Shown one piece after another: positions 1 to 64,000 of a stretch of 64,000 nucleotides of DNA. The number at the start of each line of letters is the position of its first letter. The stretch's first letter is position 1. The notes beneath the pieces are model-generated. The model had not been told where the DNA came from. It did not search any database and saw nothing but the letters and a program-made list of their open reading frames with translations. A program made the position numbers and the translations under genes. The DNA comes from Bacteroidota bacterium (lineage in GTDB: Bacteria; Bacteroidota; Bacteroidia; 2-12-FULL-35-15). The DNA lies in assembly GCA_029237775.1 (NCBI GenBank), contig JAQZBR010000010.1, forward strand, positions 1 through 64,000, written 5' to 3'.

Positions 1-39
1 GCGGCTAATAGGTCTACGACAACCTAGGAAACGTTATAG
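1..39 (+). other. attC site, 3' end only (cut by window edge)
   Basis: The last bases, AGGAAACGTTATAG, have the same layout as the ends of the complete sites downstream (GGGAACGTT plus variable bases). The presumed cleavage point is between G33 and T34, so cassette 1 starts with TTATAG. The left arm is outside the window. The core does not fit GTTRRRY strictly. Confidence 0.6.
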
Positions 40-132
40 TTCACCCGTTTTCCTTTATTGAAATTTAAACCTATATTTAATACTTTGCAAACTAAAGGGA
101 AAACGTTACCAGTAATGTGCCGAGACATCGAT

Positions 133-774
133 ATGACAAAAATATTCTCAATAATAATTACACTTTTCTTTCTGACAAATTGTACGGACAGACAAAAGAC
201 CTCAGACAATCACACCGTTGACGGTGCCGAGACAAATCAGTATTGCCTTTTAGGCTTGCAAAAATTTCAAGCGGGGGACTTTAACGAAGCAGTTAAACTT
301 TACAGCCACTCTTTCGAACTAGACTCTACTAATACTGAAGCGATCTATATGAGAGGACTTTCGAAAGGAAAATTGGGCGATTCAAAAGGTGCAATTTCAG
401 ACTACTCTATTCTGATTTCAATTTCTCCAAATGACGCTGTCGCTTATTCTAATCGAGCAAACGAAAAAGCTAAACTTTCAGACAATGATGGTGCTTTAAA
501 AGACTATGAAGCTGCAATTAAAATAGATTCAACAATATCCGACAACTATCTAAACCTTGGCGCTCATTTTCTAATACTCAAACGATTGCCTGACGCTGAC
601 AAAGCACTAAGTAAAGCAATTGAACTAAATCCAAATGACCCTCGTGCGTATCATAATAGAGCGTTAGCGCGTGGCGACATGGGACAAGAGGAACTAGCCT
701 GTTCAGACAGTAAGAAAGCATTTGAACTCGGGTTGAAAGAAGCTGAAGACGATATTAAAGACTATTGTAAATAA
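133..774 (+). CDS. TPR-repeat lipoprotein (integron cassette 1)
   Basis: The protein has 213 residues. The start chosen is the ATG at 133 because it gives a short positive N-terminus, a hydrophobic stretch and a lipobox-like LTNC, so it is probably lipidated and anchored in the envelope. A longer reading from 58 would bury the signal peptide. The rest consists of consecutive tetratricopeptide repeats (motifs such as YMRGLSKGKLGDSKGAISDY and AYSNRANEKAKLSDNDGALKDY), and the end carries a short cysteine-containing tail seen in other Bacteroidota TPR proteins. TPRs mediate protein-protein contacts; no enzymatic domain is visible. It is the only gene in its cassette and probably depends on an outside promoter. 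Family assignment is firm; the biological role is unknown. Confidence 0.85.
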   Translation: MTKIFSIIITLFFLTNCTDRQKTSDNHTVDGAETNQYCLLGLQKFQAGDFNEAVKLYSHSFELDSTNTEAIYMRGLSKGKLGDSKGAISDYSILISISPNDAVAYSNRANEKAKLSDNDGALKDYEAAIKIDSTISDNYLNLGAHFLILKRLPDADKALSKAIELNPNDPRAYHNRALARGDMGQEELACSDSKKAFELGLKEAEDDIKDYCK

Positions 775-794
775 TCTGTGTGTGGCACACATAC

Positions 795-925
795 TGGTAA
801 CACAGGTCTGGCGCCATTTGGACATTTCGCTTCGGAAGACAAATTGAACTAACTTTGAAATCAGGCTTCGCAATTAAAAATATAGTAAGGAACCCAAACG
901 AGCGCCAGGCCTGGGAACGTTACCA
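795..925 (+). other. attC site, family A (copy 1)
   Basis: The R'' box TGGTAAC (795-801) and core GTTACCA (919-925) are exact reverse complements. Inside them lie arms CAGGTCTGGCGC and GCGCCAGGCCTG, which pair with one mismatch. The site is 131 bp, the same length as the copy at 2805, to which it is about 90% identical by eye. The 5' box does not complement the start of its own cassette (TTATAG), unlike the next three cassettes. Confidence 0.82.
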
Positions 926-941
926 GCAACCTTAACGACAA

Positions 942-1538
942 ATGAAAATCCTACTGCGATTAATTCCTATTCTTATTGTCGGATTATTTTTAGACCATAT
1001 AATAATCGTTGACTCCGACAGTAGTTTTATTCTGACAGGAATGATGTTTGGTTTAGTAAGTATCATTTTTCTCTTATTATTTTGTTGGGTTCTTTATAGA
1101 GACCAAAGAATTTATCGGGCGACCTCAAACAAACTTAACTTCATACCGACAATTGCAGGACTGCTTTTAATTTTGTCATTTTTCGTTACGAGTTACGTAC
1201 TTTCGTTGCGCGACAAATCACCTAAATTACTACAAGCCGCATATGACGGAGGATATAACGGTGCATGGTTCGAATTCAGAGAAGATGGAACTTATAAGTT
1301 TTGTAACAGCAGCGGGATCGGTGTAGACTATTTTAGAGGAAAATATTCAATGACCGACACTATAATTACTCTTGACAAAATGAATATTGACAATGTTATT
1401 AAAAGCAACAAGCTAGCGATCAGACAAAATCTAAGCTTGGCTTCCCCGACAAAAGAGATTTATCAGATCAACGACAACCATGCTATGGTAGACAAGAACT
1501 TTGTGTTTACAGTAAACTTTGACAACCGGAAAAAATAA
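942..1538 (+). CDS. Membrane protein with C-terminal soluble domain (cassette 2)
   Basis: The protein has 198 residues and I do not recognise the family. Three hydrophobic segments are visible: about residues 4-24, 29-52 and 67-90. A soluble, beta-rich region of about 100 residues follows (GAWFEFREDGTYKF, then RGKYSMTDTIITLDKM), resembling the small lipocalin-like or copper-resistance-type domains common in Bacteroidota hypothetical proteins. The ATG lies 17 bases after the preceding core site and the gene fills its cassette, leaving little room for a promoter. Function is not assigned. Coding status is supported by the intact frame and its position between two attC sites. Confidence 0.75.
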   Translation: MKILLRLIPILIVGLFLDHIIIVDSDSSFILTGMMFGLVSIIFLLLFCWVLYRDQRIYRATSNKLNFIPTIAGLLLILSFFVTSYVLSLRDKSPKLLQAAYDGGYNGAWFEFREDGTYKFCNSSGIGVDYFRGKYSMTDTIITLDKMNIDNVIKSNKLAIRQNLSLASPTKEIYQINDNHAMVDKNFVFTVNFDNRKK

Positions 1539-1544
1539 GGCAGC

Positions 1545-1719
1545 TGGTAACACCGGCTAAGCACAATTGCGGCTTTTTGCAAGTCGCAAATGCAAATTAA
1601 GGTGCTTCGCGAAATTTCTGGCATTTGCTAATTTCCTTTTGTACTTTTAATGAACTTTATCGGTTAAGACAGCTTTGCTTTTTAAATCCGCAACTGTGCC
1701 TAGCCGGAAACCGTTAGCG
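1545..1719 (+). other. attC site, family B (copy 1)
   Basis: R'' is TGGTAAC (1545-1551) and the core is GTTAGCG (1713-1719). The R'' box is the exact complement of the start of its own cassette (TTACCA at 920). Arms CCGGCTAAGCAC and GTGCCTAGCCGG pair with one mismatch. The interior holds a conserved 24-bp block (1628-1651) that is identical in the other two family B copies. At about 175 bp it is long for an attC. Confidence 0.8.
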
Positions 1720-1751
1720 GTCATTGTAACAGACGACACAACAAGCAGCAA

Positions 1752-2645
1752 ATGAAACAGACATTTATTTATATTGCGTTGACAATTGTCATGTTGACAT
1801 CTTGCAATAATAAAACAGAAGAGATAAATAAAAGTATGGCGACAACAACAAGTGACAGTTTGACTTTTAAGAACGGCTATTCCGAAGTGAATGGACTCAA
1901 AATGTATTATGAAGTTCATGGACAAGGCAAACCAATTGTTTTAATTCACGGTGGAGGTTCAACCATTCAGACAAATTTTGAAAAAATCATTCCACTTTTT
2001 GCTAGAACCAGACAAGTAATTGCCGTTGAACTTCAAGCTCACGGACGGACTAATGACCGTAAAGCTGACCTTACGTTTGAACAGGACGCAGATGATGTTG
2101 CTACACTTCTTAAAAACTTAAAAATTAACAAAGCGGACTTTTTGGGTTTTAGCAACGGTGGAACAACTACTTTACAAATCGCAATTCGACATCCTGAATT
2201 AGTTAACAAAATGATTTTAGGTTCAGCACTTGCCAAACGAAACGGAGTTCCTGATTGGTTTTGGGGCTTCATGGAAAATGCCAAATTGGAAAATATGCCT
2301 GAGCTTTTAAAAGTTGGTTACAAAAAAGTTGCAATAGACACGAATGGTTTGCAAGTAATGCACGACAGAGATGCAAAAAGAATGGTAAACTTCAAAGACA
2401 TTCCAGACGAGCAAATCAACTCCATTAAAGCTCCAACTTTAATCATTATTGGCGACAAAGACGTTATTACTCCCGAACACGCTATTGAACTTCACAGACA
2501 TATTGCAAACTCTGAATTAGCAATAATTCCAGGCGGACACGGACAATATATTGGAGAAATTACAACAGTAACAGCCGACTTTAAAGAAAGCGACCTAGTA
2601 GTTCCAATGATTGAAAAGTTCCTCGACAAAAAGCCAACAAAATAA
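1752..2645 (+). CDS. Alpha/beta-hydrolase lipoprotein (cassette 3)
   Basis: The protein has 297 residues. The N-terminus is a lipoprotein signal with lipobox LTSC (Cys18), so it is likely tethered to the envelope. The alpha/beta-hydrolase fold is clear: oxyanion-hole HGGG at 66-69, nucleophile elbow GFSNG with Ser134, an acid candidate in GDKD (Asp235 or Asp237), and catalytic His263 in GGHGQY. These match serine hydrolases that cleave esters, lactones or similar bonds; the substrate cannot be read from sequence. The ATG is 32 bases after the core site. Relatives are common in Bacteroidota and also as integron cassette cargo. The triad is complete, so an active enzyme is expected. Confidence 0.9.
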   Translation: MKQTFIYIALTIVMLTSCNNKTEEINKSMATTTSDSLTFKNGYSEVNGLKMYYEVHGQGKPIVLIHGGGSTIQTNFEKIIPLFARTRQVIAVELQAHGRTNDRKADLTFEQDADDVATLLKNLKINKADFLGFSNGGTTTLQIAIRHPELVNKMILGSALAKRNGVPDWFWGFMENAKLENMPELLKVGYKKVAIDTNGLQVMHDRDAKRMVNFKDIPDEQINSIKAPTLIIIGDKDVITPEHAIELHRHIANSELAIIPGGHGQYIGEITTVTADFKESDLVVPMIEKFLDKKPTK

Positions 2646-2680
2646 TCCTGACCAACACGACAGAAAGAAAAACAACGAAC

Positions 2681-2811
2681 CGCTAACTGGGAACACTTAT
2701 AGTATTTGGTGACGCTGAAATTATTTATTACGAAGGTGAGGGGCCGAGCGACAGGTGGATAAGTAAGACGCGAAATTAAATATGATAGACAGATGAACTA
2801 CTGGTGCTAAC
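2681..2811 (+). other. Vestigial attC and gene-less cassette scar
   Basis: CGCTAAC (2681-2687) is the exact complement of the start of cassette 3 (TTAGCG), so it is the original R'' box of that cassette. It is followed at once by TGGGAACACTTATAG, which looks like the last bases of an attC (compare GGAAACGTTATAG at the left edge) with the core G changed to C. The middle of the site is missing. About 100 bases without a gene follow, ending in a new R'' box, TGCTAAC (2805-2811). I read this as an internal attC deletion plus a remnant cassette. Confidence 0.55.
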
Positions 2812-2935
2812 ACAGGTCTGGCGCCATTTGGAAATTTCGCTTCGTAAGACAAATTTGAGTAAATTTAAAATCAGGCTTCGCAATTAAAAACATAGTAAGA
2901 AACCCAAACGAGCGCCAGGCCTGGGAACGTTATAT
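2805..2935 (+). other. attC site, family A (copy 2)
   Basis: R'' is TGCTAAC (2805-2811) and the core is GTTATAT (2929-2935). The arms CAGGTCTGGCGC and GCGCCAGGCCTG and the 131-bp length are the same as in the copy at 795. Differences cluster in the spacer and in the last core bases, as expected because those bases belong to the following cassette. Confidence 0.85.
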
Positions 2936-2944
2936 GCAATTATT

Positions 2945-3430
2945 ATGAGACGTACACTGACTGCAACAACGATAATATTCTTTTTATCGTTTACGTTGCG
3001 CGGACAGACAGATCGTTCTCACGTTAAGAAGTTTGATATGGTACCCCACGTTGGATATGCGTGGCAAGGAACAAGTAATTTTGAATTAGGACTTTCTCCT
3101 TTAATATTATTAGACGCTTTTAAAAACCATAACAATATCGGTTTGGCAGTTGCAGCAAATCTTTTAATACTTAACGGGTCGACCTATTTCACTCCTTCTA
3201 CTCGCCTTAGACTTTTTATCCATAAAAGAAAACTTCCAGTAGGTTGGGAATGTTCGGTCGGACATTCATACACAAACATTAATAAAAATTACGACCATCG
3301 ATTAACGCCAGAAGTCGGAATTAACTGGCGCGGGTTTCATTTGACGTACGGGTATAATATTCCATTAGACCATTACACGGATAGCTATACACTGAACCAT
3401 AGGATCGCATTAAGATATGGCTCACATTAA
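2945..3430 (+). CDS. Small secreted, beta-rich protein (cassette 4)
   Basis: The protein has 161 residues. The N-terminus is a Sec-type signal (MRRT followed by hydrophobic residues to about 18, cleavage probable near RGQ). The mature part alternates polar and hydrophobic residues with aromatic girdle-like positions (VGYAWQ, LGLSPLILL, RLRLFIHKRK, LTYGYNI, RIALRYG), which suggests a small outer-membrane beta-barrel or half-barrel. I do not recognise a named family. The ATG is only 9 bases after the core site and the stop is 7 bases before the next R'' box, so the cassette is almost entirely coding. Confidence 0.72.
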   Translation: MRRTLTATTIIFFLSFTLRGQTDRSHVKKFDMVPHVGYAWQGTSNFELGLSPLILLDAFKNHNNIGLAVAANLLILNGSTYFTPSTRLRLFIHKRKLPVGWECSVGHSYTNINKNYDHRLTPEVGINWRGFHLTYGYNIPLDHYTDSYTLNHRIALRYGSH

Positions 3431-3437
3431 TAACTGC

Positions 3438-3626
3438 ATATAACACCGGCTAAGCACGATTGCGGCTTTGTGCATTTCGAAAATGCAAATTTGGATGCTT
3501 CGCGAAATTTCTGGTCCCGAAAGCTTTCGGGACTAATTTCCTTTTGTACTTTTAATCATTTTTATTGGTTTAGACAGTTTTCCTTTTCAAATCCGCAACT
3601 GATGCCTTAGCCGGGAACCGTTAGGC
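3438..3626 (+). other. attC site, family B (copy 2) with inserted palindrome
   Basis: R'' ATATAAC (3438-3444) exactly complements the start of its own cassette (TTATAT at 2930); the core is GTTAGGC (3620-3626), a perfect GTTRRRY. Arms ACCGGCTAAGCA and TGCCTTAGCCGG pair imperfectly. A perfect 20-bp palindrome (3513-3532) with CCCGAAAGCTTTCGGG at its centre is present here, decayed in the copy near 4661, and absent from the copy at 1545. Confidence 0.85.
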
Positions 3627-3662
3627 GCCTTTTTAAAAGGCAGAACTCCATATAATGTTAGA

Positions 3663-4553
3663 ATGAAAAATTTATATATTTTTTTTTGTTTCTTTTATAG
3701 TTTTAATTTAATTGCTCAACCTATAAGGCCAAACGTATTGATTGATCTGATTGACATTGATTATATCGACACGACAATAAAACAGAACAAGTCGTTTGCA
3801 TTATTGCATCATATCAAAGAAATTTCAGGCATATTATTTAGACCAGAGACTAAGGACTCAATACTTGAATTTGTCGAACAATACGATGAAACCGGAAGAA
3901 TCCAAAATCGAAAATTTCTCATTGGTAAATCTTACTATTGGTTGACCTATAAGTATGATAGTATAAATCGATTATCTTCATTCACTAAACATGCGTCCTC
4001 CGAGGATTCAACGAAGATAATTTATAATCAGGAAAATCGGGTAGGTAAACTAATTCTTTATAACCCAAGGCATTATTGGACGGATAGCATGTACTATTAT
4101 CCAAATGGAAAATTAAAGAAAGTTGACTTCCATCACTTTTTTTATGATAAGAACTGGAACTTAACTTCGGTTGTTTATTTACATAAAAATTCAAAAAACG
4201 ACACTGTAGAATTGAACCTATATGACACGAACGGCTGTCTTTTAGCTCATTTTACAAAAGGGATGGATATATTTCAAAACAAAACTGACGAAAAATGTCT
4301 GCCACAAGAAACTTACTGGATCAATTACGGTAATATAAATTCAATTAGAAAATCTTTTGAACAAATAGACTCTAAAACAATATATGAATATGAGCGCAAT
4401 AAATTGGTTCAAGCAACATACTATTTTTATAAAAAACAATTATTTAGGAACAGGAAGAAATTAACAAACACGTTTGCACACAAATACAGCTATTATGATA
4501 ATGAATTACTGAAAACAGCAGGGAATCGACAATTTTATTATAAATATTATTAA
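3663..4553 (+). CDS. Secreted YD-like repeat protein (cassette 5)
   Basis: The protein has 296 residues with a signal peptide (about residues 1-19, ending near LIAQ). The mature protein is rich in Tyr, Asn and Lys and contains loose repeats of the pattern YD-x-x-N-x-L (YDSINRLSSF, YDKNWNLTSV, YDTNGCLLA, YEYERNKLVQATYY, YYDNELLKTAG), reminiscent of RHS/YD or MORN-variant repeats in Bacteroidota exported proteins. No RHS core cleavage motif or toxin tip is visible and the length is far short of an RHS toxin. Function unknown. It begins 36 bases after a core site and is the last gene with attC-like sequence on both sides. Confidence 0.72.
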   Translation: MKNLYIFFCFFYSFNLIAQPIRPNVLIDLIDIDYIDTTIKQNKSFALLHHIKEISGILFRPETKDSILEFVEQYDETGRIQNRKFLIGKSYYWLTYKYDSINRLSSFTKHASSEDSTKIIYNQENRVGKLILYNPRHYWTDSMYYYPNGKLKKVDFHHFFYDKNWNLTSVVYLHKNSKNDTVELNLYDTNGCLLAHFTKGMDIFQNKTDEKCLPQETYWINYGNINSIRKSFEQIDSKTIYEYERNKLVQATYYFYKKQLFRNRKKLTNTFAHKYSYYDNELLKTAGNRQFYYKYY

Positions 4554-4660
4554 AGACCTACGACTAACAAAATCATTGCGAAACGCACGTCTAAGGACAC
4601 GTAATTGCAAGAAAGACGTATGACGGTTTCTTTAAAAATACTTCCCACTATAGAGCAGAA

Positions 4661-4818
4661 CGACTCAATTAGATAGTGCTTGGTGCATTTCGTAAATGCA
4701 AATTACGGTTCTTCTCGAAATTAATCTCAAAGCTTCCTGGACTAATTTCCTTTTGTACTTTTAATAAGTTTATAGGAAAATGGTCAATCAAGCTCCTTAG
4801 GCACAAATCACATTAACG
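4661..4818 (+). other. Decayed attC, family B (copy 3), at the array end
   Basis: Alignment by eye with the site at 3438 shows the same order of blocks: TGCATTTCG, AAATGCAAATT, CTCGAAATT, a broken version of the CTTTCGGGAC palindrome, then the 24-bp block (4742-4765) identical to 1628-1651 and 3532-3555, then CCTTAGGCAC. The terminal core is degenerate (ATTAACG, 4812-4818) and the arms no longer pair well. A possible R'' box, GACTAAC (4562-4568), lies just after the gene. Probably inactive. The 277-bp gap between the flanking genes holds nothing else I can recognise. Confidence 0.6.
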
Positions 4819-4830
4819 AATAGGAATCAT

Positions 4831-6006
4831 ATGAGAGAATATAAAATATCCAAACCTTGGGCAATTTTTATTTACATAACAACCCCATTATTAATTGCAC
4901 TGTTTTGTTGGATGCTGATAATGCCTTTTATACCGGCAATGAGGGGTGATGTAAATTCAAATGCATACTGGATCCTCGTTCCGATTTCATTGGGGATGAT
5001 TGCATTGATGGTTATGGGATTATTGGACACTATCAAAGGCAAATTCGTTATCGATAAAGATCAGATATATAGCGAAGGTGTATTTTCAAAACGAGAGCTG
5101 ATGCTCCATGAGATTAAGGGATTTCGAGTAACCGACAAATACATATTCATTGAATCAAATAATAAAGAAAAAAAGAAAATAAAGGTCAGCATATATTTTG
5201 GAAACAAAGATGAAATTATAGAATGGTTGGCAGAACACTACCCGAATCTTGACCTTGTCCAAGCTAACCGCGAACATGAAGAAATATTAAAAAGCAAAGA
5301 GTTTGGCTCGTCCGCAGAAGAGAGGGATCTTAGATTGATTAAGGCGCACAAAACAGCTAAAATTCTTAACTGGACTGGTGGTATAATAGCAGTCTGGACT
5401 ATATTTCTAGCAAAGCCATACGAGTTATCGATTATTGCATCATTAGTATTTCCAATCGTCTGTCTGATTATAATAAAATACTATAACGGACTAATCAGAG
5501 TTGACGAAAGAAAAGGGACGGCCTATCCCACCATTCTTTTTGCAATGATGTCAGGAACGGGGATTTGTGTAAGAGCCTTACTGGATTATAATATTTTCGA
5601 CTACTCAAATGTCTGGATGCCATCGATAATTATTACGGTATTGTATATGGCAGTTCTATTATTGGGTAACAAAGAATTTAAATTTAATAAAGCAAAAGAC
5701 TATATGTCAATCATCGCAATTTCATTCTTTATGTTTGCGTACGGGTATGGCTCTGTAATAAGTATAAATTGTTTCTACGACAAATCACAGCCTGAAATAT
5801 TCAATCCCACAGTTTTAAGTAAAAGAATCAGCTCCGGAAAACACACAAGCTATTATTTAGAGGTAACACCCTGGGGACCACAGAAGGAAATTGACGAAGT
5901 ATCAGTTTCCAGAGATCTATACAGTAGGCTCGAACCGAATGACCAGTTGAATATTTATTTCACAAAAGGAAAATTTGATATACCTTGGTTTGAAGTAACG
6001 GAATAG
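4831..6006 (+). CDS. Polytopic membrane protein with PH-like insert, unknown family
   Basis: The protein has 391 residues. Two hydrophobic segments (about 11-36 and 44-65) precede a soluble segment at about 70-140 that looks like a bacterial PH-like fold (KFVIDKDQIYSEG, LHEIKGFRV, KKKIKVSIYFG). Then come five or six further membrane segments (about 177-330) and a soluble beta-rich tail ending in FDIPWFEV. I do not recognise a named family. No attC lies between this stop and the next gene, so it is probably not a cassette. Either it was at the chromosome edge of the array or it belongs to a cassette whose site is gone. Confidence 0.75.
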   Translation: MREYKISKPWAIFIYITTPLLIALFCWMLIMPFIPAMRGDVNSNAYWILVPISLGMIALMVMGLLDTIKGKFVIDKDQIYSEGVFSKRELMLHEIKGFRVTDKYIFIESNNKEKKKIKVSIYFGNKDEIIEWLAEHYPNLDLVQANREHEEILKSKEFGSSAEERDLRLIKAHKTAKILNWTGGIIAVWTIFLAKPYELSIIASLVFPIVCLIIIKYYNGLIRVDERKGTAYPTILFAMMSGTGICVRALLDYNIFDYSNVWMPSIIITVLYMAVLLLGNKEFKFNKAKDYMSIIAISFFMFAYGYGSVISINCFYDKSQPEIFNPTVLSKRISSGKHTSYYLEVTPWGPQKEIDEVSVSRDLYSRLEPNDQLNIYFTKGKFDIPWFEVTE

Positions 6007-6061
6007 AAAGTAGCCGCGACATTCGTTCTGATTAAACTAAATTGATCTATACTCAAACAAA

Positions 6062-7564
6062 ATGAAAAACGCAAAGAGCATACAATTCGGGATTCAGCAT
6101 ACGAAGATCCTGTTTAGCTTAAAAGCAAACAGTTCCATTTTGATATTTTTTCTGGGGCTGTTCCTGTCCCTTCCGCAGAATTCTCTTTCACAAATTTCAT
6201 TTCAGACAGGACAATCGTTCGCTACAGGCGGCTCTCAATTTGAAGTTGTTGCCGTGGGAGACATCAACGATGACGGACGCAATGATATCGTAGCCGCAAC
6301 TGGATATTATTTCAGCGCTCAATTTGACTATAAGCTTTTTGTTTATCTGCAATCGCCACAGGGCGACTTTCCAACAACTCAATATTACCCGTATGCGAAT
6401 GTGTACCCGGGAATAAAAGCGATTGCTATCAATGATGTAAATCACGATCTTCTAAATGATGTGATCATAGGTTATGGAGATAGTATCGCAATATTTTATC
6501 AGAACAGCGCACATTCTCTGAATACTCCCGTAAGATATTTTAGTGGAACAGGAGTGGATGATCTAAAAGTAGGTGATGTGAATAATGATTCGCTGCCGGA
6601 TATTGTTGTCTGCCACTGGAATAGCACCACTATCCGTGTTTTCTATCAGACGCAGTCCGGATTTACAACCAGTGTTTATGCAAAGCCGGCCGGAGGATAC
6701 GATGCTATTGAGATCGGAGATGTAAATTCTGACGGGCTCAATGATGTGGTTTATATGGCAGGACAATGGGCGGGTGGAATTCATGTATTCAAACAAAACG
6801 CAGCCGGTACCTTGAATAATTATGTTTCTTATTTCCCCGGAGGGAGCACGAGCTGGCAGTCCCTTCAATCAATTGCAATTGGTGACCTCAATAACGATGG
6901 AGCTAATGACGTTGCTGCTTCAAGGGGTGGAAATTCACCCAATGCGTGGCTGGTGATCTGGTACCAAAATCCGGTTACTAAGCTGCTTAGCCCTGCTGTA
7001 AACATATCTGCTTACGAGATCCCTTCGAATATTGACATCGCGGATTTTGATTGCGATGGTAAGCAGGAAATTTTCATGAATCACGGGGGATGGAATAAAA
7101 TCACTGTATGGACATCTGATGCTGCATATAATTTTAACGGCTACGATTCCTACTCAGTATCTGTTGCACAGCACCCAAAGCCGGAAGGACTGACTTCAGG
7201 CGATATCAATAATGATGGTATGCCTGATATAGTGTCGGTGGGCGATTTTACTAACGTCCAACTATTGTATAATATCACTGCCGGTGCGTGTGGCACGTCC
7301 GGCCTTGGTGTGGACAACCAATCAGACCATGTTGCAGAAGCAAGGTTATTTCCAAATCCTTTTTCCGGCATACTAACATTTACTCTTTCGGATGCTGAAC
7401 CGGCAAGCTTTATTCTTTATGACATCAGTTCGAGGATCATTTTACGAGAAGACTTTAGAAGCTCAGCAACAATTGGGACAGGACATCTTGCCAAGGGAAT
7501 TTATTTGTATGAGATGCGTAATAAAAACGGCATCATTAAAAAGGGCAAAGTAATAAAAGACTGA
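6062..7564 (+). CDS. FG-GAP/VCBS repeat protein, T9SS cargo
   Basis: The protein has 500 residues. A long N-region (about 25 residues) precedes the hydrophobic core of the signal peptide, ending near SLSQ. The body is a chain of FG-GAP/VCBS repeats with calcium-binding loops such as DINDDGRNDIV, DVNNDSLPDIV, DVNSDGLNDVV, DLNNDGANDVA and DINNDGMPDIV, about seven in all, which normally fold as a beta-propeller. The last 80 residues are a T9SS type A sorting domain (LFPNPFSG, YDISSR, KGIYLYEM, KGKVIKD). Expected location is the cell surface or medium after T9SS export. The ligand is unknown. Confidence 0.9.
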   Translation: MKNAKSIQFGIQHTKILFSLKANSSILIFFLGLFLSLPQNSLSQISFQTGQSFATGGSQFEVVAVGDINDDGRNDIVAATGYYFSAQFDYKLFVYLQSPQGDFPTTQYYPYANVYPGIKAIAINDVNHDLLNDVIIGYGDSIAIFYQNSAHSLNTPVRYFSGTGVDDLKVGDVNNDSLPDIVVCHWNSTTIRVFYQTQSGFTTSVYAKPAGGYDAIEIGDVNSDGLNDVVYMAGQWAGGIHVFKQNAAGTLNNYVSYFPGGSTSWQSLQSIAIGDLNNDGANDVAASRGGNSPNAWLVIWYQNPVTKLLSPAVNISAYEIPSNIDIADFDCDGKQEIFMNHGGWNKITVWTSDAAYNFNGYDSYSVSVAQHPKPEGLTSGDINNDGMPDIVSVGDFTNVQLLYNITAGACGTSGLGVDNQSDHVAEARLFPNPFSGILTFTLSDAEPASFILYDISSRIILREDFRSSATIGTGHLAKGIYLYEMRNKNGIIKKGKVIKD

Positions 7565-7613
7565 CGTTTAGATGCTCCTACTCTTCAAAATCAGGTCCGG
7601 TCAACTGCTCCGT

Positions 7614-7638
7614 AACATCCATGCTGGAATGTTTTTTT
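7614..7638 (+). terminator. Probable terminator of the FG-GAP gene
   Basis: AACATCC, loop ATGCT, GGAATGTT, then seven T. The stem has one mismatch. It lies 50 bases after the stop of the gene at 6062. Confidence 0.45.
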
Positions 7639-7691
7639 ACTGCTTTACATATTTGTAAAACTATTCTGGCACAAACCGCCAAACACGGCTT

Positions 7692-8570
7692 ATGGCAATC
7701 CAATTAAACATAAACGATGAGACGTCCACCCTTGACACTGTTATTTTAGGTATCGCGGTTGAAATGGGCGGACCGGGAACCATTAATCCCAAAGTGGAAT
7801 TTCACCTAGAACAGGATACCTATCCTACTCAGGACAGTATCCTGGAAGAGATCAATCATTTTGAAAAAGCATTGCTCGAAAATAATGTAAAGATTTTTAA
7901 GCCTGTAAATTTTAGAAATAAAACCCAGCTCTTTACGCGCGACCTTGGTTTTGTGATCGGTGACGAATTTTTTGTCTCCAACATTACTGATACCAGGAAA
8001 AAGGAGATCGAGGGAATTGAATACCTGCTGGAATTGATAGACCCCGCAAAAATAAATCGTATCCCGGGAGAAGACACCTGCATTGAAGGAGGTGATGTGA
8101 TCGTGAAAGGTGATAACGTTTTTGTCGGGCTGAGCGAACGCACTAACAACAAAGGTTACCTTTACCTGAAGGAACAGTTGGCAAGAAAAAAAAATGTGGT
8201 CCAGATCAAGCTGATGTATGATCGCAATGATCATCGTGAAACCTCTATTCATCTCGACTGCGCCTTTCAGCCGCTCGGGAAAGACCATGCGATTATCTAC
8301 GAAAAAGGGATCAAGAACCTTTCTACGCTTTACGATACACTGAACATTCCGCAGGAAAATATCTTTAAAGTGAACGAGTGGCAATTCGTAAGGATGTTCC
8401 CGAACATTTTGTCTATTTCACCTGACACCATTATCATTGAAAAGGAATTCATCGACCTGAAATACTGGCTTCTTGAGAAGGGATTTAAAGTGATTGAAGT
8501 GAAGTTCAACCAGATCTCGAAACTAAGTGGATTACTTAGATGCTCTACTTTACCTCTGATCCGCAAATAA
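7692..8570 (+). CDS. Amidinotransferase / arginine-deiminase-fold hydrolase
   Basis: The protein has 292 residues, the usual size for the dimethylarginine dimethylaminohydrolase (DDAH) and arginine-deiminase-like branch of the guanidino-group modifying superfamily. Visible signature motifs are FTRD (81-84), EGGD (132-135), GLSERTN (146-152), HLDC (187-190) and the catalytic-cysteine loop LLRCSTLPL with Cys284. These supply the Cys-His-Asp/Glu chemistry that attacks guanidino carbons in arginine, methylarginines or related compounds. The protein is cytosolic; no signal peptide is present. The substrate cannot be fixed from sequence. It converges on the leftward LysE and GH3 genes, with 5 bases between the stops. 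Confidence 0.88.
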   Translation: MAIQLNINDETSTLDTVILGIAVEMGGPGTINPKVEFHLEQDTYPTQDSILEEINHFEKALLENNVKIFKPVNFRNKTQLFTRDLGFVIGDEFFVSNITDTRKKEIEGIEYLLELIDPAKINRIPGEDTCIEGGDVIVKGDNVFVGLSERTNNKGYLYLKEQLARKKNVVQIKLMYDRNDHRETSIHLDCAFQPLGKDHAIIYEKGIKNLSTLYDTLNIPQENIFKVNEWQFVRMFPNILSISPDTIIIEKEFIDLKYWLLEKGFKVIEVKFNQISKLSGLLRCSTLPLIRK

Positions 8571-8575
8571 CAACA

Positions 8576-9223
8576 TCATTCAACATTGAAGAAATGATTG
8601 TAGATCAGAACCAGCCCGAAAATAATGAGCGCTGAACCTGTGATGTAGTTTACGATCGTCATGAGGCGCGGAGTGAGGAAGTGCTTGATCTTAACTGCCA
8701 GATAAACTTTTGTAAGCTCCACCGCAAGAGTGGCGCCTAAAACAATCGAAAAAAAGACCGTCATTTTAATGAATGAATAGTCGAAGGTCTTCCCGATCGC
8801 GGTCACATTCCCGAGCCATAAGAACCATACGGTCGGGTTAAAAAGGTTGATCACAAATCCTTTCAGGATCAATAAAAAAGGGTGCGGCTCCCTTGCATTC
8901 ACCTCGATCACCATTTCCGGCTTAGGCGTATATTTCCTGAAATAAAAAGTCCCGAAAGCAATAAGGATCACGCCTCCGATGATAGCAGAGAAAGTTTGTG
9001 CTTTTTCTGAGCGCAGGAGATTGATAGCTCCAAGGTGCACCACCAGGCTCACTGCAAGGCATAACATAAAATCACTCAGTACAATTCCGATCGCAAGCAG
9101 TGAACCGGGCTTATAACCATGCTTGATACCGGTATTGATCAATGCAAAAAATGCCGGACCAAAAGAAAAGGTCAGCAGCAAAATAATGATCAATGCCTGG
9201 TAAATAAGACTGAGTACAACCAT
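8576..9223 (-). CDS. LysE/RhtB-family amino-acid exporter
   Basis: The protein has 215 residues with six predicted membrane segments, the length typical of LysE/RhtB exporters. The N-terminal hallmark GPAFFALINTGIKHGYKPG (about residues 22-40) corresponds to the conserved GP-x4-x-G-x3-G pattern of the family. Members expel amino acids and small derivatives through the inner membrane. It starts 3 bases after the stop of the GH3 gene, so the two are almost certainly co-transcribed and perhaps translationally coupled. Inference from this coupling: the transporter may export the product of the synthetase. The substrate is not readable from sequence. Confidence 0.88.
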   Translation of the reverse strand: MVVLSLIYQALIIILLLTFSFGPAFFALINTGIKHGYKPGSLLAIGIVLSDFMLCLAVSLVVHLGAINLLRSEKAQTFSAIIGGVILIAFGTFYFRKYTPKPEMVIEVNAREPHPFLLILKGFVINLFNPTVWFLWLGNVTAIGKTFDYSFIKMTVFFSIVLGATLAVELTKVYLAVKIKHFLTPRLMTIVNYITGSALIIFGLVLIYNHFFNVE

Positions 9224-9226
9224 ATA

Positions 9227-10759
9227 TTATTTCTTTATCTGCGCCACAGCCTGTTCCCAGCTTTCCAGATCTTTTCTTTTTATTACACGCGGGAATTTTG
9301 AAGCCGCGCCCACTTTCACCCTCGCTCTTAAATATTCCTGAAAAACAGATGAAGGGACAATATCAACAATAATTTCTTTTAAGGCTGCTGTTCGTTCAAC
9401 ACGGTAATCATCATTCAGATTTTTCAGATGCTCATCGATCAGCGTCCTTAGTTTCACTGCATCCACTGGCTCATCAGCTCCGATCCACCAGTGATGCGCA
9501 AACAAAGTTTCGTAGTTAATTCCGGCCACAGTAAATTCTTTGATCTCAATGTCCATCTCATCTGCGGCAAGCTCAATCGCACGGTTCATGTTATCCACCG
9601 ACAAATGCTCTCCGCATAAGCTCAGGTATTGCTTGGTCCTGCCGGTGATCGCTATTTCATAATATTCAAGTGAAGTGAACTTGATCACGTCACCGATCAG
9701 GTAACGCCAGGCTCCGGCAACAGTGCTCATCAACAAAGCGTACTCCACTCCTTCCTGAACCTGCCCGATATGCAGCGTCTGCGGCTTCTCCACAATATTC
9801 CCGTCCTCATCAAAATTATCGGAAGTGAACGGAACGAATTCATAAAAGATCCCGTTATCGAGCACCATCGCAATTCCGGTTGCATTCGGACGATTCTGAT
9901 AACCGATCAATCCTTCTGACGCAAGGTACGAATCGGAATAAACGATCGGCTTGCCCAATAGTTTTTCGAAGCCTTTTTTATATGGCGCGATGGCAACTCC
10001 ACCATGAACATAAGCGGCCAGGTTTGGCCAGATATCGTGAATATTGTCAACCTTGTAGTGATCGATGATCTTTTCAAAGAGGATCTGCACCCAGGCTGGA
10101 ACCCCAACAACAATTCCGATATCCCAATCTTTTGCTTTAAGCGTGATCTCCTCCAGCTTCTGATCCCAGTTGCGTTCCCGTGAAATACGATTTCCCGGCT
10201 TGTAATAATGCTGAAAAAAGAAAGGGATCTTAGCAGCGGTGATACCACTCAGATCCCCTTCGAAATATGTTCCGTTATAATTCAGGTGCGTGCTTCCGCC
10301 AAGCATCAGCATTCCTCTTTCATAATGTTCTTTCGGAAAGTTATATTGACCCTGTGAGATCATCTGGCGGATCGATGCCTTTTTGATAGCTTTAAGCATA
10401 TCATTGGTGACAGGAATATATTTGCTTGCTGCTTCAGAAGTTCCTGAGCTTAATGCAAAATATTTGACTTTTCCCGGCCATGCAACGTAGGTTTCACCAT
10501 TCACTGCGCGGTACCACCATTTTTTAAACATGGAATTGTAATCGTGGGTCTCCACGGTGTTCTGAAAGGCTCCTACAATATCTTTTTCACTCAGGATCTT
10601 CGAAAAGTTGAAATGTTCGCCAAAGGATGTGAACTCTGCTCTTGTTAAAAGCTTGCGGAGCACCTTCTCCTGCATCTTGTAACCATTCACCTTGCGGATC
10701 TTAGGCATTCGCTCCCGAATCTCAAATGTGCGCTTTAAAATCGAACCTAAAATTGCCAT
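9227..10759 (-). CDS. GH3-family acyl-adenylate-forming amido synthetase
   Basis: The protein has 510 residues, full length for bacterial GH3 (auxin-responsive promoter family) proteins. The adenylate-forming motifs are present: SSGTSE (104-109, ATP phosphate loop), YLASEG (278-283) and YLIGDVIKF (353-361). Plant relatives activate carboxylic acids with ATP and join them to amino acids; the bacterial substrates are mostly unknown. It is the first gene of a leftward pair with lysE. A box TACTTTTA on the minus strand (10773-10766) lies six bases before the ATG and may be its -7 element. Cytosolic. The fold is certain; the reaction partner is not. Confidence 0.92.
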   Translation of the reverse strand: MAILGSILKRTFEIRERMPKIRKVNGYKMQEKVLRKLLTRAEFTSFGEHFNFSKILSEKDIVGAFQNTVETHDYNSMFKKWWYRAVNGETYVAWPGKVKYFALSSGTSEAASKYIPVTNDMLKAIKKASIRQMISQGQYNFPKEHYERGMLMLGGSTHLNYNGTYFEGDLSGITAAKIPFFFQHYYKPGNRISRERNWDQKLEEITLKAKDWDIGIVVGVPAWVQILFEKIIDHYKVDNIHDIWPNLAAYVHGGVAIAPYKKGFEKLLGKPIVYSDSYLASEGLIGYQNRPNATGIAMVLDNGIFYEFVPFTSDNFDEDGNIVEKPQTLHIGQVQEGVEYALLMSTVAGAWRYLIGDVIKFTSLEYYEIAITGRTKQYLSLCGEHLSVDNMNRAIELAADEMDIEIKEFTVAGINYETLFAHHWWIGADEPVDAVKLRTLIDEHLKNLNDDYRVERTAALKEIIVDIVPSSVFQEYLRARVKVGAASKFPRVIKRKDLESWEQAVAQIKK

Positions 10760-10833
10760 TTTCTATAAAAGTAAATTTTCACTAAAATAATCATTTTACA
10801 TTTAAATGGGGAAATTTAACGGTGAAGGGAATC

Positions 10834-10963
10834 TACCACGAAGACGCCAAGGCGCGAAGAAGGGAATTGAGATAGAAGCACCGGTGAAATGTGAACAATT
10901 TCACGCTATCGAAATCTCGACATAATAGCATAGAAAACTTGGCGTCTTAGCGCCTTTGCGGTA
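10834..10963. repeat. Inverted repeat of the CGCCAAGGCGC type
   Basis: The left arm (10834-10860, TACCACGAAGACGCCAAG and on) and right arm (10938-10963, CTTGGCGTCTTAGCGCCTTT and on) are imperfect inverse copies around a spacer of about 77 bases. The arms carry an internal rhythm of about 9 bases (AAGRCGC). Such elements are dispersed in many bacterial genomes. This one lies between the starts and ends of two leftward genes; the 264-bp gap has no other clear feature. Confidence 0.6.
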
Positions 10964-11023
10964 AAAAAACGTGATAAGATCGCGCCTTAGCGCTAAAAAA
11001 TACGCCCGTCTATTTGTAAAAAC

Positions 11024-11869
11024 CTACAACCCCTCCACTATTTTATTCCTCAGCTTCTCTACTTTCTCATTTACAAGTCTGAGCTGCTTTTCATCCATCA
11101 CTGCATTTCCGGTCACCTGATCATACTGCGCTGTGATCGTCTTCAGCTCTTCAATAAGTTTCGCTACGTAAGGATCTTTTTTATACTCTTCTAAAAGCTT
11201 TACAACAATTCCCAGACTTTGTTTCTGAGCTCCTATTGTATTGTACAGGCCGTTATTGGAATCGCTCTTGTCTGCATTCACAAAAGTGTGGCTCGATAAA
11301 TACAATCCTTCCAGCCAGCTACCTGTCACCACAAGCGCAGCAATACCTACACGATCATCACCTTTGAGGGTTTTATCTACCGCGTTGTAAGAATCATAAA
11401 CCACGCGGGAGAGGGAATCTTTATTGTCCTTGAATTTATTATACTTATCAAGCATCTCCTGATTGAATGCAAACGGAATATTAAGATCATCCGCAAGCTT
11501 CTTTGCATTCTTCACATATGCGCCTATCTGCTGAAACTGCTCATAGGTCACAACGTATGCAAGGTCTGCTCCGTAGATCCCAAGATTTAATGCCTTCGAA
11601 TTGTACTGATTATATTTAGCAATATTACTTCCCGGATTCACTGCTTTCTGATCGAAGGGAATACGTGAATCATGCAGGTCTTCCAGGATCTCAAACGGAA
11701 AAGGGATATCACTGATCACCATACCCACCTTGCCATCATTTAAGAGCAAAGCAGAATCGCCTGCAACCGAAGCGGGATCCGTTTCCGGAATTTTATGACT
11801 CTTTTCGTTTCCACACGATGCAAGAAACATCCATCCGGCCATTAATGAAAGAAGAAGTATTTTTTGCAT
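11024..11869 (-). CDS. Conserved lipoprotein, unknown function
   Basis: The protein has 281 residues with lipobox LASC (Cys19) after a hydrophobic signal, so it is probably membrane anchored. The remainder is mainly helical and charged, with motifs such as KAVNPGSNIAKYNQY, LGIYGADLAYV and ALVVTGSWLEGLYL. Similar lipoproteins are widespread in Bacteroidota but have no described activity that I know. It follows the M42 peptidase on the same strand (54-bp gap), so joint expression is possible. No catalytic motif is seen. Confidence 0.8.
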   Translation of the reverse strand: MQKILLLSLMAGWMFLASCGNEKSHKIPETDPASVAGDSALLLNDGKVGMVISDIPFPFEILEDLHDSRIPFDQKAVNPGSNIAKYNQYNSKALNLGIYGADLAYVVTYEQFQQIGAYVKNAKKLADDLNIPFAFNQEMLDKYNKFKDNKDSLSRVVYDSYNAVDKTLKGDDRVGIAALVVTGSWLEGLYLSSHTFVNADKSDSNNGLYNTIGAQKQSLGIVVKLLEEYKKDPYVAKLIEELKTITAQYDQVTGNAVMDEKQLRLVNEKVEKLRNKIVEGL

Positions 11870-11923
11870 ATCTGCGATTATTTATTTTTCTTTTTTCCGC
11901 TAAAAAATCACACCAAAATAAAC

Positions 11924-13045
11924 CTATTTTTTGTGATATTTAAAATCATGGTTATTCTTAATATTTTTAAGAGATTCGAAGATCAGACGGATAACATTTT
12001 CCACATCATCTTTGTGAACGCTTTCCACAGTTGTATGCATATAGCGAAGCGGCAATGAGATAAGTGCAGAAGGCACACCACCAACAGAATATGCAAATGC
12101 ATCTGTATCAGTTCCTGTCGCCCTTGATGCAGCAGCACGCTGAAACGGGATTTTATTCTTATCTGCAGCATCAATGATCAGTTTTAGCAGATTGTTTTGA
12201 ACTGCCGGCCCGTAAGTTAACACAGGTCCTTTGCCGCAGGCAAGATCACCGCTGGTAACCTTATTCATCATTGGCGATTGTGTATCATGACAAACATCCG
12301 TAATGATAGCAACATTAGGCTTGATCGTCTGCGAGATCATCTCTGCTCCACGCAATCCAACTTCTTCCTGAACAGAGTTTGTTATATATAAACCAAAAGG
12401 CAATTTCGTTTTGCTCTCTTTCAATAAACGCGCAACTTCCGCAATCATGAATCCGCCAATACGGTTATCAAGCGCACGGCCAACATAATAGCGGTTATTC
12501 AGCACCATCAATTCATCTTCATAGGTGATCACACAGCCTACGTGCACACCAAGATCTTCAACTTCCTTTTTTGACGTGCATCCGCAATCAAGGAAGATAT
12601 TTTTAAGTGATGGCGCTTCCTCTCGAGATGCATCGCGTACGTGGATCGCAGGCCAGCCGAATACGGCTTTTACAATTCCTTTTTCAGTATGGATGTTCAC
12701 TCGCTTTGATGGCGCGATCATGTGATCACTTCCACCGTTTCTCCTTAAATAAATAAAACCGTCACTGGTGATATAATGCACGAACCAGCTGATCTCATCT
12801 GCATGCGCTTCAATTACCACTTTGAAATCGGCTTTCGGATTGATCACCGCAACCGCAGTTCCGTAGTTATCACTGAAATGATCATCAACGTACGGACGAA
12901 TATAATCCAGCCAGAGCTTCTGGCCTTCGCTTTCAAATCCTGTCGGAGAGGCGTTATTCAGATATGCTCTCATGAAGTCGTGAGAGCGGTTGTTCAATAT
13001 TGATTTTTGCGCTTTTGTTTTTGTGTTTTCTTTATCTTTTCCCAT
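11924..13045 (-). CDS. M42-family metallo-aminopeptidase
   Basis: The protein has 373 residues from the ATG at 13045. A longer frame would start with GTG inside a repeat, so the ATG is preferred. Metal-ligand motifs of the M42 (glutamyl aminopeptidase / tetrahedral aminopeptidase) family are visible, numbered from that ATG: HADE (about 81-84), DNR (about 193-195), QEEVG (about 226-230), ITDV (about 248-251) and the C-terminal HTTVESVHKDD. M42 enzymes are cytosolic dizinc exopeptidases that form large shells and trim short peptides. No signal peptide is present. The family call is secure; the residue preference is not. Confidence 0.93.
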   Translation of the reverse strand: MGKDKENTKTKAQKSILNNRSHDFMRAYLNNASPTGFESEGQKLWLDYIRPYVDDHFSDNYGTAVAVINPKADFKVVIEAHADEISWFVHYITSDGFIYLRRNGGSDHMIAPSKRVNIHTEKGIVKAVFGWPAIHVRDASREEAPSLKNIFLDCGCTSKKEVEDLGVHVGCVITYEDELMVLNNRYYVGRALDNRIGGFMIAEVARLLKESKTKLPFGLYITNSVQEEVGLRGAEMISQTIKPNVAIITDVCHDTQSPMMNKVTSGDLACGKGPVLTYGPAVQNNLLKLIIDAADKNKIPFQRAAASRATGTDTDAFAYSVGGVPSALISLPLRYMHTTVESVHKDDVENVIRLIFESLKNIKNNHDFKYHKK

Positions 13046-13389
13046 TTGGTCTATATTTACCACTAAGGCACTAAGGGCACTTAGTTGATTTTAGTTTTTC
13101 GTTTAAACTAATAATTTAAGAACACGTAGTGTATACTTATCTGAAATTTAAAAGAACGATTTGTTTTATCTAACGCCCACCCACAGATCCTGAAACAAGT
13201 TCAGGACGAGATCTCACGCGCACCATTTATCAAAAGAACGATATTTTTATTCGATCAATTTGTCATCCTTACCGCAGCCGCAAAATGACATTCTATTCAT
13301 AATTTCCAAAAGAACTGCAACCTTCAGGTTATCCGTCTACGAACTACAGACTACCAAAACAAACTTTTTATCCGTCTACGAACTACAAA
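13046..13389. repeat. Gene-free stretch with dispersed-repeat fragments
   Basis: This 344-bp gap holds several repeat fragments: CACTAAGGCACTAAGGGCAC at 13061-13080, GGACGAGATCTC near 13203, and an exact 20-bp direct repeat (13329-13348 and 13368-13387, containing CCGTCTACGAACTAC) whose copies start 39 bases apart. No coding frame looks real and no promoter is clear. Confidence 0.55.
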
Positions 13390-15237
13390 CTACGAGCTGC
13401 CTAACTTCCTACTCACCCAGCTATTCACCATCTCCTCAAGTATATTCAAAGGTACAGGCCCTGAGGTCAACACTACATCATGAAATTCACGGAGGTCAAA
13501 TTTATCTCCTAACTTATTCTTGGCATTCTCTCTCAATTCGATGATCTTATTCATACCAATTTTATACCCGGTTGCCTGAGAGGGCCAAACGATGTAGCGC
13601 TCAATTTCTTTTTTGTTATCACCTTCCGGATTTGGTGTGTTTTCCTTGAAATAAGCCAACGCTTTTTCGCGGCTCCATTTTTTCCTATGAATGCCGGTAT
13701 CAACTACCAGGCGTGCTGCGCGGAAAAGCTCCATTGCCAGTCGCCCAAAATCCGAATACGGATCCTGATAAAAACCGATCTCCTTCGGCAGCTTTTCTGA
13801 ATAAAGTGCCCAGCCTTCCACATAGGCAACGTTTCCTCCATGCATCCTGAACTTAGGCACACCTGTCAATTCTTGCGCTATCGCGATCTGCATGTGATGT
13901 CCCGGAATCCCTTCATGATAAGCCAAAGCCTCCATCTGGTAGGTCGCCTGATCGGCCATGTTATACAAATTGATATAGTAACGTCCCGGACGTGAGCCGT
14001 CCGGAGCAGGATCTTCATAAAATGCACCTCCTGCAGATTTTTCCCTGAACGCTTCCACAGGCTTTACAACACAATCTGCTTTTGGTTTTGTAAGGAAGAG
14101 CTTATCCAGCTCCTTTTTCATATCATCAATGATCTTCACTGCCTTTACACGGTAAGCTTCTTTTCCTTCTGCAGTGTTTGCGTAATAGAATTGTTTATCG
14201 GTACGCATGAAATCAAAAAACTCCTGAAGGTTATCACTTTTAAAATTCACCTTCTTCATGATCTCACGCATCTCATTATGAATGCGCTCCACTTCTTTTA
14301 ATCCGATCTCATGGATCTGGTCAGCAGTCAGATCCGTTGTGGTTGTCATTTTTAAAGCTGCATCATAAAATGCATCACCCTCCGGCAGCTTCCAGGCACC
14401 GTCATCAGTAGTTGATTTTTTCTCCAGCTCAGTCCAGTACGCGATCAGTTTTTCATAAGCGGGTTTCACCGAGTTAACAAGTGCATCGCTTGCTTTTTTA
14501 ATGAGCTCTTTTTTACCGGCATCATCAACATCTTTCAGGACATTTACTTTTTTAGTGATGTCATCAAGAATGGGGTTCAGCTCCTTCGATTTGTCAAATG
14601 GCTGTCCGCTGATCACATTCTTACAATCGTTAAGCACATAAGGGAAAACGAATTTCGGTGGAATAATATTCTTTGCTTCGCGCAGCTTCAGATTAGTTAT
14701 CATCACATCAAACATGGGAGCCACTTTGTCTAATCGCGAGATATAAGCTTCCGCATCCGTTTTGTTGTCTACGTTGTGAACATTAATAAGGAATGTTGGC
14801 ATATCCACATGCATTCCTCCCATCTGGTTAACCGGATAATCATGCAAGTGCCATCTGAAATTATCAATGCTTTGTTTCGCATCATTTTCGAACAGGCGAT
14901 AGCTGATCTGAGTTTGTTCATCAAGTGAATTAAGATCGAATTGTTTTAATGAATCTAGATTGGCTTTATCTATCTCAATTTCTTTTTGAGAATGCTCTTC
15001 ACTGATGTCAGACCATTGATCATAATTCTTTTTTATCCCAAGCAATGCGGCCTTTACCGGATCACGATCCACTTCCCGGTCAAATACGCGGTCAAAAAAA
15101 GCGTTTGCTTTGGCGCTTTCTGACTTGATCTCATCTGCAGAATAGGTTTTATTATCTGTTGTCTTTTCTTTATCATTTCCGCATGCAGCGAAGATCAATG
15201 ATAAAGCAAGGGAAGGAAGAATGATCTTTTTTTTCAT
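13390..15237 (-). CDS. DUF885-family peptidase lipoprotein
   Basis: The protein has 615 residues, full length for the family. The signal ends in lipobox FAAC (Cys19), so it is an envelope lipoprotein. The zinc-binding HEGIPGHH at about residue 440 is the hallmark of DUF885 proteins, which resemble M2/M32-type metallopeptidases; a downstream GWALYSEKLPKE helix supplies the third-ligand glutamate. The N-terminal two thirds are helical (KANAFFDRVFDREVDRDP at the start). The likely role is extracytoplasmic peptide turnover. It is transcribed alone. Confidence 0.9.
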   Translation of the reverse strand: MKKKIILPSLALSLIFAACGNDKEKTTDNKTYSADEIKSESAKANAFFDRVFDREVDRDPVKAALLGIKKNYDQWSDISEEHSQKEIEIDKANLDSLKQFDLNSLDEQTQISYRLFENDAKQSIDNFRWHLHDYPVNQMGGMHVDMPTFLINVHNVDNKTDAEAYISRLDKVAPMFDVMITNLKLREAKNIIPPKFVFPYVLNDCKNVISGQPFDKSKELNPILDDITKKVNVLKDVDDAGKKELIKKASDALVNSVKPAYEKLIAYWTELEKKSTTDDGAWKLPEGDAFYDAALKMTTTTDLTADQIHEIGLKEVERIHNEMREIMKKVNFKSDNLQEFFDFMRTDKQFYYANTAEGKEAYRVKAVKIIDDMKKELDKLFLTKPKADCVVKPVEAFREKSAGGAFYEDPAPDGSRPGRYYINLYNMADQATYQMEALAYHEGIPGHHMQIAIAQELTGVPKFRMHGGNVAYVEGWALYSEKLPKEIGFYQDPYSDFGRLAMELFRAARLVVDTGIHRKKWSREKALAYFKENTPNPEGDNKKEIERYIVWPSQATGYKIGMNKIIELRENAKNKLGDKFDLREFHDVVLTSGPVPLNILEEMVNSWVSRKLGSS

Positions 15238-15555
15238 GTACTTGTTCTGCTTTACGCAATCGATCGTGTTTATTTGAATACCTGCGATCGCATTAAAAAT
15301 AAATAATTTATCAAGGCAAACTTAACGAAATACTTTGGGATTATAAGCTATTTCAGTTCTATTTTAAAGAGCTCAATTGGCCAAAAAGTCACTCAACAAT
15401 TCAAAGTATTTTATCTGCTCAGCACCCGCCTGAAAAGAACAGTACTTTCGCAACGGCAACGTTTTTATGATTTATCAAAAATTTTTTTTCATTGCAAAAT
15501 CTGATTATATTTAGTTCTTAAAACTTCGCGTATCTGGCGGCTAAACTGTGATAAA
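15238..15555. promoter_or_regulatory. Divergent intergenic region with candidate promoters
   Basis: This 318-bp gap separates the leftward DUF885 gene from the rightward giant cargo gene. Two candidate -7 boxes face right: TACTTTCG at 15443-15450 and TATATTTA at 15506-15513. Both are one base off TAnnTTTG. No repeats or RNA genes are seen. Confidence 0.35.
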
Positions 15556-18500
15556 ATGAAATTAAGATCCTTGCTCATTTCCCTTTTAATTGTCAATGTT
15601 ATTTACTCACAAAACAAGGTTGTCGTTCCTGTTTATGCGGGGCCAAACAGCAGTGTCGGGTTTCTCTACAGTGTTGACACTACAGGCACCCAAAACGTGC
15701 ATATACATGATTTTACAAAGGCAGCAGATATCGGAACGAACAAATCAAACAAAATGATCAGGCACAGTAACGGGATGTTTTACGGAGTGACTGCGAAAAC
15801 ACTTGAACATCCTGGTTGCTTTTTTGAGTTCAACCCGAACAATTATTCATTTAGAAGCATAAGGAATTTTGATTTTAAAGCAAACTTCGAAGACCCAAAC
15901 GGTCAGCTGTACGAAGCTTCCAATGGGCATGTATATGGCACCATACCAAACAATTATAATTTCGGGGGAGCTGCCGGAATATTTGAATATGATCCGACAA
16001 ACGATTCTTTGGGTGTATTCTTTTCGTTTGGCGTCCAAAATTTAAGCTACGGGACAATTAATTCAAGCTCCCGGATCGACACGAATTTTACATACCTCGT
16101 GTATGACCATTCATCTATTTATAAACTTGATCATCACAGCGGCTCGTTAAGCCTGGTCCACTTTTTCAGCGCAGAAGAAGGCACACCAACTTCAGGATTA
16201 TCTTTTTCAAATGGTAAATTTTACGGTGTGCTTGATGCGAATGTAGCAGGAGGATGCGGCAGTATTTACAGCATTGATCCCTCCAATGACCAGTTTCAGA
16301 TCGAAGCTTCGGGAGCAGCTTCAGGAATGGTATTTGGGTCCTTTACACCCGCACCTTCAGGGATTCTTTACGGCATAGGATTTACTGCCTTAAACGATCC
16401 GTTCATTTTCAAATACGATCCTGCCACCGACTCGGTCAGCAGACTGTTCATGTTTGATGATTATTTAGTTAAAAGCTATCCCTCACATGGCGCCCTGTAC
16501 GTGATAGGAAATAAATTATATGGCCTCGCCAATGAACAGAACTCAAATCTGTTAGATTACGATATTCCTTATGTTTTCAGCTATGACCTCAACACGAATG
16601 TTTTCACTAAGGAGCACTATATTGATGTTGCAGTAGCCGGACAAACAATTAGAGCCAGTGTGGCAAGTGGAAATGACATTATTGTTTCCAGCTCAGATTA
16701 CGGTGCAAACGGAGCAGGATCATTATATAAATACAACGTGGTCTCTCACGCAGTAACGGTTATTGAAGACTTCGGGCCATTACATGAATACCCTACATCC
16801 ATGATCATTAATTCTGCGGGTAAGCTTGTCACCACCAATGAAAATGGTGGCTCCTATTATTACGGTGAATTATATCAATACGACCTTACTTCCAATACGT
16901 ATTCGGAAATATATCCCTTTACTGCCGACTCCACCTTTGGAGCTAACCCGACCGGTTTCTTATGCGAATTGCAGCCGGGTACATATTTATGTAATACCAA
17001 TTACGGAATACAATATCAGAGCGGGACTTTAGTGATCCTTAATCCTGCTTCGGGCTCAAACAAAATCGTTTATCCGCATCAGCAAACAAATGTAACGGAT
17101 CCTGCCGGAGAACTTGTAGAATCTAATGGCTACCTGTACGGCCTTTCAGTCCTAGGCCAGATCTACAGAATCAACATGCAAACGCGGTTTTATGAAGGCC
17201 TCGCTACGGTTCCCGATGGCAGCCAGCCAAAAGGAGGGCTGACAATGGCTGCTAATGGCAGGTTTTATGGTACCTGCTCAACAGGTGGCACCGGCACCAG
17301 CGGAACACTGTTCGAATTCGACCCGGCAACGCATACTGTCGTAACGAAGATTCACTTCAGCAGCGTGCTGCACGGAAAGAATCCTTGCGGAACAATGATC
17401 CTTGCTCCTGACAATAAACTATACGGAGTAGCCACATTAGGAGGAAATTTTGGCGGAGGAACAATGTTTTCTTATAATCCTGCAAACAACACGATAACAA
17501 AACTGACTAATCTCGGTACGGGCACGATTGTAGGAAAATGGCCAGAGGAAGGGCTCCGACAGATGAATGCCACCGATCTTATCGGAACGATGTCTGCAGG
17601 CGGAACAAATTCAAAAGGTTCTTTATTCAAGTATAATTATGTGACCAATACTTTCACAGAGCTGGTTCACTTTACCACTACCTCCGGTATCAATCCTGAA
17701 AGTTCTCCCCTCGAATACAACGGAAAGGTATATGGCCTAACGTATGGCTCGGGAGTTTCTTCACGAACCTGCATTTTTGAATTTGATCTGTCAACAGGCA
17801 TTTTAAGGCCGGTTTATAAGTTTCAATATTATGAGAACGGATCGTACCCTAAGGGTGTGCACCTCCACAATGGTAAATATTATACGTTTATTGCCACGGA
17901 CAATATCATCCAGGAAAATGCACTATGGGAACACGACCCCTTAAGCAATACCGGCCAAAAGATCAGATTATGGACCTCTCCCTTGATGGGAACCGGGAAT
18001 ATGAGGGTCACTGAGGCTACCAATGGATTCTGGTACATCAGCTGCAGTTCAGGAGGTGCCAATAATCTAGGAACCATTGTAAAGCTTGACCCGAACACTT
18101 TTACAGCCACAAAACTACTGGACAGAGATTCAATAATAAGCGAGAATACGGGAAAGCTTCAGGAGTATAATGGAAGTCTTTATAATTATTCGGTGAGATA
18201 CGGATCGCCAAATACAAATGGATACATATATAAATTCGACCTTTCTACCAACACTTATTCGGTCATCCAGGATTTCAATTCGGTGGGTTCACTTTATTCA
18301 CCTACTTCTATGGTAGTAGATCAAAACGGCTTCGCATATTGTTATTCAAATTATGGAGGAGTAAATCAACCCAGCACAATAAAAAAAGTAAACCTTAACA
18401 CAGGTGCAATTGTTGGTAGCTCTACACTTCCTGTCAACAGCGGCTATAATCCGAACAATAATTTAGTGTTGGCTTCGAATGGATTTCTATATGCTTCCAC

Positions 18501-20055
18501 GCTTTCAGGAGGAATGAACGGAAGCGGAGCTTTTGTAAAGATCGACACTGGTACGCTCACAGGTACGATCATCCATTCAATCACTTCGGGATCACGTTTC
18601 AGAAATGCACAGCGCCTTTTTAAACTCGATCAGAACAATATCATTGGAATTGTAAGCAATGACGTAAACACTACAGCATATCTCACAGTCTTTAAAATAA
18701 ATACACAAACGAACCAGTTCACAATTCTTTCAGATTTTGGAATGAATGATGGAAGTGGCTCTCACTTTGATATTGTGACTTGTCATGACACAACGCTGGT
18801 GAACATATCAACGTCACAGACTTTGGCCTGCGAAGGATCAACGGTTAACCTAATGGCAAGCTCGAACAATAGCAATATAACGCAAAAGCAATGGTTCTTC
18901 AGGAACACTGCAATTGCTGGAGCAAACACCGATAATCTTCAGATCCTTAATTTCAGCAGCTCTGATACCGGTGCCTATTATTGTCAATACTCCACAGTAT
19001 GCGGGCCGGTGAAAAGCAACATCATCACGGTCAACACTATCAACTGCGATTCAGTATACCCGGGAGATGCTAACCGAGACGGAATCACTGACAATACCGA
19101 CTTTTTAAACATCGCAGTCGCTGCTGCTGCTACCGGATCACCGCGAACTTTACAGGATAATTTGTGGTACGCGCATTATGCCAGTCAATGGCCGTACGCT
19201 TTTCAGGATAATGTTAACTATAAACATGCAGACTGCAATGGCGATGGAATAATTGACCTGAATGATACATCAGCAGTGATTCAAAACATGACCAACACAC
19301 ATATGGTCCCTTCTTTTTACTCTGTGGGTGATGAACCGGAAAGAAGTATTGTTTATCCTGCCTTACAAGTAGTAGCATCTGCGAATTATTTGTTACCTAA
19401 CCAACAAGCGTATCTTGATTTATTTCTTGTGAACGATTCACTCAACCCCTTGCCTTTGTACGGTTTAGCTTTGGATGTATCATTTGACAATAACCTTTTA
19501 CAGCCATTGTTTAATAATTTTACTTTTCAGAATAATTTTCTCTATAATAATTCTTCTGAAGGTTTTGATTATGCAAGAATCACACCCGGACTACTCGAAA
19601 CGGCCGAAACAAGGTTTAATCGTGGTGACACTTTGGGCGGTGGCTTTCTGGGAAGATTTAATTTCCGTACTACCGGCACAGGAACAGGAACGGCTGATAT
19701 CGGATTTAATATCAATACCGTTAAACTGATCAATAAATATGGGTGTGAAATTCCTATGGGCCTGATTCCGTTTAATCCTGTTTTTGTTGATTTTGCCCTA
19801 GGGCTTAACGGGCAGGCAGAAAAAGGAATACGTGTTGAGAATCATTCCTCAGACGGATTTTATATAATCAGAATGCAGCAGCACAAAGTATATTCAGCCA
19901 TTATGTATAATACTTTTGGTGAAAAGGTTAAGAACACAGAAGCTTTTACCGATCTTCTCCGTGTAAATACGGCAGATCTGGCAACCGGTATGTATTTTCT
20001 GGAACTCAGCTCGGTAAATGAAAGGATAGTGGAAAAAATAGTTATTAATAGATAA
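15556..20055 (+). CDS. Giant GloVer-repeat surface protein, T9SS cargo
   Basis: The protein has 1,499 residues. After a signal peptide (about 1-18), residues of roughly 50 to 1080 consist of repeated units with G-x-L-Y-G-x-x and GGGTMFSYNPA-type strands, matching the tandem GloVer repeat of Bacteroidota surface proteins. Then follow an Ig-like domain (about 1085-1165, ending CQYSTVCGPV), a dockerin-like pair of calcium loops (DANRDGITDNTDF, DCNGDGIIDLNDT), a cohesin-like segment (YGLALDVSFDNNLL) and a C-terminal T9SS sorting domain (TADLATGMYFLEL, IVEKIVINR). It is expected to be exported and displayed or released. The ligand is unknown. Confidence 0.88.
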   Translation: MKLRSLLISLLIVNVIYSQNKVVVPVYAGPNSSVGFLYSVDTTGTQNVHIHDFTKAADIGTNKSNKMIRHSNGMFYGVTAKTLEHPGCFFEFNPNNYSFRSIRNFDFKANFEDPNGQLYEASNGHVYGTIPNNYNFGGAAGIFEYDPTNDSLGVFFSFGVQNLSYGTINSSSRIDTNFTYLVYDHSSIYKLDHHSGSLSLVHFFSAEEGTPTSGLSFSNGKFYGVLDANVAGGCGSIYSIDPSNDQFQIEASGAASGMVFGSFTPAPSGILYGIGFTALNDPFIFKYDPATDSVSRLFMFDDYLVKSYPSHGALYVIGNKLYGLANEQNSNLLDYDIPYVFSYDLNTNVFTKEHYIDVAVAGQTIRASVASGNDIIVSSSDYGANGAGSLYKYNVVSHAVTVIEDFGPLHEYPTSMIINSAGKLVTTNENGGSYYYGELYQYDLTSNTYSEIYPFTADSTFGANPTGFLCELQPGTYLCNTNYGIQYQSGTLVILNPASGSNKIVYPHQQTNVTDPAGELVESNGYLYGLSVLGQIYRINMQTRFYEGLATVPDGSQPKGGLTMAANGRFYGTCSTGGTGTSGTLFEFDPATHTVVTKIHFSSVLHGKNPCGTMILAPDNKLYGVATLGGNFGGGTMFSYNPANNTITKLTNLGTGTIVGKWPEEGLRQMNATDLIGTMSAGGTNSKGSLFKYNYVTNTFTELVHFTTTSGINPESSPLEYNGKVYGLTYGSGVSSRTCIFEFDLSTGILRPVYKFQYYENGSYPKGVHLHNGKYYTFIATDNIIQENALWEHDPLSNTGQKIRLWTSPLMGTGNMRVTEATNGFWYISCSSGGANNLGTIVKLDPNTFTATKLLDRDSIISENTGKLQEYNGSLYNYSVRYGSPNTNGYIYKFDLSTNTYSVIQDFNSVGSLYSPTSMVVDQNGFAYCYSNYGGVNQPSTIKKVNLNTGAIVGSSTLPVNSGYNPNNNLVLASNGFLYASTLSGGMNGSGAFVKIDTGTLTGTIIHSITSGSRFRNAQRLFKLDQNNIIGIVSNDVNTTAYLTVFKINTQTNQFTILSDFGMNDGSGSHFDIVTCHDTTLVNISTSQTLACEGSTVNLMASSNNSNITQKQWFFRNTAIAGANTDNLQILNFSSSDTGAYYCQYSTVCGPVKSNIITVNTINCDSVYPGDANRDGITDNTDFLNIAVAAAATGSPRTLQDNLWYAHYASQWPYAFQDNVNYKHADCNGDGIIDLNDTSAVIQNMTNTHMVPSFYSVGDEPERSIVYPALQVVASANYLLPNQQAYLDLFLVNDSLNPLPLYGLALDVSFDNNLLQPLFNNFTFQNNFLYNNSSEGFDYARITPGLLETAETRFNRGDTLGGGFLGRFNFRTTGTGTGTADIGFNINTVKLINKYGCEIPMGLIPFNPVFVDFALGLNGQAEKGIRVENHSSDGFYIIRMQQHKVYSAIMYNTFGEKVKNTEAFTDLLRVNTADLATGMYFLELSSVNERIVEKIVINR

Positions 20056-20107
20056 TTAAGATCTCCGGGAATTACTTTATATATTTAGCATTATTAAAAT
20101 TTCAATT

Positions 20108-21163
20108 ATGAAAAAACTAGTACTCACTTTATTGACTGCAACTTTATTTTCTGCAGTTGTTAATGCTCAAACAGATAGCATTGTTAAAGCCAAAGTTCTG
20201 GATGACGGCTCACAGGATGCGGAAAAGTCGTACAATGCAGGAATTGAGGCCTTCGCCTCCAAAAATTTCCCGGTAGCCTTAAGCAGCTTTAGTGATGCGA
20301 TCTCAAAAAAGGCTGATTTCGAGCGTGCCTGGTACAACCGCGGGACTACGAAATTCGAAATGAAAGATTATAAGGGTGCTATAGAGGATTTCGATAAGGC
20401 CTTGACTCTTACGCAGAGCCCGGACAGCTATTTTAGCCGCGGACAAGCTAATTATGCTTTAGGAAATAAAGCTGCAGCGATGGAAGACTACACGAAAACG
20501 ATGACTCTGAAACCGGATTATGCACAAGCATATTACTATCGCGGAGGAATTAAATTCGAGGAAAAAGATTACAAGGCTGCGATAGATGATTTCACTTCTG
20601 CAATCAAGGTGAAGCCCGATTATGCATACGCCTACAACGATCGCGGAAGCGCAAAAAGAATGCTTGACGACCTCGAGGGGGCAATCAGTGATTACAATAA
20701 AGCACTTACAGCTAATTCCGAGATTGCATTTGCTTACAATAATATAGGAAGCGCAAAGCGTAAAAAGGGTGATTTCAAAGGCGCTATCAGTGATTACAAT
20801 GAAGCAGTACGAATTAAAAAAGATTACTACATCGCTTATAACAATCGTGGAAGTGCAAAATTCGATGCCGGTGACTACGCGGGTGCTGTAGAAGATTTCA
20901 ACAAAGCAATTTCATTAAAGGCAGATTACGCTTTTGCTTATAATAACAGAGCTGCAGCAAAGTTCAAATTGAAGGATTACAAAGGAAGCGCTGATGATTG
21001 TTCAAAGGCAATTCAGCTGAATGCATCTTATGGCGAAGCGTATCTGAATCGCGGTATAGCGAAAGAGATGCTGCGTGATGCTGCCGGAGCCTGCTCCGAC
21101 TGGAAGAAAGCAAAAGAGCTGGGTGTTGAATCGGCTGCCAATTATACCGGTGACTGTAAATAG
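20108..21163 (+). CDS. Secreted TPR-repeat protein
   Basis: The protein has 351 residues with a signal peptide ending near VNAQ (about residue 21). At least eight tetratricopeptide repeats follow, with the recurrent phrase YNNRGSAKFDAGDYAGAVED, and a C-terminal cysteine pair (GACSDW and GDCK). Periplasmic TPR proteins of this type act as assembly scaffolds in Bacteroidota. A candidate -7 box TATATTTA (20080-20087) precedes the ATG by 20 bases. It lies just upstream of the PorE-like gene and could share its process. It resembles cassette 1's product in architecture but is longer. Confidence 0.88.
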   Translation: MKKLVLTLLTATLFSAVVNAQTDSIVKAKVLDDGSQDAEKSYNAGIEAFASKNFPVALSSFSDAISKKADFERAWYNRGTTKFEMKDYKGAIEDFDKALTLTQSPDSYFSRGQANYALGNKAAAMEDYTKTMTLKPDYAQAYYYRGGIKFEEKDYKAAIDDFTSAIKVKPDYAYAYNDRGSAKRMLDDLEGAISDYNKALTANSEIAFAYNNIGSAKRKKGDFKGAISDYNEAVRIKKDYYIAYNNRGSAKFDAGDYAGAVEDFNKAISLKADYAFAYNNRAAAKFKLKDYKGSADDCSKAIQLNASYGEAYLNRGIAKEMLRDAAGACSDWKKAKELGVESAANYTGDCK

Positions 21164-21208
21164 TATATTGGGAGATTGGTGAATTAGTTTATTAGGGCCG
21201 GGAAGTCT

Positions 21209-21246
21209 GTTCGAGTATTTTTCTTTTCGAAAAATGTATCGAGAAC
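21209..21246. repeat. Short inverted repeat (TCGAGTA / TGTATCGAGAAC type)
   Basis: GTTCGAGTATTTTTC and GAAAAATGTATCGAGAAC pair imperfectly around a five-base loop. The same words (TCTCGATACA and GTACTCGAA) recur at 24653-24691. It lies in the gap between the TPR and PorE-like genes. Confidence 0.5.
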
Positions 21247-21284
21247 GGCTAAATAAAATTTAAAATCAAATATTTAAATAATAT

Positions 21285-23339
21285 ATGAAAAAGATCATAA
21301 CCTTATTAGCGATTGTTTTTTCGACAGCGACCATCCTGGCACAAAACGTTGAGTTCACGAAAGAAAATTTCAAGGAAAATAAAGACGGTCTGAAAGAGGC
21401 AAGAAACAACATCGAAGCCGGTGATAAATTTTTTGAGCAGGGCTCTGTGTTTTATAAGCAGGCAATCGATCCTTATCTTCTTGCAAATAAATTTAACCCT
21501 AACAATGCCCTTCTTAATTTCAAGATAGGGAAGAGTTATTTGTATTCGAACTTTAAATTAAAATCAATTCCATTTCTTGAAAAGGCGATCCAGTTAAACC
21601 CGAATGTTGATCCTCAGATCCATTATGTTATGGCAAAAGCATACCATTTGGATATGCAATGGGATAAAGCTATTTCAGAATATAAAGCCTTTCAATCCAC
21701 TATTAAAGATGTAGGTGAATTTAAAGAACTTATAGAGGAAGTAAATAAACACATCACTGAATGTTTGACAGGAAAGGAAATGGTGAAAAATCCACTTCGT
21801 GTTTTTGTTGATAATGTTGGCGCTGAGATCAACTCTCAATATCCGGACTACGGGCCTGTAATTTCAGCCGATGAGTCGGTAATGCTTTTCACATCCCGCA
21901 GGCCAAATACTACCGGAGGATTGATCGATCCGGGCATCAATGAATTCTTCGAGGACATTTATATCACCACAAAAAAAGACGGCAAATGGACTCCTGCGCA
22001 AAACATGGGTAAACCGGTTAACACAGAGGATCATGATGCGAATTCAGGCTTATCTGCTGACGGACAACGTTTCCTTATTTACATTGGAAAGAATAACGGT
22101 GATCTTTACGAAGCAGAATTAAAAGGTGATTCATGGAGCAAGCCTGAACGTATGAACAAGAATATCAATACTGATTTCCACGAATCCTCTGCATGTTATA
22201 CTCCTGACGGCAAGTCGGTTTACTTTGTTTCAGACAAACCGCAGGATGGGCTCGGTGACCGCGACATCTTTATGTCTGTGAAAGATGAAAAAGGCAAATG
22301 GGGTAAGGCTGTTAATCTGGGACCTACAATAAACACTCCTTACGGTGAAGAAGGAGTATTTATTCATCCTGACGGCAAAACAATGTATTTCAGTTCTCAG
22401 GGGCATAAAACAATGGGTGGTTATGATATTTTTAAAACCGTGCTGGAGAACGGAAAATGGTCAACACCTGTAAACCTTGGATACCCTGTTAATACGCCTG
22501 ACGATGACGTATTCTTTGTTACCTCTGCAAGTGGTAAGCATGGATATTATGCATCGTTCAATGCTAATGGATTCGGGGAAAAAGATATTTACATGATCAC
22601 ATTCCTTGGAAATGAAAAACCGATGGTGATGAACAATGAAGATAATTTAATAGCAAGTCTTACTGCTCCGGTTAAAGAAACGGTGATGGCTCCTGTAGTG
22701 GAAATTAAAGATGCTCAGCTCACGATATTAAAAGGTGTAGTGACAGATGATGTTACGAAAAAACCGCTTGAAGCGACTATCGATATCGTTGACAATTTAA
22801 AGAATGAAATGATCGCAAGCTTTACTTCGAACAGCGCATCAGGAAAATACCTCGTATCACTTCCTGCAGGACGTAATTACGGGATCGCAGTAAGAAAAGA
22901 TAATTACCTTTTCCATTCTGAGAACTTCGACATTCCTAAAACCGCGGCATATTCTGAAGTTGTAAAGGATGTTGCCCTGAAGAATATTTCGGTTGGAAAC
23001 AAGATCGTTTTAAAGAATATCTTCTTTGATTTCGACAAGGCTACATTACGCCCTGAATCAACAAATGAGCTGGAGCTGCTTATAAAATTACTCCATGATG
23101 TACCAACATTGAAGATCGAGATCTCCGGACATACTGATTCAAAAGGTGCAGATGCTTACAACAAAACATTATCAAATAACCGCGCTAAATCTGTTGTTGA
23201 CTATCTGATCGCCAAAGGTATTACAGCCGATCGCTTAACTGCAGTTGGTTTCGGGGAAGAACAGCCTATCGGTTCAAATGATACCGAAGAAGGAAGACAA
23301 ATGAACAGGAGAACCGAGTTTAAGATCCTGAGTAAGTAG
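21285..23339 (+). CDS. PorE-like OmpA-family protein (TPR, PD40 propeller, CRD, OmpA)
   Basis: The protein has 684 residues. Domains in order: signal peptide (about 1-20, ending ILAQ), an N-terminal TPR region (about 40-165), WD40-like PD40 repeats forming a propeller (about 185-440, with SADESVMLFTSRR, SADGQRFLIY, TPDGKSVYFVSD, HPDGKTMYFSSQG), a carboxypeptidase-regulatory-like domain (about 480-560) and an OmpA C-terminal peptidoglycan-binding domain (FFDFDKATLRPES, SGHTDSKGADAYN, LSNNRAKSV). This order is that of PorE, a T9SS-associated protein that anchors the machine to the cell wall. Paralogues with the same layout exist, so the PorE label is likely rather than certain. Confidence 0.85.
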   Translation: MKKIITLLAIVFSTATILAQNVEFTKENFKENKDGLKEARNNIEAGDKFFEQGSVFYKQAIDPYLLANKFNPNNALLNFKIGKSYLYSNFKLKSIPFLEKAIQLNPNVDPQIHYVMAKAYHLDMQWDKAISEYKAFQSTIKDVGEFKELIEEVNKHITECLTGKEMVKNPLRVFVDNVGAEINSQYPDYGPVISADESVMLFTSRRPNTTGGLIDPGINEFFEDIYITTKKDGKWTPAQNMGKPVNTEDHDANSGLSADGQRFLIYIGKNNGDLYEAELKGDSWSKPERMNKNINTDFHESSACYTPDGKSVYFVSDKPQDGLGDRDIFMSVKDEKGKWGKAVNLGPTINTPYGEEGVFIHPDGKTMYFSSQGHKTMGGYDIFKTVLENGKWSTPVNLGYPVNTPDDDVFFVTSASGKHGYYASFNANGFGEKDIYMITFLGNEKPMVMNNEDNLIASLTAPVKETVMAPVVEIKDAQLTILKGVVTDDVTKKPLEATIDIVDNLKNEMIASFTSNSASGKYLVSLPAGRNYGIAVRKDNYLFHSENFDIPKTAAYSEVVKDVALKNISVGNKIVLKNIFFDFDKATLRPESTNELELLIKLLHDVPTLKIEISGHTDSKGADAYNKTLSNNRAKSVVDYLIAKGITADRLTAVGFGEEQPIGSNDTEEGRQMNRRTEFKILSK

Positions 23340-23353
23340 AGACCTCACCCCTG

Positions 23354-23379
23354 CCCCTCTCCAAAAGAGAGGGGTTTTT
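23354..23379 (+). terminator. Terminator of the PorE-like gene
   Basis: CCCCTCTC, loop CAAAA, GAGAGGGG, then TTTTT, 14 bases after the stop codon. Confidence 0.75.
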
Positions 23380-23462
23380 AACATCCTGCTTTCATATTCA
23401 ACTCAATCACTTTGGCCTTTGGTGCCTTAGTCCATAAGGACTCCTTCGGAGTGGTAAACAAC

Positions 23463-24149
23463 ATGGAAAGAAAAATAATCATCACCGAAGACGGGTCACA
23501 TTCCATTCACATTCCTGAGCTGAATGAAAATTATCATTCAACACACGGAGCTATACAGGAATCGTTACATGTTTTCATTGAAGCAGGATTAAAAAAAGCT
23601 CTTGCAGAAAACCTGAGTTCTGTGTTACATATTCTCGAGGTTGGTATGGGAACCGGCCTGAACTTATTATTAAGTTATATCGAAACCCGTGAAATAGCGG
23701 TATCAGTAAACTACACTGCGATTGAAGCTTTTCCGCTTGAAGGTGAATTTATTCAAAAATTAAATTATGCTGATCTTTTGAGCAATTCATTGCAGGTGCC
23801 TGTAAAAGGAATCTTTGAAAAGATCCATTCATGTTCGTGGGAAAAAGAAATTGAACTATCAGATAATTTTAATTTAAAAAAGTTAAAATCCACACTTCAA
23901 ACGGCCGATCTTAAAAATGAATTTTATGATCTGATCTACTACGATGCTTTCGGCCCGCCAGTGCAACCCGGAATGTGGACAGAGGATATCTTTCTACGTC
24001 TTTATAATTCAATGGCCGCGGGAGGCGCGCTTGTCACCTATTGCGCAAAAGGAGAAGTGAAACGTATTTTAAAAAGAAGCGGCTTTGACGTAGAGTCACT
24101 ACCCGGGCCTCCGGGAAAAAGGGAAATGGTAAGAGCGGTGAAAATATAA
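23463..24149 (+). CDS. mnmD: tRNA 5-methylaminomethyl-2-thiouridine methyltransferase (MnmD type)
   Basis: The protein has 228 residues from the ATG at 23463 (MERKIIITEDGSHS); an upstream TTG frame has no family-like sequence. MnmD completes the mnm5s2U34 wobble modification by methylating the nm5U intermediate with S-adenosylmethionine. The SAM-binding loop GMGTGLNLLL, the acidic contact TAIEAFPLE, the active-site stretch YYDAFGPPVQPGMWT and the terminal PGPPGKREMVRA are diagnostic. In many gammaproteobacteria this domain is fused in MnmC; here it stands alone, as usual in Bacteroidota. Cytosolic. Confidence 0.92.
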   Translation: MERKIIITEDGSHSIHIPELNENYHSTHGAIQESLHVFIEAGLKKALAENLSSVLHILEVGMGTGLNLLLSYIETREIAVSVNYTAIEAFPLEGEFIQKLNYADLLSNSLQVPVKGIFEKIHSCSWEKEIELSDNFNLKKLKSTLQTADLKNEFYDLIYYDAFGPPVQPGMWTEDIFLRLYNSMAAGGALVTYCAKGEVKRILKRSGFDVESLPGPPGKREMVRAVKI

Positions 24150-24162
24150 TGTTCAGGCTACC

Positions 24163-24245
24163 GTCATTACGAGCGGAGCGAAGTAATCTCCACGAACAGG
24201 ATTCAATGCCTCTATGTGAGATTGCTTCGCTCCGCTCGCAATGAC
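24163..24245. repeat. Palindromic repeat, GTCATTGCGAGCGGAGCGAAGC family
   Basis: Arms of 28 bp (24163-24190 and 24218-24245) are inverse copies with two mismatches, around a 27-base spacer. The word GAGCGGAGCGAAG is typical of a dispersed REP-like or MITE-like element found in many genomes. It fills most of the 120-bp gap between mnmD and the cupin gene. Confidence 0.75.
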
Positions 24246-24269
24246 ATCCTAACATAATTGATCATATAA

Positions 24270-24629
24270 ATGAAAGCCTACAAATTAATAAACATCAATA
24301 AAACCGAATCATCTTTCATAGAAGGGGAAGTTCCCGACCTCATTCATATTGATGCGGATCATTTCTTTGCACAAAAAGATATCGGTAATCTTGAACTAAC
24401 GTTACATCCTGCACCACGTTATCAATTTGTTGTCACGTTAAAGGGCAAATTGAAATTCACTGTAAGTAACGGTGATTCATTTATCATTGAACCGGGGATC
24501 TTATTGATCGCGAAAGATCTTGAAGGTCCGGGGCATTCATGGGATATTATCGATGGCGAGATCTGGGAAAGAATTTATATTGTCATGAAGAATGATGGCG
24601 ATGATCATTTTGTTGCTATGAAACGTTAA
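24270..24629 (+). CDS. Small cupin-domain protein
   Basis: The protein has 119 residues. A single cupin barrel is suggested by successive beta strands around GDSFIIEPGILLIAKDLEGPGHSW and an upstream RYQFVVTLKGKLKFTV. The classic metal-ligand triad of histidines is only partly present (HPAPRY, GHSW), so metal binding is uncertain. Cytosolic, with no signal. Function unknown; such proteins often bind small molecules or sugars. No operon partner is evident. Confidence 0.65.
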   Translation: MKAYKLININKTESSFIEGEVPDLIHIDADHFFAQKDIGNLELTLHPAPRYQFVVTLKGKLKFTVSNGDSFIIEPGILLIAKDLEGPGHSWDIIDGEIWERIYIVMKNDGDDHFVAMKR

Positions 24630-24639
24630 TGGTTAATGG

Positions 24640-24753
24640 TTAAACCGCCCGCTTTCTCGATACACTCCCTGCGGCCGTACTCGAAATGACCACGCACCAG
24701 AATCAAATTCTCTGCGGCCCTCAGCTTAAACTCAGCGTTCTCTGCGGTTAACC
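24640..24753. repeat. Two dispersed-repeat fragments
   Basis: 24653-24691 carries TTTCTCGATACACTCC and GTACTCGAAATGACC, the same words as the element at 21209. 24705-24752 carries CTCTGCGGCCC and CTCAGCGTTCTCTGCGGTTA, the same family that frames the GxxExxY gene at 59825-60449. Nothing else is seen in this gap. Confidence 0.55.
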
Positions 24754-25965
24754 TCACTTAACGACCACCTTCAACGATGGATACCTGATATAACAACCCG
24801 CAGAATCATTCTCTACAACACCTACAGACCCTGACCGTTTACCAAAGTTCAATTTAATGCTGCTTTGATTTTCCGCGCCATCAGGGAACGCATCATCGGG
24901 ATATGTCCAACTGTAGGTGGAACCTTTGTAAAAAGGAACAGAATATTCAACAGCCTTCTCTCCTTCTGAAATATCAGTTTTACCCGAGATCTTGGGCTCC
25001 GGAATCAAACCAAAATCTATTGCCGTCCAGTAAGTAGCAAAAAAATCGTCATCAGTCGAAAACGGAACCATCTTACCCCCTTCATCACGACAGTCACCCG
25101 GATTGATCATCAGCGCATGTCCAATATTTTTAACATCATAATACGTCACCACATTCTCTTTTTCGGAATTCTTATAAGTGTATTTTCTGATGTTTACATT
25201 ATTAGCAAAATCCCTGATCGTATCTGTCGCAAGCGTATCAATTCCATGCAGGTTCGTCCACTGCTCCACAAGCTCATGTGCGTTTTTGTGATTTACCACA
25301 ATATCCCTCCTCCCCTGGTAAATAATAATTTTTGGATAAGCTTTTTTATAGGCCGGGTTCTGATCTCTCACAAGATCGCCCCACTCTTTAGGCGACCGGT
25401 TAACCCAGCCCATCATTGCACTGGTGGTTGTGAGCATGTTCACTGCCGATTTATAAGGACCTCCGGCAAAAATTGCACCTGTGTTAAAGGTTCCCGGGTA
25501 ATCTGCAAGCATAACAACTGCCATTGCTGCACCTGCCGACAATCCCGTTATAAAAACTTTTGAAGAATCCACTTTCTCATCCTTCATGAACTGATCGATC
25601 ATTTGTTTGATGCTTCCGCATTCACCTCTGTCTCTATCAATATCCGCAGCCCTGTACCAGTCGAAGCACATGCTTGGGTTATTGCTCGCTTTCTGCTGTG
25701 GATACAACACATGAAAACCGTAACTATCTGCAAGCTTATTCCAGCCACTTTGCTCAGAAACAAGCTGTGCCGATTGCGAACAGCCGTGCAGGACAACGAC
25801 AAGAGGCTTAGCCTTAATATTATTCATAGGAGAATATGAATACATGGTAAGATTCCCGGGATTAGTTCCGAAATAGCCTGTCTCCTTTAAAACCTGCTGA
25901 CCGTAAAAATACTGAGAGGAGAGACAAATAAGGATGGTCCAAAGGAAATGGAAGATAGCTCTCAC
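24754..25965 (-). CDS. Secreted PHB-depolymerase-type esterase
   Basis: The protein has 403 residues with a signal peptide (about 1-22, ending YFYGQ). The alpha/beta-hydrolase core matches the extracellular PHB depolymerase / Esterase_phd family: oxyanion region VVLHGCSQSA (about 55-64), CFDWYRA, nucleophile GLSAG (Ser at about 143) and a histidine in IGHALMIN. Such enzymes hydrolyse polyhydroxyalkanoates or feruloyl and acetyl esters. A C-terminal extension of about 80 residues is beta-rich and may be a binding module. No T9SS domain is apparent. The substrate is unresolved. Confidence 0.85.
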   Translation of the reverse strand: MRAIFHFLWTILICLSSQYFYGQQVLKETGYFGTNPGNLTMYSYSPMNNIKAKPLVVVLHGCSQSAQLVSEQSGWNKLADSYGFHVLYPQQKASNNPSMCFDWYRAADIDRDRGECGSIKQMIDQFMKDEKVDSSKVFITGLSAGAAMAVVMLADYPGTFNTGAIFAGGPYKSAVNMLTTTSAMMGWVNRSPKEWGDLVRDQNPAYKKAYPKIIIYQGRRDIVVNHKNAHELVEQWTNLHGIDTLATDTIRDFANNVNIRKYTYKNSEKENVVTYYDVKNIGHALMINPGDCRDEGGKMVPFSTDDDFFATYWTAIDFGLIPEPKISGKTDISEGEKAVEYSVPFYKGSTYSWTYPDDAFPDGAENQSSIKLNFGKRSGSVGVVENDSAGCYIRYPSLKVVVK

Positions 25966-26003
25966 AAATACGCAGAATTAGTTTTAATCCCTGTAAATTT
26001 ATA

Positions 26004-26011
26004 TAATTTTG
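26004..26011 (+). promoter_or_regulatory. Bacteroidota -7 box directly before the NUDIX start
   Basis: TAATTTTG matches TAnnTTTG exactly. Only four bases separate it from the ATG at 26016, which would make the message leaderless or nearly so. A weak TTTT at 25982-25985 sits at -33 spacing. Confidence 0.5.
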
Positions 26012-26015
26012 TCCC

Positions 26016-26471
26016 ATGGCGATGAAACATTTTAATGTGCGGGTGTATGGGATCCTGGTTCTTAACAACAAGGTGCTTGTTTGTGATGAGCTGATCAAGG
26101 GACATGAAGTTACTAAGTTTCCCGGAGGCGGACTGGAGCATGGAGAGGGCACAGTAGATTGCCTGAAAAGGGAATTCATGGAAGAGACAAATCAGGAGAT
26201 TAAAGTGACTGAACATTTTTATACAACTGATTATTATCAGCAATCGGCATACAACCCTAATCACCAGATCTTAAGCATTTATTACATTGTTAAACCGGTA
26301 GCCGAATTCAAGGTTAAAAGCACCGAAAAGATCTTTGATTTCGAAGGAAAGAAAACTTATATCCAAACCTTCAGATGGCTGGAGCTGGATACTATCAGTG
26401 GAAATGATTTCACACTTCCTATCGATAAGATTGTTGGCGATATGCTCGCGCAAAAACTAAAAAAGCCCTGA
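26016..26471 (+). CDS. NUDIX hydrolase
   Basis: The protein has 151 residues. The Nudix box runs from Gly38 to about residue 60 (GGGLEHGEG then REFMEET), with REFMEE at 52-57 intact; the usual final glycine is Asn59. NUDIX enzymes hydrolyse nucleoside diphosphates linked to another group; the substrate is not evident. Cytosolic. The start could be the first or third codon (MAMK). The stop lies inside a hairpin that also serves apaG from the other side. Confidence 0.88.
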   Translation: MAMKHFNVRVYGILVLNNKVLVCDELIKGHEVTKFPGGGLEHGEGTVDCLKREFMEETNQEIKVTEHFYTTDYYQQSAYNPNHQILSIYYIVKPVAEFKVKSTEKIFDFEGKKTYIQTFRWLELDTISGNDFTLPIDKIVGDMLAQKLKKP

Positions 26472-26490
26472 TAAATTATCAGGGCTTTTT
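26461..26490. terminator. Bidirectional terminator between NUDIX and apaG
   Basis: AAAAGCCCTGATA and its inverse TATCAGGGCTTTTT form a strong stem with A and T tracts on both sides. It overlaps the NUDIX stop codon and lies 5 bases from the apaG stop. Confidence 0.85.
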
Positions 26491-26495
26491 AAATA

Positions 26496-26891
26496 TTAGT
26501 TCAAACGCTGTGGAACGATAAGCTCAAATTCCGGAATATTTACATAAAACCGGGCCTTATCAATTTTACGTTCCATCAGGTACGTGCCTTTCATTTTGCC
26601 TATATCGGTGGTCAAGCTGCAAGCCGACTCATATTCAAAAAACTCTCCGGGCTCTAAAACAGGTTGTTCACCGACAACCCCTTCCCCTTCAACTTCACTA
26701 TGATCACTTGACGAATCATAAATATCCCAGTGACGCGAGATCAACTGAACAGTAAATTCACTTTTGTTTTCAATAGTAATCCTGTATGAAAATAAAAAAT
26801 GACGGTGTTCAGCAACTGAATGTTCGCTTTGAAAACGTGTTTCAACGCTGATCCGGATTCCGTGAGTTACCTCTGTGGCTTGTGTTCCCAT
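26496..26891 (-). CDS. apaG: ApaG-family protein
   Basis: The protein has 131 residues, the standard ApaG size. The single fibronectin-III-like domain is recognisable: N-terminal GIRISVETRF, central YRITIENKS and RHWDIYDS, the glycine-rich EGEGVVGEQPVLEPGE loop, and GKMKGTYLME near the C-terminus. ApaG has been linked to Co2+/Mg2+ efflux phenotypes and to Ap4A metabolism, but its molecular activity is unsettled. Cytosolic, transcribed alone, with an inverted repeat upstream. Confidence 0.93.
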   Translation of the reverse strand: MGTQATEVTHGIRISVETRFQSEHSVAEHRHFLFSYRITIENKSEFTVQLISRHWDIYDSSSDHSEVEGEGVVGEQPVLEPGEFFEYESACSLTTDIGKMKGTYLMERKIDKARFYVNIPEFELIVPQRLN

Positions 26892-26909
26892 AACATTAAA
26901 GTTTTAAAT

Positions 26910-26940
26910 GAATGGTTAGTTTTTACAATATTAACCATTC
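26910..26940. promoter_or_regulatory. Inverted repeat upstream of apaG
   Basis: GAATGGTTA (26910-26918) and TAACCATTC (26932-26940) are exact inverses, 13 bases apart, located 19-49 bases before the apaG start. It could be an operator or an mRNA hairpin. There is no independent support. Confidence 0.3.
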
Positions 26941-26998
26941 TACAATCAAAATAACAAGTTTCAAGCCAAAAGGTTTTTAACAATCTACGGCCCCTGTA

Positions 26999-28354
26999 TC
27001 AATAATCTTTCATTGAATTTACGCGCTTTACACCGATGAGCTGATCGTAAAATGTTCCCTGCTGGCGATGATAAACATAAATTACATATTCATTCTCTGT
27101 TTCGTAATGTGAACCCTCAATTAATGTTTCATCCGCAACCGTGCTTCCATCCTTTAAAAAAGCATATTCGTAGTTGTAAAAGCCTTGCTTCAGATATAAA
27201 GTACATTCATATCCGATCCTCTCTTTATTATAATGCATGAGATTTTCCTTGTTGCATCTCCAATCGTTAAAGGCTCCAAATACATATAAATTCCCATCAA
27301 CCAAAGGGTCATCGTACGGCAGAAAGAACGTTACAAAACAATAATCCGCTTCCACATCACTGTTGTTCCCTTCCTGAACATGGATGTAAAAATTACCGTT
27401 CATTTCAGTATAGGTCGAATACCTCTTATATGAACGTTTCTCATCTGTATAGAGATATACGTGATTTCCTGCCGAGTCGGTTTTCACAGAATAGATCCTT
27501 TCAGAATGAAAACGAATACTTTTCATGTCAAAATATCGGAATTCATTACCTCCCGGGAACACATTCAGCTCATCCTGATCGTATACCAGCTCATTATCTT
27601 TTACGAATGTCGGCCTGAAACCTGTCCGTTGATTATCCCATCTGTTGTTCTGAGTCATAACAACATGCAGATCATTGTACGGGTTTTTAATCGGGTAAGA
27701 GCTGTGGTCAATTGTAAAGTCGAGCTCCTGCTTATAGTTGCGGTCTTCAATGATACTTGCCTGGGTTACTCTCGTTTTTATTTGTATCCTGTTATCATAG
27801 ATCATAAAACGCCTGGAGAGAACCAGACTGTTGGGATCGCCATCCACATAAACCTTGACAAGATAATTTCCTGATTTCGTAAGGCGCAGGCTGTTATTCG
27901 GAAAATATGCAGTATAGTGGGTGAATTTCTGGAGTGTATTAAAGGAGTAGCGGTAATCATTGATATTATTATCGGCAAAACCATCAATGTATTCGGCAGG
28001 AACAAGATCAGAAGGTTCCCAGTTGGCGTTGCAATGGATAATTGTATAAGAATATGTTTTGAGGTCAGCATCGAGATCATCAAAGCTTAGTTTCAAACGT
28101 TCTGTCGCTCCAAGGCTGAGAATAGGCTGTGAAAGCTCAAAGCTCTCGTTGTAAAGCTGTATGGATTTTATCTGAGGACGGTATACATAATTCTCATAAC
28201 GAAGTGTATTGTCGGAATAATAATCATCGGAAGTGGTATCTGAGCTGACCGACTTCCATCTCTTCTGCTTTTTTTCCTTCTGTGCAAACGCATCAACAGA
28301 AAGAAGAAACAGGAGTAAAAGAGAATAAAAGTGTACCCGTTTTAAAAACATCAT
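26999..28354 (-). CDS. Type IX secretion plug protein (DUF5103)
   Basis: The protein has 451 residues with a signal peptide (about 1-24, ending DAFAQ). The family was known as DUF5103 and corresponds to the plug protein that closes the lateral opening of the T9SS translocon SprA when no cargo is bound. Recognisable parts are the N-terminal strand region SIQLYNESFELSQPILSLG, IIHCNANWEPSDL, YVDGFADN-like EYIDGFADNNIND and the C-terminal FGAFNDWRCN with YNYEYAF. Periplasmic or outer-membrane associated. It is the last gene of a four-gene leftward run. Confidence 0.88.
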   Translation of the reverse strand: MMFLKRVHFYSLLLLFLLSVDAFAQKEKKQKRWKSVSSDTTSDDYYSDNTLRYENYVYRPQIKSIQLYNESFELSQPILSLGATERLKLSFDDLDADLKTYSYTIIHCNANWEPSDLVPAEYIDGFADNNINDYRYSFNTLQKFTHYTAYFPNNSLRLTKSGNYLVKVYVDGDPNSLVLSRRFMIYDNRIQIKTRVTQASIIEDRNYKQELDFTIDHSSYPIKNPYNDLHVVMTQNNRWDNQRTGFRPTFVKDNELVYDQDELNVFPGGNEFRYFDMKSIRFHSERIYSVKTDSAGNHVYLYTDEKRSYKRYSTYTEMNGNFYIHVQEGNNSDVEADYCFVTFFLPYDDPLVDGNLYVFGAFNDWRCNKENLMHYNKERIGYECTLYLKQGFYNYEYAFLKDGSTVADETLIEGSHYETENEYVIYVYHRQQGTFYDQLIGVKRVNSMKDY

Positions 28355-28369
28355 GCGGTATATAAACAG

Positions 28370-29068
28370 TTATTGTGCCTCATTATTACCATAAAGGATA
28401 CTATTGGCAAAGTACCAGATGTTATTGGTTGCAATGTGATTATTAATTTCCAGTGAAGAGTAATGGATCCTGTCCCCTTTGATCGCTGCAATATTCAGAT
28501 CTATGCGGTATCCAACTACAAACAGCAGCGCAATACCGGCAATAAAGCCATTTCTCAATCTTTTCTGCTCGACAGGATAAGAGAAGTTGGTAATATAATT
28601 TCTGTAAAAACGAATTCCGATGTAAGCGAAAAGAGCGCTGAATGCTAGCAATAGCAAAACCGACCATAAAGAAAAAAATGATGGCGACTGCGCAGGATCA
28701 AAAATATGATGCAAGACAGGAAGGCTTAACAAGTTTCCCCACTCACCATACATTTTAATATTTGTAACACTCAGCAATGAGACAAGCGAGATCAGCGTGC
28801 AATTATAAATCAGGTTAAGCCTGTGAATTGTCCTTGTTTTATAAAACTGCTGAAAGATCCAGAGAATAAAAGGAAACAAGGACATCACACAAGCAACCGC
28901 TATATCAACCGGTAGGGCATAATAAAATCCCAGTCCTGTATCTGAATGTGAATCATCCGGAATTTTTGCATGCTGATAAATAATAAAAAGCACCCGAAAA
29001 GAAATAAAGAACAGTAGCCAGAAAATGATCAGGCGAATTATATATGGCAGTTTTAAATTTAGATTCAT
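28370..29068 (-). CDS. Orphan membrane domain of an LTA-synthase-like protein
   Basis: The protein has 232 residues and about five membrane segments. The phrase MYGEWGNLLSLPVLHHIFDPAQ and the end NNIWYFANSIL resemble the membrane part of Bacteroidota LTA-synthase-family phosphoglycerol transferases, where a sulfatase-fold catalytic domain of about 400 residues should follow. Here the frame stops 15 bases before the plug gene and no catalytic domain is present in any frame. It is therefore either a truncated gene or a stand-alone domain. It lies 1 base after the GIN gene's end, so it is translated within the operon. The assignment is by motif memory only. Confidence 0.6.
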   Translation of the reverse strand: MNLNLKLPYIIRLIIFWLLFFISFRVLFIIYQHAKIPDDSHSDTGLGFYYALPVDIAVACVMSLFPFILWIFQQFYKTRTIHRLNLIYNCTLISLVSLLSVTNIKMYGEWGNLLSLPVLHHIFDPAQSPSFFSLWSVLLLLAFSALFAYIGIRFYRNYITNFSYPVEQKRLRNGFIAGIALLFVVGYRIDLNIAAIKGDRIHYSSLEINNHIATNNIWYFANSILYGNNEAQ

Positions 29069-29069
29069 T

Positions 29070-29801
29070 TCATTTAAAATATAATTGACCGCTTCCTTCT
29101 ATTGTTTTATGAACTGTAGTGGGGTTACCGTAACAAATAACATCTCCTTTATCTTTCATCTTACAGATCAGAAGATCACGAACCCTGATGTAACTCATTC
29201 CCAATGTAAATTTATCAATAAAGGTGTAGCTGGTCTGCAGATCTGCTGCGTAAATATAAGCGGTACCACCAATACTGATATCGTGCTCTTCTGTATTTCC
29301 ATGCAAGGTAACATCTCCTGATCCATGCATGTGTGATAACACCACTTTATTATCAACCGTTAGCTCAATATTTCCGGAATTTTTGATCTGAAGATCGATA
29401 GTAGATGTGGTTAATGTGTTCAGACTTTTAATATCACCCGTACCGTCAGAAGTTACGTATCTTAACTCGGGCATTGCCACATATACGTTTAACGGCTTTT
29501 GGTAGCTCCGTGCCCAGTTACAACGATTCTTATTCCTCATGATCAATGTTCCATCCTGTACAACCGTTTCTATTAAGGGAGCAATATTCTCGCCTGCTTC
29601 AACTGTTACTTTAAATGCGGAATCCTGTGTGATAAAAACATTCAGGTTGTTCTCCACCGCGATCTTGTCAAACCCGCTCAATGATCTTTCTTCCCTGATA
29701 ATGGTCCCGGTGCGCTTTATACAATCGCAGCGGTTCTCTTTTTTACAGGAAGAAAGAAAAGCGAATAACAAAAAAAATATTAACTGAAATTTTGCTTTCA
29801 T
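29070..29801 (-). CDS. GIN-domain (DUF2807) lipoprotein
   Basis: The protein has 243 residues from the ATG at 29801, chosen because it gives a clean lipoprotein signal (FLSSC lipobox); an earlier start would overlap the upstream gene. The body is the putative auto-transporter adhesin head GIN domain, a right-handed parallel beta-helix: FDKIAVENNLNVFITQD, TVEAGENI, NSGNIELTV and HGSGDVTLHGN rungs. Lipid-anchored in the envelope. The role of GIN domains is not established. It lies 5 bases downstream of the acyloxyacyl hydrolase gene and 1 base upstream of the next gene, so it is part of the operon. Confidence 0.88.
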   Translation of the reverse strand: MKAKFQLIFFLLFAFLSSCKKENRCDCIKRTGTIIREERSLSGFDKIAVENNLNVFITQDSAFKVTVEAGENIAPLIETVVQDGTLIMRNKNRCNWARSYQKPLNVYVAMPELRYVTSDGTGDIKSLNTLTTSTIDLQIKNSGNIELTVDNKVVLSHMHGSGDVTLHGNTEEHDISIGGTAYIYAADLQTSYTFIDKFTLGMSYIRVRDLLICKMKDKGDVICYGNPTTVHKTIEGSGQLYFK

Positions 29802-29806
29802 TCTAT

Positions 29807-30907
29807 TTAAAAAACATAACCTATTCCCCATTCAAAATAATCGGCACGTGCCCAGTGTGTCAGCAATGTGATATTTGCCAATACGTGCTTTGTAAGCATA
29901 TAGCGTATCCCTATTCTGTGAAAAATCATTCCGTAAGAAGGTTCTTTATTATAAACATAATATCCGAAATCAAGCGGCAGAGTAACCCTGTTGAATTTAA
30001 ATTCATAAGCGAGCTTCACTCCCAGTGTTGCAATATCCGAGAACCCGGCATTGTAAATGGAATCATCCTCATAAAAAGTCCTAGTCAACTGATTATAGCC
30101 CCCCTCAATTCCTAGTCCTAACCTGTTCTTATAATTCAGGGTTTTGTACAGATTAAACTGAGCACCGAACGCAAAATATTTGGAACCATCCGGCTGCTCA
30201 TTCTCTCTCATTCCTGCAAGCACTATGAACATCGGTACCAGCCTGCGCTTACATTTATCGATCGTATCTTTTTTATAAACAAGATCTTTATTACCGAATG
30301 CATAACCAAGACCGGCACTTACTGTCGCCATATTCAAGCCGAGATTAGGTGTTGCCATTGCGCCATTGGAAGCATGCGTTAATCCGACACCTGCATCAAA
30401 TCTGAGCGCTTTTGAAAGCATTACTGCATACGCAAGACGGATATTTACAAATCCGTTTACATGAGATCCGAGAGCATTGTTCTTATAGTTGGTGATCCTG
30501 TTAAAAGGTTTTGTAACGTACGCCAATCCTACGCCTAACCTTAAGTTCAGCTTCCAGTTTCGTTTCAGTTTATTTAAACGGATATTCGTATAAGGATATA
30601 AAGCTTCCAGTGTTCCTAGTTGTTTAGGATTAGCCAGATATAAGTGCAATGCACATACACCCAGCTCAGGATATCGCTGGATCTGCTGCCACTGTTCGGT
30701 TCCTGTTGTGCGGAATATATAATTAAGCTCGCCTCCGTAAATGTGGCCTTTGATCAGGTGCGACATATTATTCCGGTGACTTATGATATATCCGTAATGC
30801 CCCTGTGCTGAAATTATAAAATCACGGGTAGGCGAATTCTGCGCGCCCGTAAACATTACGCTGAACAGCATGTTAAATACAAGTATAAGCCTAAGGCTGC
30901 TTTTCAT
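29807..30907 (-). CDS. Acyloxyacyl hydrolase (PagL-like lipid A deacylase family)
   Basis: The protein has 366 residues with a signal peptide (about 1-23, ending FTGAQ). The beta-barrel fold of the Bacteroidota acyloxyacyl hydrolase family is suggested by alternating strands (LNLRLGVGLAYV, VNIRLAYAVML, FDAGVGLTHASNG). The THASNG motif aligns with the catalytic His-Ser pair of PagL-type lipid A 3-O-deacylases, and the C-terminus ends with an aromatic residue (IGYVF), as usual for outer-membrane barrels. Expected in the outer membrane, trimming acyl chains of lipid A. It is the first gene of a leftward operon, preceded by an exact -7 box. Confidence 0.82.
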   Translation of the reverse strand: MKSSLRLILVFNMLFSVMFTGAQNSPTRDFIISAQGHYGYIISHRNNMSHLIKGHIYGGELNYIFRTTGTEQWQQIQRYPELGVCALHLYLANPKQLGTLEALYPYTNIRLNKLKRNWKLNLRLGVGLAYVTKPFNRITNYKNNALGSHVNGFVNIRLAYAVMLSKALRFDAGVGLTHASNGAMATPNLGLNMATVSAGLGYAFGNKDLVYKKDTIDKCKRRLVPMFIVLAGMRENEQPDGSKYFAFGAQFNLYKTLNYKNRLGLGIEGGYNQLTRTFYEDDSIYNAGFSDIATLGVKLAYEFKFNRVTLPLDFGYYVYNKEPSYGMIFHRIGIRYMLTKHVLANITLLTHWARADYFEWGIGYVF

Positions 30908-30944
30908 GGACCGGACAGAATATTCCTAAATGGTTTTGCGTCTA

Positions 30945-30952
30945 CAAAAATA
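30945..30952 (-). promoter_or_regulatory. -7 box for the leftward operon starting at 30907
   Basis: Read leftward it is TATTTTTG, an exact TAnnTTTG match, 37 bases before the ATG. It faces away from the mazG promoter 43 bases to the right. Confidence 0.5.
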
Positions 30953-30995
30953 TTAAAATTATTGGCTTTAAGCCCTTAATTTATTGGAGATGACC

Positions 30996-31003
30996 TACAT
31001 TTG
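30996..31003 (+). promoter_or_regulatory. -7 box for mazG
   Basis: TACATTTG, an exact TAnnTTTG match, lies 26 bases before the mazG ATG. Confidence 0.55.
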
Positions 31004-31029
31004 TAAGTCTTAAATTTAAAGAGGATAGT

Positions 31030-31803
31030 ATGGAAATAAATGAAAAACTGAAAGCTTTTGAACGACTGTTGGTCATCATGGATGAACTCCGTGAACAGTG
31101 TCCATGGGATAAAAAACAAACAATGGAAAGCTTAAGGCATCTCACCATAGAAGAAACCTATGAGCTGGCGGATTCGATCCTTGATAAGGACATGAATGGC
31201 ATTAAGAAAGAATTAGGTGATGTTCTACTCCATATTGTTTTTTACGCGAGAATTGCATCAGAAACAAATGAATTCAATATAGCTGACGTGATCAATTCAC
31301 TCTGTGACAAACTTATTCATCGTCACCCGCATATCTACAGCGATGTAAAAGTTGAGAATGAAGAACAGGTGAAAGAGAATTGGGAGAAATTAAAACTTAA
31401 AGAAGGGAATAAATCTGTTTTAGCCGGTGTCCCAAAATCTTTACCCGCATTGGTAAAGGCTTCACGTATTCAGGAGAAAGCCCGTGCGGTTGGTTTCGAT
31501 TGGGATAAACCTGAGCAGGTCTGGGAAAAGGTACAGGAAGAAATGGCAGAATTCAAAGAGGAGATGGAAAATAATTCTTCCCATGAAAAGATGGAAGCTG
31601 AATTCGGTGATGTGCTTTTTTCACTTATTAATTATGCCCGTTTTAAAAACATCAATCCTGAAGATGCACTTGAGAGAACAAATAAAAAATTCATCAAGCG
31701 TTTTCAATACCTCGAGGCTGAAGCATTAAAGGCCGGCAAGGAATTAAGTGATATGACTCTCGCGGAAATGGATGTCTACTGGAACAGAGCAAAGGAATTG
31801 TAA
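31030..31803 (+). CDS. mazG: Nucleoside triphosphate pyrophosphohydrolase MazG
   Basis: The protein has 257 residues, the standard two-domain length. Each half carries the MazG helical signature: CPWDKKQTMESL with TIEETYELAD and KELGDVLLHIVF in the first, GFDWDKPEQVWEKVQEEMAEF with EFGDVLFSLINYARF in the second. The EExxE and ExxD clusters bind magnesium. MazG converts NTPs and dNTPs to monophosphates and pyrophosphate, removing damaged or excess nucleotides. Cytosolic. It is followed 26 bases later by acpH. Confidence 0.94.
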   Translation: MEINEKLKAFERLLVIMDELREQCPWDKKQTMESLRHLTIEETYELADSILDKDMNGIKKELGDVLLHIVFYARIASETNEFNIADVINSLCDKLIHRHPHIYSDVKVENEEQVKENWEKLKLKEGNKSVLAGVPKSLPALVKASRIQEKARAVGFDWDKPEQVWEKVQEEMAEFKEEMENNSSHEKMEAEFGDVLFSLINYARFKNINPEDALERTNKKFIKRFQYLEAEALKAGKELSDMTLAEMDVYWNRAKEL

Positions 31804-31829
31804 TCACTTGTAATTACGGATAAGAAACA

Positions 31830-32414
31830 ATGAATTTCCTTTCACATATTTTTTTATCCGGAGAAGATGAAGGCCTGATCATCGGTAATTTCATTGCCGA
31901 TTCAGTAAAGGGAAGCGACTTTCTTAAATATCCCGAAGAAATTCAGAAGGGCATTATATTGCACAGAAAGATCGACACTTTCACGGATACACACCCTGTA
32001 GTAGACGAAAGTAAGGAAAGGCTCCGGTCAGAATATCATAAATATTCAAGCGTGATCGTGGATGTTTATTACGATCATTTTCTTGCAGCAAACTTTGATC
32101 AATATTCGGTTGCACCTCTCAACGACTTTGTACAAAATGTTTACCGCATCATTCAGCAACATCATCATCACCTGCCTTTAAAATCTTCGCACTTCACTCA
32201 ATACATGCTCCGTTACAATATACTTGAAGAGTATGCGAGGCTTGACGGGATAGAACAGGTCTTAAAAGGAATGTCGCAAAGAGCGAAATTTGAGTCGAAA
32301 ATGGAGAGATCCATCATTGAGTTGAAAGAACATTATTCACTCTTTGAAGCAGAGTTTCAAAAATTCTTCCCGGATCTTCAGGAGTATGTGAACAAGGAAA
32401 TCAGGATTTTATAA
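31830..32414 (+). CDS. Acyl carrier protein phosphodiesterase (AcpH-like)
   Basis: The protein has 194 residues, typical of the AcpH/DUF479 family. The metal-binding start MNFLSHIFLSG, the GNFIADSVKGS stretch, LHRKIDTFTDTHP and DVYYDHFLA (with paired His and Asp residues as in HD-type folds) are characteristic. AcpH removes the phosphopantetheine group from acyl carrier protein. Cytosolic. Its 3' end overlaps the convergent PAP2 gene by 14 bases. Confidence 0.9.
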   Translation: MNFLSHIFLSGEDEGLIIGNFIADSVKGSDFLKYPEEIQKGIILHRKIDTFTDTHPVVDESKERLRSEYHKYSSVIVDVYYDHFLAANFDQYSVAPLNDFVQNVYRIIQQHHHHLPLKSSHFTQYMLRYNILEEYARLDGIEQVLKGMSQRAKFESKMERSIIELKEHYSLFEAEFQKFFPDLQEYVNKEIRIL

Positions 32415-33042
32415 CAGCGCTTGCTTGCAATTGTCTGACAAGAAATCTGAATAGCCCAACAGAAAGAAATGCAAAAAAAGGTGCTGCAATAACATCGATG
32501 CTGTAGTGTACATGCTGAATTACCAGCAACAAGCCTAAAATAGAAGCACCTGTTGCAAAGATCATTTTCTTAAATTTTTCCCTGAAAATAAATACAAATA
32601 AAAACAATGTTGCTGTGTGTCCGGAGAAGAATAAGTCTCGCAGATTATCCCTGCCCGAATAGAATGAAAATTTCAAAAACACATCTGATAAGGGAATAAT
32701 TCCAACCGGTGGATCGAGTGGGACCAAATAAAGACAGCACATTCTCACGATCGTCATTATTGCATATGCACCAAACAAAGCACAGATCAAATCCGGATGT
32801 TTTCTGGAAATAAAAAGTCCTGCAAGTGCAAGACCATAGGTAAGAATAAAAGTGATAATTGAAAGATCCCTCGCTTGAAAAACGTTCAGTAGAGGATCGT
32901 TAAAAGGATATCCGCTGCGGCCTTCGTTGAAGGAAAGAAAATTCAGAAAAGCAAACAGGACAATCAGCAACAAACAGCATGTTCCAACAAACAGCTTGAA
33001 AGTATCTTTTTCCGCAAGATATTCTTTCCATGCTGCCTTCAT
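32401..33042 (-). CDS. PAP2-family membrane phosphatase (sphingomyelin-synthase-like)
   Basis: The protein has 213 residues with six membrane segments. The PAP2_C active-site motifs are present: LRDLFFSGHTATLF and QHVHYSIDVIAAPF, giving the His, His and Asp residues of the lipid-phosphate phosphatase / sphingomyelin synthase group. It probably acts on a lipid phosphate in the inner membrane. Its start codon overlaps by one base the stop of the response regulator gene (a TAATG junction), so it belongs to the two-component operon. The exact lipid is unknown. Confidence 0.82.
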   Translation of the reverse strand: MKAAWKEYLAEKDTFKLFVGTCCLLLIVLFAFLNFLSFNEGRSGYPFNDPLLNVFQARDLSIITFILTYGLALAGLFISRKHPDLICALFGAYAIMTIVRMCCLYLVPLDPPVGIIPLSDVFLKFSFYSGRDNLRDLFFSGHTATLFLFVFIFREKFKKMIFATGASILGLLLVIQHVHYSIDVIAAPFFAFLSVGLFRFLVRQLQASAVIKS

Positions 33043-33764
33043 TACAAACTCATCATGTCTTTTAATTTTGCTGCTTGTCTGCGTGAGATCTCTACCTGTT
33101 CACCTCCGCGTAATTTCACCATCAATCCCCCATTGAACCAATTCTCAATACTTTCCACCCATTTTAAATTAATGATGTGTTTCCGGCTTGCGCGGAAGAA
33201 AGTCCGGTTATTCAGCCGCTCGTCAAGGTTGTTCAATGAACGCAAAATGAGCGGACGATTTTTTTCAAAGTGAACACGCACATAATTTCCTTCACTTTCA
33301 AACAAACGAATGTCGGACAGTTTCACGAACCAGCATTTCTCTCCATCCTTTACAAACACCTGGTCTCCGTCATTTAAGGGCTGTGTCTGCTCCTTATTTT
33401 CAGTTGTGGCCGATGTGTCTTTATGAAGAATCTTTTTCACGGTCTCTGCAAGTCTGGCGGGCTGCACAGGCTTCAATAAATAATCAAGCGCGTTCACCTC
33501 AAATGCCCTGATCGCATGTTCATCATAAGCTGTTACAAAAACAACTTCAGGCAAACCGCTGATCTCTTCCAAAAGCTCAAAACCATTTTTGCCCGGCATC
33601 TGAATATCCAGAAATATCACATCCGGCTTTAACTGCCTGATACTTTCTATAGCAGTTTCAGCATTGTTAGCCTCTCCAACAATCTGGATCTCCGGGTAGG
33701 GAGCAAGAAGATTTTTTAATTCCTGACGTGCAAGACGTTCATCATCAATCAAAAGTGCTTTCAT
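33042..33764 (-). CDS. LytTR-family response regulator
   Basis: The protein has 240 residues. The start is the ATG at 33764 (MKALLIDDERLA); an upstream TTG would overlap the kinase gene and add a non-family peptide. It has a receiver domain at about 1-120 with acidic pocket DD (7-8), phospho-acceptor Asp53 in FLDIQMPG, and Lys in the LLKPVQP loop. A LytTR DNA-binding domain fills about 137-240 (VFVKDGEKCWFV, FESEGNYVRVHF, RKHIINLKWVESI). It acts with the LytS-type kinase 13 bases upstream and probably controls envelope or lipid genes, given the overlapped PAP2 gene. Confidence 0.94.
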   Translation of the reverse strand: MKALLIDDERLARQELKNLLAPYPEIQIVGEANNAETAIESIRQLKPDVIFLDIQMPGKNGFELLEEISGLPEVVFVTAYDEHAIRAFEVNALDYLLKPVQPARLAETVKKILHKDTSATTENKEQTQPLNDGDQVFVKDGEKCWFVKLSDIRLFESEGNYVRVHFEKNRPLILRSLNNLDERLNNRTFFRASRKHIINLKWVESIENWFNGGLMVKLRGGEQVEISRRQAAKLKDMMSL

Positions 33765-33777
33765 GATCTTTATTTTT

Positions 33778-34818
33778 TTACCCAATCATTTCTTTCGGAA
33801 TGATCAGTTCAGTTAAAACCGTATTATCATTTTCATTTGAAATCTTTAACGAGGCAGACTTGCCATACAATAACTGCAAGCGCTGCAATGTATTCTTAAT
33901 TCCAAAACCGCTGTCGGTATCTTTGTTTTCCCTGATCTGACCACTATTCCTTATAAACAGAAATAATTTTTCGTCTTTTACCAGCGTATCAATGGAAAGG
34001 ATCCCGCCTGCAGTTAATTTTGAGATCCCGTGTTTGATCCCATTCTCCACAAGGGTTTGAATCATCAATGGAGGAACGTGAAAGCTGCTGCTTTCAGGCT
34101 GAATATTAACAGAAGTACGTAAGCGTTCTTCATACCTGATAGTTTCCAAGGCGAGGTAATCGTTCACGATCTTCATCTCCTCATCAAAGGAAATAACTTT
34201 GTTTTTTCCCATCTGAAGCGTGTTGCGAAGGATGTTTGAAAGTTGAGTGATCGCATCCTTTGATTTTAATGGATTTTCGTCAACCAATGCCCGGATGCTG
34301 TTCATCGCATTGAACATGAAATGCGGATTGAGCTGTGATTTCAATTTATTTAATTCGATCTCATTAATAGAAGCCTCCCATTTAAGATTTTCGATCTCGG
34401 CTTTTTTATAATTCTCGATATAGTGTATCAGGAAATAAATGATTGACCAGAAAAAAAGAAGCAATGCGATCTGAAAAACATTGTAGGTGATATTACTTGC
34501 ATTGTAGAACTGCCAGTTAGCAATTCCTATCAGCCATTCGATGGAAAACTGAAAGATCTCCATCACTACAGCGAAACCTAAAGTTACTACCAGCACGCGC
34601 GGTAACAGCTGAACTAAATTCATTTTTAGCCAGCCGAGGCGGATGATCACATTTCTGTATTGATGGGAAACGATAATTCCGAGAACAAGCAGAATGCTTA
34701 AGCTCTTTGCAACATTTACATTGAAGCCCCCATTGAGCTTTATAAGCACGCTATTGAAAAGGACAAAGAGAAGCCAACCTCCTATCTGACAGATCCAATA
34801 TAAATTCTTTTTGCTCAT
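33778..34818 (-). CDS. LytS-type sensor histidine kinase
   Basis: The protein has 346 residues. Four hydrophobic segments (about 10-30, 38-58, 68-90, 108-130) form the sensor part. The His_kinase domain follows with the phospho-histidine in QLNPHFMFNAMNSIRALV (about residue 167) and the ATP-lid N box LVENGIKHGISK. No periplasmic sensor domain is visible, so the signal is probably sensed within the membrane. It starts the operon with the LytTR regulator and PAP2, although the M61 gene lies only 9 bases upstream on the same strand and may be co-transcribed. Confidence 0.93.
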   Translation of the reverse strand: MSKKNLYWICQIGGWLLFVLFNSVLIKLNGGFNVNVAKSLSILLVLGIIVSHQYRNVIIRLGWLKMNLVQLLPRVLVVTLGFAVVMEIFQFSIEWLIGIANWQFYNASNITYNVFQIALLLFFWSIIYFLIHYIENYKKAEIENLKWEASINEIELNKLKSQLNPHFMFNAMNSIRALVDENPLKSKDAITQLSNILRNTLQMGKNKVISFDEEMKIVNDYLALETIRYEERLRTSVNIQPESSSFHVPPLMIQTLVENGIKHGISKLTAGGILSIDTLVKDEKLFLFIRNSGQIRENKDTDSGFGIKNTLQRLQLLYGKSASLKISNENDNTVLTELIIPKEMIG

Positions 34819-34827
34819 GTAATTGGC

Positions 34828-36672
34828 TTAATGTTTTCCAAGCCAGGCTTCTCGGGTCTCCATCTGCTTTTGCGTTGCGTCAGGAAGCGTAATGAGATTG
34901 GATCTTCTGGAAGGAATTACAGGAAATACCTTAGAACGAAGTTTTACTTTTTTCGGCTTACTATTCTCTGTTTCTTTTCTTAGCACAACCACTTTAAGCA
35001 CATCACCTTCTTTCACTTTTTGCATGTATTGAGTGAGCACGATCTGTGCATTATCAAGGGTCAGTTTTTTTCCATTGAATCTTACGATCTCATCATACTC
35101 TTTATAACCCATTGCTCTTCCAAAGTCATCCATGTTTGGAGTGTTCACCACGATAAGATGATTGGTCGCAGGATTCAATCCGATTGAAACTCCGCCAAGC
35201 GTGATCTCTTTGGTCTTAGGCTGCGGTGCAAATCCAATTCCTGCTAATGCAAGGGTCTCGGTTAAAGGAAGAGGCTCTGAACCGGCAACGTGGCGTTTGA
35301 AAAAATCACCTATTTCAGGATAAGTGAGCTTTACGATCTGGTCGAACAATTCATCATCATTAAATGAACGATCCTTGCCATACGTTTTTGAAAGGTCCTT
35401 CATCAATTCTTGAAGACCATATTTACCATCGGAGAGAGATCTTAATTTCAGATCAAGGCATAATCCTATCAATGCACCTTTCTGATACACATTCCCGTAC
35501 TGATCGCGGTATTTAGTAAGACACTCTTCACTCATCACAGTAAAAGGGAGGGAATCATTATAAGCGGCAGCACCCGACATTTTATCTTCAATTACGCGGA
35601 GATAATCATCAATACTTAACTTCCCGTATTTCACCTGTACAAGTCCGGCCGCGTATTCAGTGGTCCCTTCATATAACCAAAGGTGCTTCGACATCCGCGG
35701 GTTGCTATAGTCGAAATTGCCGATCTGTTCCGCATGAATGTTTAGTGGAGTAACGATATGGAAGAATTCATGTGCAGAAACATCGGTGATCGTTTGCGCT
35801 AGCTGCTCCTCCGGCATTTCCGGAAGGAAGTACATAGAGGAATAAGAGTGTTCCAGGGCACCGCTCGCACCAGATCCTCCCACTTTCGAGGTAAGATAGA
35901 TCAGATATGCATATTTTTTAATCGGAAGAGCACCGCCCAGATACGCTTCCTGTGCATGAAGAATATCACCAATTTTATTTGCGAGAAATTTTGATGTGGT
36001 GATCTTGTTTGGCGAATAAAGTGAAATTATGATTTGCGCACCGCCAACATTCAAAACCGTTGTATCAGGGACATTATACATCATTGGTGCATCCTGAAGG
36101 CTATAATAATCAGCAACGTTATACGTGTCAGAATTATCTTTTGAAACAACATCAGGTAAACTACAGGTGCCATAAAAACCCTGAGGATGCGTAACGTTTA
36201 TTGTATATGGCATTTTAAGCATTCCGTCAAAATACCCGAAGAGACAATGCGTATTCAGCATAAAATTTTTACCATCCTCAAAATTGCTCCCTCCAGGTTC
36301 AAACACAAACTTTTCTTTGATGCCGGAATCCCAGGTATCTTCAACTTTATAGGAGATCTTCGATAGCTGATTTGCATTACTGATCTTCCAGCTATTTTTA
36401 TCTGTTTGTTCTACAACGAGCTCTGTTCCTTGCGAATCCATTGCCTTAAACTCAGATACAAATCTTCCGAAATCGTAGATCTCATAAGTACCGGGAACCA
36501 TTTTCGGAAAATGGTAAGTGATCTCAGAAGCATTGATAGTTGGCGGAAGCAACTCAATCACCAATTTATCATCGACACATTTTGTAAGATCAACGGAGAA
36601 ACGATAATTACCATCCGCCAGTAGAATGCCAGTAAATAAGAAAAGAAAAAAGGCGGTTACAAGATTCTTCAT
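34828..36672 (-). CDS. M61-family metallopeptidase with PDZ domain
   Basis: The protein has 614 residues with a signal peptide (about 1-20). An N-terminal beta domain (YHFPKMVPGTYEIYDFGRF) precedes the gluzincin core with zinc motif HEFFH at about 298-302 and the third ligand in YEGTTEYAAG about 40 residues later. The C-terminal third holds a PDZ domain (GVSIGLNPATNHLIVV, DEIVRFNGKKL). M61 enzymes prefer glycine or alanine at the N-terminal side of cleavage. Located in the periplasm or outer membrane. Only 9 bases separate it from the kinase gene. Confidence 0.92.
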   Translation of the reverse strand: MKNLVTAFFLFLFTGILLADGNYRFSVDLTKCVDDKLVIELLPPTINASEITYHFPKMVPGTYEIYDFGRFVSEFKAMDSQGTELVVEQTDKNSWKISNANQLSKISYKVEDTWDSGIKEKFVFEPGGSNFEDGKNFMLNTHCLFGYFDGMLKMPYTINVTHPQGFYGTCSLPDVVSKDNSDTYNVADYYSLQDAPMMYNVPDTTVLNVGGAQIIISLYSPNKITTSKFLANKIGDILHAQEAYLGGALPIKKYAYLIYLTSKVGGSGASGALEHSYSSMYFLPEMPEEQLAQTITDVSAHEFFHIVTPLNIHAEQIGNFDYSNPRMSKHLWLYEGTTEYAAGLVQVKYGKLSIDDYLRVIEDKMSGAAAYNDSLPFTVMSEECLTKYRDQYGNVYQKGALIGLCLDLKLRSLSDGKYGLQELMKDLSKTYGKDRSFNDDELFDQIVKLTYPEIGDFFKRHVAGSEPLPLTETLALAGIGFAPQPKTKEITLGGVSIGLNPATNHLIVVNTPNMDDFGRAMGYKEYDEIVRFNGKKLTLDNAQIVLTQYMQKVKEGDVLKVVVLRKETENSKPKKVKLRSKVFPVIPSRRSNLITLPDATQKQMETREAWLGKH

Positions 36673-36687
36673 AGGGAGTACGAGGTA

Positions 36688-36729
36688 TAAAAAATAATAA
36701 GGGAATGGCTGCTACGGTACCATTCCCTT
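36688..36729 (-). terminator. Terminator downstream of the cyclophilin gene
   Basis: Read leftward: AAGGGAATGG, loop of 11, CCATTCCCTT, then TATTATTTTTT. It lies 127 bases beyond the cyclophilin stop and just before the M61 start. Confidence 0.6.
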
Positions 36730-36855
36730 TTTGAAAAGAACTTATTACACGTCTAACTGTGCTTCTAAGAATAATTTCGAAACAAACTTACAACAAGACT
36801 TGTTTTATTAATTCAAGATTTACACGAATGGTAATAATCTTCCTTCAACGGAAAA

Positions 36856-37293
36856 TTACCCTTCAGTAACAGTAATTTTCTGGATCTTATCACCCTGACG
36901 GATCTGCTCGATAACATCAAGCCCTTCAACAACTTTACCGAAACATGTGTGTTTTCTGTCGAGATGAGCTGTTTGAGCCCTACTCATCACAATAAAGAAC
37001 TGTGATCCACCAGTGTCTTTTCCTGCATGCGCCATAGATAAAACACCTCTGTCATGAAACTGGTTCTCACCATCTAACTCACACTTGATGTTGTAACCCG
37101 GGCCGCCTGTACCGGTACCCTTCGGGCAACCACCCTGAATAACAAATCCCGGGATAACCCGGTGAAAATTCAGTCCATCATAGAATCCTTTTTTTGCAAG
37201 GTCGGTGAAATTCTTAACAGTTCCCGGTGCATCTTTATCGTAAAATTCCACCTTCATTGTTCCTTTGTCTGTAACTATCTCTGCTTTTGACAT
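36856..37293 (-). CDS. Cyclophilin-type peptidyl-prolyl isomerase
   Basis: The protein has 145 residues from the ATG at 37293 ([11 protein letters not shown]). The cyclophilin fold is clear: [20 protein letters not shown], the active-site [18 protein letters not shown], the GGSQFFIV strand and [12 protein letters not shown]. It catalyses cis-trans isomerisation of proline peptide bonds. No signal peptide is present, so it is cytosolic. An exact -7 box on the minus strand lies 24 bases before the start, which supports the start chosen. Confidence 0.94.
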
Positions 37294-37317
37294 ATTTCTG
37301 ATTTTTAAAATGAGCTG

Positions 37318-37325
37318 CAAATATA
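37318..37325 (-). promoter_or_regulatory. -7 box for the cyclophilin gene
   Basis: Read leftward it is TATATTTG, an exact TAnnTTTG match. Confidence 0.5.
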
Positions 37326-37500
37326 AGCATTAGACCACAATCTCTGATTTACCCTTTCCTTTTTAAAACAAACTATTTTGATCAGAATTAAATTGTTCAA
37401 AAAAAACACGTAACCCTGAAAGGTGCCGTTATACTGCCGTTTCAAAACAACGATAAATTAATTTCAGTTCAATTATTTTCCCATTAACATTAATTAACAC

Positions 37501-37530
37501 TTGGTTTTTTCAAAAAAATTTACATCTTTG
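37501..37530 (+). promoter_or_regulatory. Candidate promoter of the M23 endopeptidase gene
   Basis: TTGG (37501-37504) and CATCTTTG (37523-37530) have the spacing of Bacteroidota -33 and -7 elements; each is one base off consensus. The gene starts at 37585. Confidence 0.4.
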
Positions 37531-37584
37531 CATATCCAGAAACATTTATGGACCCCGATAATTATATATTTTGCTGTTTAACAA

Positions 37585-38478
37585 ATGAAAAAGATAATTC
37601 TTTCTTTTTTCCTTTTTATTTCCATATTAACCCTTCGCGCGGTTAATCCAGCAGATATATCTATCCTTAACATGATTCCCGGGGATACCATCCCGCTCAG
37701 CCTTGATGAAGACGAATTAATGGATTTCAATGATTCACTCGTTTCTTTTCCTGCCTACGACCTTTATTGCGGCTGGGATACCGTTAATATCCACGCGGCT
37801 AAATTTGACGTCTCCTGCCTGAAAGACTCTACCAAGAACATTTTATTATATTCAGAAAATAGCTGCGGTTATGTACACCCCTTCGAAGGAAAGATCACTT
37901 CATCTTTTGGCCCGAGAAAAAGACGTTACCATTACGGTGTTGATATTGACCTGGAAACGGGTGATTGTGTGGCAGCCGCTTTTGACGGAAGGGTCCGCAT
38001 TGTTAAAAAAAGCAAATCTTACGGAAATGTGATCGTGATCCGACATTCTAGCGGACTCGAAACATACTACGCTCATTTATCCCAGCTGAATGTTGAGATC
38101 GGACAAGAAGTATTTGCCGGACAGGTAATTGGACTGGGAGGAAATACAGGCCGTTCACGCGGAAGTCACCTGCATTTTGAGGTGCGCTACATGGGACAGC
38201 CGATCAATCCTTCTCAGCTTATTTCCTTTGACCAGCATAAACTGATCTCAGATACCCTGACCATTTCAAGTAATACTTTCAGCTACCTTGCTGAAGCTAA
38301 AAAGGCTGCCGCTAAAAATGCGCACTCTAAAGGAAAAGGCAGGGTTCACGTGGTGAAAAAAGGAGATACCTTGTCTGCGATCGCTCGCAAATACGGAACC
38401 ACAACAAAAGCGCTTTGCCAGAAAAATGGATTGAAGTCTACTTCGAAACTTCGTCTGGGGCAAAAGATCAGAACCTAA
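37585..38478 (+). CDS. M23 peptidoglycan endopeptidase with LysM domain
   Basis: The protein has 297 residues with a signal peptide (about 1-19). The M23 (lysostaphin/LytM) domain spans about 98-215, with zinc ligands His116 and Asp120 in HYGVD and His195/His197 in GSHLHFEV, and His164 nearby. A C-terminal LysM repeat (about 252-296: VHVVKKGDTLSAIARKYG) binds glycan strands. All metal residues are present, so it is probably an active cell-wall hydrolase in the periplasm. A paralogue is at 42761-43786. It converges on the WG gene with a 4-base overlap. Confidence 0.93.
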   Translation: MKKIILSFFLFISILTLRAVNPADISILNMIPGDTIPLSLDEDELMDFNDSLVSFPAYDLYCGWDTVNIHAAKFDVSCLKDSTKNILLYSENSCGYVHPFEGKITSSFGPRKRRYHYGVDIDLETGDCVAAAFDGRVRIVKKSKSYGNVIVIRHSSGLETYYAHLSQLNVEIGQEVFAGQVIGLGGNTGRSRGSHLHFEVRYMGQPINPSQLISFDQHKLISDTLTISSNTFSYLAEAKKAAAKNAHSKGKGRVHVVKKGDTLSAIARKYGTTTKALCQKNGLKSTSKLRLGQKIRT

Positions 38479-40592
38479 TAACCGCTTTCTTTCCAGATAA
38501 AATTTCTGCTCGTTTTATTGAAATACGCATACTTCGAACCTTTTTCAAAACGAAGTACATTCTTGTTTTTAGTTTCAGTTACGGCATCCAGCTCAGCTTC
38601 CACAACAAATTTCCCTGAAAGATCGATCAACCCAATATTATCATCCAGGCTTACTTCGCATAAGCCGTCCTTAAACTCATTCACCTCTTCATACAAAGGC
38701 TCTATGATTACTTTACCATTTCGGGTAATAAATCCTACTTCATCGCTTTTGGTCACAGCCGCAATACAATCGTGGAAATCGCTCACCGACTGATACGTAA
38801 ATGGAACTACAAGCTTTTGTTTAAGATCAATGAAGCCCCATTTATCTTTCTTCATCACCGCGGCAAATCCTTCACTGTAAGGCATGATCCGGTCAAAATC
38901 CTTCGCGCTCAAATAAACACCTTTTTTATCTATGAGTCCCTGCTTTTTATTTTTCTCCGCCACAGTCATTCCATTTTTAAAAATAAGCACAGGCAGTAAT
39001 GCTTCATTATAATCAAACTCGGGCGCGATAAACACCTCACCTTTTTTGTCAGCAAAGCCATACTTTGTTTCTTTGACAACAAGTATCGCATCTTCTGAAT
39101 AGTCTCCCAGCAGATCGTATTCACAAGCAAGTACCTGTTCGCCCTTCTTATTGATGATCCCGAATTTCTTAAGTGACTTCACCTTCGCCAGACCCTCCTT
39201 AAAATTGTCCGCCCAATCATATTTATATGAAATAACAATATTCCCTTTAGTATCAATGTATCCACTTTGGCCACCAAATTCAACTGCAGCCAGCCCTTCA
39301 TAAAAATCAGCTGCCTTCGAATAAATTGCCGGAATCACCAGTTGCCCGGTTTCATTAACATATCCGTATTTCCCGTCCTTTTCTACAGAAGCCAGGCCTT
39401 CAGAAAACTCTGCTATCTCATCGTATTCGAAAGGGATCATCTTCCTGTCGGACCTGTTGATCATGCCGTATTTTTCATTCAGCTTAACGATCGAACGTCC
39501 ATCTTTAAATGGCTCCACCTCGCTGTAGTTAAAAGGGACAACAAGCTTTCCGGCTTTATTGATAAAACCCGATTTACCATTTAGTCCGCACTCGGCAAGT
39601 CCTTCAGAAAAATCATCCACCCATTCATAAATGCATGGAATGTTCAGACTGCCTTCATCATCAATAAAACCCCATTTTCCATTTTCGCGGACCGGAAAAA
39701 GCTCTTTCTTTGAAAGCTTAATGTCTTGATCTACCTCAGCCATGAAGGGGTAATCGGGGTATTCAAGCTTAAACTCTACAATGGTTTCGGTTTTGTAATT
39801 TGCAGTATATAAAGCATACAGATTTTTCCAGGCTTCCACCGCATTATGATTTCCGGGATACTTTTTCAGAAATGTATGGTACTCGGAAATAGAACCGTTC
39901 TTTGTCGCCAAATTATAAATTGAATTTTCGGCTTCGCTGATAAACGGACTGTTCGGTTGATCCCGGATAAATTTTTCAAACTCAGCCAACGTATTATTTT
40001 TCGTTGATGATAGAAATAAGGATGAAGCATATAATTCTTTGGCTTCATTCAGCTCTTTTGCAAAGGGGTATCTTTCTATGAATTCCTGAAATGCTGTATA
40101 GGTACCGACCCTCTTAGCTCCCTCAAAAGCCATTTCATTTCTCAGACTGATAGCATCAAAGCATTGCGGGGCGGTAACATAAACATCGATAAACTTGTCT
40201 AATGCCGCGATCGTTCCTTTTGACCTGTAAGTTTCAAAAGCTTTTGAATGTATAAACGATTGCAGAGAATCAATTGTATGGGCAGAAACATTATACTTTA
40301 AAAATGCTGCAAGCTCTTTTTTTCCTGCAGTTTCGAATGATCTACGCGAAACAAGAATGTATTTGTAAGCACTGTCGATATTGGAAAAGGGGTTATCGTT
40401 CCTGCTGTAAATTACACTCAGGCCGAAAGCTGCTGGAGAAGTATGTTTTGACAGGCTTTTCTCAAATAATCTTTTAGCCTCAAAATAATTGTAGATCTTT
40501 AATGCAGAAAATGCTTTATCGAGTTTGCCGGCACGGACGGAAATTACGGCAAACACCATAATAAACATCAATACCGCTTTTTTAAAAACCAT
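38475..40592 (-). CDS. WG-repeat protein
   Basis: The protein has 705 residues with a signal peptide (about 1-21). Residues of about 30-300 are helical and contain TPR-like spacing. From about 305 to the end run ten or so WG repeats (GKWGFIDDEGSLNIPCIYEW, GKSGFINKAGKLVVP, DGKYGYVNETGQLVIP, DKWGFIDLKQKLVVP). WG repeats are common in Bacteroidota exported proteins; their partners are unknown. It is transcribed alone from a promoter about 20 bases upstream. Confidence 0.9.
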   Translation of the reverse strand: MVFKKAVLMFIMVFAVISVRAGKLDKAFSALKIYNYFEAKRLFEKSLSKHTSPAAFGLSVIYSRNDNPFSNIDSAYKYILVSRRSFETAGKKELAAFLKYNVSAHTIDSLQSFIHSKAFETYRSKGTIAALDKFIDVYVTAPQCFDAISLRNEMAFEGAKRVGTYTAFQEFIERYPFAKELNEAKELYASSLFLSSTKNNTLAEFEKFIRDQPNSPFISEAENSIYNLATKNGSISEYHTFLKKYPGNHNAVEAWKNLYALYTANYKTETIVEFKLEYPDYPFMAEVDQDIKLSKKELFPVRENGKWGFIDDEGSLNIPCIYEWVDDFSEGLAECGLNGKSGFINKAGKLVVPFNYSEVEPFKDGRSIVKLNEKYGMINRSDRKMIPFEYDEIAEFSEGLASVEKDGKYGYVNETGQLVIPAIYSKAADFYEGLAAVEFGGQSGYIDTKGNIVISYKYDWADNFKEGLAKVKSLKKFGIINKKGEQVLACEYDLLGDYSEDAILVVKETKYGFADKKGEVFIAPEFDYNEALLPVLIFKNGMTVAEKNKKQGLIDKKGVYLSAKDFDRIMPYSEGFAAVMKKDKWGFIDLKQKLVVPFTYQSVSDFHDCIAAVTKSDEVGFITRNGKVIIEPLYEEVNEFKDGLCEVSLDDNIGLIDLSGKFVVEAELDAVTETKNKNVLRFEKGSKYAYFNKTSRNFIWKESGY

Positions 40593-40612
40593 CTTCTCTC
40601 TTAAAATTTGCT

Positions 40613-40620
40613 CAAAATTA
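40613..40620 (-). promoter_or_regulatory. -7 box for the WG-repeat gene
   Basis: Read leftward it is TAATTTTG, an exact TAnnTTTG match, with 20 bases between it and the ATG. Confidence 0.5.
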
Positions 40621-40693
40621 GCAACAATTAAATGACTGAATCATTTAATCCTGCTTATTAAAATAGTACCTTCACGTCCCAAAATAAAAAATC

Positions 40694-40888
40694 ATGCTAA
40701 CAAGAGGTCAGATCATTTTTGCCATTTTGTTCTTTGTTTCTTTCGTTGTTGCAATCAGCTATGCCTATATGAAAGACAAAAAAGGTAACCAGGCATTTTT
40801 TAAAGGAAGCTATAAGATCTTAATTTTCATTGTCTTCGTGTTTTTTGTTTTGTTTGGACTCGTAAAAATCAAGCACCTTCTGTTTTAG
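40694..40888 (+). CDS. Small two-helix membrane protein
   Basis: The protein has 64 residues with two membrane segments (about 6-24 and 42-60) separated by a basic loop (MKDKKGNQAFFKGS). Proteins with this sequence pattern are common in Bacteroidota and unnamed. The hydrophobic pattern and intact frame support coding. No promoter is clear; a near-match TACCTTCA lies about 25 bases upstream. Function unknown. Confidence 0.75.
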   Translation: MLTRGQIIFAILFFVSFVVAISYAYMKDKKGNQAFFKGSYKILIFIVFVFFVLFGLVKIKHLLF

Positions 40889-40986
40889 CACGGAACGGCA
40901 AACCCGCTGAAATATTCACACCCTAAAAGACTGACAGTTAAACGAATAAGCTGTCAAGCCGAAAACTTTTTTATCATTTTAGCAGT

Positions 40987-41024
40987 TATATTTGGAAATT
41001 CAAGAGATTAATTTTATATATTTG
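40987..41024 (+). promoter_or_regulatory. Two identical -7 boxes upstream of the gene at 41055
   Basis: TATATTTG occurs exactly at 40987-40994 and at 41017-41024, starts 30 bases apart. The nearer one is 30 bases from the ATG. Confidence 0.5.
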
Positions 41025-41054
41025 TAGACGAATTTTTTGGATCGAATTGAATAA

Positions 41055-41840
41055 ATGAAAAAACTACTCACATCATTACCAGTTATTTGCACAGCTTTTA
41101 CCTCTTTCGCGGGAGTGATTGTTGTGGAGGGGAAATACCAGGATAAAAATTTATACGTACAAAACGGTTATTCCGGGAATGGGATTGGTTTTTGCACTTA
41201 TGAAGTAACCATTAACGGGCGTACAACCACTGACGAGGTTAATTCAAGTGCTTTCGAAATTGATTTCACTGCGTATTCAATTAAACCGGGAACACCTGTT
41301 GTAGTTGAGATTCGTCATAAGGACGATTGCATGCCTAAGGTATTGAACCCTGAAGCGCTTAAAGCTAAATCGACATTTGAAGTTATAAATATCAATGTTG
41401 ATAAAGACGGCCTTCTTAAATGGAGCACAAAAAACGAAATGGGATCTCTTCCTTACATCGTTGAGCAGTTTCGCTGGAATAAATGGATTCCGGTAGGAGA
41501 AGTTCAGGGTGGAGGTAAAATGGATAAAAACGATTATACATTCCAGACCACAGCACATTCAGGCGAAAATAAATTTCGCGTAAAGCAGATCGGCTTTGGC
41601 GGAATATCAAGAACATCAGATAATGTAACTTACATTTCGACCGTAGGTCAGCCAACATATACTATCTCTAAGGACAAATCTGACATTAAGTTTTCAGGCG
41701 AAACACTTTATGAGGTGTATGATGCGTATGGAAACGTTGTTAAACGCGGATTTGGCAATGATCTTAATATTGTTACTTTATCAAAAGGCAGCTATTATCT
41801 TTGCTATGATAACATCATGGCGGATTTTGCTAAAAAATAG
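41055..41840 (+). CDS. Secreted protein with T9SS-like C-terminus, unknown
   Basis: The protein has 261 residues with a signal peptide (about 1-19, ending SFAG). The body is beta-rich (GFCTYEVTINGR, FEVININVDKDGLLKW, ENKFRVKQIG). The last 45 residues (ISKDKSDIKFSGETLYEVYDAYGNVVKRG and a final SKGSYYLCYDN) follow the strand order of T9SS sorting domains but lack the PNP motif, so export by T9SS is possible rather than shown. The 3' end overlaps the convergent NUDIX gene by 11 bases. Function unknown. Confidence 0.78.
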   Translation: MKKLLTSLPVICTAFTSFAGVIVVEGKYQDKNLYVQNGYSGNGIGFCTYEVTINGRTTTDEVNSSAFEIDFTAYSIKPGTPVVVEIRHKDDCMPKVLNPEALKAKSTFEVININVDKDGLLKWSTKNEMGSLPYIVEQFRWNKWIPVGEVQGGGKMDKNDYTFQTTAHSGENKFRVKQIGFGGISRTSDNVTYISTVGQPTYTISKDKSDIKFSGETLYEVYDAYGNVVKRGFGNDLNIVTLSKGSYYLCYDNIMADFAKK

Positions 41841-42471
41841 CATTCACATCTGCAACGACAGCGTTTAATTCGCTTATGATCATTGCAGTTGCCCCCCATA
41901 CAGTCAAACCCTCTACATTATAGTAGGGGGTTTTGATTTTGTACCCTCCGCTGTAAGTTATGGTCTTTACGCCTCTTATAGAGATGTCATTAAGAAGATC
42001 AAGGCCGATCGTGATCACTTTGTTAACCTCTCTGGGATCAGGAGAAAAAACGGGAATATGATCAGTGTAACCAATAATGGGGCTGACTAGAAAATTACTT
42101 GGTGAGATATAGAGATCAGTTAACCGTCCCAGAACACTCACATCGCTGCTCTTAATCCCGATTTCCTCCTCGGCTTCCCTCAGCGCAGTGTTTTCAAGTA
42201 TCTTGTCCTGTGGCTCAAACTTACCTCCGGGAAAAGATACCTGCCCGCTGTGTACCCCTTCATAAACGGGGCGTTCGATTAGCACCGTCCTGATTGAATT
42301 ATTATAAGGGTAAAGGAGAATTAAAACCGCGCTGCTCCTTGGATTCCTTTCAGATAAAGGAATTTCCGACAGCCTCTCCCTTTTTACAGGAGCCATCTGA
42401 AATTGAATTTCTTCTCCCGGCAAGGGTTGCTGTAATCTCCGCTTTAGTTCAGTAATGAAATGCTGGTTCAT
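41830..42471 (-). CDS. CoA pyrophosphatase (NUDIX, NudL type)
   Basis: The protein has 213 residues. The Nudix box FPGGKFEPQDKILENTALRE followed by AEEEIG, with the nearby upstream strand SSAVLILLYPYN, matches the subfamily that cleaves coenzyme A to phosphopantetheine and 3',5'-ADP. The NudL-type extension IGRLTDLYISPSNF is represented by GRLTDLYISPSNFLV. Cytosolic. It is divergent from the short gene at 42526, with a near-consensus -7 box (GATATTTG read leftward) about 25 bases before its ATG. Confidence 0.88.
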   Translation of the reverse strand: MNQHFITELKRRLQQPLPGEEIQFQMAPVKRERLSEIPLSERNPRSSAVLILLYPYNNSIRTVLIERPVYEGVHSGQVSFPGGKFEPQDKILENTALREAEEEIGIKSSDVSVLGRLTDLYISPSNFLVSPIIGYTDHIPVFSPDPREVNKVITIGLDLLNDISIRGVKTITYSGGYKIKTPYYNVEGLTVWGATAMIISELNAVVADVNAIF

Positions 42472-42509
42472 TTGCTTTCATCATAAAAATAGATGCAAAT
42501 ATCTTAAAA

Positions 42510-42517
42510 TATCTTTG
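42510..42517 (+). promoter_or_regulatory. -7 box just before the short gene at 42526
   Basis: TATCTTTG, an exact TAnnTTTG match, ends 8 bases before the first ATG. Either the message is nearly leaderless or translation begins at the internal ATG at 42589. Confidence 0.5.
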
Positions 42518-42525
42518 TTCCACCG

Positions 42526-42777
42526 ATGAACGAAACTTTCAGTGCTTCAAAAACGTACCAAGTCAACGAACCCTTAACACCTGTCCCCATGAAACCAGAA
42601 CAACTACAAGAAATGGTTCAATGGCTGAATCAGCAGATCACCCACATTAATCACTCTATTAATGAGGCACATAAAGAAAGTAATTATGGTCGAGAATCCC
42701 AGTACGAAGGGATGAGGGATGCGTTTATGAGATGTTTGAATAAGCTGAACACAACCGACACTACTTCATTACACTGA
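42526..42777 (+). CDS. Small helical protein, unknown
   Basis: The protein has 83 residues. After a polar N-terminus (about 1-21) come two likely helices with heptad-like hydrophobic spacing (QLQEMVQWLNQQITHINHSI and QYEGMRDAFMRCLNKL). I do not recognise a family. The start is ambiguous: the ATG at 42526 is very near the promoter, and one at 42589 (MKPEQLQEM) would leave a normal leader and still encode the helical core. The 3' end overlaps the convergent M23 gene by 17 bases. Confidence 0.65.
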   Translation: MNETFSASKTYQVNEPLTPVPMKPEQLQEMVQWLNQQITHINHSINEAHKESNYGRESQYEGMRDAFMRCLNKLNTTDTTSLH

Positions 42778-43786
42778 TCTGCTGTCCTACTTTCAGCCTT
42801 ACACGGCCGTTGGTAAAACCATTGATCTGTTTAATTGAAGCGGTTGTAGTGCCAAATCGTTTGGCTATTTCGAAAATGGTATCACCCTTTTCTACTGTGT
42901 AGAAATGCGCATTTTTAGGATATGCAGCCAGCCCCCATTTGCTTCTTTTGATGATAAGCTCATCACATAGAAGTTTTTGTTCCTGAAAAGAGATCAGGTA
43001 CTTTGGGTTCACCGGAACGCCTTTGAATCGAACTTCAAAATGTAAATGAGTTCCGGTGGAATGCCCGGTGCTCCCTCCCAATCCAACCAGTTGACCAGCA
43101 GAAATGATCTGTCCCGGTTTAACTTTTATGCGGGAGAGATGGGCATAAACGGTTTCAAGCCCGTTATAATGCCTGATGATCACGACATTTCCGAAGCCTC
43201 CGCCATTTTTTGCGATCCTCACCATTCCATCAAATGCTGCACAAACTTTATCGCCTTTATTCAGATCGATGTCAATCCCATTGTGCTGGGTACTGTCGCG
43301 CCAGCCGAAATTGGAAGTAACGGGACCGTTGAAAGGATGATGATACATGCCCATCTTACCGCCATCTAACTGCAGGCAGACAGACGTGTCTCCTTTGAAT
43401 TTAAGCATATCTTTTTCAGGAAAAAGGTTATTTACTTCCCAGCTTACATATAGATCAGATGCCGGGATAGCGGGCCTAACAGAAGAAATGGCCTGTTTGT
43501 CGGCATCGCGAAACCTGGCTGATGCAATTTCAATCTCTCTGGCGAGGTCAGAAGGGATTGTGTCCAATTCCATCAAAAAATCAATTAGTGCGTTCAGCTG
43601 CTCCCCGTTCATGCTCTGAACAAGGCTTTTAGGCTTTATTGAAGGAATAGTGTTATTGGTTATGACTGTATCCTCCGGCCCCACTACTTCTATACCAGCC
43701 ATCAGTCTGGATGAGGCAGCGCAGAACAGAAGCAAAAAAAAGAGTGCCCCTGCTCTAACAAAAGAAAGCCGGTTAATAAAGTTCAT
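42761..43786 (-). CDS. M23 peptidoglycan endopeptidase with LysM domain (second copy)
   Basis: The protein has 341 residues from the ATG at 43786 (MNFINRLSFVRAG), chosen because it gives a normal signal peptide ending near RLMAG; a frame from 43861 would add 25 residues before it. Same layout as the protein at 37585: M23 core with HNGIDID and THLHFEVRFKG, then a C-terminal LysM (YTVEKGDTIFEIAKRFG). An extra helical segment (about 50-110) separates signal and catalytic part. The metal ligands are intact. Periplasmic cell-wall hydrolase. Confidence 0.92.
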   Translation of the reverse strand: MNFINRLSFVRAGALFFLLLFCAASSRLMAGIEVVGPEDTVITNNTIPSIKPKSLVQSMNGEQLNALIDFLMELDTIPSDLAREIEIASARFRDADKQAISSVRPAIPASDLYVSWEVNNLFPEKDMLKFKGDTSVCLQLDGGKMGMYHHPFNGPVTSNFGWRDSTQHNGIDIDLNKGDKVCAAFDGMVRIAKNGGGFGNVVIIRHYNGLETVYAHLSRIKVKPGQIISAGQLVGLGGSTGHSTGTHLHFEVRFKGVPVNPKYLISFQEQKLLCDELIIKRSKWGLAAYPKNAHFYTVEKGDTIFEIAKRFGTTTASIKQINGFTNGRVRLKVGQQISVMK

Positions 43787-43839
43787 TAAAGATTTTGATG
43801 TAAGGATTGCTAAATTAACGAATTGCCTCTGTAAAAGCA

Positions 43840-43871
43840 AACGGACATTGCGATTAATCACAATGTCCGTT
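43840..43871 (-). terminator. Hairpin downstream of the aminotransferase gene
   Basis: AACGGACATTG and CAATGTCCGTT are exact inverses around ten bases. The T tract on the leftward side is short (TTGCTTTT), so termination is probable but not certain. Confidence 0.5.
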
Positions 43872-43892
43872 CCGTTTAATTCTTATTTTTTG

Positions 43893-45092
43893 TTAAATAG
43901 TTCTTCCCGGATATTCCTTCAATGCTTTCTCAAGACATTGCATAGCATTTTTCAGATCTTCCCTATTTAAGACATAAGCCAATCTCACTTCATTCATACC
44001 GGAACCCGGTGTTGAATAGAACCCGGTTGCCGGAGCAAGCATTACCGTCTGCCCTTCAAATTCAAAAGACTCTAACAGCCATTGACAGAATTTATCTGCA
44101 TTATCAATCGGAAGACGTGCAATACAATAAAAGGCACCGCTAGGCTTAGGACAAAATACACCTTCCATTTTGTTCAAAGCTTCGATAATAAAATCCCTGC
44201 GGCTGACATATTCTTTCTGAACTTTATCGAAGTAGGATTTCGGTGTATCTAAAGCAGCCTCAGCTCCTATTTGCCCGAATGTGGGAGGGCTTAATCTTGC
44301 CTGCGCAAATTTCATTGCCGCGGACATCACCTGCTTATTTCTGGAGATCATAGCACCGATACGTGCTCCACAAGCACTGTATCGCTTTGAAATCGAATCA
44401 AGCAATACCGTATTATTTTCGATTCCTTCGAGGTGCATTACAGAAACGTACTCTTTCCCATCGTAACAGAATTCCCGGTAGACTTCATCACTCAAAAGGA
44501 AAAGATCATATTTCAGAACAAGCTGTTTTAAAAGCTCAAGTTCTTCCTTTGAGTAAAGATATCCGGTCGGATTTCCCGGATTACAGATCATGATTCCCTT
44601 TGTTTTAGGAGTGATCAGCTTTTCGAATTCAGAGATCGGTGGTAACGCAAAACCTGTTTCAATAAATGATTTTACAGGCTTAACAATTACATCCGCAGCG
44701 CAGGAGAAACCATTATAATTTGCATAAAAAGGCTCGGGAATAATGATCTCGTCCCCAGGATTGAAGCAGGTCATCATTGCAATTTCAATTGCTTCCGAAC
44801 CACCGGTAGTGATAATTATATCGTGATGATCAATATTAATATTGAATGAACCGTAATAACCCGCAAGCTTTTTTCTATAGGATTCCATCCCGGCAGAATG
44901 CGAATATTCAAGGATCTTGATATCCGTATTCTTAATTGCATTCATCATCACTTCCGGTGTTTCAATATCCGGCTGACCGATGTTCAGATGGTATATCTTA
45001 CGACCTTTTTTTTTCGCTTCTTCAGCAAAAGGTACGAGCTTTCTGATTGGTGAAGCGGGCATGTGCTCGCCTTTATGAGATACTTTAGGCAT
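43893..45092 (-). CDS. Class I/II aminotransferase (aspartate aminotransferase-like)
   Basis: The protein has 399 residues, typical of fold-type I PLP enzymes. Visible: substrate-binding NIGQPDIETPEVM, cofactor-binding TTGGSEAIEIA, NPGNPTGYLYS, SDEVYREFCYDG, the PLP lysine in DSISKRYSACGARIG, and a C-terminal arginine region VRLAYVLNRED. It transfers amino groups between amino acids and 2-oxo acids; the amino-acid preference is not readable. Cytosolic. Confidence 0.92.
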   Translation of the reverse strand: MPKVSHKGEHMPASPIRKLVPFAEEAKKKGRKIYHLNIGQPDIETPEVMMNAIKNTDIKILEYSHSAGMESYRKKLAGYYGSFNINIDHHDIIITTGGSEAIEIAMMTCFNPGDEIIIPEPFYANYNGFSCAADVIVKPVKSFIETGFALPPISEFEKLITPKTKGIMICNPGNPTGYLYSKEELELLKQLVLKYDLFLLSDEVYREFCYDGKEYVSVMHLEGIENNTVLLDSISKRYSACGARIGAMISRNKQVMSAAMKFAQARLSPPTFGQIGAEAALDTPKSYFDKVQKEYVSRRDFIIEALNKMEGVFCPKPSGAFYCIARLPIDNADKFCQWLLESFEFEGQTVMLAPATGFYSTPGSGMNEVRLAYVLNREDLKNAMQCLEKALKEYPGRTI

Positions 45093-45175
45093 GGGAATTT
45101 TTTGTGTGCCGGCAAAGGTAAAGATTTTTTTAGCACTAAGGCATCCAGGACAATAGATTAAAGAGTGTAAGCGAT

Positions 45176-45568
45176 TTATTTCTTCGGTTCTGATCTGCCT
45201 TCTTTGGCTTTCAAAACAACACCCTTGAACCTTAGAACGGATGGTGAATTAATTGCATTCGAGATAACTTTAATGGTACGGTCCTGCCGATCATACTTTT
45301 CATGTGTATCGAAAGTTACTTCTAATGTATACGAATTCCCGGGTTCAATAGGCGCTGAAGGCTTCTGCATAACAGTGCAACCGCATTCGACTTCATAATC
45401 TGTAATGACAAGGGATTTGTTTCCTGTATTCTTAAGTTCATAGCTAAGTTTCACTGTGTCGCCCTCATGAACGAATCCAAAATTCTGTTTTAACTTTTTG
45501 AATTGGATCTGCTGCGAAAATGAAGATACTGAAAGAGAGATTAAAATAGAGAAGATTATATATTTCAT
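45176..45568 (-). CDS. DUF1573 secreted protein (copy 1 of 3)
   Basis: The protein has 130 residues from the ATG at 45568, which gives a normal signal peptide (MKYIIFSILISLSVSSFSQ). DUF1573 is an Ig-like (ASH/MSP-type) fold: FGFVHEGDTVKLSYELKNTG, LVITDYEVECGCTV, IEPGNSYTLEVTFDT. The CGC motif is typical. Likely periplasmic. Function unknown. A terminator-like hairpin separates it from the other two copies, so it may be transcribed separately. Confidence 0.88.
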   Translation of the reverse strand: MKYIIFSILISLSVSSFSQQIQFKKLKQNFGFVHEGDTVKLSYELKNTGNKSLVITDYEVECGCTVMQKPSAPIEPGNSYTLEVTFDTHEKYDRQDRTIKVISNAINSPSVLRFKGVVLKAKEGRSEPKK

Positions 45569-45653
45569 AGCAGTAGCGGTCTTTCTCAGATTCAATAAAT
45601 GTTTCATTAATTTCCGAATTAACCGGACTATCGCTTTTATGTTGATCTGTTTT

Positions 45654-45689
45654 AACAAAAATCCCTTCGCAATTAAATTACGAAGGGAT
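45654..45689 (-). terminator. Terminator after the DUF1573 pair
   Basis: Read leftward: ATCCCTTCG, loop of 11, CGAAGGGAT, then TTTTTGTT. It follows the stop at 45717 by about 28 bases. Confidence 0.65.
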
Positions 45690-45716
45690 ATTTTGAGATA
45701 CTTGTACTAAAAGAAA

Positions 45717-46166
45717 TTAGTGTTTTTCTGCAGGAGCTGCAGTTCCCTCAGCAGGAGTTGGATCAGGCTTAACAACACCTTTGATCTTTACAACCTTTGA
45801 AGGGGTATCAGCATTTGAAGTGATAGTGATTGTTTTTTCGAATGCACCAACACGGTCAGTAGCATAATGAACTTTAATAACACCTGTAGCACCCGGCTTA
45901 ATTGGATCTTTTGGAGGAGTCGGAACTGTACAACCGCAAGAACCAACTGTACTTGAAATGATCAATGGCTCTTTACCAACGTTCGTAAATTTAAACTCGC
46001 GGTCACCGTTAGCATTGTGCTCAATAGTACCATAATCAATAACTTCTGATTCGAATTTAAACTTTGGCGCGTTTGGATTTACCGGGTTTGGAGTTGCAGT
46101 TTCCTGTGCATTTGCACCGATCGCAACGCAAACAAATAATCCGATTGATAAGATTGCTTTTTTCAT
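45717..46166 (-). CDS. DUF1573 secreted protein (copy 2 of 3)
   Basis: The protein has 149 residues with a signal peptide ending near GANAQ. The DUF1573 Ig-like domain follows (IDYGTIEHNANGDREFKFTN, SSTVGSCGCTVPTPPKDPI, TITITSNADTPSKVVKIKG) and a short Pro/Ala-rich tail. It is closely similar to the next gene upstream and lies 37 bases after it, so the pair is probably one transcript and arose by duplication. Confidence 0.9.
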   Translation of the reverse strand: MKKAILSIGLFVCVAIGANAQETATPNPVNPNAPKFKFESEVIDYGTIEHNANGDREFKFTNVGKEPLIISSTVGSCGCTVPTPPKDPIKPGATGVIKVHYATDRVGAFEKTITITSNADTPSKVVKIKGVVKPDPTPAEGTAAPAEKH

Positions 46167-46203
46167 TGTTTTAGGTTTGTTTGGTTTGTTTATAGATTAA
46201 TAT

Positions 46204-46686
46204 TTAATGTTTTTCAAAAGGTGTTGCCCCGTCATCTTTCTTTCCGTTTGCCGGAAAAGCTTCTTCAGTGGGAGCCGGATCAACATGGCCTTTAATGGTC
46301 AATACCTTTTCAGGTGTTTTTGCATTTGAGTGGATCGTCACAGTTTTCGTAAAATTACCGGCACGTTTTGTATCGTAAGTGACTTTGATAACCTGCGACT
46401 CACCCGGTTTTATAGGAGTGTTTTTCGGATAGGTCGGAACTGTACAACCGCAGGAACCTTTCGCATCGCTGATGATCAACGGCTCTTTACCGGTATTTTT
46501 AAATTTGAACTCATACGTCCCATTACCTGCATATTCAATAGTCCCGAAATCGTGAACATCCTTTTCAAATGTCATTTCCGCCAGACTTGCTGAAGCCTGA
46601 GTTGTAGCCGGTGCCGGGCTCGTTGACTGCGCATTAACACTGTAGGTTAAGGCTAAAACGGCAAGAGTTAAAAGTGCTTTCTTCAT
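46204..46686 (-). CDS. DUF1573 secreted protein (copy 3 of 3)
   Basis: The protein has 160 residues with a signal peptide ending near SVNAQ. The domain is the same as in copy 2, with near-identical phrases (HDFGTIEYAGNGTYEFKFKN, DAKGSCGCTVPTYPKNTPI, TVTIHSNAKTPEKVLTIKG) and the same final EKH. It is first in the leftward pair and divergent from valS. The periplasmic role is unknown. Confidence 0.9.
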   Translation of the reverse strand: MKKALLTLAVLALTYSVNAQSTSPAPATTQASASLAEMTFEKDVHDFGTIEYAGNGTYEFKFKNTGKEPLIISDAKGSCGCTVPTYPKNTPIKPGESQVIKVTYDTKRAGNFTKTVTIHSNAKTPEKVLTIKGHVDPAPTEEAFPANGKKDDGATPFEKH

Positions 46687-46783
46687 GTTCTGAAATTTAA
46701 TTTTTTACGTTAAATTCTTAAGTCGACCGCGGCAAAGCCAAAATCATGCCATATTTAGAAACCAAAATTTTTTTAATTTTTAG

Positions 46784-46791
46784 TAGCTTTG
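46784..46791 (+). promoter_or_regulatory. -7 box for valS
   Basis: TAGCTTTG, an exact TAnnTTTG match, 35 bases before the valS ATG, with an A/T-rich run upstream in the -33 region. Confidence 0.55.
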
Positions 46792-46826
46792 CGCTTCTTA
46801 AGAGAAAACGAAGTAAGTAAAATATT

Positions 46827-49454
46827 ATGGAAATTCCTAAAACATACGACCCCAAGATCACCGAAGACAAATGGTACAGCCATTGGTTAAAACATAAATT
46901 CTTCAAATCTGTTCCTGACGAACGGGAGCCATATACAATCGTAATTCCTCCTCCGAATGTAACCGGAGTTCTTCACATGGGACATATGCTGAACAACACC
47001 ATTCAGGATGTGCTTATTCGCAGAGCAAGAATGCAGGGTAAAAATGCATGCTGGGTGCCGGGTACCGACCATGCATCCATTGCAACCGAAGCTAAAGTGG
47101 TGGCTCTTTTAAAAGAACAGGGAATCAACAAATCAGACCTTACAAGAGAGGAATTTCTGAAGCATGCTTTCGAGTGGAAAGAAAAGTATGGCGGGATCAT
47201 CTTAAAACAACTCGAAAAGCTTGGAGCTTCCTGCGATTGGGACAGAACAAGGTTTACAATGGAAGAAGATCTCAGTGAAGCTGTCATTGATGTATTCATC
47301 GATCTTTATAATAAAGGACAGATCTACCGTGGAGTAAGAATGGTTAACTGGGATCCGCAGGGTTTGACCGCAGTATCCGATGAAGAAGTGCAGCACAAGG
47401 AGGTGAATTCTAAATTATACTACGTTAAATATAAAGTAGAAGGATCGGAAGATTGGATCACCATCGCCACCACCCGCCCGGAAACCATTCTTGGCGATAC
47501 TGCCGTTTGTGTACATCCGGATGACGAGCGTTATAAGCACTTACATGGTAAAAGGTGTATCGTTCCGATGGCAAACCGGAGTATACCGATCATCACCGAT
47601 GAATACATCACGATGGAATTTGGAACGGGTGCTTTGAAAGTAACACCGGCTCACGATATCAATGACTACAACCTAGGAGTAAAGCATAAGCTTGAAGTGA
47701 TTGACACCATTGCTGCTGATGGAAAAATGAGTGAAGCTGCAAAGTTCTATGTGGGAGAGGACCGTTTTACCGTTCGTAAAAAAATTGCGAAAGACCTTGA
47801 AGAGATGGGACAGATCGTTAAGATCGAAGACATTAAAAATAAGGTTGGATACAGTGAGCGTACCAATGCTGTGATCGAACCAAAACTATCAATGCAGTGG
47901 TTCCTGAAGATGGACAAGATCTCCAAGCCTGCACTGGAAAATGTTTTGAATGAAGAGATAAAGCTTATCCCTGAAAAGTATGTGAATACTTACAAACACT
48001 GGATGGAAAATGTTCACGACTGGTGTATCAGCCGCCAGCTGTGGTGGGGACAACGTATCCCTGCATGGTATGATGGCAAAGGAAATACGGTTGTTTGCAA
48101 AACAAAAGATGAAGCTGTTCAAAAGCTTAAAGGACTTAATTCAGAAGTGAAAGCTGAAGATATCAGACAGGATGAAGATGTGTTGGATACCTGGTTCTCT
48201 TCATGGCTATGGCCGATAAGCGTATTTGACGGCTTTAAACATCCTGAAGGAAAAGACATCAATTATTATTATCCGACAAATGACCTGGTAACTGCGCCTG
48301 AGATCCTCTTCTTCTGGGTTGCGCGTATGATCATTGCCGGATATGAATATCGCGGTAAAAAACCGTTCACCAATGTTTATCTAACGGGAATCGTTCGCGA
48401 TAAACAAGGACGCAAAATGAGCAAATCACTTGGTAATTCGCCTGACCCGATCGACCTGATCAACCAGTACGGTGCTGATGGAGTTCGCGTTGGAATGTTA
48501 TTATGCTCTCCTGCAGGAAATGACCTTCCGTTTGACGAAAGCATGTGTGAGCAGGGAAGAAACTTTTCCAATAAAGTATGGAATGCATTCCGTCTCATCA
48601 AAGGCTGGGAAACAAGTTCTGAGAAACAGAGCGAAGCAAACAAGATCGCTGTAAAATGGTTTGATTCTAAATTCAATGAGCAGCTGGAGATCATCAATGA
48701 CCTTTATTCGAAATACAGGATGAGCGAAGCATTGATGACCACCTATAAATTAGTGTGGGATGATTTCTGTGCCTGGTATCTGGAAATGATCAAACCTGAA
48801 TTTGTTGATGGAAAATCCTTACCTATTGACAAGGAAACATACGATGCAACAATAAATTTCTTTGAAAAGATCTTAAAAATTCTTCACCCTTTCATGCCTT
48901 TCATTACCGAAGAGATCTGGCACCTGATCAAAGAAAGAGATGAGAAAGATTGTATTATCATTGCTGAATGGCCTGAATCAGGTAAAACAAATGATATTGT
49001 GAAACATTTCGATATTGTAATGGAAGTTATCACCAATATCAGGAACATACGGAAACAGAAAAATATTTCACCAAAAGAAAAACTTGAAGTTTTTGAAAAA
49101 GTGAATCAGGGTGAAATCATTAAAACTTACGATGATATCATTATTAAACTCTGTAATCTCAGCAAATTCGGATATGTGACCGAAAAGGTTGACGGAGCAT
49201 TTTCCTTCGTACTGAAACATGCCGAATTTTTTGTCCCATTAGCCCAAAACATCGATATTGAAGCAGAAAAAGAACGATTAACAAAGGATCTCGAATACAA
49301 TAAAGGCTTCCTGAAATCCGTTCAAGTTAAGTTGGCCAATGAAAAATTCGTTGCCAATGCAAAACCTGAGCTACTGGAAAACGAAAAGAAAAAGCAGGCT
49401 GATGCGCTTGCTAAAATCAAAGCGATTGAAGAACAATTATCAGGTTTAAACTAA
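46827..49454 (+). CDS. valS: Valyl-tRNA synthetase
   Basis: The protein has 875 residues, the usual ValRS length. Class I signatures: the HIGH equivalent in [16 protein letters not shown], the KMSKS loop in [14 protein letters not shown], and the editing-domain strand [24 protein letters not shown] and WWGQRIPAW also match the valine enzyme, and the C-terminus is the coiled-coil arm ([19 protein letters not shown]). It charges tRNA-Val. Cytosolic, essential. A small gene follows 15 bases later. Confidence 0.97.
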
Positions 49455-49469
49455 AATAAAAAAGAAAAT

Positions 49470-49748
49470 ATGGCTAACAGAAGAGATTTAAAAAGAAACA
49501 TCAACGGTTTATTAGGGGATGTAATCGAAGAGTGCTACGAATCACTCTTAAATAACGAAGGCAAGAATGAAAAAGAAGTTGAAGCAATAGTTGACGAAGC
49601 TGTTGATCTTGCGGATGATCTGATCTCAAAAACAAATTCTGCTAAGAATTTAAAAGCTCGAAAAGATGTAAAAAAACATTTTTCGGATATTAAAGAAGAG
49701 CTTGGTGATAAAGTGATTGGTTTTATTGAAAAACTAAATGCATTGTAA
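49470..49748 (+). CDS. Small helical protein downstream of valS
   Basis: The protein has 92 residues, all helical and highly charged (RRDLKRNINGLLGDVIEECYES, DEAVDLADDLISKTN, FSDIKEELGDKVIGFIEKL). No family is recognised, though similar short acidic-basic helical proteins occur in Bacteroidota. It lies 15 bases after valS and is followed by a strong terminator, so the two genes form one transcript. Cytosolic. Function unknown. Confidence 0.8.
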   Translation: MANRRDLKRNINGLLGDVIEECYESLLNNEGKNEKEVEAIVDEAVDLADDLISKTNSAKNLKARKDVKKHFSDIKEELGDKVIGFIEKLNAL

Positions 49749-49751
49749 AAG

Positions 49752-49780
49752 AAAGCGGATCCCTCAGATCCGCTTTTTTT
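49752..49780. terminator. Terminator between the valS operon and ydcF
   Basis: AAAGCGGATC, loop CCTCA, GATCCGCTTT, then TTTT. The leftward arm also begins with AAA, so it may serve both strands. Confidence 0.85.
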
Positions 49781-50540
49781 AGCAATAGCCGAAAACTTTA
49801 TACGTCACGTATCCGACTACTTCATGGATCAGATTATTCCAGTCGTTGATGGCAGAGATATTAGGTATGAATAAATAATCGAATTCCAGCTTGCGCGGGC
49901 CGGCATAACGATCGGTGCTGTAAGGGTCGACAGAAATGCCTTCCTTTCTGAAGCAGCCCAGGCTTCTCCGCATGTGAAATGCGGAAGTGATCAACAGAAA
50001 ATCGCCTTTTATATGTTTTTCTTCCAGCAGTTTCTTGGTGAGCGTTGCATTCTCCCGTGTGTTCTGTGATTCCGATTCAACAAGAAAGTCCTCCTTTGGA
50101 ATTCCCATGTAAAGGAGGTAACGTTTTACATAACTTCCTTCTTTCATTTCAGGGTGCAGGATGCGACCCGAGCCACCCGTGAAAATTATTTTTTTAATAT
50201 AACCTTTCCTGTACAATTCAACAGTTTGTATCAACCTGTCAATCCCCCTGAAAAACTGCGCGCGGTCAAGCTTTTCATCGTACACGCTCATTCCGCCCAA
50301 CACAATTCCATACTCATACTTCTTAAGTTCTTTATCCGGAGTTGCGGGTATCTCCCATGCACGGACAGCTTCATCAAAAATAAAACAGTTTGAAAACACT
50401 ATGGTAAGCAACAAGCTCCACCCCAGCAGCCTCTCTCTTCTCATCTCTTGTTTGGTGAAATAAGCCCAGCACATTAAGGCAATGATCCAAACGAGAGGCG
50501 AGATCAGAAAAACAAGTAGCTTGGAAAAGACAAAAAACAT
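49779..50540 (-). CDS. YdcF-family (DUF218) membrane protein
   Basis: The protein has 253 residues from the ATG at 50540 (MFFVFSKLLVFLISP). This start is preferred because an exact minus-strand -7 box (50558-50565) lies just upstream and would otherwise be inside the gene. Two membrane segments lead to the DUF218 domain: YGIVLGGMSVYD, IIFTGGSGRI, ESQNTRENATLTKKLL, LITSAFHMRRSLGCF. Homologues include SanA and YdcF, linked to envelope integrity. The activity is not settled. Confidence 0.88.
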   Translation of the reverse strand: MFFVFSKLLVFLISPLVWIIALMCWAYFTKQEMRRERLLGWSLLLTIVFSNCFIFDEAVRAWEIPATPDKELKKYEYGIVLGGMSVYDEKLDRAQFFRGIDRLIQTVELYRKGYIKKIIFTGGSGRILHPEMKEGSYVKRYLLYMGIPKEDFLVESESQNTRENATLTKKLLEEKHIKGDFLLITSAFHMRRSLGCFRKEGISVDPYSTDRYAGPRKLEFDYLFIPNISAINDWNNLIHEVVGYVTYKVFGYC

Positions 50541-50557
50541 AAATGTTGTATATGGTT

Positions 50558-50565
50558 CAAAAATA
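50558..50565 (-). promoter_or_regulatory. -7 box for the YdcF gene
   Basis: Read leftward it is TATTTTTG, an exact TAnnTTTG match, 17 bases before the chosen ATG. Confidence 0.5.
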
Positions 50566-50581
50566 CACATTTTATAAGTCT

Positions 50582-50589
50582 TATCTTTG
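50582..50589 (+). promoter_or_regulatory. -7 box directly before the aminopeptidase start
   Basis: TATCTTTG, an exact TAnnTTTG match, is followed after only three bases by the ATG at 50593. The -33 region is weak. Confidence 0.45.
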
Positions 50590-50592
50590 GTC

Positions 50593-51636
50593 ATGTTAAA
50601 AGCTCGACTCAAGCTTGTATTAAATATTCTTCTATCACTCATTATGCTGCTCTGCCTGATCTTTCACGAGCTGATAATCTATGGAGTGTCGCAAGGAAAG
50701 GGTCAGCTGCACATTATCAGGAATGCACAACCGGTTGAAGCAGTATTACAGGACCCTTCATTTCCTGATACGCTTAAACAAAAGCTGGTTCTGATCTCTG
50801 AAATAAAGACGTTTGCAATTGACAGTCTTGGAATCAATCCAAGTGATAACTATACAACCGTATTTGATCAGCACGGGAAAGCTATTTTGTGGACTATTTC
50901 TGCAGCAGAACCGTATAAAATGGAAGCAAAAGAGTGGACATTCCCTTTTTTAGGAAGCGTTTCATATAAAGGCTTCTTTAATAAAAAAGCACTGCGCAAA
51001 GAATATCTTGAACTTGTAAGGCAGAATTACGATATCGATGTGTATAGCCCTTCAGGATGGTCCACTCTTGGATGGTTCAAAGACCCAATACTTACGGGCA
51101 TGCTGAAAAAAGATGCAGGCAGCCTTTCCAATCTCATTATTCATGAACTTACACACGGAACACTCTACGTAAAAAATGATGTAACTTTTAATGAGAATCT
51201 CGCAAATTTCATTGGCGATAAAGGAGCTGAATTATTTCTTTCCTATAAATTTGGGAGAAACTCAAAGGAATACAAAGATTACCAAGAGTTTAAAGAGGAT
51301 GAATTTGTTTACAATGCTTATATTCTTCAAAGCCTAAAAAAGCTTGATTCACTTTATAGTTCTTTTCCTGCATCGGCACCAGAAGTTGACAAACGGAATA
51401 AAAAAAGGAAACTTATCACTGAAATTGTTGTCAATGTAAACAAACTTAAGCTACATAAGAAAAAGCAATTGTTCAAATATTCCTTACAAGCATTCAGAGA
51501 GGGAAATGCCTTTTTCATGTCATTTGAACGCTATGATTCGGAATATAAAAAGTTCGATGAGGATTTTAAAAAGAATTATAACTCTGATCTGAAATTATAT
51601 CTGAAGGCGATGAAGGAAAAATATCCTTCCATCTAG
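50593..51636 (+). CDS. Putative aminopeptidase (HELTH zinc motif)
   Basis: The protein has 347 residues from the ATG at 50593; a TTG six bases upstream falls in the promoter box. One membrane segment (about 7-29) anchors a large domain of the putative aminopeptidase family (the Pfam family called Aminopep). The gluzincin motif HELTH is followed by NENLANFIGDKGAE, giving two His and a Glu ligand. The C-terminal third is basic and helical. Likely membrane anchored and facing the periplasm. The ion-channel gene follows 67 bases later on the same strand. Confidence 0.83.
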   Translation: MLKARLKLVLNILLSLIMLLCLIFHELIIYGVSQGKGQLHIIRNAQPVEAVLQDPSFPDTLKQKLVLISEIKTFAIDSLGINPSDNYTTVFDQHGKAILWTISAAEPYKMEAKEWTFPFLGSVSYKGFFNKKALRKEYLELVRQNYDIDVYSPSGWSTLGWFKDPILTGMLKKDAGSLSNLIIHELTHGTLYVKNDVTFNENLANFIGDKGAELFLSYKFGRNSKEYKDYQEFKEDEFVYNAYILQSLKKLDSLYSSFPASAPEVDKRNKKRKLITEIVVNVNKLKLHKKKQLFKYSLQAFREGNAFFMSFERYDSEYKKFDEDFKKNYNSDLKLYLKAMKEKYPSI

Positions 51637-51703
51637 ATTAAAAAATAAAGTATAAATACCCGAATGCTTTAATTACTTTCACATCTCATTGAACCCGACT
51701 TCC

Positions 51704-52660
51704 ATGAAGAAATTATTTGCAATTCTTTTTATTTTCATTTCTATTTCTTCTTCAGCAAAAGTAAATTCTACTCCTGATACTGTAACTGTCGGCATTTATA
51801 TCAACAGCATTCATGATATTGATTTCAGCAACAAGCAATACTCCCTCAACCTTTGGTTATGGCTGAAATATAAAAACCCTGATTTTGACTTTTCAAAGTA
51901 TTTGGAGGTTCCTATGGCAAAAACAGTCGATAAATCTTTTTTTACTGTCGACACCCTAGAGGACGGACGGATCTACATGATGATGAAGCTTCAGTGTGTA
52001 ATGAAGGATTCGTGGAAAATTGACAATTTCCCTTTTGACCGTCAAAAATTAAGATTTACAATTGAGAATTCTCAATACGATTCGGGAGATCTCATTTTCG
52101 CAGAGGATACTGCCGGAGGTCATTATTCCAAATGGACCACTTCGGGCTGGATGGTTATTCCTGATAGTTTTAAAATAACAACGGGAGTGAAAAAGTATGA
52201 AACAGCTTTTGGAGATCCTGAATTAAAAATCCAGCATACGGAATTTAGCAACTTTAAAGTACAAATAGGGATTGAAAGGGATTCATGGTGGCTTTTTTTA
52301 AAACTGTTCATAGGTATGTATATTTCTTTTCTACTCTCCTTCATCTGCTTTTTTATACATCGCGACAGTATTGATTCCCGTTTCAGTTTAAATGTCGGCT
52401 CCCTTTTCGCTGTTATCGGAAATAAGTATGTTGTTGACTCCACTCTTCCTGAATCCTCTTCTTTCACACTCGTGGATACATTGCATGGCCTTACTTTATG
52501 CTTTATACTTGCCGGGGTAGGATGCACCGCTTACTCATTAAGGCTTATTAAAGCGCATCGACTGGAGCAGTCTGCTCTTTTCGACAGACGGGCACCATGG
52601 ATCCTACTGTTAATCTACGTTCTCTTAAACATGTGGTTCGTTGGCAAAGCCTATTATTAG
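51704..52660 (+). CDS. Prokaryotic pentameric ligand-gated ion channel
   Basis: The protein has 318 residues from the ATG at 51704 (a TTG frame begins 15 bases earlier). Layout: signal peptide (about 1-18), a beta-sandwich ligand-binding domain (about 24-193) with the Pro-loop NFPFDRQKL (108-116) and the aromatic strands LNLWLWLKYKNP and WKIDNFPF, then four membrane helices: M1 about 195-218, M2 about 226-244 (SLNVGSLFAVIGNKYVV), M3 about 253-282 and M4 about 298-316. After M2 the phrase STLPESSSFTLVDTLHG lines up with the M2-M3 loop of GLIC-type channels. As in other prokaryotic members the Cys pair of the loop is absent. Inner membrane; the ligand is unknown. Confidence 0.87.
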   Translation: MKKLFAILFIFISISSSAKVNSTPDTVTVGIYINSIHDIDFSNKQYSLNLWLWLKYKNPDFDFSKYLEVPMAKTVDKSFFTVDTLEDGRIYMMMKLQCVMKDSWKIDNFPFDRQKLRFTIENSQYDSGDLIFAEDTAGGHYSKWTTSGWMVIPDSFKITTGVKKYETAFGDPELKIQHTEFSNFKVQIGIERDSWWLFLKLFIGMYISFLLSFICFFIHRDSIDSRFSLNVGSLFAVIGNKYVVDSTLPESSSFTLVDTLHGLTLCFILAGVGCTAYSLRLIKAHRLEQSALFDRRAPWILLLIYVLLNMWFVGKAYY

Positions 52661-52737
52661 CCATGTAATATTTCTATACTTCGAATGCCACTTTATGGAT
52701 TCCCAAAACAGAGTATAAATCCCTACATCCATTCTTC

Positions 52738-52833
52738 TCACATTGGCGGTTTTTCCTCTTTGAATTTCTTTAGATAATCTCTATATTTTTTTTCGGCTAT
52801 GTATTCTGGTCGATTACTATCATGATCATCTTC
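52738..52833 (-). pseudogene. Possible remnant of a small gene
   Basis: The 299-bp gap between the channel and dehydrogenase genes has no complete gene. On the minus strand a 31-codon open frame with protein-like composition (SNRPEYIAEKKYRDYLKKF, then KEEKPPM and a stop) is preceded by an in-frame stop and has no suitable start codon of its own. It could be the tail of a decayed small gene or chance. Nothing else is seen in the gap. Confidence 0.22.
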
Positions 52834-52959
52834 TTAACCGGAAACCCTCACAAATATTGGATATTTTGAGGTGCAGGGCACTTTATTTTAGTGTCTTCAG
52901 AGAAGATATGCATAAGCATATAATGAAATTTCGAAATACTAACCATAAAAATTAAAAAT

Positions 52960-54114
52960 ATGCTGGCAATGAATTACAGAGGGCCATTTCGCGTCAGAGT
53001 TGACGAGAAACCCCGTCCAAAAATAGAGCATCCTGAGGATGCAATTGTTAAAGTGCTCCGTTCATGTATTTGCGGATCCGATCTACACATTTATCATGGC
53101 ATGGTGCCGGACACTCGTGTCGGAACAACCTTCGGACATGAGTTCGTGGGCGTGGTTGAAGAGATCGGATCGGAAGTAACGAAGCTCAAAGTTGGTGATA
53201 AAGTAATTGTTCCTTTCAACATCAGTTGCGGAAAATGTGCCTTTTGTAAGCAGGAGCTGTACGGAAATTGTCACGAATCAAATTCTCAGGCAACTGCTGT
53301 CGGAGGAATTTTTGGTTACTCACATACAGCCGGAGGGTTTGATGGCGGACAAGCGGAATACGCGCGCGTACCGTATGCGAATGTAGGGCCGACAATCATT
53401 CCGGACGGAATGGATCTGGATGATGCGGTATTGTTGACAGACGTAGTCCCCACCGGTTATCAGGCTGCCGAAATGGGAGGAATCAAACTAGGTGATACAG
53501 TTGTTGTCTTTGGTGCCGGTCCGATCGGGATCATGGCCGCAAAATGTGCCTGGTTATTTGGCGCAGGACGCGTGATTGTAATCGACAATCTGGATTACAG
53601 ATTAGAGTTTGCAAAGAACTATTCGCAATGTGAGGCCTATAACTATGAAGAGATCGGTGATCCGGTAGAGTTTATAAAGAAAACAACCGACTGGCTTGGC
53701 GCTGACGTGTGTATAGATGCCGTGGGTTGTGAAGCCGGGGGACATGGAATGCAAACGATCACAGGTAGAAAACTGATGATGCAGGCGGGTTCGGCAACTG
53801 CTTTACAATGGGCGATCAATGGTGTTAAAAAAGGTGGTATCGTTTCGATCGTTGGCGTTTACGGCCCAACCGGAAACCTTGTACCAATTGGAAATGTGGT
53901 TAATAAAGGGATCACGATCCGGGCAAACCAGGCAGCGGTAAAACGTTTGCTTCCGAGACTGATCGAACACGTCCAGGCAGGAAGATTAAATCCCAAAGGG
54001 TTGATCACTCACAGAGTGCCATTGGAAAGTGTTGCGGAGGCGTACAGAATATTTTCCGAACATCTGGATAACTGTATCAAAACTGTACTTATCCCGCCAT
54101 CAGTGAGAACTTAA
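52960..54114 (+). CDS. Zinc-dependent alcohol dehydrogenase (FDH-like)
   Basis: The protein has 384 residues of the medium-chain dehydrogenase family, close to glutathione-independent formaldehyde dehydrogenase types. Catalytic zinc ligands Cys38, His60 and Glu61 and the structural zinc quartet Cys90, Cys93, Cys96, Cys104 are all present. The Rossmann loop is GAGPIGIMAA, followed by the NAD-type acidic residue in VIDN. The loop GGHGMQTITGRKLMMQ is an insertion seen in this subgroup. It is a cytosolic NAD-linked oxidoreductase; the substrate is not fixed. It is followed 22 bases later by a companion gene. Confidence 0.9.
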   Translation: MLAMNYRGPFRVRVDEKPRPKIEHPEDAIVKVLRSCICGSDLHIYHGMVPDTRVGTTFGHEFVGVVEEIGSEVTKLKVGDKVIVPFNISCGKCAFCKQELYGNCHESNSQATAVGGIFGYSHTAGGFDGGQAEYARVPYANVGPTIIPDGMDLDDAVLLTDVVPTGYQAAEMGGIKLGDTVVVFGAGPIGIMAAKCAWLFGAGRVIVIDNLDYRLEFAKNYSQCEAYNYEEIGDPVEFIKKTTDWLGADVCIDAVGCEAGGHGMQTITGRKLMMQAGSATALQWAINGVKKGGIVSIVGVYGPTGNLVPIGNVVNKGITIRANQAAVKRLLPRLIEHVQAGRLNPKGLITHRVPLESVAEAYRIFSEHLDNCIKTVLIPPSVRT

Positions 54115-54136
54115 TTATTAATTAAAACGAATTATT

Positions 54137-54622
54137 ATGGAAACGTTAAAAAGTGAATATTCACATATTAAAGGATGGGGAATCGACAATGTTTCAGACG
54201 ATGAACCTAATTATCCTATAAAGACATATACAGGAGACGATCATGACAGGATCAGGTGGAAAAGGCCTACGCTCCAGCGGGAGACCGTTGAAATCTTAAA
54301 GTCAACGGAAAGACCCACTAACAGCGCTGTTATAGGCACAACAAACCCTCCGCGCGGTTTGAGCGGCATGATCAGAAGATATGCTTTTAAACACAGCGAA
54401 AACGAATTTAAGCACTGGCTACCGCTTTTATTTGCAGATCGTATTGATGTGGTTGAAGGGATAATTGAGGATCTGGTACACCTGAAAGTACCGCGATTGA
54501 TAAAAGAACGCGGTTGGTATGCATTGGCGAAACATGCTCCGGGATTACTGGCAAGAAAGATTGGGGTAAGATTAGCTGTGTTGGTTGTAGGAGTCGGAAG
54601 CCTTAAACTGGCAAGAAGATAG
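54137..54622 (+). CDS. Companion protein of the alcohol dehydrogenase, unknown
   Basis: The protein has 161 residues. The N-terminal half is polar (SHIKGWGIDNVSDDEPNYPI, YTGDDHDRIRW), the middle has a hydrophobic-basic stretch (MIRRYAFKHSENEFKHWLPLLFADRIDVVEG), and the C-terminus ends in one membrane-like segment (about 143-157, VRLAVLVVGVGSLKL). I do not recognise a domain. The ATG is 22 bases after the dehydrogenase stop and a perfect terminator follows, so the two form a two-gene operon. Function unknown. Confidence 0.78.
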   Translation: METLKSEYSHIKGWGIDNVSDDEPNYPIKTYTGDDHDRIRWKRPTLQRETVEILKSTERPTNSAVIGTTNPPRGLSGMIRRYAFKHSENEFKHWLPLLFADRIDVVEGIIEDLVHLKVPRLIKERGWYALAKHAPGLLARKIGVRLAVLVVGVGSLKLARR

Positions 54623-54642
54623 CAGACCAATTAGAAATAAAT

Positions 54643-54683
54643 AAAAAAAGCCTGAAATAGTCAAACTATTTCAGGCTTTTTTT
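54643..54683. terminator. Strong bidirectional terminator
   Basis: A perfect 19-bp stem around loop CAA, containing AAAGCCTGAAATAGT, with A and T runs at its ends. It ends both the rightward dehydrogenase operon and the leftward gene at 54697. Confidence 0.93.
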
Positions 54684-54696
54684 ATTTAAAAGAATC

Positions 54697-56241
54697 TTAG
54701 TTTTTAATGATCCTGCTTGTTAAGCTTTGGTTGTTGTTTGTTATTTGAAGCAGGTAAACACCAGAAGCCATCTCTGACATATTCAGTTTTGCAACACCTT
54801 GCTGTTCCTCCTTTTCATATACTTTTTGTCCCATAGGGTTATATAGTGTAATTACAGATTTACCTTTAAGAGCGCTCAAATCGCAATTCACAAGACTTGA
54901 AGCCGGATTCGGATAAACGGAGATTTCACTTTTCTCGTACGTTGAAATGCCTGTTGTTAAGCTGTATCTCGCCAAAAACATTGCGTCAGTATTATTACCT
55001 GTAAGATTAATCCCATCAAATGAAGCTGAATCATTCATGTTACCGGTAATATAAATATCTCCCGATGCATCCTGATCTGCTCCTCCTGCAAAGAGGCTTC
55101 CGGGCATTACTTCAATAGAAGAAAATACTCCACCGCTGGTATATTTTGCAAGGAAACCATTGCTTCCGCCATAATCATAAACAGTATTTCCGCTAAATGT
55201 TGCATCCTCATCTACTGTTCCGTACACCACGATCTCTCCTGAAGGAAGTACCATGATGTCCCTCACAGACAAATGTCCTCCGCCTCCATCAGCTATTGTC
55301 CATGTTGTGTCAAGTGCTGAAGTGAATTTAGAAATGCTGAAGCTCATCAGATAATTTGTTTGTAATGTATAAACGTTGCCCATCGCGTCCACAGTCATAT
55401 CCGTTACATTATCCTGATAAATATGGTTTATCTCAGCCATATCAAGTGCAGTACCTGCATTGTTATAATGCACCAGAAGTTCTGCAGGGTAAGAACCGGA
55501 GTTATAAAGCATGCTTCCGTAGTAAAGTGAATCACCATCTGCACCACTCATCACATAAATGTCACCGGATGGAGCCACCTCTACAGCAAATCCCGAGGCA
55601 CCGCCATCATCACTTGTAACAGTTCTCGACCAAACTATTGAACCTGCCGGATCAAGCTTCATTAAAAGCATAGATTCGGATGCAAAGTTTCCCGCAAATG
55701 TTGTAGTCCCGTACATTGCGGTATTTCCGCGGTAGGTACCTGTTGCATAAATGTTTCCGGCAGCATCCATGTCAATAGCATTGATAGATTCATAGGTCGC
55801 AGGATTATTAAGCGTTTTCACCCATGTCAATGTTCCGGAAGAGTTAAATTTCGCAACATAACCGTCCCACCCTGTACCACCGGCAAGAGCGGTGCTGCCA
55901 ATCATCGCACCTGACTGATACCGCCCGGAAACAACAACATCAGTTCCGTTTGCCTCAATATCAAAGATCTCAACGGAATCCATTTGTATCGCCCATACAA
56001 AAGCTCCGGTGTTGTCATACTTCGCTAAAAACCCGCTTCCATCCACAAGATTGAGGGTTTGCGTACCGACCATTGTATTTGCATAAATGGTTCCCGCTAC
56101 GTAAGAATTTCCGACTGCATCTACGGCAACAGTTCTCCCGTTGGTCCTGTCTCCCTCTCGTTTTGCCCATTGAAAACTCTGAGCGCTAATGCTAAGGGAG
56201 AGAAATAATAGAGAATAAATAAATAGTATTGATTTTTTCAT
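54697..56241 (-). CDS. SBBP-type repeat surface protein, T9SS cargo
   Basis: The protein has 514 residues with a signal peptide (about 1-20, ending ISAQ). The body repeats a beta-propeller-like unit with FLAKYDNTGAFVWA, YVAKFNSSGTLTWVK, LLMKLDPAGSIVWSR and FLAKYTSGGVFSS blades, each followed by AVDAVGNSYVAG-type turns; this is the SBBP/seven-bladed propeller pattern. The last 80 residues form a T9SS type A sorting domain (VYPNPASSLVNCDL, LYNPMGQKVYEK, SGVYLLQI, SRIIKN). Exported to the surface. The ligand is unknown. Confidence 0.9.
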   Translation of the reverse strand: MKKSILFIYSLLFLSLSISAQSFQWAKREGDRTNGRTVAVDAVGNSYVAGTIYANTMVGTQTLNLVDGSGFLAKYDNTGAFVWAIQMDSVEIFDIEANGTDVVVSGRYQSGAMIGSTALAGGTGWDGYVAKFNSSGTLTWVKTLNNPATYESINAIDMDAAGNIYATGTYRGNTAMYGTTTFAGNFASESMLLMKLDPAGSIVWSRTVTSDDGGASGFAVEVAPSGDIYVMSGADGDSLYYGSMLYNSGSYPAELLVHYNNAGTALDMAEINHIYQDNVTDMTVDAMGNVYTLQTNYLMSFSISKFTSALDTTWTIADGGGGHLSVRDIMVLPSGEIVVYGTVDEDATFSGNTVYDYGGSNGFLAKYTSGGVFSSIEVMPGSLFAGGADQDASGDIYITGNMNDSASFDGINLTGNNTDAMFLARYSLTTGISTYEKSEISVYPNPASSLVNCDLSALKGKSVITLYNPMGQKVYEKEEQQGVAKLNMSEMASGVYLLQITNNNQSLTSRIIKN

Positions 56242-56349
56242 GCTTATAAAGTTTTAGGTTATACAATGCACACATACTAAAAAATGCTGCCAGCGATTTT
56301 TTGCAAGGTTTTACCCACAAAAATGGTGGTTCCGGCCTCACATTTTCCG

Positions 56350-56381
56350 TTTGGACAATCATCCCTGAATCTCTATATTTG
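56350..56381 (+). promoter_or_regulatory. Complete Bacteroidota promoter of icmF
   Basis: TTTG (56350-56353) and TATATTTG (56374-56381) are exact matches to the -33 and -7 consensus elements, 20 bases apart, 29 bases before the icmF ATG. It is the best promoter in the window. Confidence 0.8.
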
Positions 56382-56410
56382 TAGCTACTCATAAGTACAT
56401 ATAAAATCCA

Positions 56411-59812
<3,402 letters not shown>

Positions 59813-59824
59813 CGATATAAATCT

Positions 59825-59870
59825 AACCGCAGAGGGCACGGAGCACATCGCAGAGGACCACAGAGTTTTA
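59825..59870 (-). repeat. Dispersed repeat, inverted copy left of the GxxExxY gene
   Basis: AACCGCAGAGGGCACGGAGC and on, ending in ACAGAGTTTT, is the inverse of the repeats on the other side of the gene. It shares the words CTCTGCG and CTCTGCGGTT (inverse) over about 45 bases, with scattered mismatches. Confidence 0.6.
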
Positions 59871-59917
59871 ATAAATGTTATAGAGAAAAAAGAGAGAAAA
59901 GAATTTTAGCCAGTTTT

Positions 59918-60313
59918 ATGACAGAGAATGAAATAACAGAAATTGTTATTGGTTGCGCAATTAAAGTTCACCGATCACTCGGCCCCGGGTTACTAGAATC
60001 CGCATATGGAGCTTGTTTAAATTATGAGTTGTTAAAAACGGAACTGATGATTGAGAGGGAAAAGGGTCTTCCATTAATTTATGAATCAATTAATCTAGAT
60101 TGTGGTTATCGGGCTGACTTTATAATAAACGATAAAGTGATAGTTGAAATTAAGTCTGTGGAAAGCCTAACAGATATCCACATGGCTCAGGTCTTAACTT
60201 ATCTTAAATTATCAGAATGCAGAGTAGGTTTATTAATTAATTTTAATGTCTTAAAATTAACTGACGGATTAAGAAGGGTTGTAAATAAGTACAACGAAGT
60301 TTCATTTTCTTAA
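59918..60313 (+). CDS. GxxExxY protein (PDDEXK nuclease-like)
   Basis: The protein has 131 residues, the full length of the GxxExxY family. The name-giving motif is present as GLLESAY (24-30), followed by the PDDEXK core: Asp67 in YRADFII and Glu77-x-Lys79 in VIVEIKS, then a conserved HMAQVLTYLKL helix. The fold suggests a metal-dependent nuclease; no in vivo role is established. The gene lies between icmF and the AIM24 gene, framed by inverted copies of a dispersed repeat, which suggests it arrived with them. Confidence 0.9.
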   Translation: MTENEITEIVIGCAIKVHRSLGPGLLESAYGACLNYELLKTELMIEREKGLPLIYESINLDCGYRADFIINDKVIVEIKSVESLTDIHMAQVLTYLKLSECRVGLLINFNVLKLTDGLRRVVNKYNEVSFS

Positions 60314-60318
60314 AAAAT

Positions 60319-60449
60319 AACACTCAGCGGCCCTCTGCGAAAGCTCAGCGTTCTCAGCGGTTAAAAATAAAAAACAAACTCTGCGGTTAAAAAACTAAAA
60401 CAAACACTCCGCGGCCCTCTGCGAAAGCTCAGCGTTCTCAGCGGTAAAA
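60319..60449 (+). repeat. Two direct copies of the dispersed repeat, right of the GxxExxY gene
   Basis: Copies at about 60319-60367 and 60402-60449 share CGGCCCTCTGCGAAAGCTCA and TTCTCAGCGGT. A shorter piece (AACTCTGCGGTTAAAAA) lies between them. Another copy occurs at 24705-24752. The second copy ends 11 bases before the AIM24 start. Confidence 0.75.
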
Positions 60450-60460
60450 AACAAAACCCC

Positions 60461-61249
60461 ATGCCTCAAAACCACGAAATAGACTACAAGATCCTTGGAG
60501 AAGAGCTCCAGGCAGTAGAAATTGAACTTGATCCGAATGAAACTGTTATTGCGGAAGCGGGTAACTTTATGATGATGGAAGACGGTATTCGTATGGATAC
60601 GATCTTTGGTGATGGCTCGAAAGAGCAAAGTGGATTTATGGATAAATTATTTTCAGCCGGTAAGCGTTTGCTCGTTGGTGAAAGTCTCTTCATGACTGCC
60701 TTCACCAATACCGGCCAGGGAAAGAAACACATCCACTTCGCATCTCCTTATCCCGGAAAAATAATTCCAATGGATCTGAGCAAATTCAATGGCAAGATCA
60801 TTTGTCAGAAAGATGCATTTCTTTGTTCAGCAAAAGGAGTAAGCATCGGAATAGAATTCCAGAAAAAGCTTGGTACCGGGCTTTTTGGCGGGGAAGGGTT
60901 CATTATGCAAAAACTTGAAGGAGACGGGATGGCTTTTGTCCACTCCGGAGGAATGATCATTGAAAAGCAACTTAACCCGGGTGAGATGATAAAAGTGGAT
61001 ACGGGCTGTATCGTAGCTTTCACTCAGGAGGTTCAATATGATATTCAGTTTGTAGGCGGGATAAAAAATACAGTTTTTGGAGGTGAAGGCTTATTCTTTG
61101 CAACATTAAGGGGTCCGGGCAAGGTTTGGATCCAATCCCTGCCTGTGAGCCGACTTGCGGGCCGAATGATGGCGTATGCCAATAACGGCAAGGAAGAAGG
61201 AAGTGTGTTAGGTGGCTTAGGCAGGATGTTTGATGGTGATAACAGCTAA
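60461..61249 (+). CDS. AIM24-family (TIGR00266) protein
   Basis: The protein has 262 residues, the standard length for TIGR00266. The double-stranded beta-barrel pattern and motifs are visible: [28 protein letters not shown]-like [43 protein letters not shown] and [19 protein letters not shown]. Cytosolic or peripheral. Relatives bind phospholipid-like ligands in mitochondria; the bacterial role is unknown. The ATG lies directly after a repeat copy. Confidence 0.93.
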
Positions 61250-61262
61250 GTAAATTTTGAAA

Positions 61263-61295
61263 TTTGCTCCGAGTGTAAAAAATTAGCTATATTTA
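61263..61295 (+). promoter_or_regulatory. Candidate promoter of the gene at 61344
   Basis: TTTG (61263-61266) and TATATTTA (61288-61295) are separated by 21 bases; the -7 box is one base off consensus. Confidence 0.45.
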
Positions 61296-61343
61296 TTACG
61301 TCATTGCAATATTATTAGAGTCTAAACCCAAAAAAATAATAAC

Positions 61344-61691
61344 ATGAAAAAAGTAATTTTATTTTCCGCACTGTTAATCGCAGGTTTGAGTATTAATGCA
61401 CAAACAGTGGCAACACAAGCTAAACCGGAAAAAACTACTGATCCAGTGGCTAAGGCCGTTATGCAAACTGATAAGATGACGAAAGAGTTATCTTTAAATG
61501 ATGATCAGAAATCAAAGATCTATGTGATCAATCTTAATACAGATAAAGCCATTGACATTACTCCGGCTGATAAAGAAAAGCTGAATGAAAAACGCAAAGC
61601 TGAGATCATGGTTCTTTTAACTCCGGAACAAAAAGAAAAGTTCGAGAAATTGATGGCTGCTAAGGCTGCAAGATCCGAATCAAAAAAATAG
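61344..61691 (+). CDS. Secreted LTxxQ-like small protein
   Basis: The protein has 115 residues with a signal peptide (about 1-19, ending INAQ). The mature part is helical with the paired motif LSLNDDQKSKIY and LLTPEQKEKFEKL, resembling the LTxxQ motifs of Spy/CpxP periplasmic chaperone-like proteins, though much shorter. A terminator follows. Likely periplasmic; a folding or stress role is only an inference. Confidence 0.75.
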   Translation: MKKVILFSALLIAGLSINAQTVATQAKPEKTTDPVAKAVMQTDKMTKELSLNDDQKSKIYVINLNTDKAIDITPADKEKLNEKRKAEIMVLLTPEQKEKFEKLMAAKAARSESKK

Positions 61692-61711
61692 TTCTTAAAT
61701 CCAATAATTTG

Positions 61712-61744
61712 AATGCCATACATAAACTGTATGGCATTTTTTTA
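61712..61744 (+). terminator. Terminator after the gene at 61344
   Basis: AATGCCATAC, loop of seven, GTATGGCATT, then seven T. It ends six bases before the tatD ATG. Confidence 0.85.
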
Positions 61745-61749
61745 TTTAT

Positions 61750-62409
61750 ATGGTCAGCCCGGTTCCATTCATAAATATACATACACATTCACAGCCTGAA
61801 GAAGGAACTGTTGCAATAGTAGACGCAGGAATGGGAGATTATCCAAATGGCATCCCGGTTTCAGTTGGGATTCATCCCTGGTACATCAATAAATATGACA
61901 AGACTGTCATACTGGAAAAACTTTTTTTAAAAGCTCAGCGTTCCGAGGTTCTTGCTATTGGCGAATGCGGATTAGATAAGTTTTCTGAAGTCTCAATGGA
62001 AGTGCAGGAATATTTTTTTAGGGAACAAATCAAGATCGCGGAGAAAGTGAATAAGCCGATGATCATTCATTGTGTTAAAGCATTTGATGGTTTATTTAAA
62101 ATCAAAAAAGAAAGCAAAACAACTGTACCTTTCATTGTTCATGGATACAACAACAATGACAACATAGCAAAACAACTTTTGGAAAACGGAGTTCTATTTT
62201 CGTTCGGAAAAGCATTACTTAATGAGGGTTCCAATGCAGAAAAGCTTTTACATAATATAGAATCCAATTCTTTTTTCCTGGAAACAGACAATGCGACTGT
62301 TTCAATAATGAGTATTTTTGAAAAGGCAGCGACACTCAGGAAAGTGAGCGTTGAAGAGCTGAAAGAACAAATGTTATTGAATTTTAAATCTATATTTAAA
62401 TATGGCTGA
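61750..62409 (+). CDS. TatD-family hydrolase
   Basis: The protein has 219 residues, slightly shorter than TatD (about 260). The metal motifs are recognisable: NIHTHSQ at the start, GIHPWY, GECGLDKFS, PMIIHCVKAF and FLETDNATVS. TatD enzymes are metal-dependent nucleases or deoxyribonucleases of the amidohydrolase superfamily. The start is the ATG just after a terminator, leaving almost no room for a promoter, so expression may depend on readthrough. It overlaps tcdA by 8 bases. Confidence 0.88.
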   Translation: MVSPVPFINIHTHSQPEEGTVAIVDAGMGDYPNGIPVSVGIHPWYINKYDKTVILEKLFLKAQRSEVLAIGECGLDKFSEVSMEVQEYFFREQIKIAEKVNKPMIIHCVKAFDGLFKIKKESKTTVPFIVHGYNNNDNIAKQLLENGVLFSFGKALLNEGSNAEKLLHNIESNSFFLETDNATVSIMSIFEKAATLRKVSVEELKEQMLLNFKSIFKYG

Positions 62410-63124
62410 TATAAGCTGGTTATCCCGCACTGAATTATTGATTGGCAATGAAAAGCTTATGAAGCTCCAGAACTCCCATGTGCTTGTTGTCGGAATGGGT
62501 GGTGTTGGCTCATTTGCTGCGGAGTTTATTTGTCGTGGAGGAGTTGGCACAATGACAATAGTAGATGGTGATATTGTTGACCCGAGTAACAGAAACCGTC
62601 AGCTGCCCGCTCTATCAAGCACGCATGGACAATCAAAAGCGGATATAATGGCGACAAGGCTTCTTGATATCAATCCTGAGCTAAAACTTACAGTCATCAA
62701 AGAATTCATCACACCCGAAGCAGCTGAAAAATTATTGTCGCAGCATTTTGATTATGTTGTTGACGCTATCGACAGCATCACACCAAAGCTGATATTTATT
62801 AAAACGGCTTTTGAGAAAAAAGTGCGGATCATCAGTTCAATGGGTGCGGGTGCTAAGCTTGACCCCACGCAGCTTCGTGTTGTGGATATTTCGAAAACGT
62901 ACAACTGCCCCTTTGCTCAATACGTACGCAAGCGACTCAAAGAATTTAAAATATATAAAGGAGTAAAAACAGTTTTCTCACCAGAGAAACCCATCAAGGA
63001 ATCATTGATGCTGACTGATGGAACAAAGTTCAAGAAATCTGCTTATGGGACTATTTCTTATTTGCCGGCAGCGTTTGGTGGGGTTTGTGCGAGCGTTGTG
63101 ATAAGAGATTTGATTGAGAGTTAA
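62402..63124 (+). CDS. tcdA: tRNA threonylcarbamoyladenosine dehydratase (TcdA/CsdL)
   Basis: The protein has 240 residues of the E1/ThiF superfamily. The ATP-binding loop GMGGVGSFAAE, the acidic VDGDIVDPSNRNRQ, the DAIDSITPK strand and the later SSMGAGAKLDP are diagnostic. The enzyme dehydrates t6A37 to its cyclic ct6A form using ATP. Cytosolic. It overlaps the TatD gene by 8 bases, so the two are translationally coupled. Confidence 0.92.
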   Translation: MADISWLSRTELLIGNEKLMKLQNSHVLVVGMGGVGSFAAEFICRGGVGTMTIVDGDIVDPSNRNRQLPALSSTHGQSKADIMATRLLDINPELKLTVIKEFITPEAAEKLLSQHFDYVVDAIDSITPKLIFIKTAFEKKVRIISSMGAGAKLDPTQLRVVDISKTYNCPFAQYVRKRLKEFKIYKGVKTVFSPEKPIKESLMLTDGTKFKKSAYGTISYLPAAFGGVCASVVIRDLIES

Positions 63125-63135
63125 TTTTAGAGGTT

Positions 63136-63236
63136 TTTAACACTAAGGCACTACTGGCACGAAGCACCGAGTGAGATCCATTAGGCTACGCTCAGGATGA
63201 CAAGCAGACAGGCTTTGCCGATGTAACGGTCGTTAC
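63136..63236. repeat. Fragments of two dispersed repeat families
   Basis: CACTAAGGCACTA (from 63141) is the same word as in the gap at 13061. TGAGATCCATTAGGCTACGC (from 63172) ending CTCAGGATGAC resembles another element common in bacterial intergenic DNA. A short palindrome GTAACGGTCGTTAC lies at 63223-63236. Confidence 0.5.
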
Positions 63237-63241
63237 GAAGC

Positions 63242-63277
63242 AAAAAAAAAACAGCAAAGCTATCTCTTTGCTGTTTT
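63242..63277 (-). terminator. Terminator of the small gene at 63285
   Basis: Read leftward: AAAACAGCAAAG, loop AGATAG, CTTTGCTGTTTT, then TTTTT. It starts 8 bases after the stop. Confidence 0.85.
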
Positions 63278-63284
63278 ACTTTTT

Positions 63285-63413
63285 TTAAGCAGTTACATAC
63301 TTAGATAAAAGAGGTGCGACAAAACCTTTAACATCATCTAATGTAATATTATACTTCTTCGCTAACTGGAAAGCTGCTGCAGCTCCCGCAGTTAATAATA
63401 GGAATTTCCACAT
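63285..63413 (-). CDS. Small 42-residue protein
   Basis: The frame is intact and reads MWKFLLLTAGAAAAFQLAKK for its first 20 residues, then a more polar part ending in KYVTA. The N-terminus is a short hydrophobic segment rich in Leu and Ala, so it could be a membrane or small secreted peptide. A strong terminator follows at once, which supports a real gene. No family is recognised and no promoter box is exact. Too short for most gene finders. Confidence 0.6.
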   Translation of the reverse strand: MWKFLLLTAGAAAAFQLAKKYNITLDDVKGFVAPLLSKYVTA

Positions 63414-63626
63414 AACTTGTTTTTTTTAATTGGTTTAATCTGATAATGAACCTGCTAAGGATGTGCCATAGAATCACGAAAAACCACAATCATCGGCAAC
63501 AGGTAAAAAAGTATCTTTGAGAACGTAATTAATTTATCTATTCGGAAATGCGCAATGATTAGCTCTTTTTTAATTACAAATGAGAATGGGTAATTGAAAG
63601 GCCATTCTGTTATATAAATCCACAAC

Positions 63627-64000
63627 ATGAAACCGTTAATCACCACAGAACGCCTTTATCTAAGAGAATTTACGATCGATGATGTTCAACTGATCTTCGA
63701 ATTAAACAGTGATCCGCTGGTGACAAAATATACAGAGAAAGGCCCTGATAAGACTTTAGAGGATGCGAGAAAGAGATTACAAAATGAGATCCTGCCTCAG
63801 TACACTCATGGAGTTGGCAGGTGGGCAGTCTTCTTAAAATCGAATGATGAATTCATCGGATGGTGCGGTGTGAAGTATATTGAAAAAGAAAAAGTCTATA
63901 CTTTAGGTTACAGATTTCTTCCAAAACATTGGGGTAAAGGTTATGCAACCGAAGCAGGTAAAGCTTCACTGGAGTACGCGACTAATAAAATGAGTATAAA
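63627..64000 (+). CDS. GNAT-family N-acetyltransferase (3' part outside window)
   Basis: The open frame starts MKPLITTERLYLREFTIDDV and runs to the window edge (124 codons seen). The start RLYLREFTIDD and the acetyl-CoA loop YRFLPKHWGKGYATEAG are typical of the RimJ/RimL-like GNAT group, which acetylate proteins or small molecules. The missing part should add about 40-60 residues. The 213-bp gap before it holds no clear promoter. Confidence 0.85.
   Translation, partial: MKPLITTERLYLREFTIDDVQLIFELNSDPLVTKYTEKGPDKTLEDARKRLQNEILPQYTHGVGRWAVFLKSNDEFIGWCGVKYIEKEKVYTLGYRFLPKHWGKGYATEAGKASLEYATNKMSI

Follow-up and report, generated by a model that had tools for sequence, protein, structure and literature searches.

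A classical integron consists of the integrase IntI, the site attI and cassettes with attC sites, and sedentary chromosomal integrons occur in Vibrio, Xanthomonas and Treponema. To our knowledge, the Bacteroidota are regarded as nearly integron-free. In classical attC sites, the central spacer is unpaired on both sides, and the R''-L'' arm carries extrahelical bases (PMC2727003). The IntI insertion is held to be essential for IntI activity (Messier and Roy, 2001, as cited in PMC2426708) and for integron function (Smyshlyaev et al., 2021, PMC8138268), and the passages of the latter study that were consulted tie no cassette arrays to members lacking the insertion. We interpret the array described here as the distal part of an integron in the chromosome, belonging to a Bacteroidota type without a classical IntI, a reading to which we give a probability of about 0.88.

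The cassette array in the window

The window, i.e., the whole stretch of 64,000 nucleotides that was analyzed, carries five rightward ORFs at positions 1-4818, set apart by four attC-like sites supported by a covariance model, one collapsed site and one decayed site (Table 1); chromosomal genes follow from position 4831 on. The model, R1, recovered the four sites with E-values of 2.7e-5 to 4.8e-20. Sites 1 and 3 belong to its training set, so their scores arise partly by construction, and sites 2 and 4 lie outside it. Over the whole 4.08-Mb genome, R1 gave 10 matches, each within one of three array pieces located where contigs begin (contigs C1, C2, which is the window, and C3), and copies of site 2 that are 78-94% identical were found in C1, C2 and C3 by BLAST. 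R1 matched neither the remnant at the contig edge, the upstream portion of which lies past the contig break, nor the terminal site, and a search of the window against Rfam gave zero matches. A first-pass annotation had described five rightward genes separated by attC-like elements, which the five ORFs and four R1 sites bear out; by way of correction, the site of cassette 3 has collapsed and the one after cassette 5 has decayed.

Table 1. Features of the cassette array, in positions of the window.
Feature	Start	End	Strand	Details
attC right-end remnant(s) at contig edge	1	104	+	GGAAACGTTATAG at 27-39, GGGAAAACGTTACC at 97-110; low confidence
Cassette 1	106	919	+	ORF 145-774, TPR protein (Pfam TPR)
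attC-like site 1	791	929	+	Short type; TAAC 798-801, GTTA 919-922; R1 87.1 bits, E 1.5e-17; folds
Cassette 2	920	1713	+	ORF 942-1538, membrane protein, no Pfam match
attC-like site 2	1541	1723	+	Long type; TAAC 1548, GTTA 1713-1716; R1 61.4 bits, E 2.3e-11
Cassette 3	1714	2690	+	ORF 1752-2645, alpha/beta hydrolase (Pfam Abhydrolase_1)
Collapsed attC of cassette 3	2679	2702	+	R'' CGCTAAC fused directly to TGGGAACACTTATAG at 2681-2702; hairpin deleted
Remnant cassette without ORF	2691	2929	+	~230 bp; has its own site (2801-2939)
attC-like site 3	2801	2939	+	Short type; R1 97.4 bits, E 4.8e-20
Cassette 4	2930	3620	+	ORF 2945-3430, outer-membrane beta-barrel-like, weak YaiO
attC-like site 4	3434	3630	+	Long type; R1 36.1 bits, E 2.7e-5; 82% to site 2
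Cassette 5	3621	4818	+	ORF 3663-4553, no Pfam match
Decayed terminal attC-like site	~4678	4818	+	BLAST: 78% over 99 bases (4678-4776) to site 2

Each of cassettes 1-4 starts with the exact reverse complement of its own end, over 9-10 nt including GTT: cassette 1, GTTACCAGTA (105) and TACTGGTAAC (ending at 801); cassette 2, GTTACCAGC (919) and GCTGGTAAC (ending at 1551); cassette 3, GTTAGCGGT (1713) and ACCGCTAAC (ending at 2687); and cassette 4, GTTATATGCA (2929) and TGCATATAAC (ending at 3444). Such a match was looked for in the remnant cassette and in cassette 5 and was found in neither. Because R'' is the end of one cassette and the bases after GTT are the start of the next, the R stem is perfect solely in the circular cassette. 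In a first set, the start of a cassette matched its own end at 4/4 bases in 28 of 30 cases, against a mean of 1.8 and a maximum of 10 after shuffling. In other genomes, 73 of 77 independent cassettes, taken from 13 further loci of which all but two came from genomes outside model building, did so at 5/5 bases (within-array shuffle mean, 14.2; maximum, 28). As a control, neighboring ends inside one site matched in only 7 of 123 cases. The first-pass annotation had reported a six-base match for cassettes 2, 3 and 4 and considered that chance would seldom produce it three times; the match is in fact longer and extends to cassette 1, and the counts from other genomes agree that chance does not account for it.

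Integrase, attI and movement of cassettes

The integrase of this genome, P0001, is a tyrosine recombinase of 375 aa encoded at C3:4350-5477 on the minus strand, followed by an attI-like site and then by more cassettes like those of the window. The attI-like site (C3:4226-4360) lies ~100 bp from the integrase and ends in TATATAAGTAA|GTT. A site of this kind, beside the integrase and with the first cassette joined at GTT, was found in this genome and in 30 aligned integrase leaders, where the bases after the GTT agree with the first attC end, nearly always over at least 6 bases. The presence of the same type of array on other contigs, beside an attI-like site and an integrase, supports the original proposal of a distal end of a chromosomal integron; its alternative, an attC cluster that had lost its integrase, is not supported. 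The window would be joined to the array on C3 or C1, with the break at an IS110-like end.

The same integrase, together with its array, recurs across the Bacteroidia, and R1 sites were detected in 185 of 247 Bacteroidia genomes (about three quarters). Canonical IntI above the cut-off was found in one of the 247, and R1 sites were absent from that genome; the claim that the phylum rarely has integrons is therefore correct for canonical IntI and incorrect for the type of the present array. In 36 same-genus genomes, gene order was not conserved, so the identical order that had been named as a refutation was not observed; mainly the site segments matched, and cargo matches were weak (66-68% to parts of one gene). 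One array sits on a Chryseobacterium plasmid, so mobility of the system is possible too. Pfam gave no match to any of ten F. terrisoli cassettes, and in a defense-gene search of ten cassette proteins of the window's own genome, the single candidate match (PDC-S63) came from the C3 array and none from the window cassettes.

Different species and families share single cassettes at 97-100% identity; the edges of these fall exactly at GTT, and in two cases the cassette lies directly at attI. These are a block of 842 bp (100%) shared by F. fragile and G246, in which it lies at attI (the integrase regions are only 67% identical); a block of 1340 bp (99.9%) shared by Chryseobacterium lacus and G235; a block of ~1440 bp (97%) in three families (G125, G107 and G111); and a block of 698 bp (99%) located at attI in L088 and mid-array in G125. 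Each runs from one GTT to the next and contains exactly one gene and one site. Compared between genomes, some of them MAGs, the four shared cassettes indicate movement as units with a G|TT crossover. A perfect sharing between G096 and F. limi L099 was discarded, as both represent one genome.

Is the neighboring integrase the acting enzyme? The cassette system could be real and another recombinase, e.g., XerC/XerD or a distant element integrase, could act on it (the Xer enzymes being the chromosomal ones), with the neighboring integrase as a passenger. Sites do occur in 54 of 111 integrase-negative genomes (no P0001-like gene at E <= 1e-45), in which the integrase may be lost, divergent or unassembled, and six homologues (L103, L129, L144, L147, L150 and L152) have no sites nearby; both observations speak for this reading. 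Against this, 131 of 136 integrase-positive genomes have sites; the cassettes read away from the integrase in each of the 32 integrase loci that have sites (22 co-oriented and 10 divergent, with 0 exceptions); in the co-oriented clade, attI sits a fixed ~90-120 bp away; and newly moved cassettes are found at the integrase's attI. We therefore consider the action of another recombinase improbable.

Type of integrase and architecture of the sites

P0001 scored 216.3 bits against TIGR02249 (classical IntI), below the curated cut-off of 265, and no protein of its genome exceeded this cut-off. The IntI additional domain (~42 residues) is absent: the distance from RxxE to HxxRH is 91-98 in all measured array-associated integrases vs 133 in IntI1 and the IntI of G164, and residues 179-242 of IntI4 have no counterpart in P0001. 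The catalytic residues R229, K254, H318, R321, H344 and Y353 are invariant in 40 homologues. P0001 matches XerA (5hxy) across the whole catalytic part; in a fold search, IntI4 and XerA ranked equally with a modest overall fit, so this search does not discriminate between them. In a joint tree, IntI was placed among non-Bacteroidota homologues (SH-aLRT, 96), and we draw no claim of origin from this tree because of its long branches and its two IntI references only. The Bacteroidota enzymes probably fall in the "Integron-like" subgroup of tyrosine recombinases (PMC8138268).

The sites fold into single-strand hairpins, as the first-pass annotation had anticipated. In 44 of 50 sites, the hairpin of the bottom strand is the stabler of the two (mean, -2.9 kcal/mol), compared with 19 of 54 control windows. 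Stem covariation was 0.619 vs 0.143 when shuffled and 0.06-0.11 when slid; the 50 sites used were chosen by a stem rule, so their paired fraction is inflated. A stem rule that requires TAAC/GTTA misses CAAC or GTTG sites and was replaced by the covariance model and a relaxed GTT/AAC test. In 50 aligned sites, the unpaired spacer measured 1 vs 5 nt, a one-sided bulge; class 1 sites, where measurable, mostly gave ~6-8 on both sides, a comparison based on ~7 distinct sites delimited by a finder that missed several known ones. The array sites thus lack the two-sided unpaired spacer and extrahelical bases of classical attC, and with an integrase lacking the IntI insertion, assignment of the array to a classical IntI/attC integron is not supported.

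These results also bear on the possibility of a decayed classical integron (CALIN), in which the attC sites would be canonical, IntI would have been lost and a Xer-like recombinase would be nearby by chance. The decay of the sites of cassettes 3 and 5 at the distal end of the window, as well as a GTT/AAC core and cassette logic as in classical integrons, would suit such a history, but the only Bacteroidia genome with canonical IntI has no R1 site, R1 gave no match at E <= 1 to six class 1 integron plasmid loci or to the canonical integron of that genome (a specificity control), and the spacers differ as described; this history is very unlikely. The least tenable explanation, that the sites are REP or MITE-like interspersed repeats or terminators, is suggested by their form as long imperfect palindromes between genes, repeated within the genome, but it is already contradicted by the cassette-by-cassette own-end complementarity and the GTT-to-GTT identity blocks with one gene and one site, neither of which it would lead one to expect, and by the restriction of the sites to arrays in their own genome.

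A proposed integron type of Bacteroidia and its relation to known systems

On sequence grounds, we conclude that this is probably an integron of a working type, powered by a tyrosine recombinase other than IntI. The features that point to it are a cassette array bounded by sites with a GTT/AAC core, the covarying stem, own-end complementarity, attI, polarity, the missing IntI insertion and GTT-edged cassette movement. Mostly single-gene cassettes follow attI, all facing away from the integrase, and each closes with a hairpin site of ~125-185 bp. The bottom strand of the site would fold, the R'' and R' ends would pair and thereby rebuild the GTT/AAC core, and the recombinase, presumably the neighboring one, would cut at G|TT. 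The cassettes would leave as circles and re-enter at attI or another attC; presumably lacking promoters of their own, they would be expressed from a putative promoter at attI. Since the IntI insertion is held to be essential and is missing here, the mechanism must differ in detail from that of IntI.

We also find it reasonably probable that the Bacteroidia have a widespread integron class of their own, with an integrase that never had or has lost the IntI domain thought essential, co-adapted attC sites and a largely separate cassette pool that crosses families; the integron-finding tools now in use would not detect it, and it may retain a lineage near the origin of IntI. No description of such an integron type was found in the open-access literature searched. 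If this is true, about three quarters of Bacteroidia genomes hold recognizable sites of an integron system overlooked by standard searches because these depend on the IntI domain and on attC sites of classical shape, and a large uncharted pool of mobile genes would be revealed. The IntI insertion would then be unnecessary for hairpin cassette recombination, and there would be a direct handle on the evolution of integrons from Xer-like recombinases.

The system resembles the classical integron in its integrase, nearby attI, same-orientation cassettes, GTT/AAC core, own-end complementarity, bottom-strand hairpin, new cassettes at attI and cargo mostly of unknown function. It differs in three respects: the integrase lacks the IntI additional domain; instead of the two-sided spacer and bulged extrahelical bases of classical sites, its sites show an unpaired stretch on one side (1 vs 5 nt) and conserved mismatches in the stem; and the R pairing is longer (GTT plus 6-7 bases). 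P0001 also resembles NF040815 (recomb_XerA_Arch, "site-specific tyrosine recombinase/integron integrase"), passing its cut-off of 220 with 231.6 bits; the NCBI name includes "integron integrase," yet it implies no array. XerA acts in chromosome dimer resolution at dif, and unlike archaeal XerA, the gene described here adjoins an array of hairpin sites and attI. Finally, like CALINs and the Bacteroidetes integrons of IntegronFinder 2.0 (PMC9024848), the arrays represent integron components in the same phylum; unlike those Bacteroidetes integrons, they are common and have an integrase of their own.

Cassette array of the window and its place in the genome

The first-pass annotation had read positions 1-4818 of the window as an integron cassette array, and the underlying feature is present: five rightward ORFs lie in this stretch, with long imperfect palindromes between them. 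Direct reading gave start GTTACCAGTA and end TACTGGTAAC for cassette 1, GTTACCAGC and GCTGGTAAC for cassette 2, GTTAGCGGT and ACCGCTAAC for cassette 3, and GTTATATGCA and TGCATATAAC for cassette 4. Therefore, the reported complementarity between the start and the own end of cassettes 2, 3 and 4 is confirmed and reaches 9-10 bases, GTT core counted, and cassette 1 conforms too. The site of cassette 3 has collapsed, with an ORF-less remnant after it, the final site is decayed, and ordinary chromosomal genes run rightward from 4831 within the stretch examined. Identical gene order in relatives, named by the annotation as evidence against an array, was not found in 36 same-genus genomes: almost all matches lay in site segments and the cargo gave weak matches (66-68%, part of one gene), so gene order is not conserved.

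The genome comprises 4.08 Mb in 12 contigs, and the window is the beginning of contig C2. When this genome was searched, DNA copies of the sites were confined to the starts of C1, C2 and C3, and C1 and C3 both break at one and the same IS110-like end, situated inside a site. The simplest view is therefore that the window array forms the distal part of the C1 or C3 array, the join itself being putative. The suggestion that the integrase had been lost is not supported, as C3 carries a tyrosine recombinase gene (product P0001), an attI-like leader and cassettes encoding a sulfatase-modifying-factor-like protein, two small proteins, a DUF6933 protein and another small protein. The DUF6933 protein also matches the PADLOC candidate defence family PDC-S63. 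On C1, an attI-like leader lies behind a gene that, from its sequence, we take to be MazG-like; this leader has cassettes of its own but lacks an integrase. The genome therefore has two such leaders and a single integrase, and an additional “orphan” attI of this kind is unusual.

Coordinates of array features in the window, its genome and a plasmid
Feature	Location	Strand	Remark
Collapsed site of cassette 3	window 2681-2702
Decayed final site	window, about 4678-4818
Tyrosine recombinase gene P0001	C3:4350-5477	minus	followed by attI-like leader and cassettes on the same strand
attI-like leader (L008)	G000:C3:4226-4360		86% identical to the C1 leader over 106 bp
attI-like leader (L044)	G000:C1:2756-2861
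IS110-family end inside attC site	L008:1-180; L009:1-180		two contig starts
DUF6933 protein, cassette of C3 array	L008:1665-2195	minus
Plasmid integrase, L205 (NZ_CP041688.1, Chryseobacterium sp. SNU WT5)	14983-16026
Plasmid R1 sites, L205	17380, 18096, 20495, 23549, 24973, 28615		follow the integrase
IS110 transposase and group II intron, L205	19281-20282 and 21747-23063		within the array

Cassette ends, attI and movement between genomes

Cassettes were delimited by adjacent sites. In a first set, the four bases after GTTA matched the cassette's own end perfectly in 28 of 30 cassettes, against a shuffled mean of 1.8 and maximum of 10. R1, a covariance model built from attC-like sites, was used to read a second set, of 13 loci, all but two from genomes outside model building; here all five bases after GTT matched in 73 of 77 cassettes, whereas within-array shuffling gave a mean of 14.2 and at most 28. 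Agreement between the two ends of a single site, which come from adjacent cassettes, was seen in just 7 of 123. The R'' end of the first site likewise predicts the first cassette start, which was located in 30 integrase leaders, nearly all with at least 6 matching bases. In the co-oriented clade this point typically lies 86-119 bp from the integrase, and a conserved TATA-like motif precedes it in integrase leaders. In divergent-clade attI regions (L141, L148 and L119), TATATTTG, the Bacteroidota -7 promoter consensus, stands directly ahead of GTT and is possibly the cassette promoter.

Four single cassettes recur almost unchanged in more than one genome. An 842-bp cassette is 100% identical between Flavobacterium fragile and G246, where it adjoins attI directly, and the integrase regions of the two are just 67% identical. 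Chryseobacterium lacus and G235 share a 1340-bp cassette at 99.9% identity, and three families (G125, G107 and G111) share one of about 1440 bp at 97%. A 698-bp cassette (99% identical) occupies the attI position in L088 and a mid-array one in G125. In all four, identity starts at GTT and ends at the next GTT where both sequences go on, and the flanks are unrelated.

Distribution of sites and integrases

R1 sites were detected in 185 of 247 Bacteroidia genomes, with counts per genome that are lower bounds (≤ 13 candidates scored in each). Six class 1 integron plasmid loci and the canonical Bacteroidia integron (G164) gave no match at E ≤ 1, and seven of eight other-phylum genomes carrying an integrase homologue gave none at E ≤ 1e-5; the eighth gave one weak match. 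Canonical IntI occurred in one of the 247 genomes, which has no R1 sites. Of the 136 genomes with P0001-like integrases (E ≤ 1e-45), 131 have sites, compared with 54 of the 111 genomes without such an integrase (Fisher p = 5e-19, which is optimistic because the genomes are related).

Sites were seen in 32 of 80 named homologue loci, and many of the remaining loci stop within a few hundred bases of the integrase 3' end, as repeats would cause. Cassettes are directed away from the integrase in 32/32 loci with sites (22 co-oriented downstream, 10 divergent). Several homologue clades (L139, L141, L134, L140, L148, L153 and L119) have the classical divergent arrangement, in contrast to the co-oriented clade of the window, which means that integrase orientation changed more than once. 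The system also has a plasmid-borne copy, in Chryseobacterium, whose array includes a group II intron as well as an IS110 transposase; both kinds of element have known members that target classical attC sites. With 77 R1 sites and a Flavobacterium-like integrase, the MAG titled Limnohabitans sp. MAG20 (G282, L135), a betaproteobacterium by its label, is probably mis-binned or mislabelled. Candidatus Kapaibacterium (G283, L123), outside the main group of Bacteroidota matches, has R1 sites and a divergent integrase, and in view of this genome the system may be older than Bacteroidia.

Comparison with classical integrons

Fifty sites, drawn from this genome and others, were aligned. Their TAAC and GTTA ends are invariant; the R'' side has one unpaired base and the R' side five, and a long stem follows in which all 16 pairs counted show compensatory changes (covariation score 0.619; shuffles 0.143, slid controls 0.06-0.11). 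Because a stem rule served to choose these sites, the percentage of formed pairs is biased; cassette-end complementarity is unbiased because it had no role in the selection. When folded as single-stranded DNA, the bottom strand was more stable in 44 of 50 sites, and its folds, drawn for four sites, show a one-sided four-base bulge. Classical attC sites differ in having a two-sided central spacer, with extrahelical bases on one arm (PMC2727003), and most of the sites that our scan could delimit in class 1 cassettes had 6-8 unpaired spacer bases on each side.

The integron integrase profile TIGR02249 matched P0001 in two pieces, leaving profile positions 182-237 unmatched, and the counterpart of residues 179-242 of Vibrio cholerae IntI4 (solved structure) is missing. 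All array-associated homologues measured have 91-98 residues between RxxE and HxxRH, compared with 133 for IntI1 and for the one canonical Bacteroidia IntI. According to PMC2426708 (citing Messier and Roy 2001), this insertion is the “additional domain” demanded by earlier surveys for an intI call; PMC8138268 describes an “integron-like” subgroup in which it is not fully conserved, yet essential for integron function. P0001 passes the NCBI XerA-type model NF040815 and falls below passing for the NCBI IntI models. Its catalytic residues do not vary across 40 homologues, and its AlphaFold model, of good local confidence (pLDDT 88.5, pTM 0.63), has IntI4 and XerA alike as best structural matches.

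For Bacteroidetes proper, IntegronFinder 2.0 reported one complete integron (in Salinibacter; PMC9024848), and the phylum is not among taxon-specific attC models. We found no description of such a system when searching the full texts of an open-access library; subscription journals or preprints may hold one. From the sequences, we infer recombination by a P0001-type enzyme, strand choice and expression. The earlier reading as an integron stands for its functional features, namely an integrase, attI, cassettes, movement of units bounded by G|TT, and polarity; its assignment to the classical IntI/attC family does not, as neither the IntI domain nor the classical attC shape was found when tested. 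We therefore describe the array as a Bacteroidota integron whose integrase is not an IntI, integron-like in its working and outside the IntI family as presently defined.
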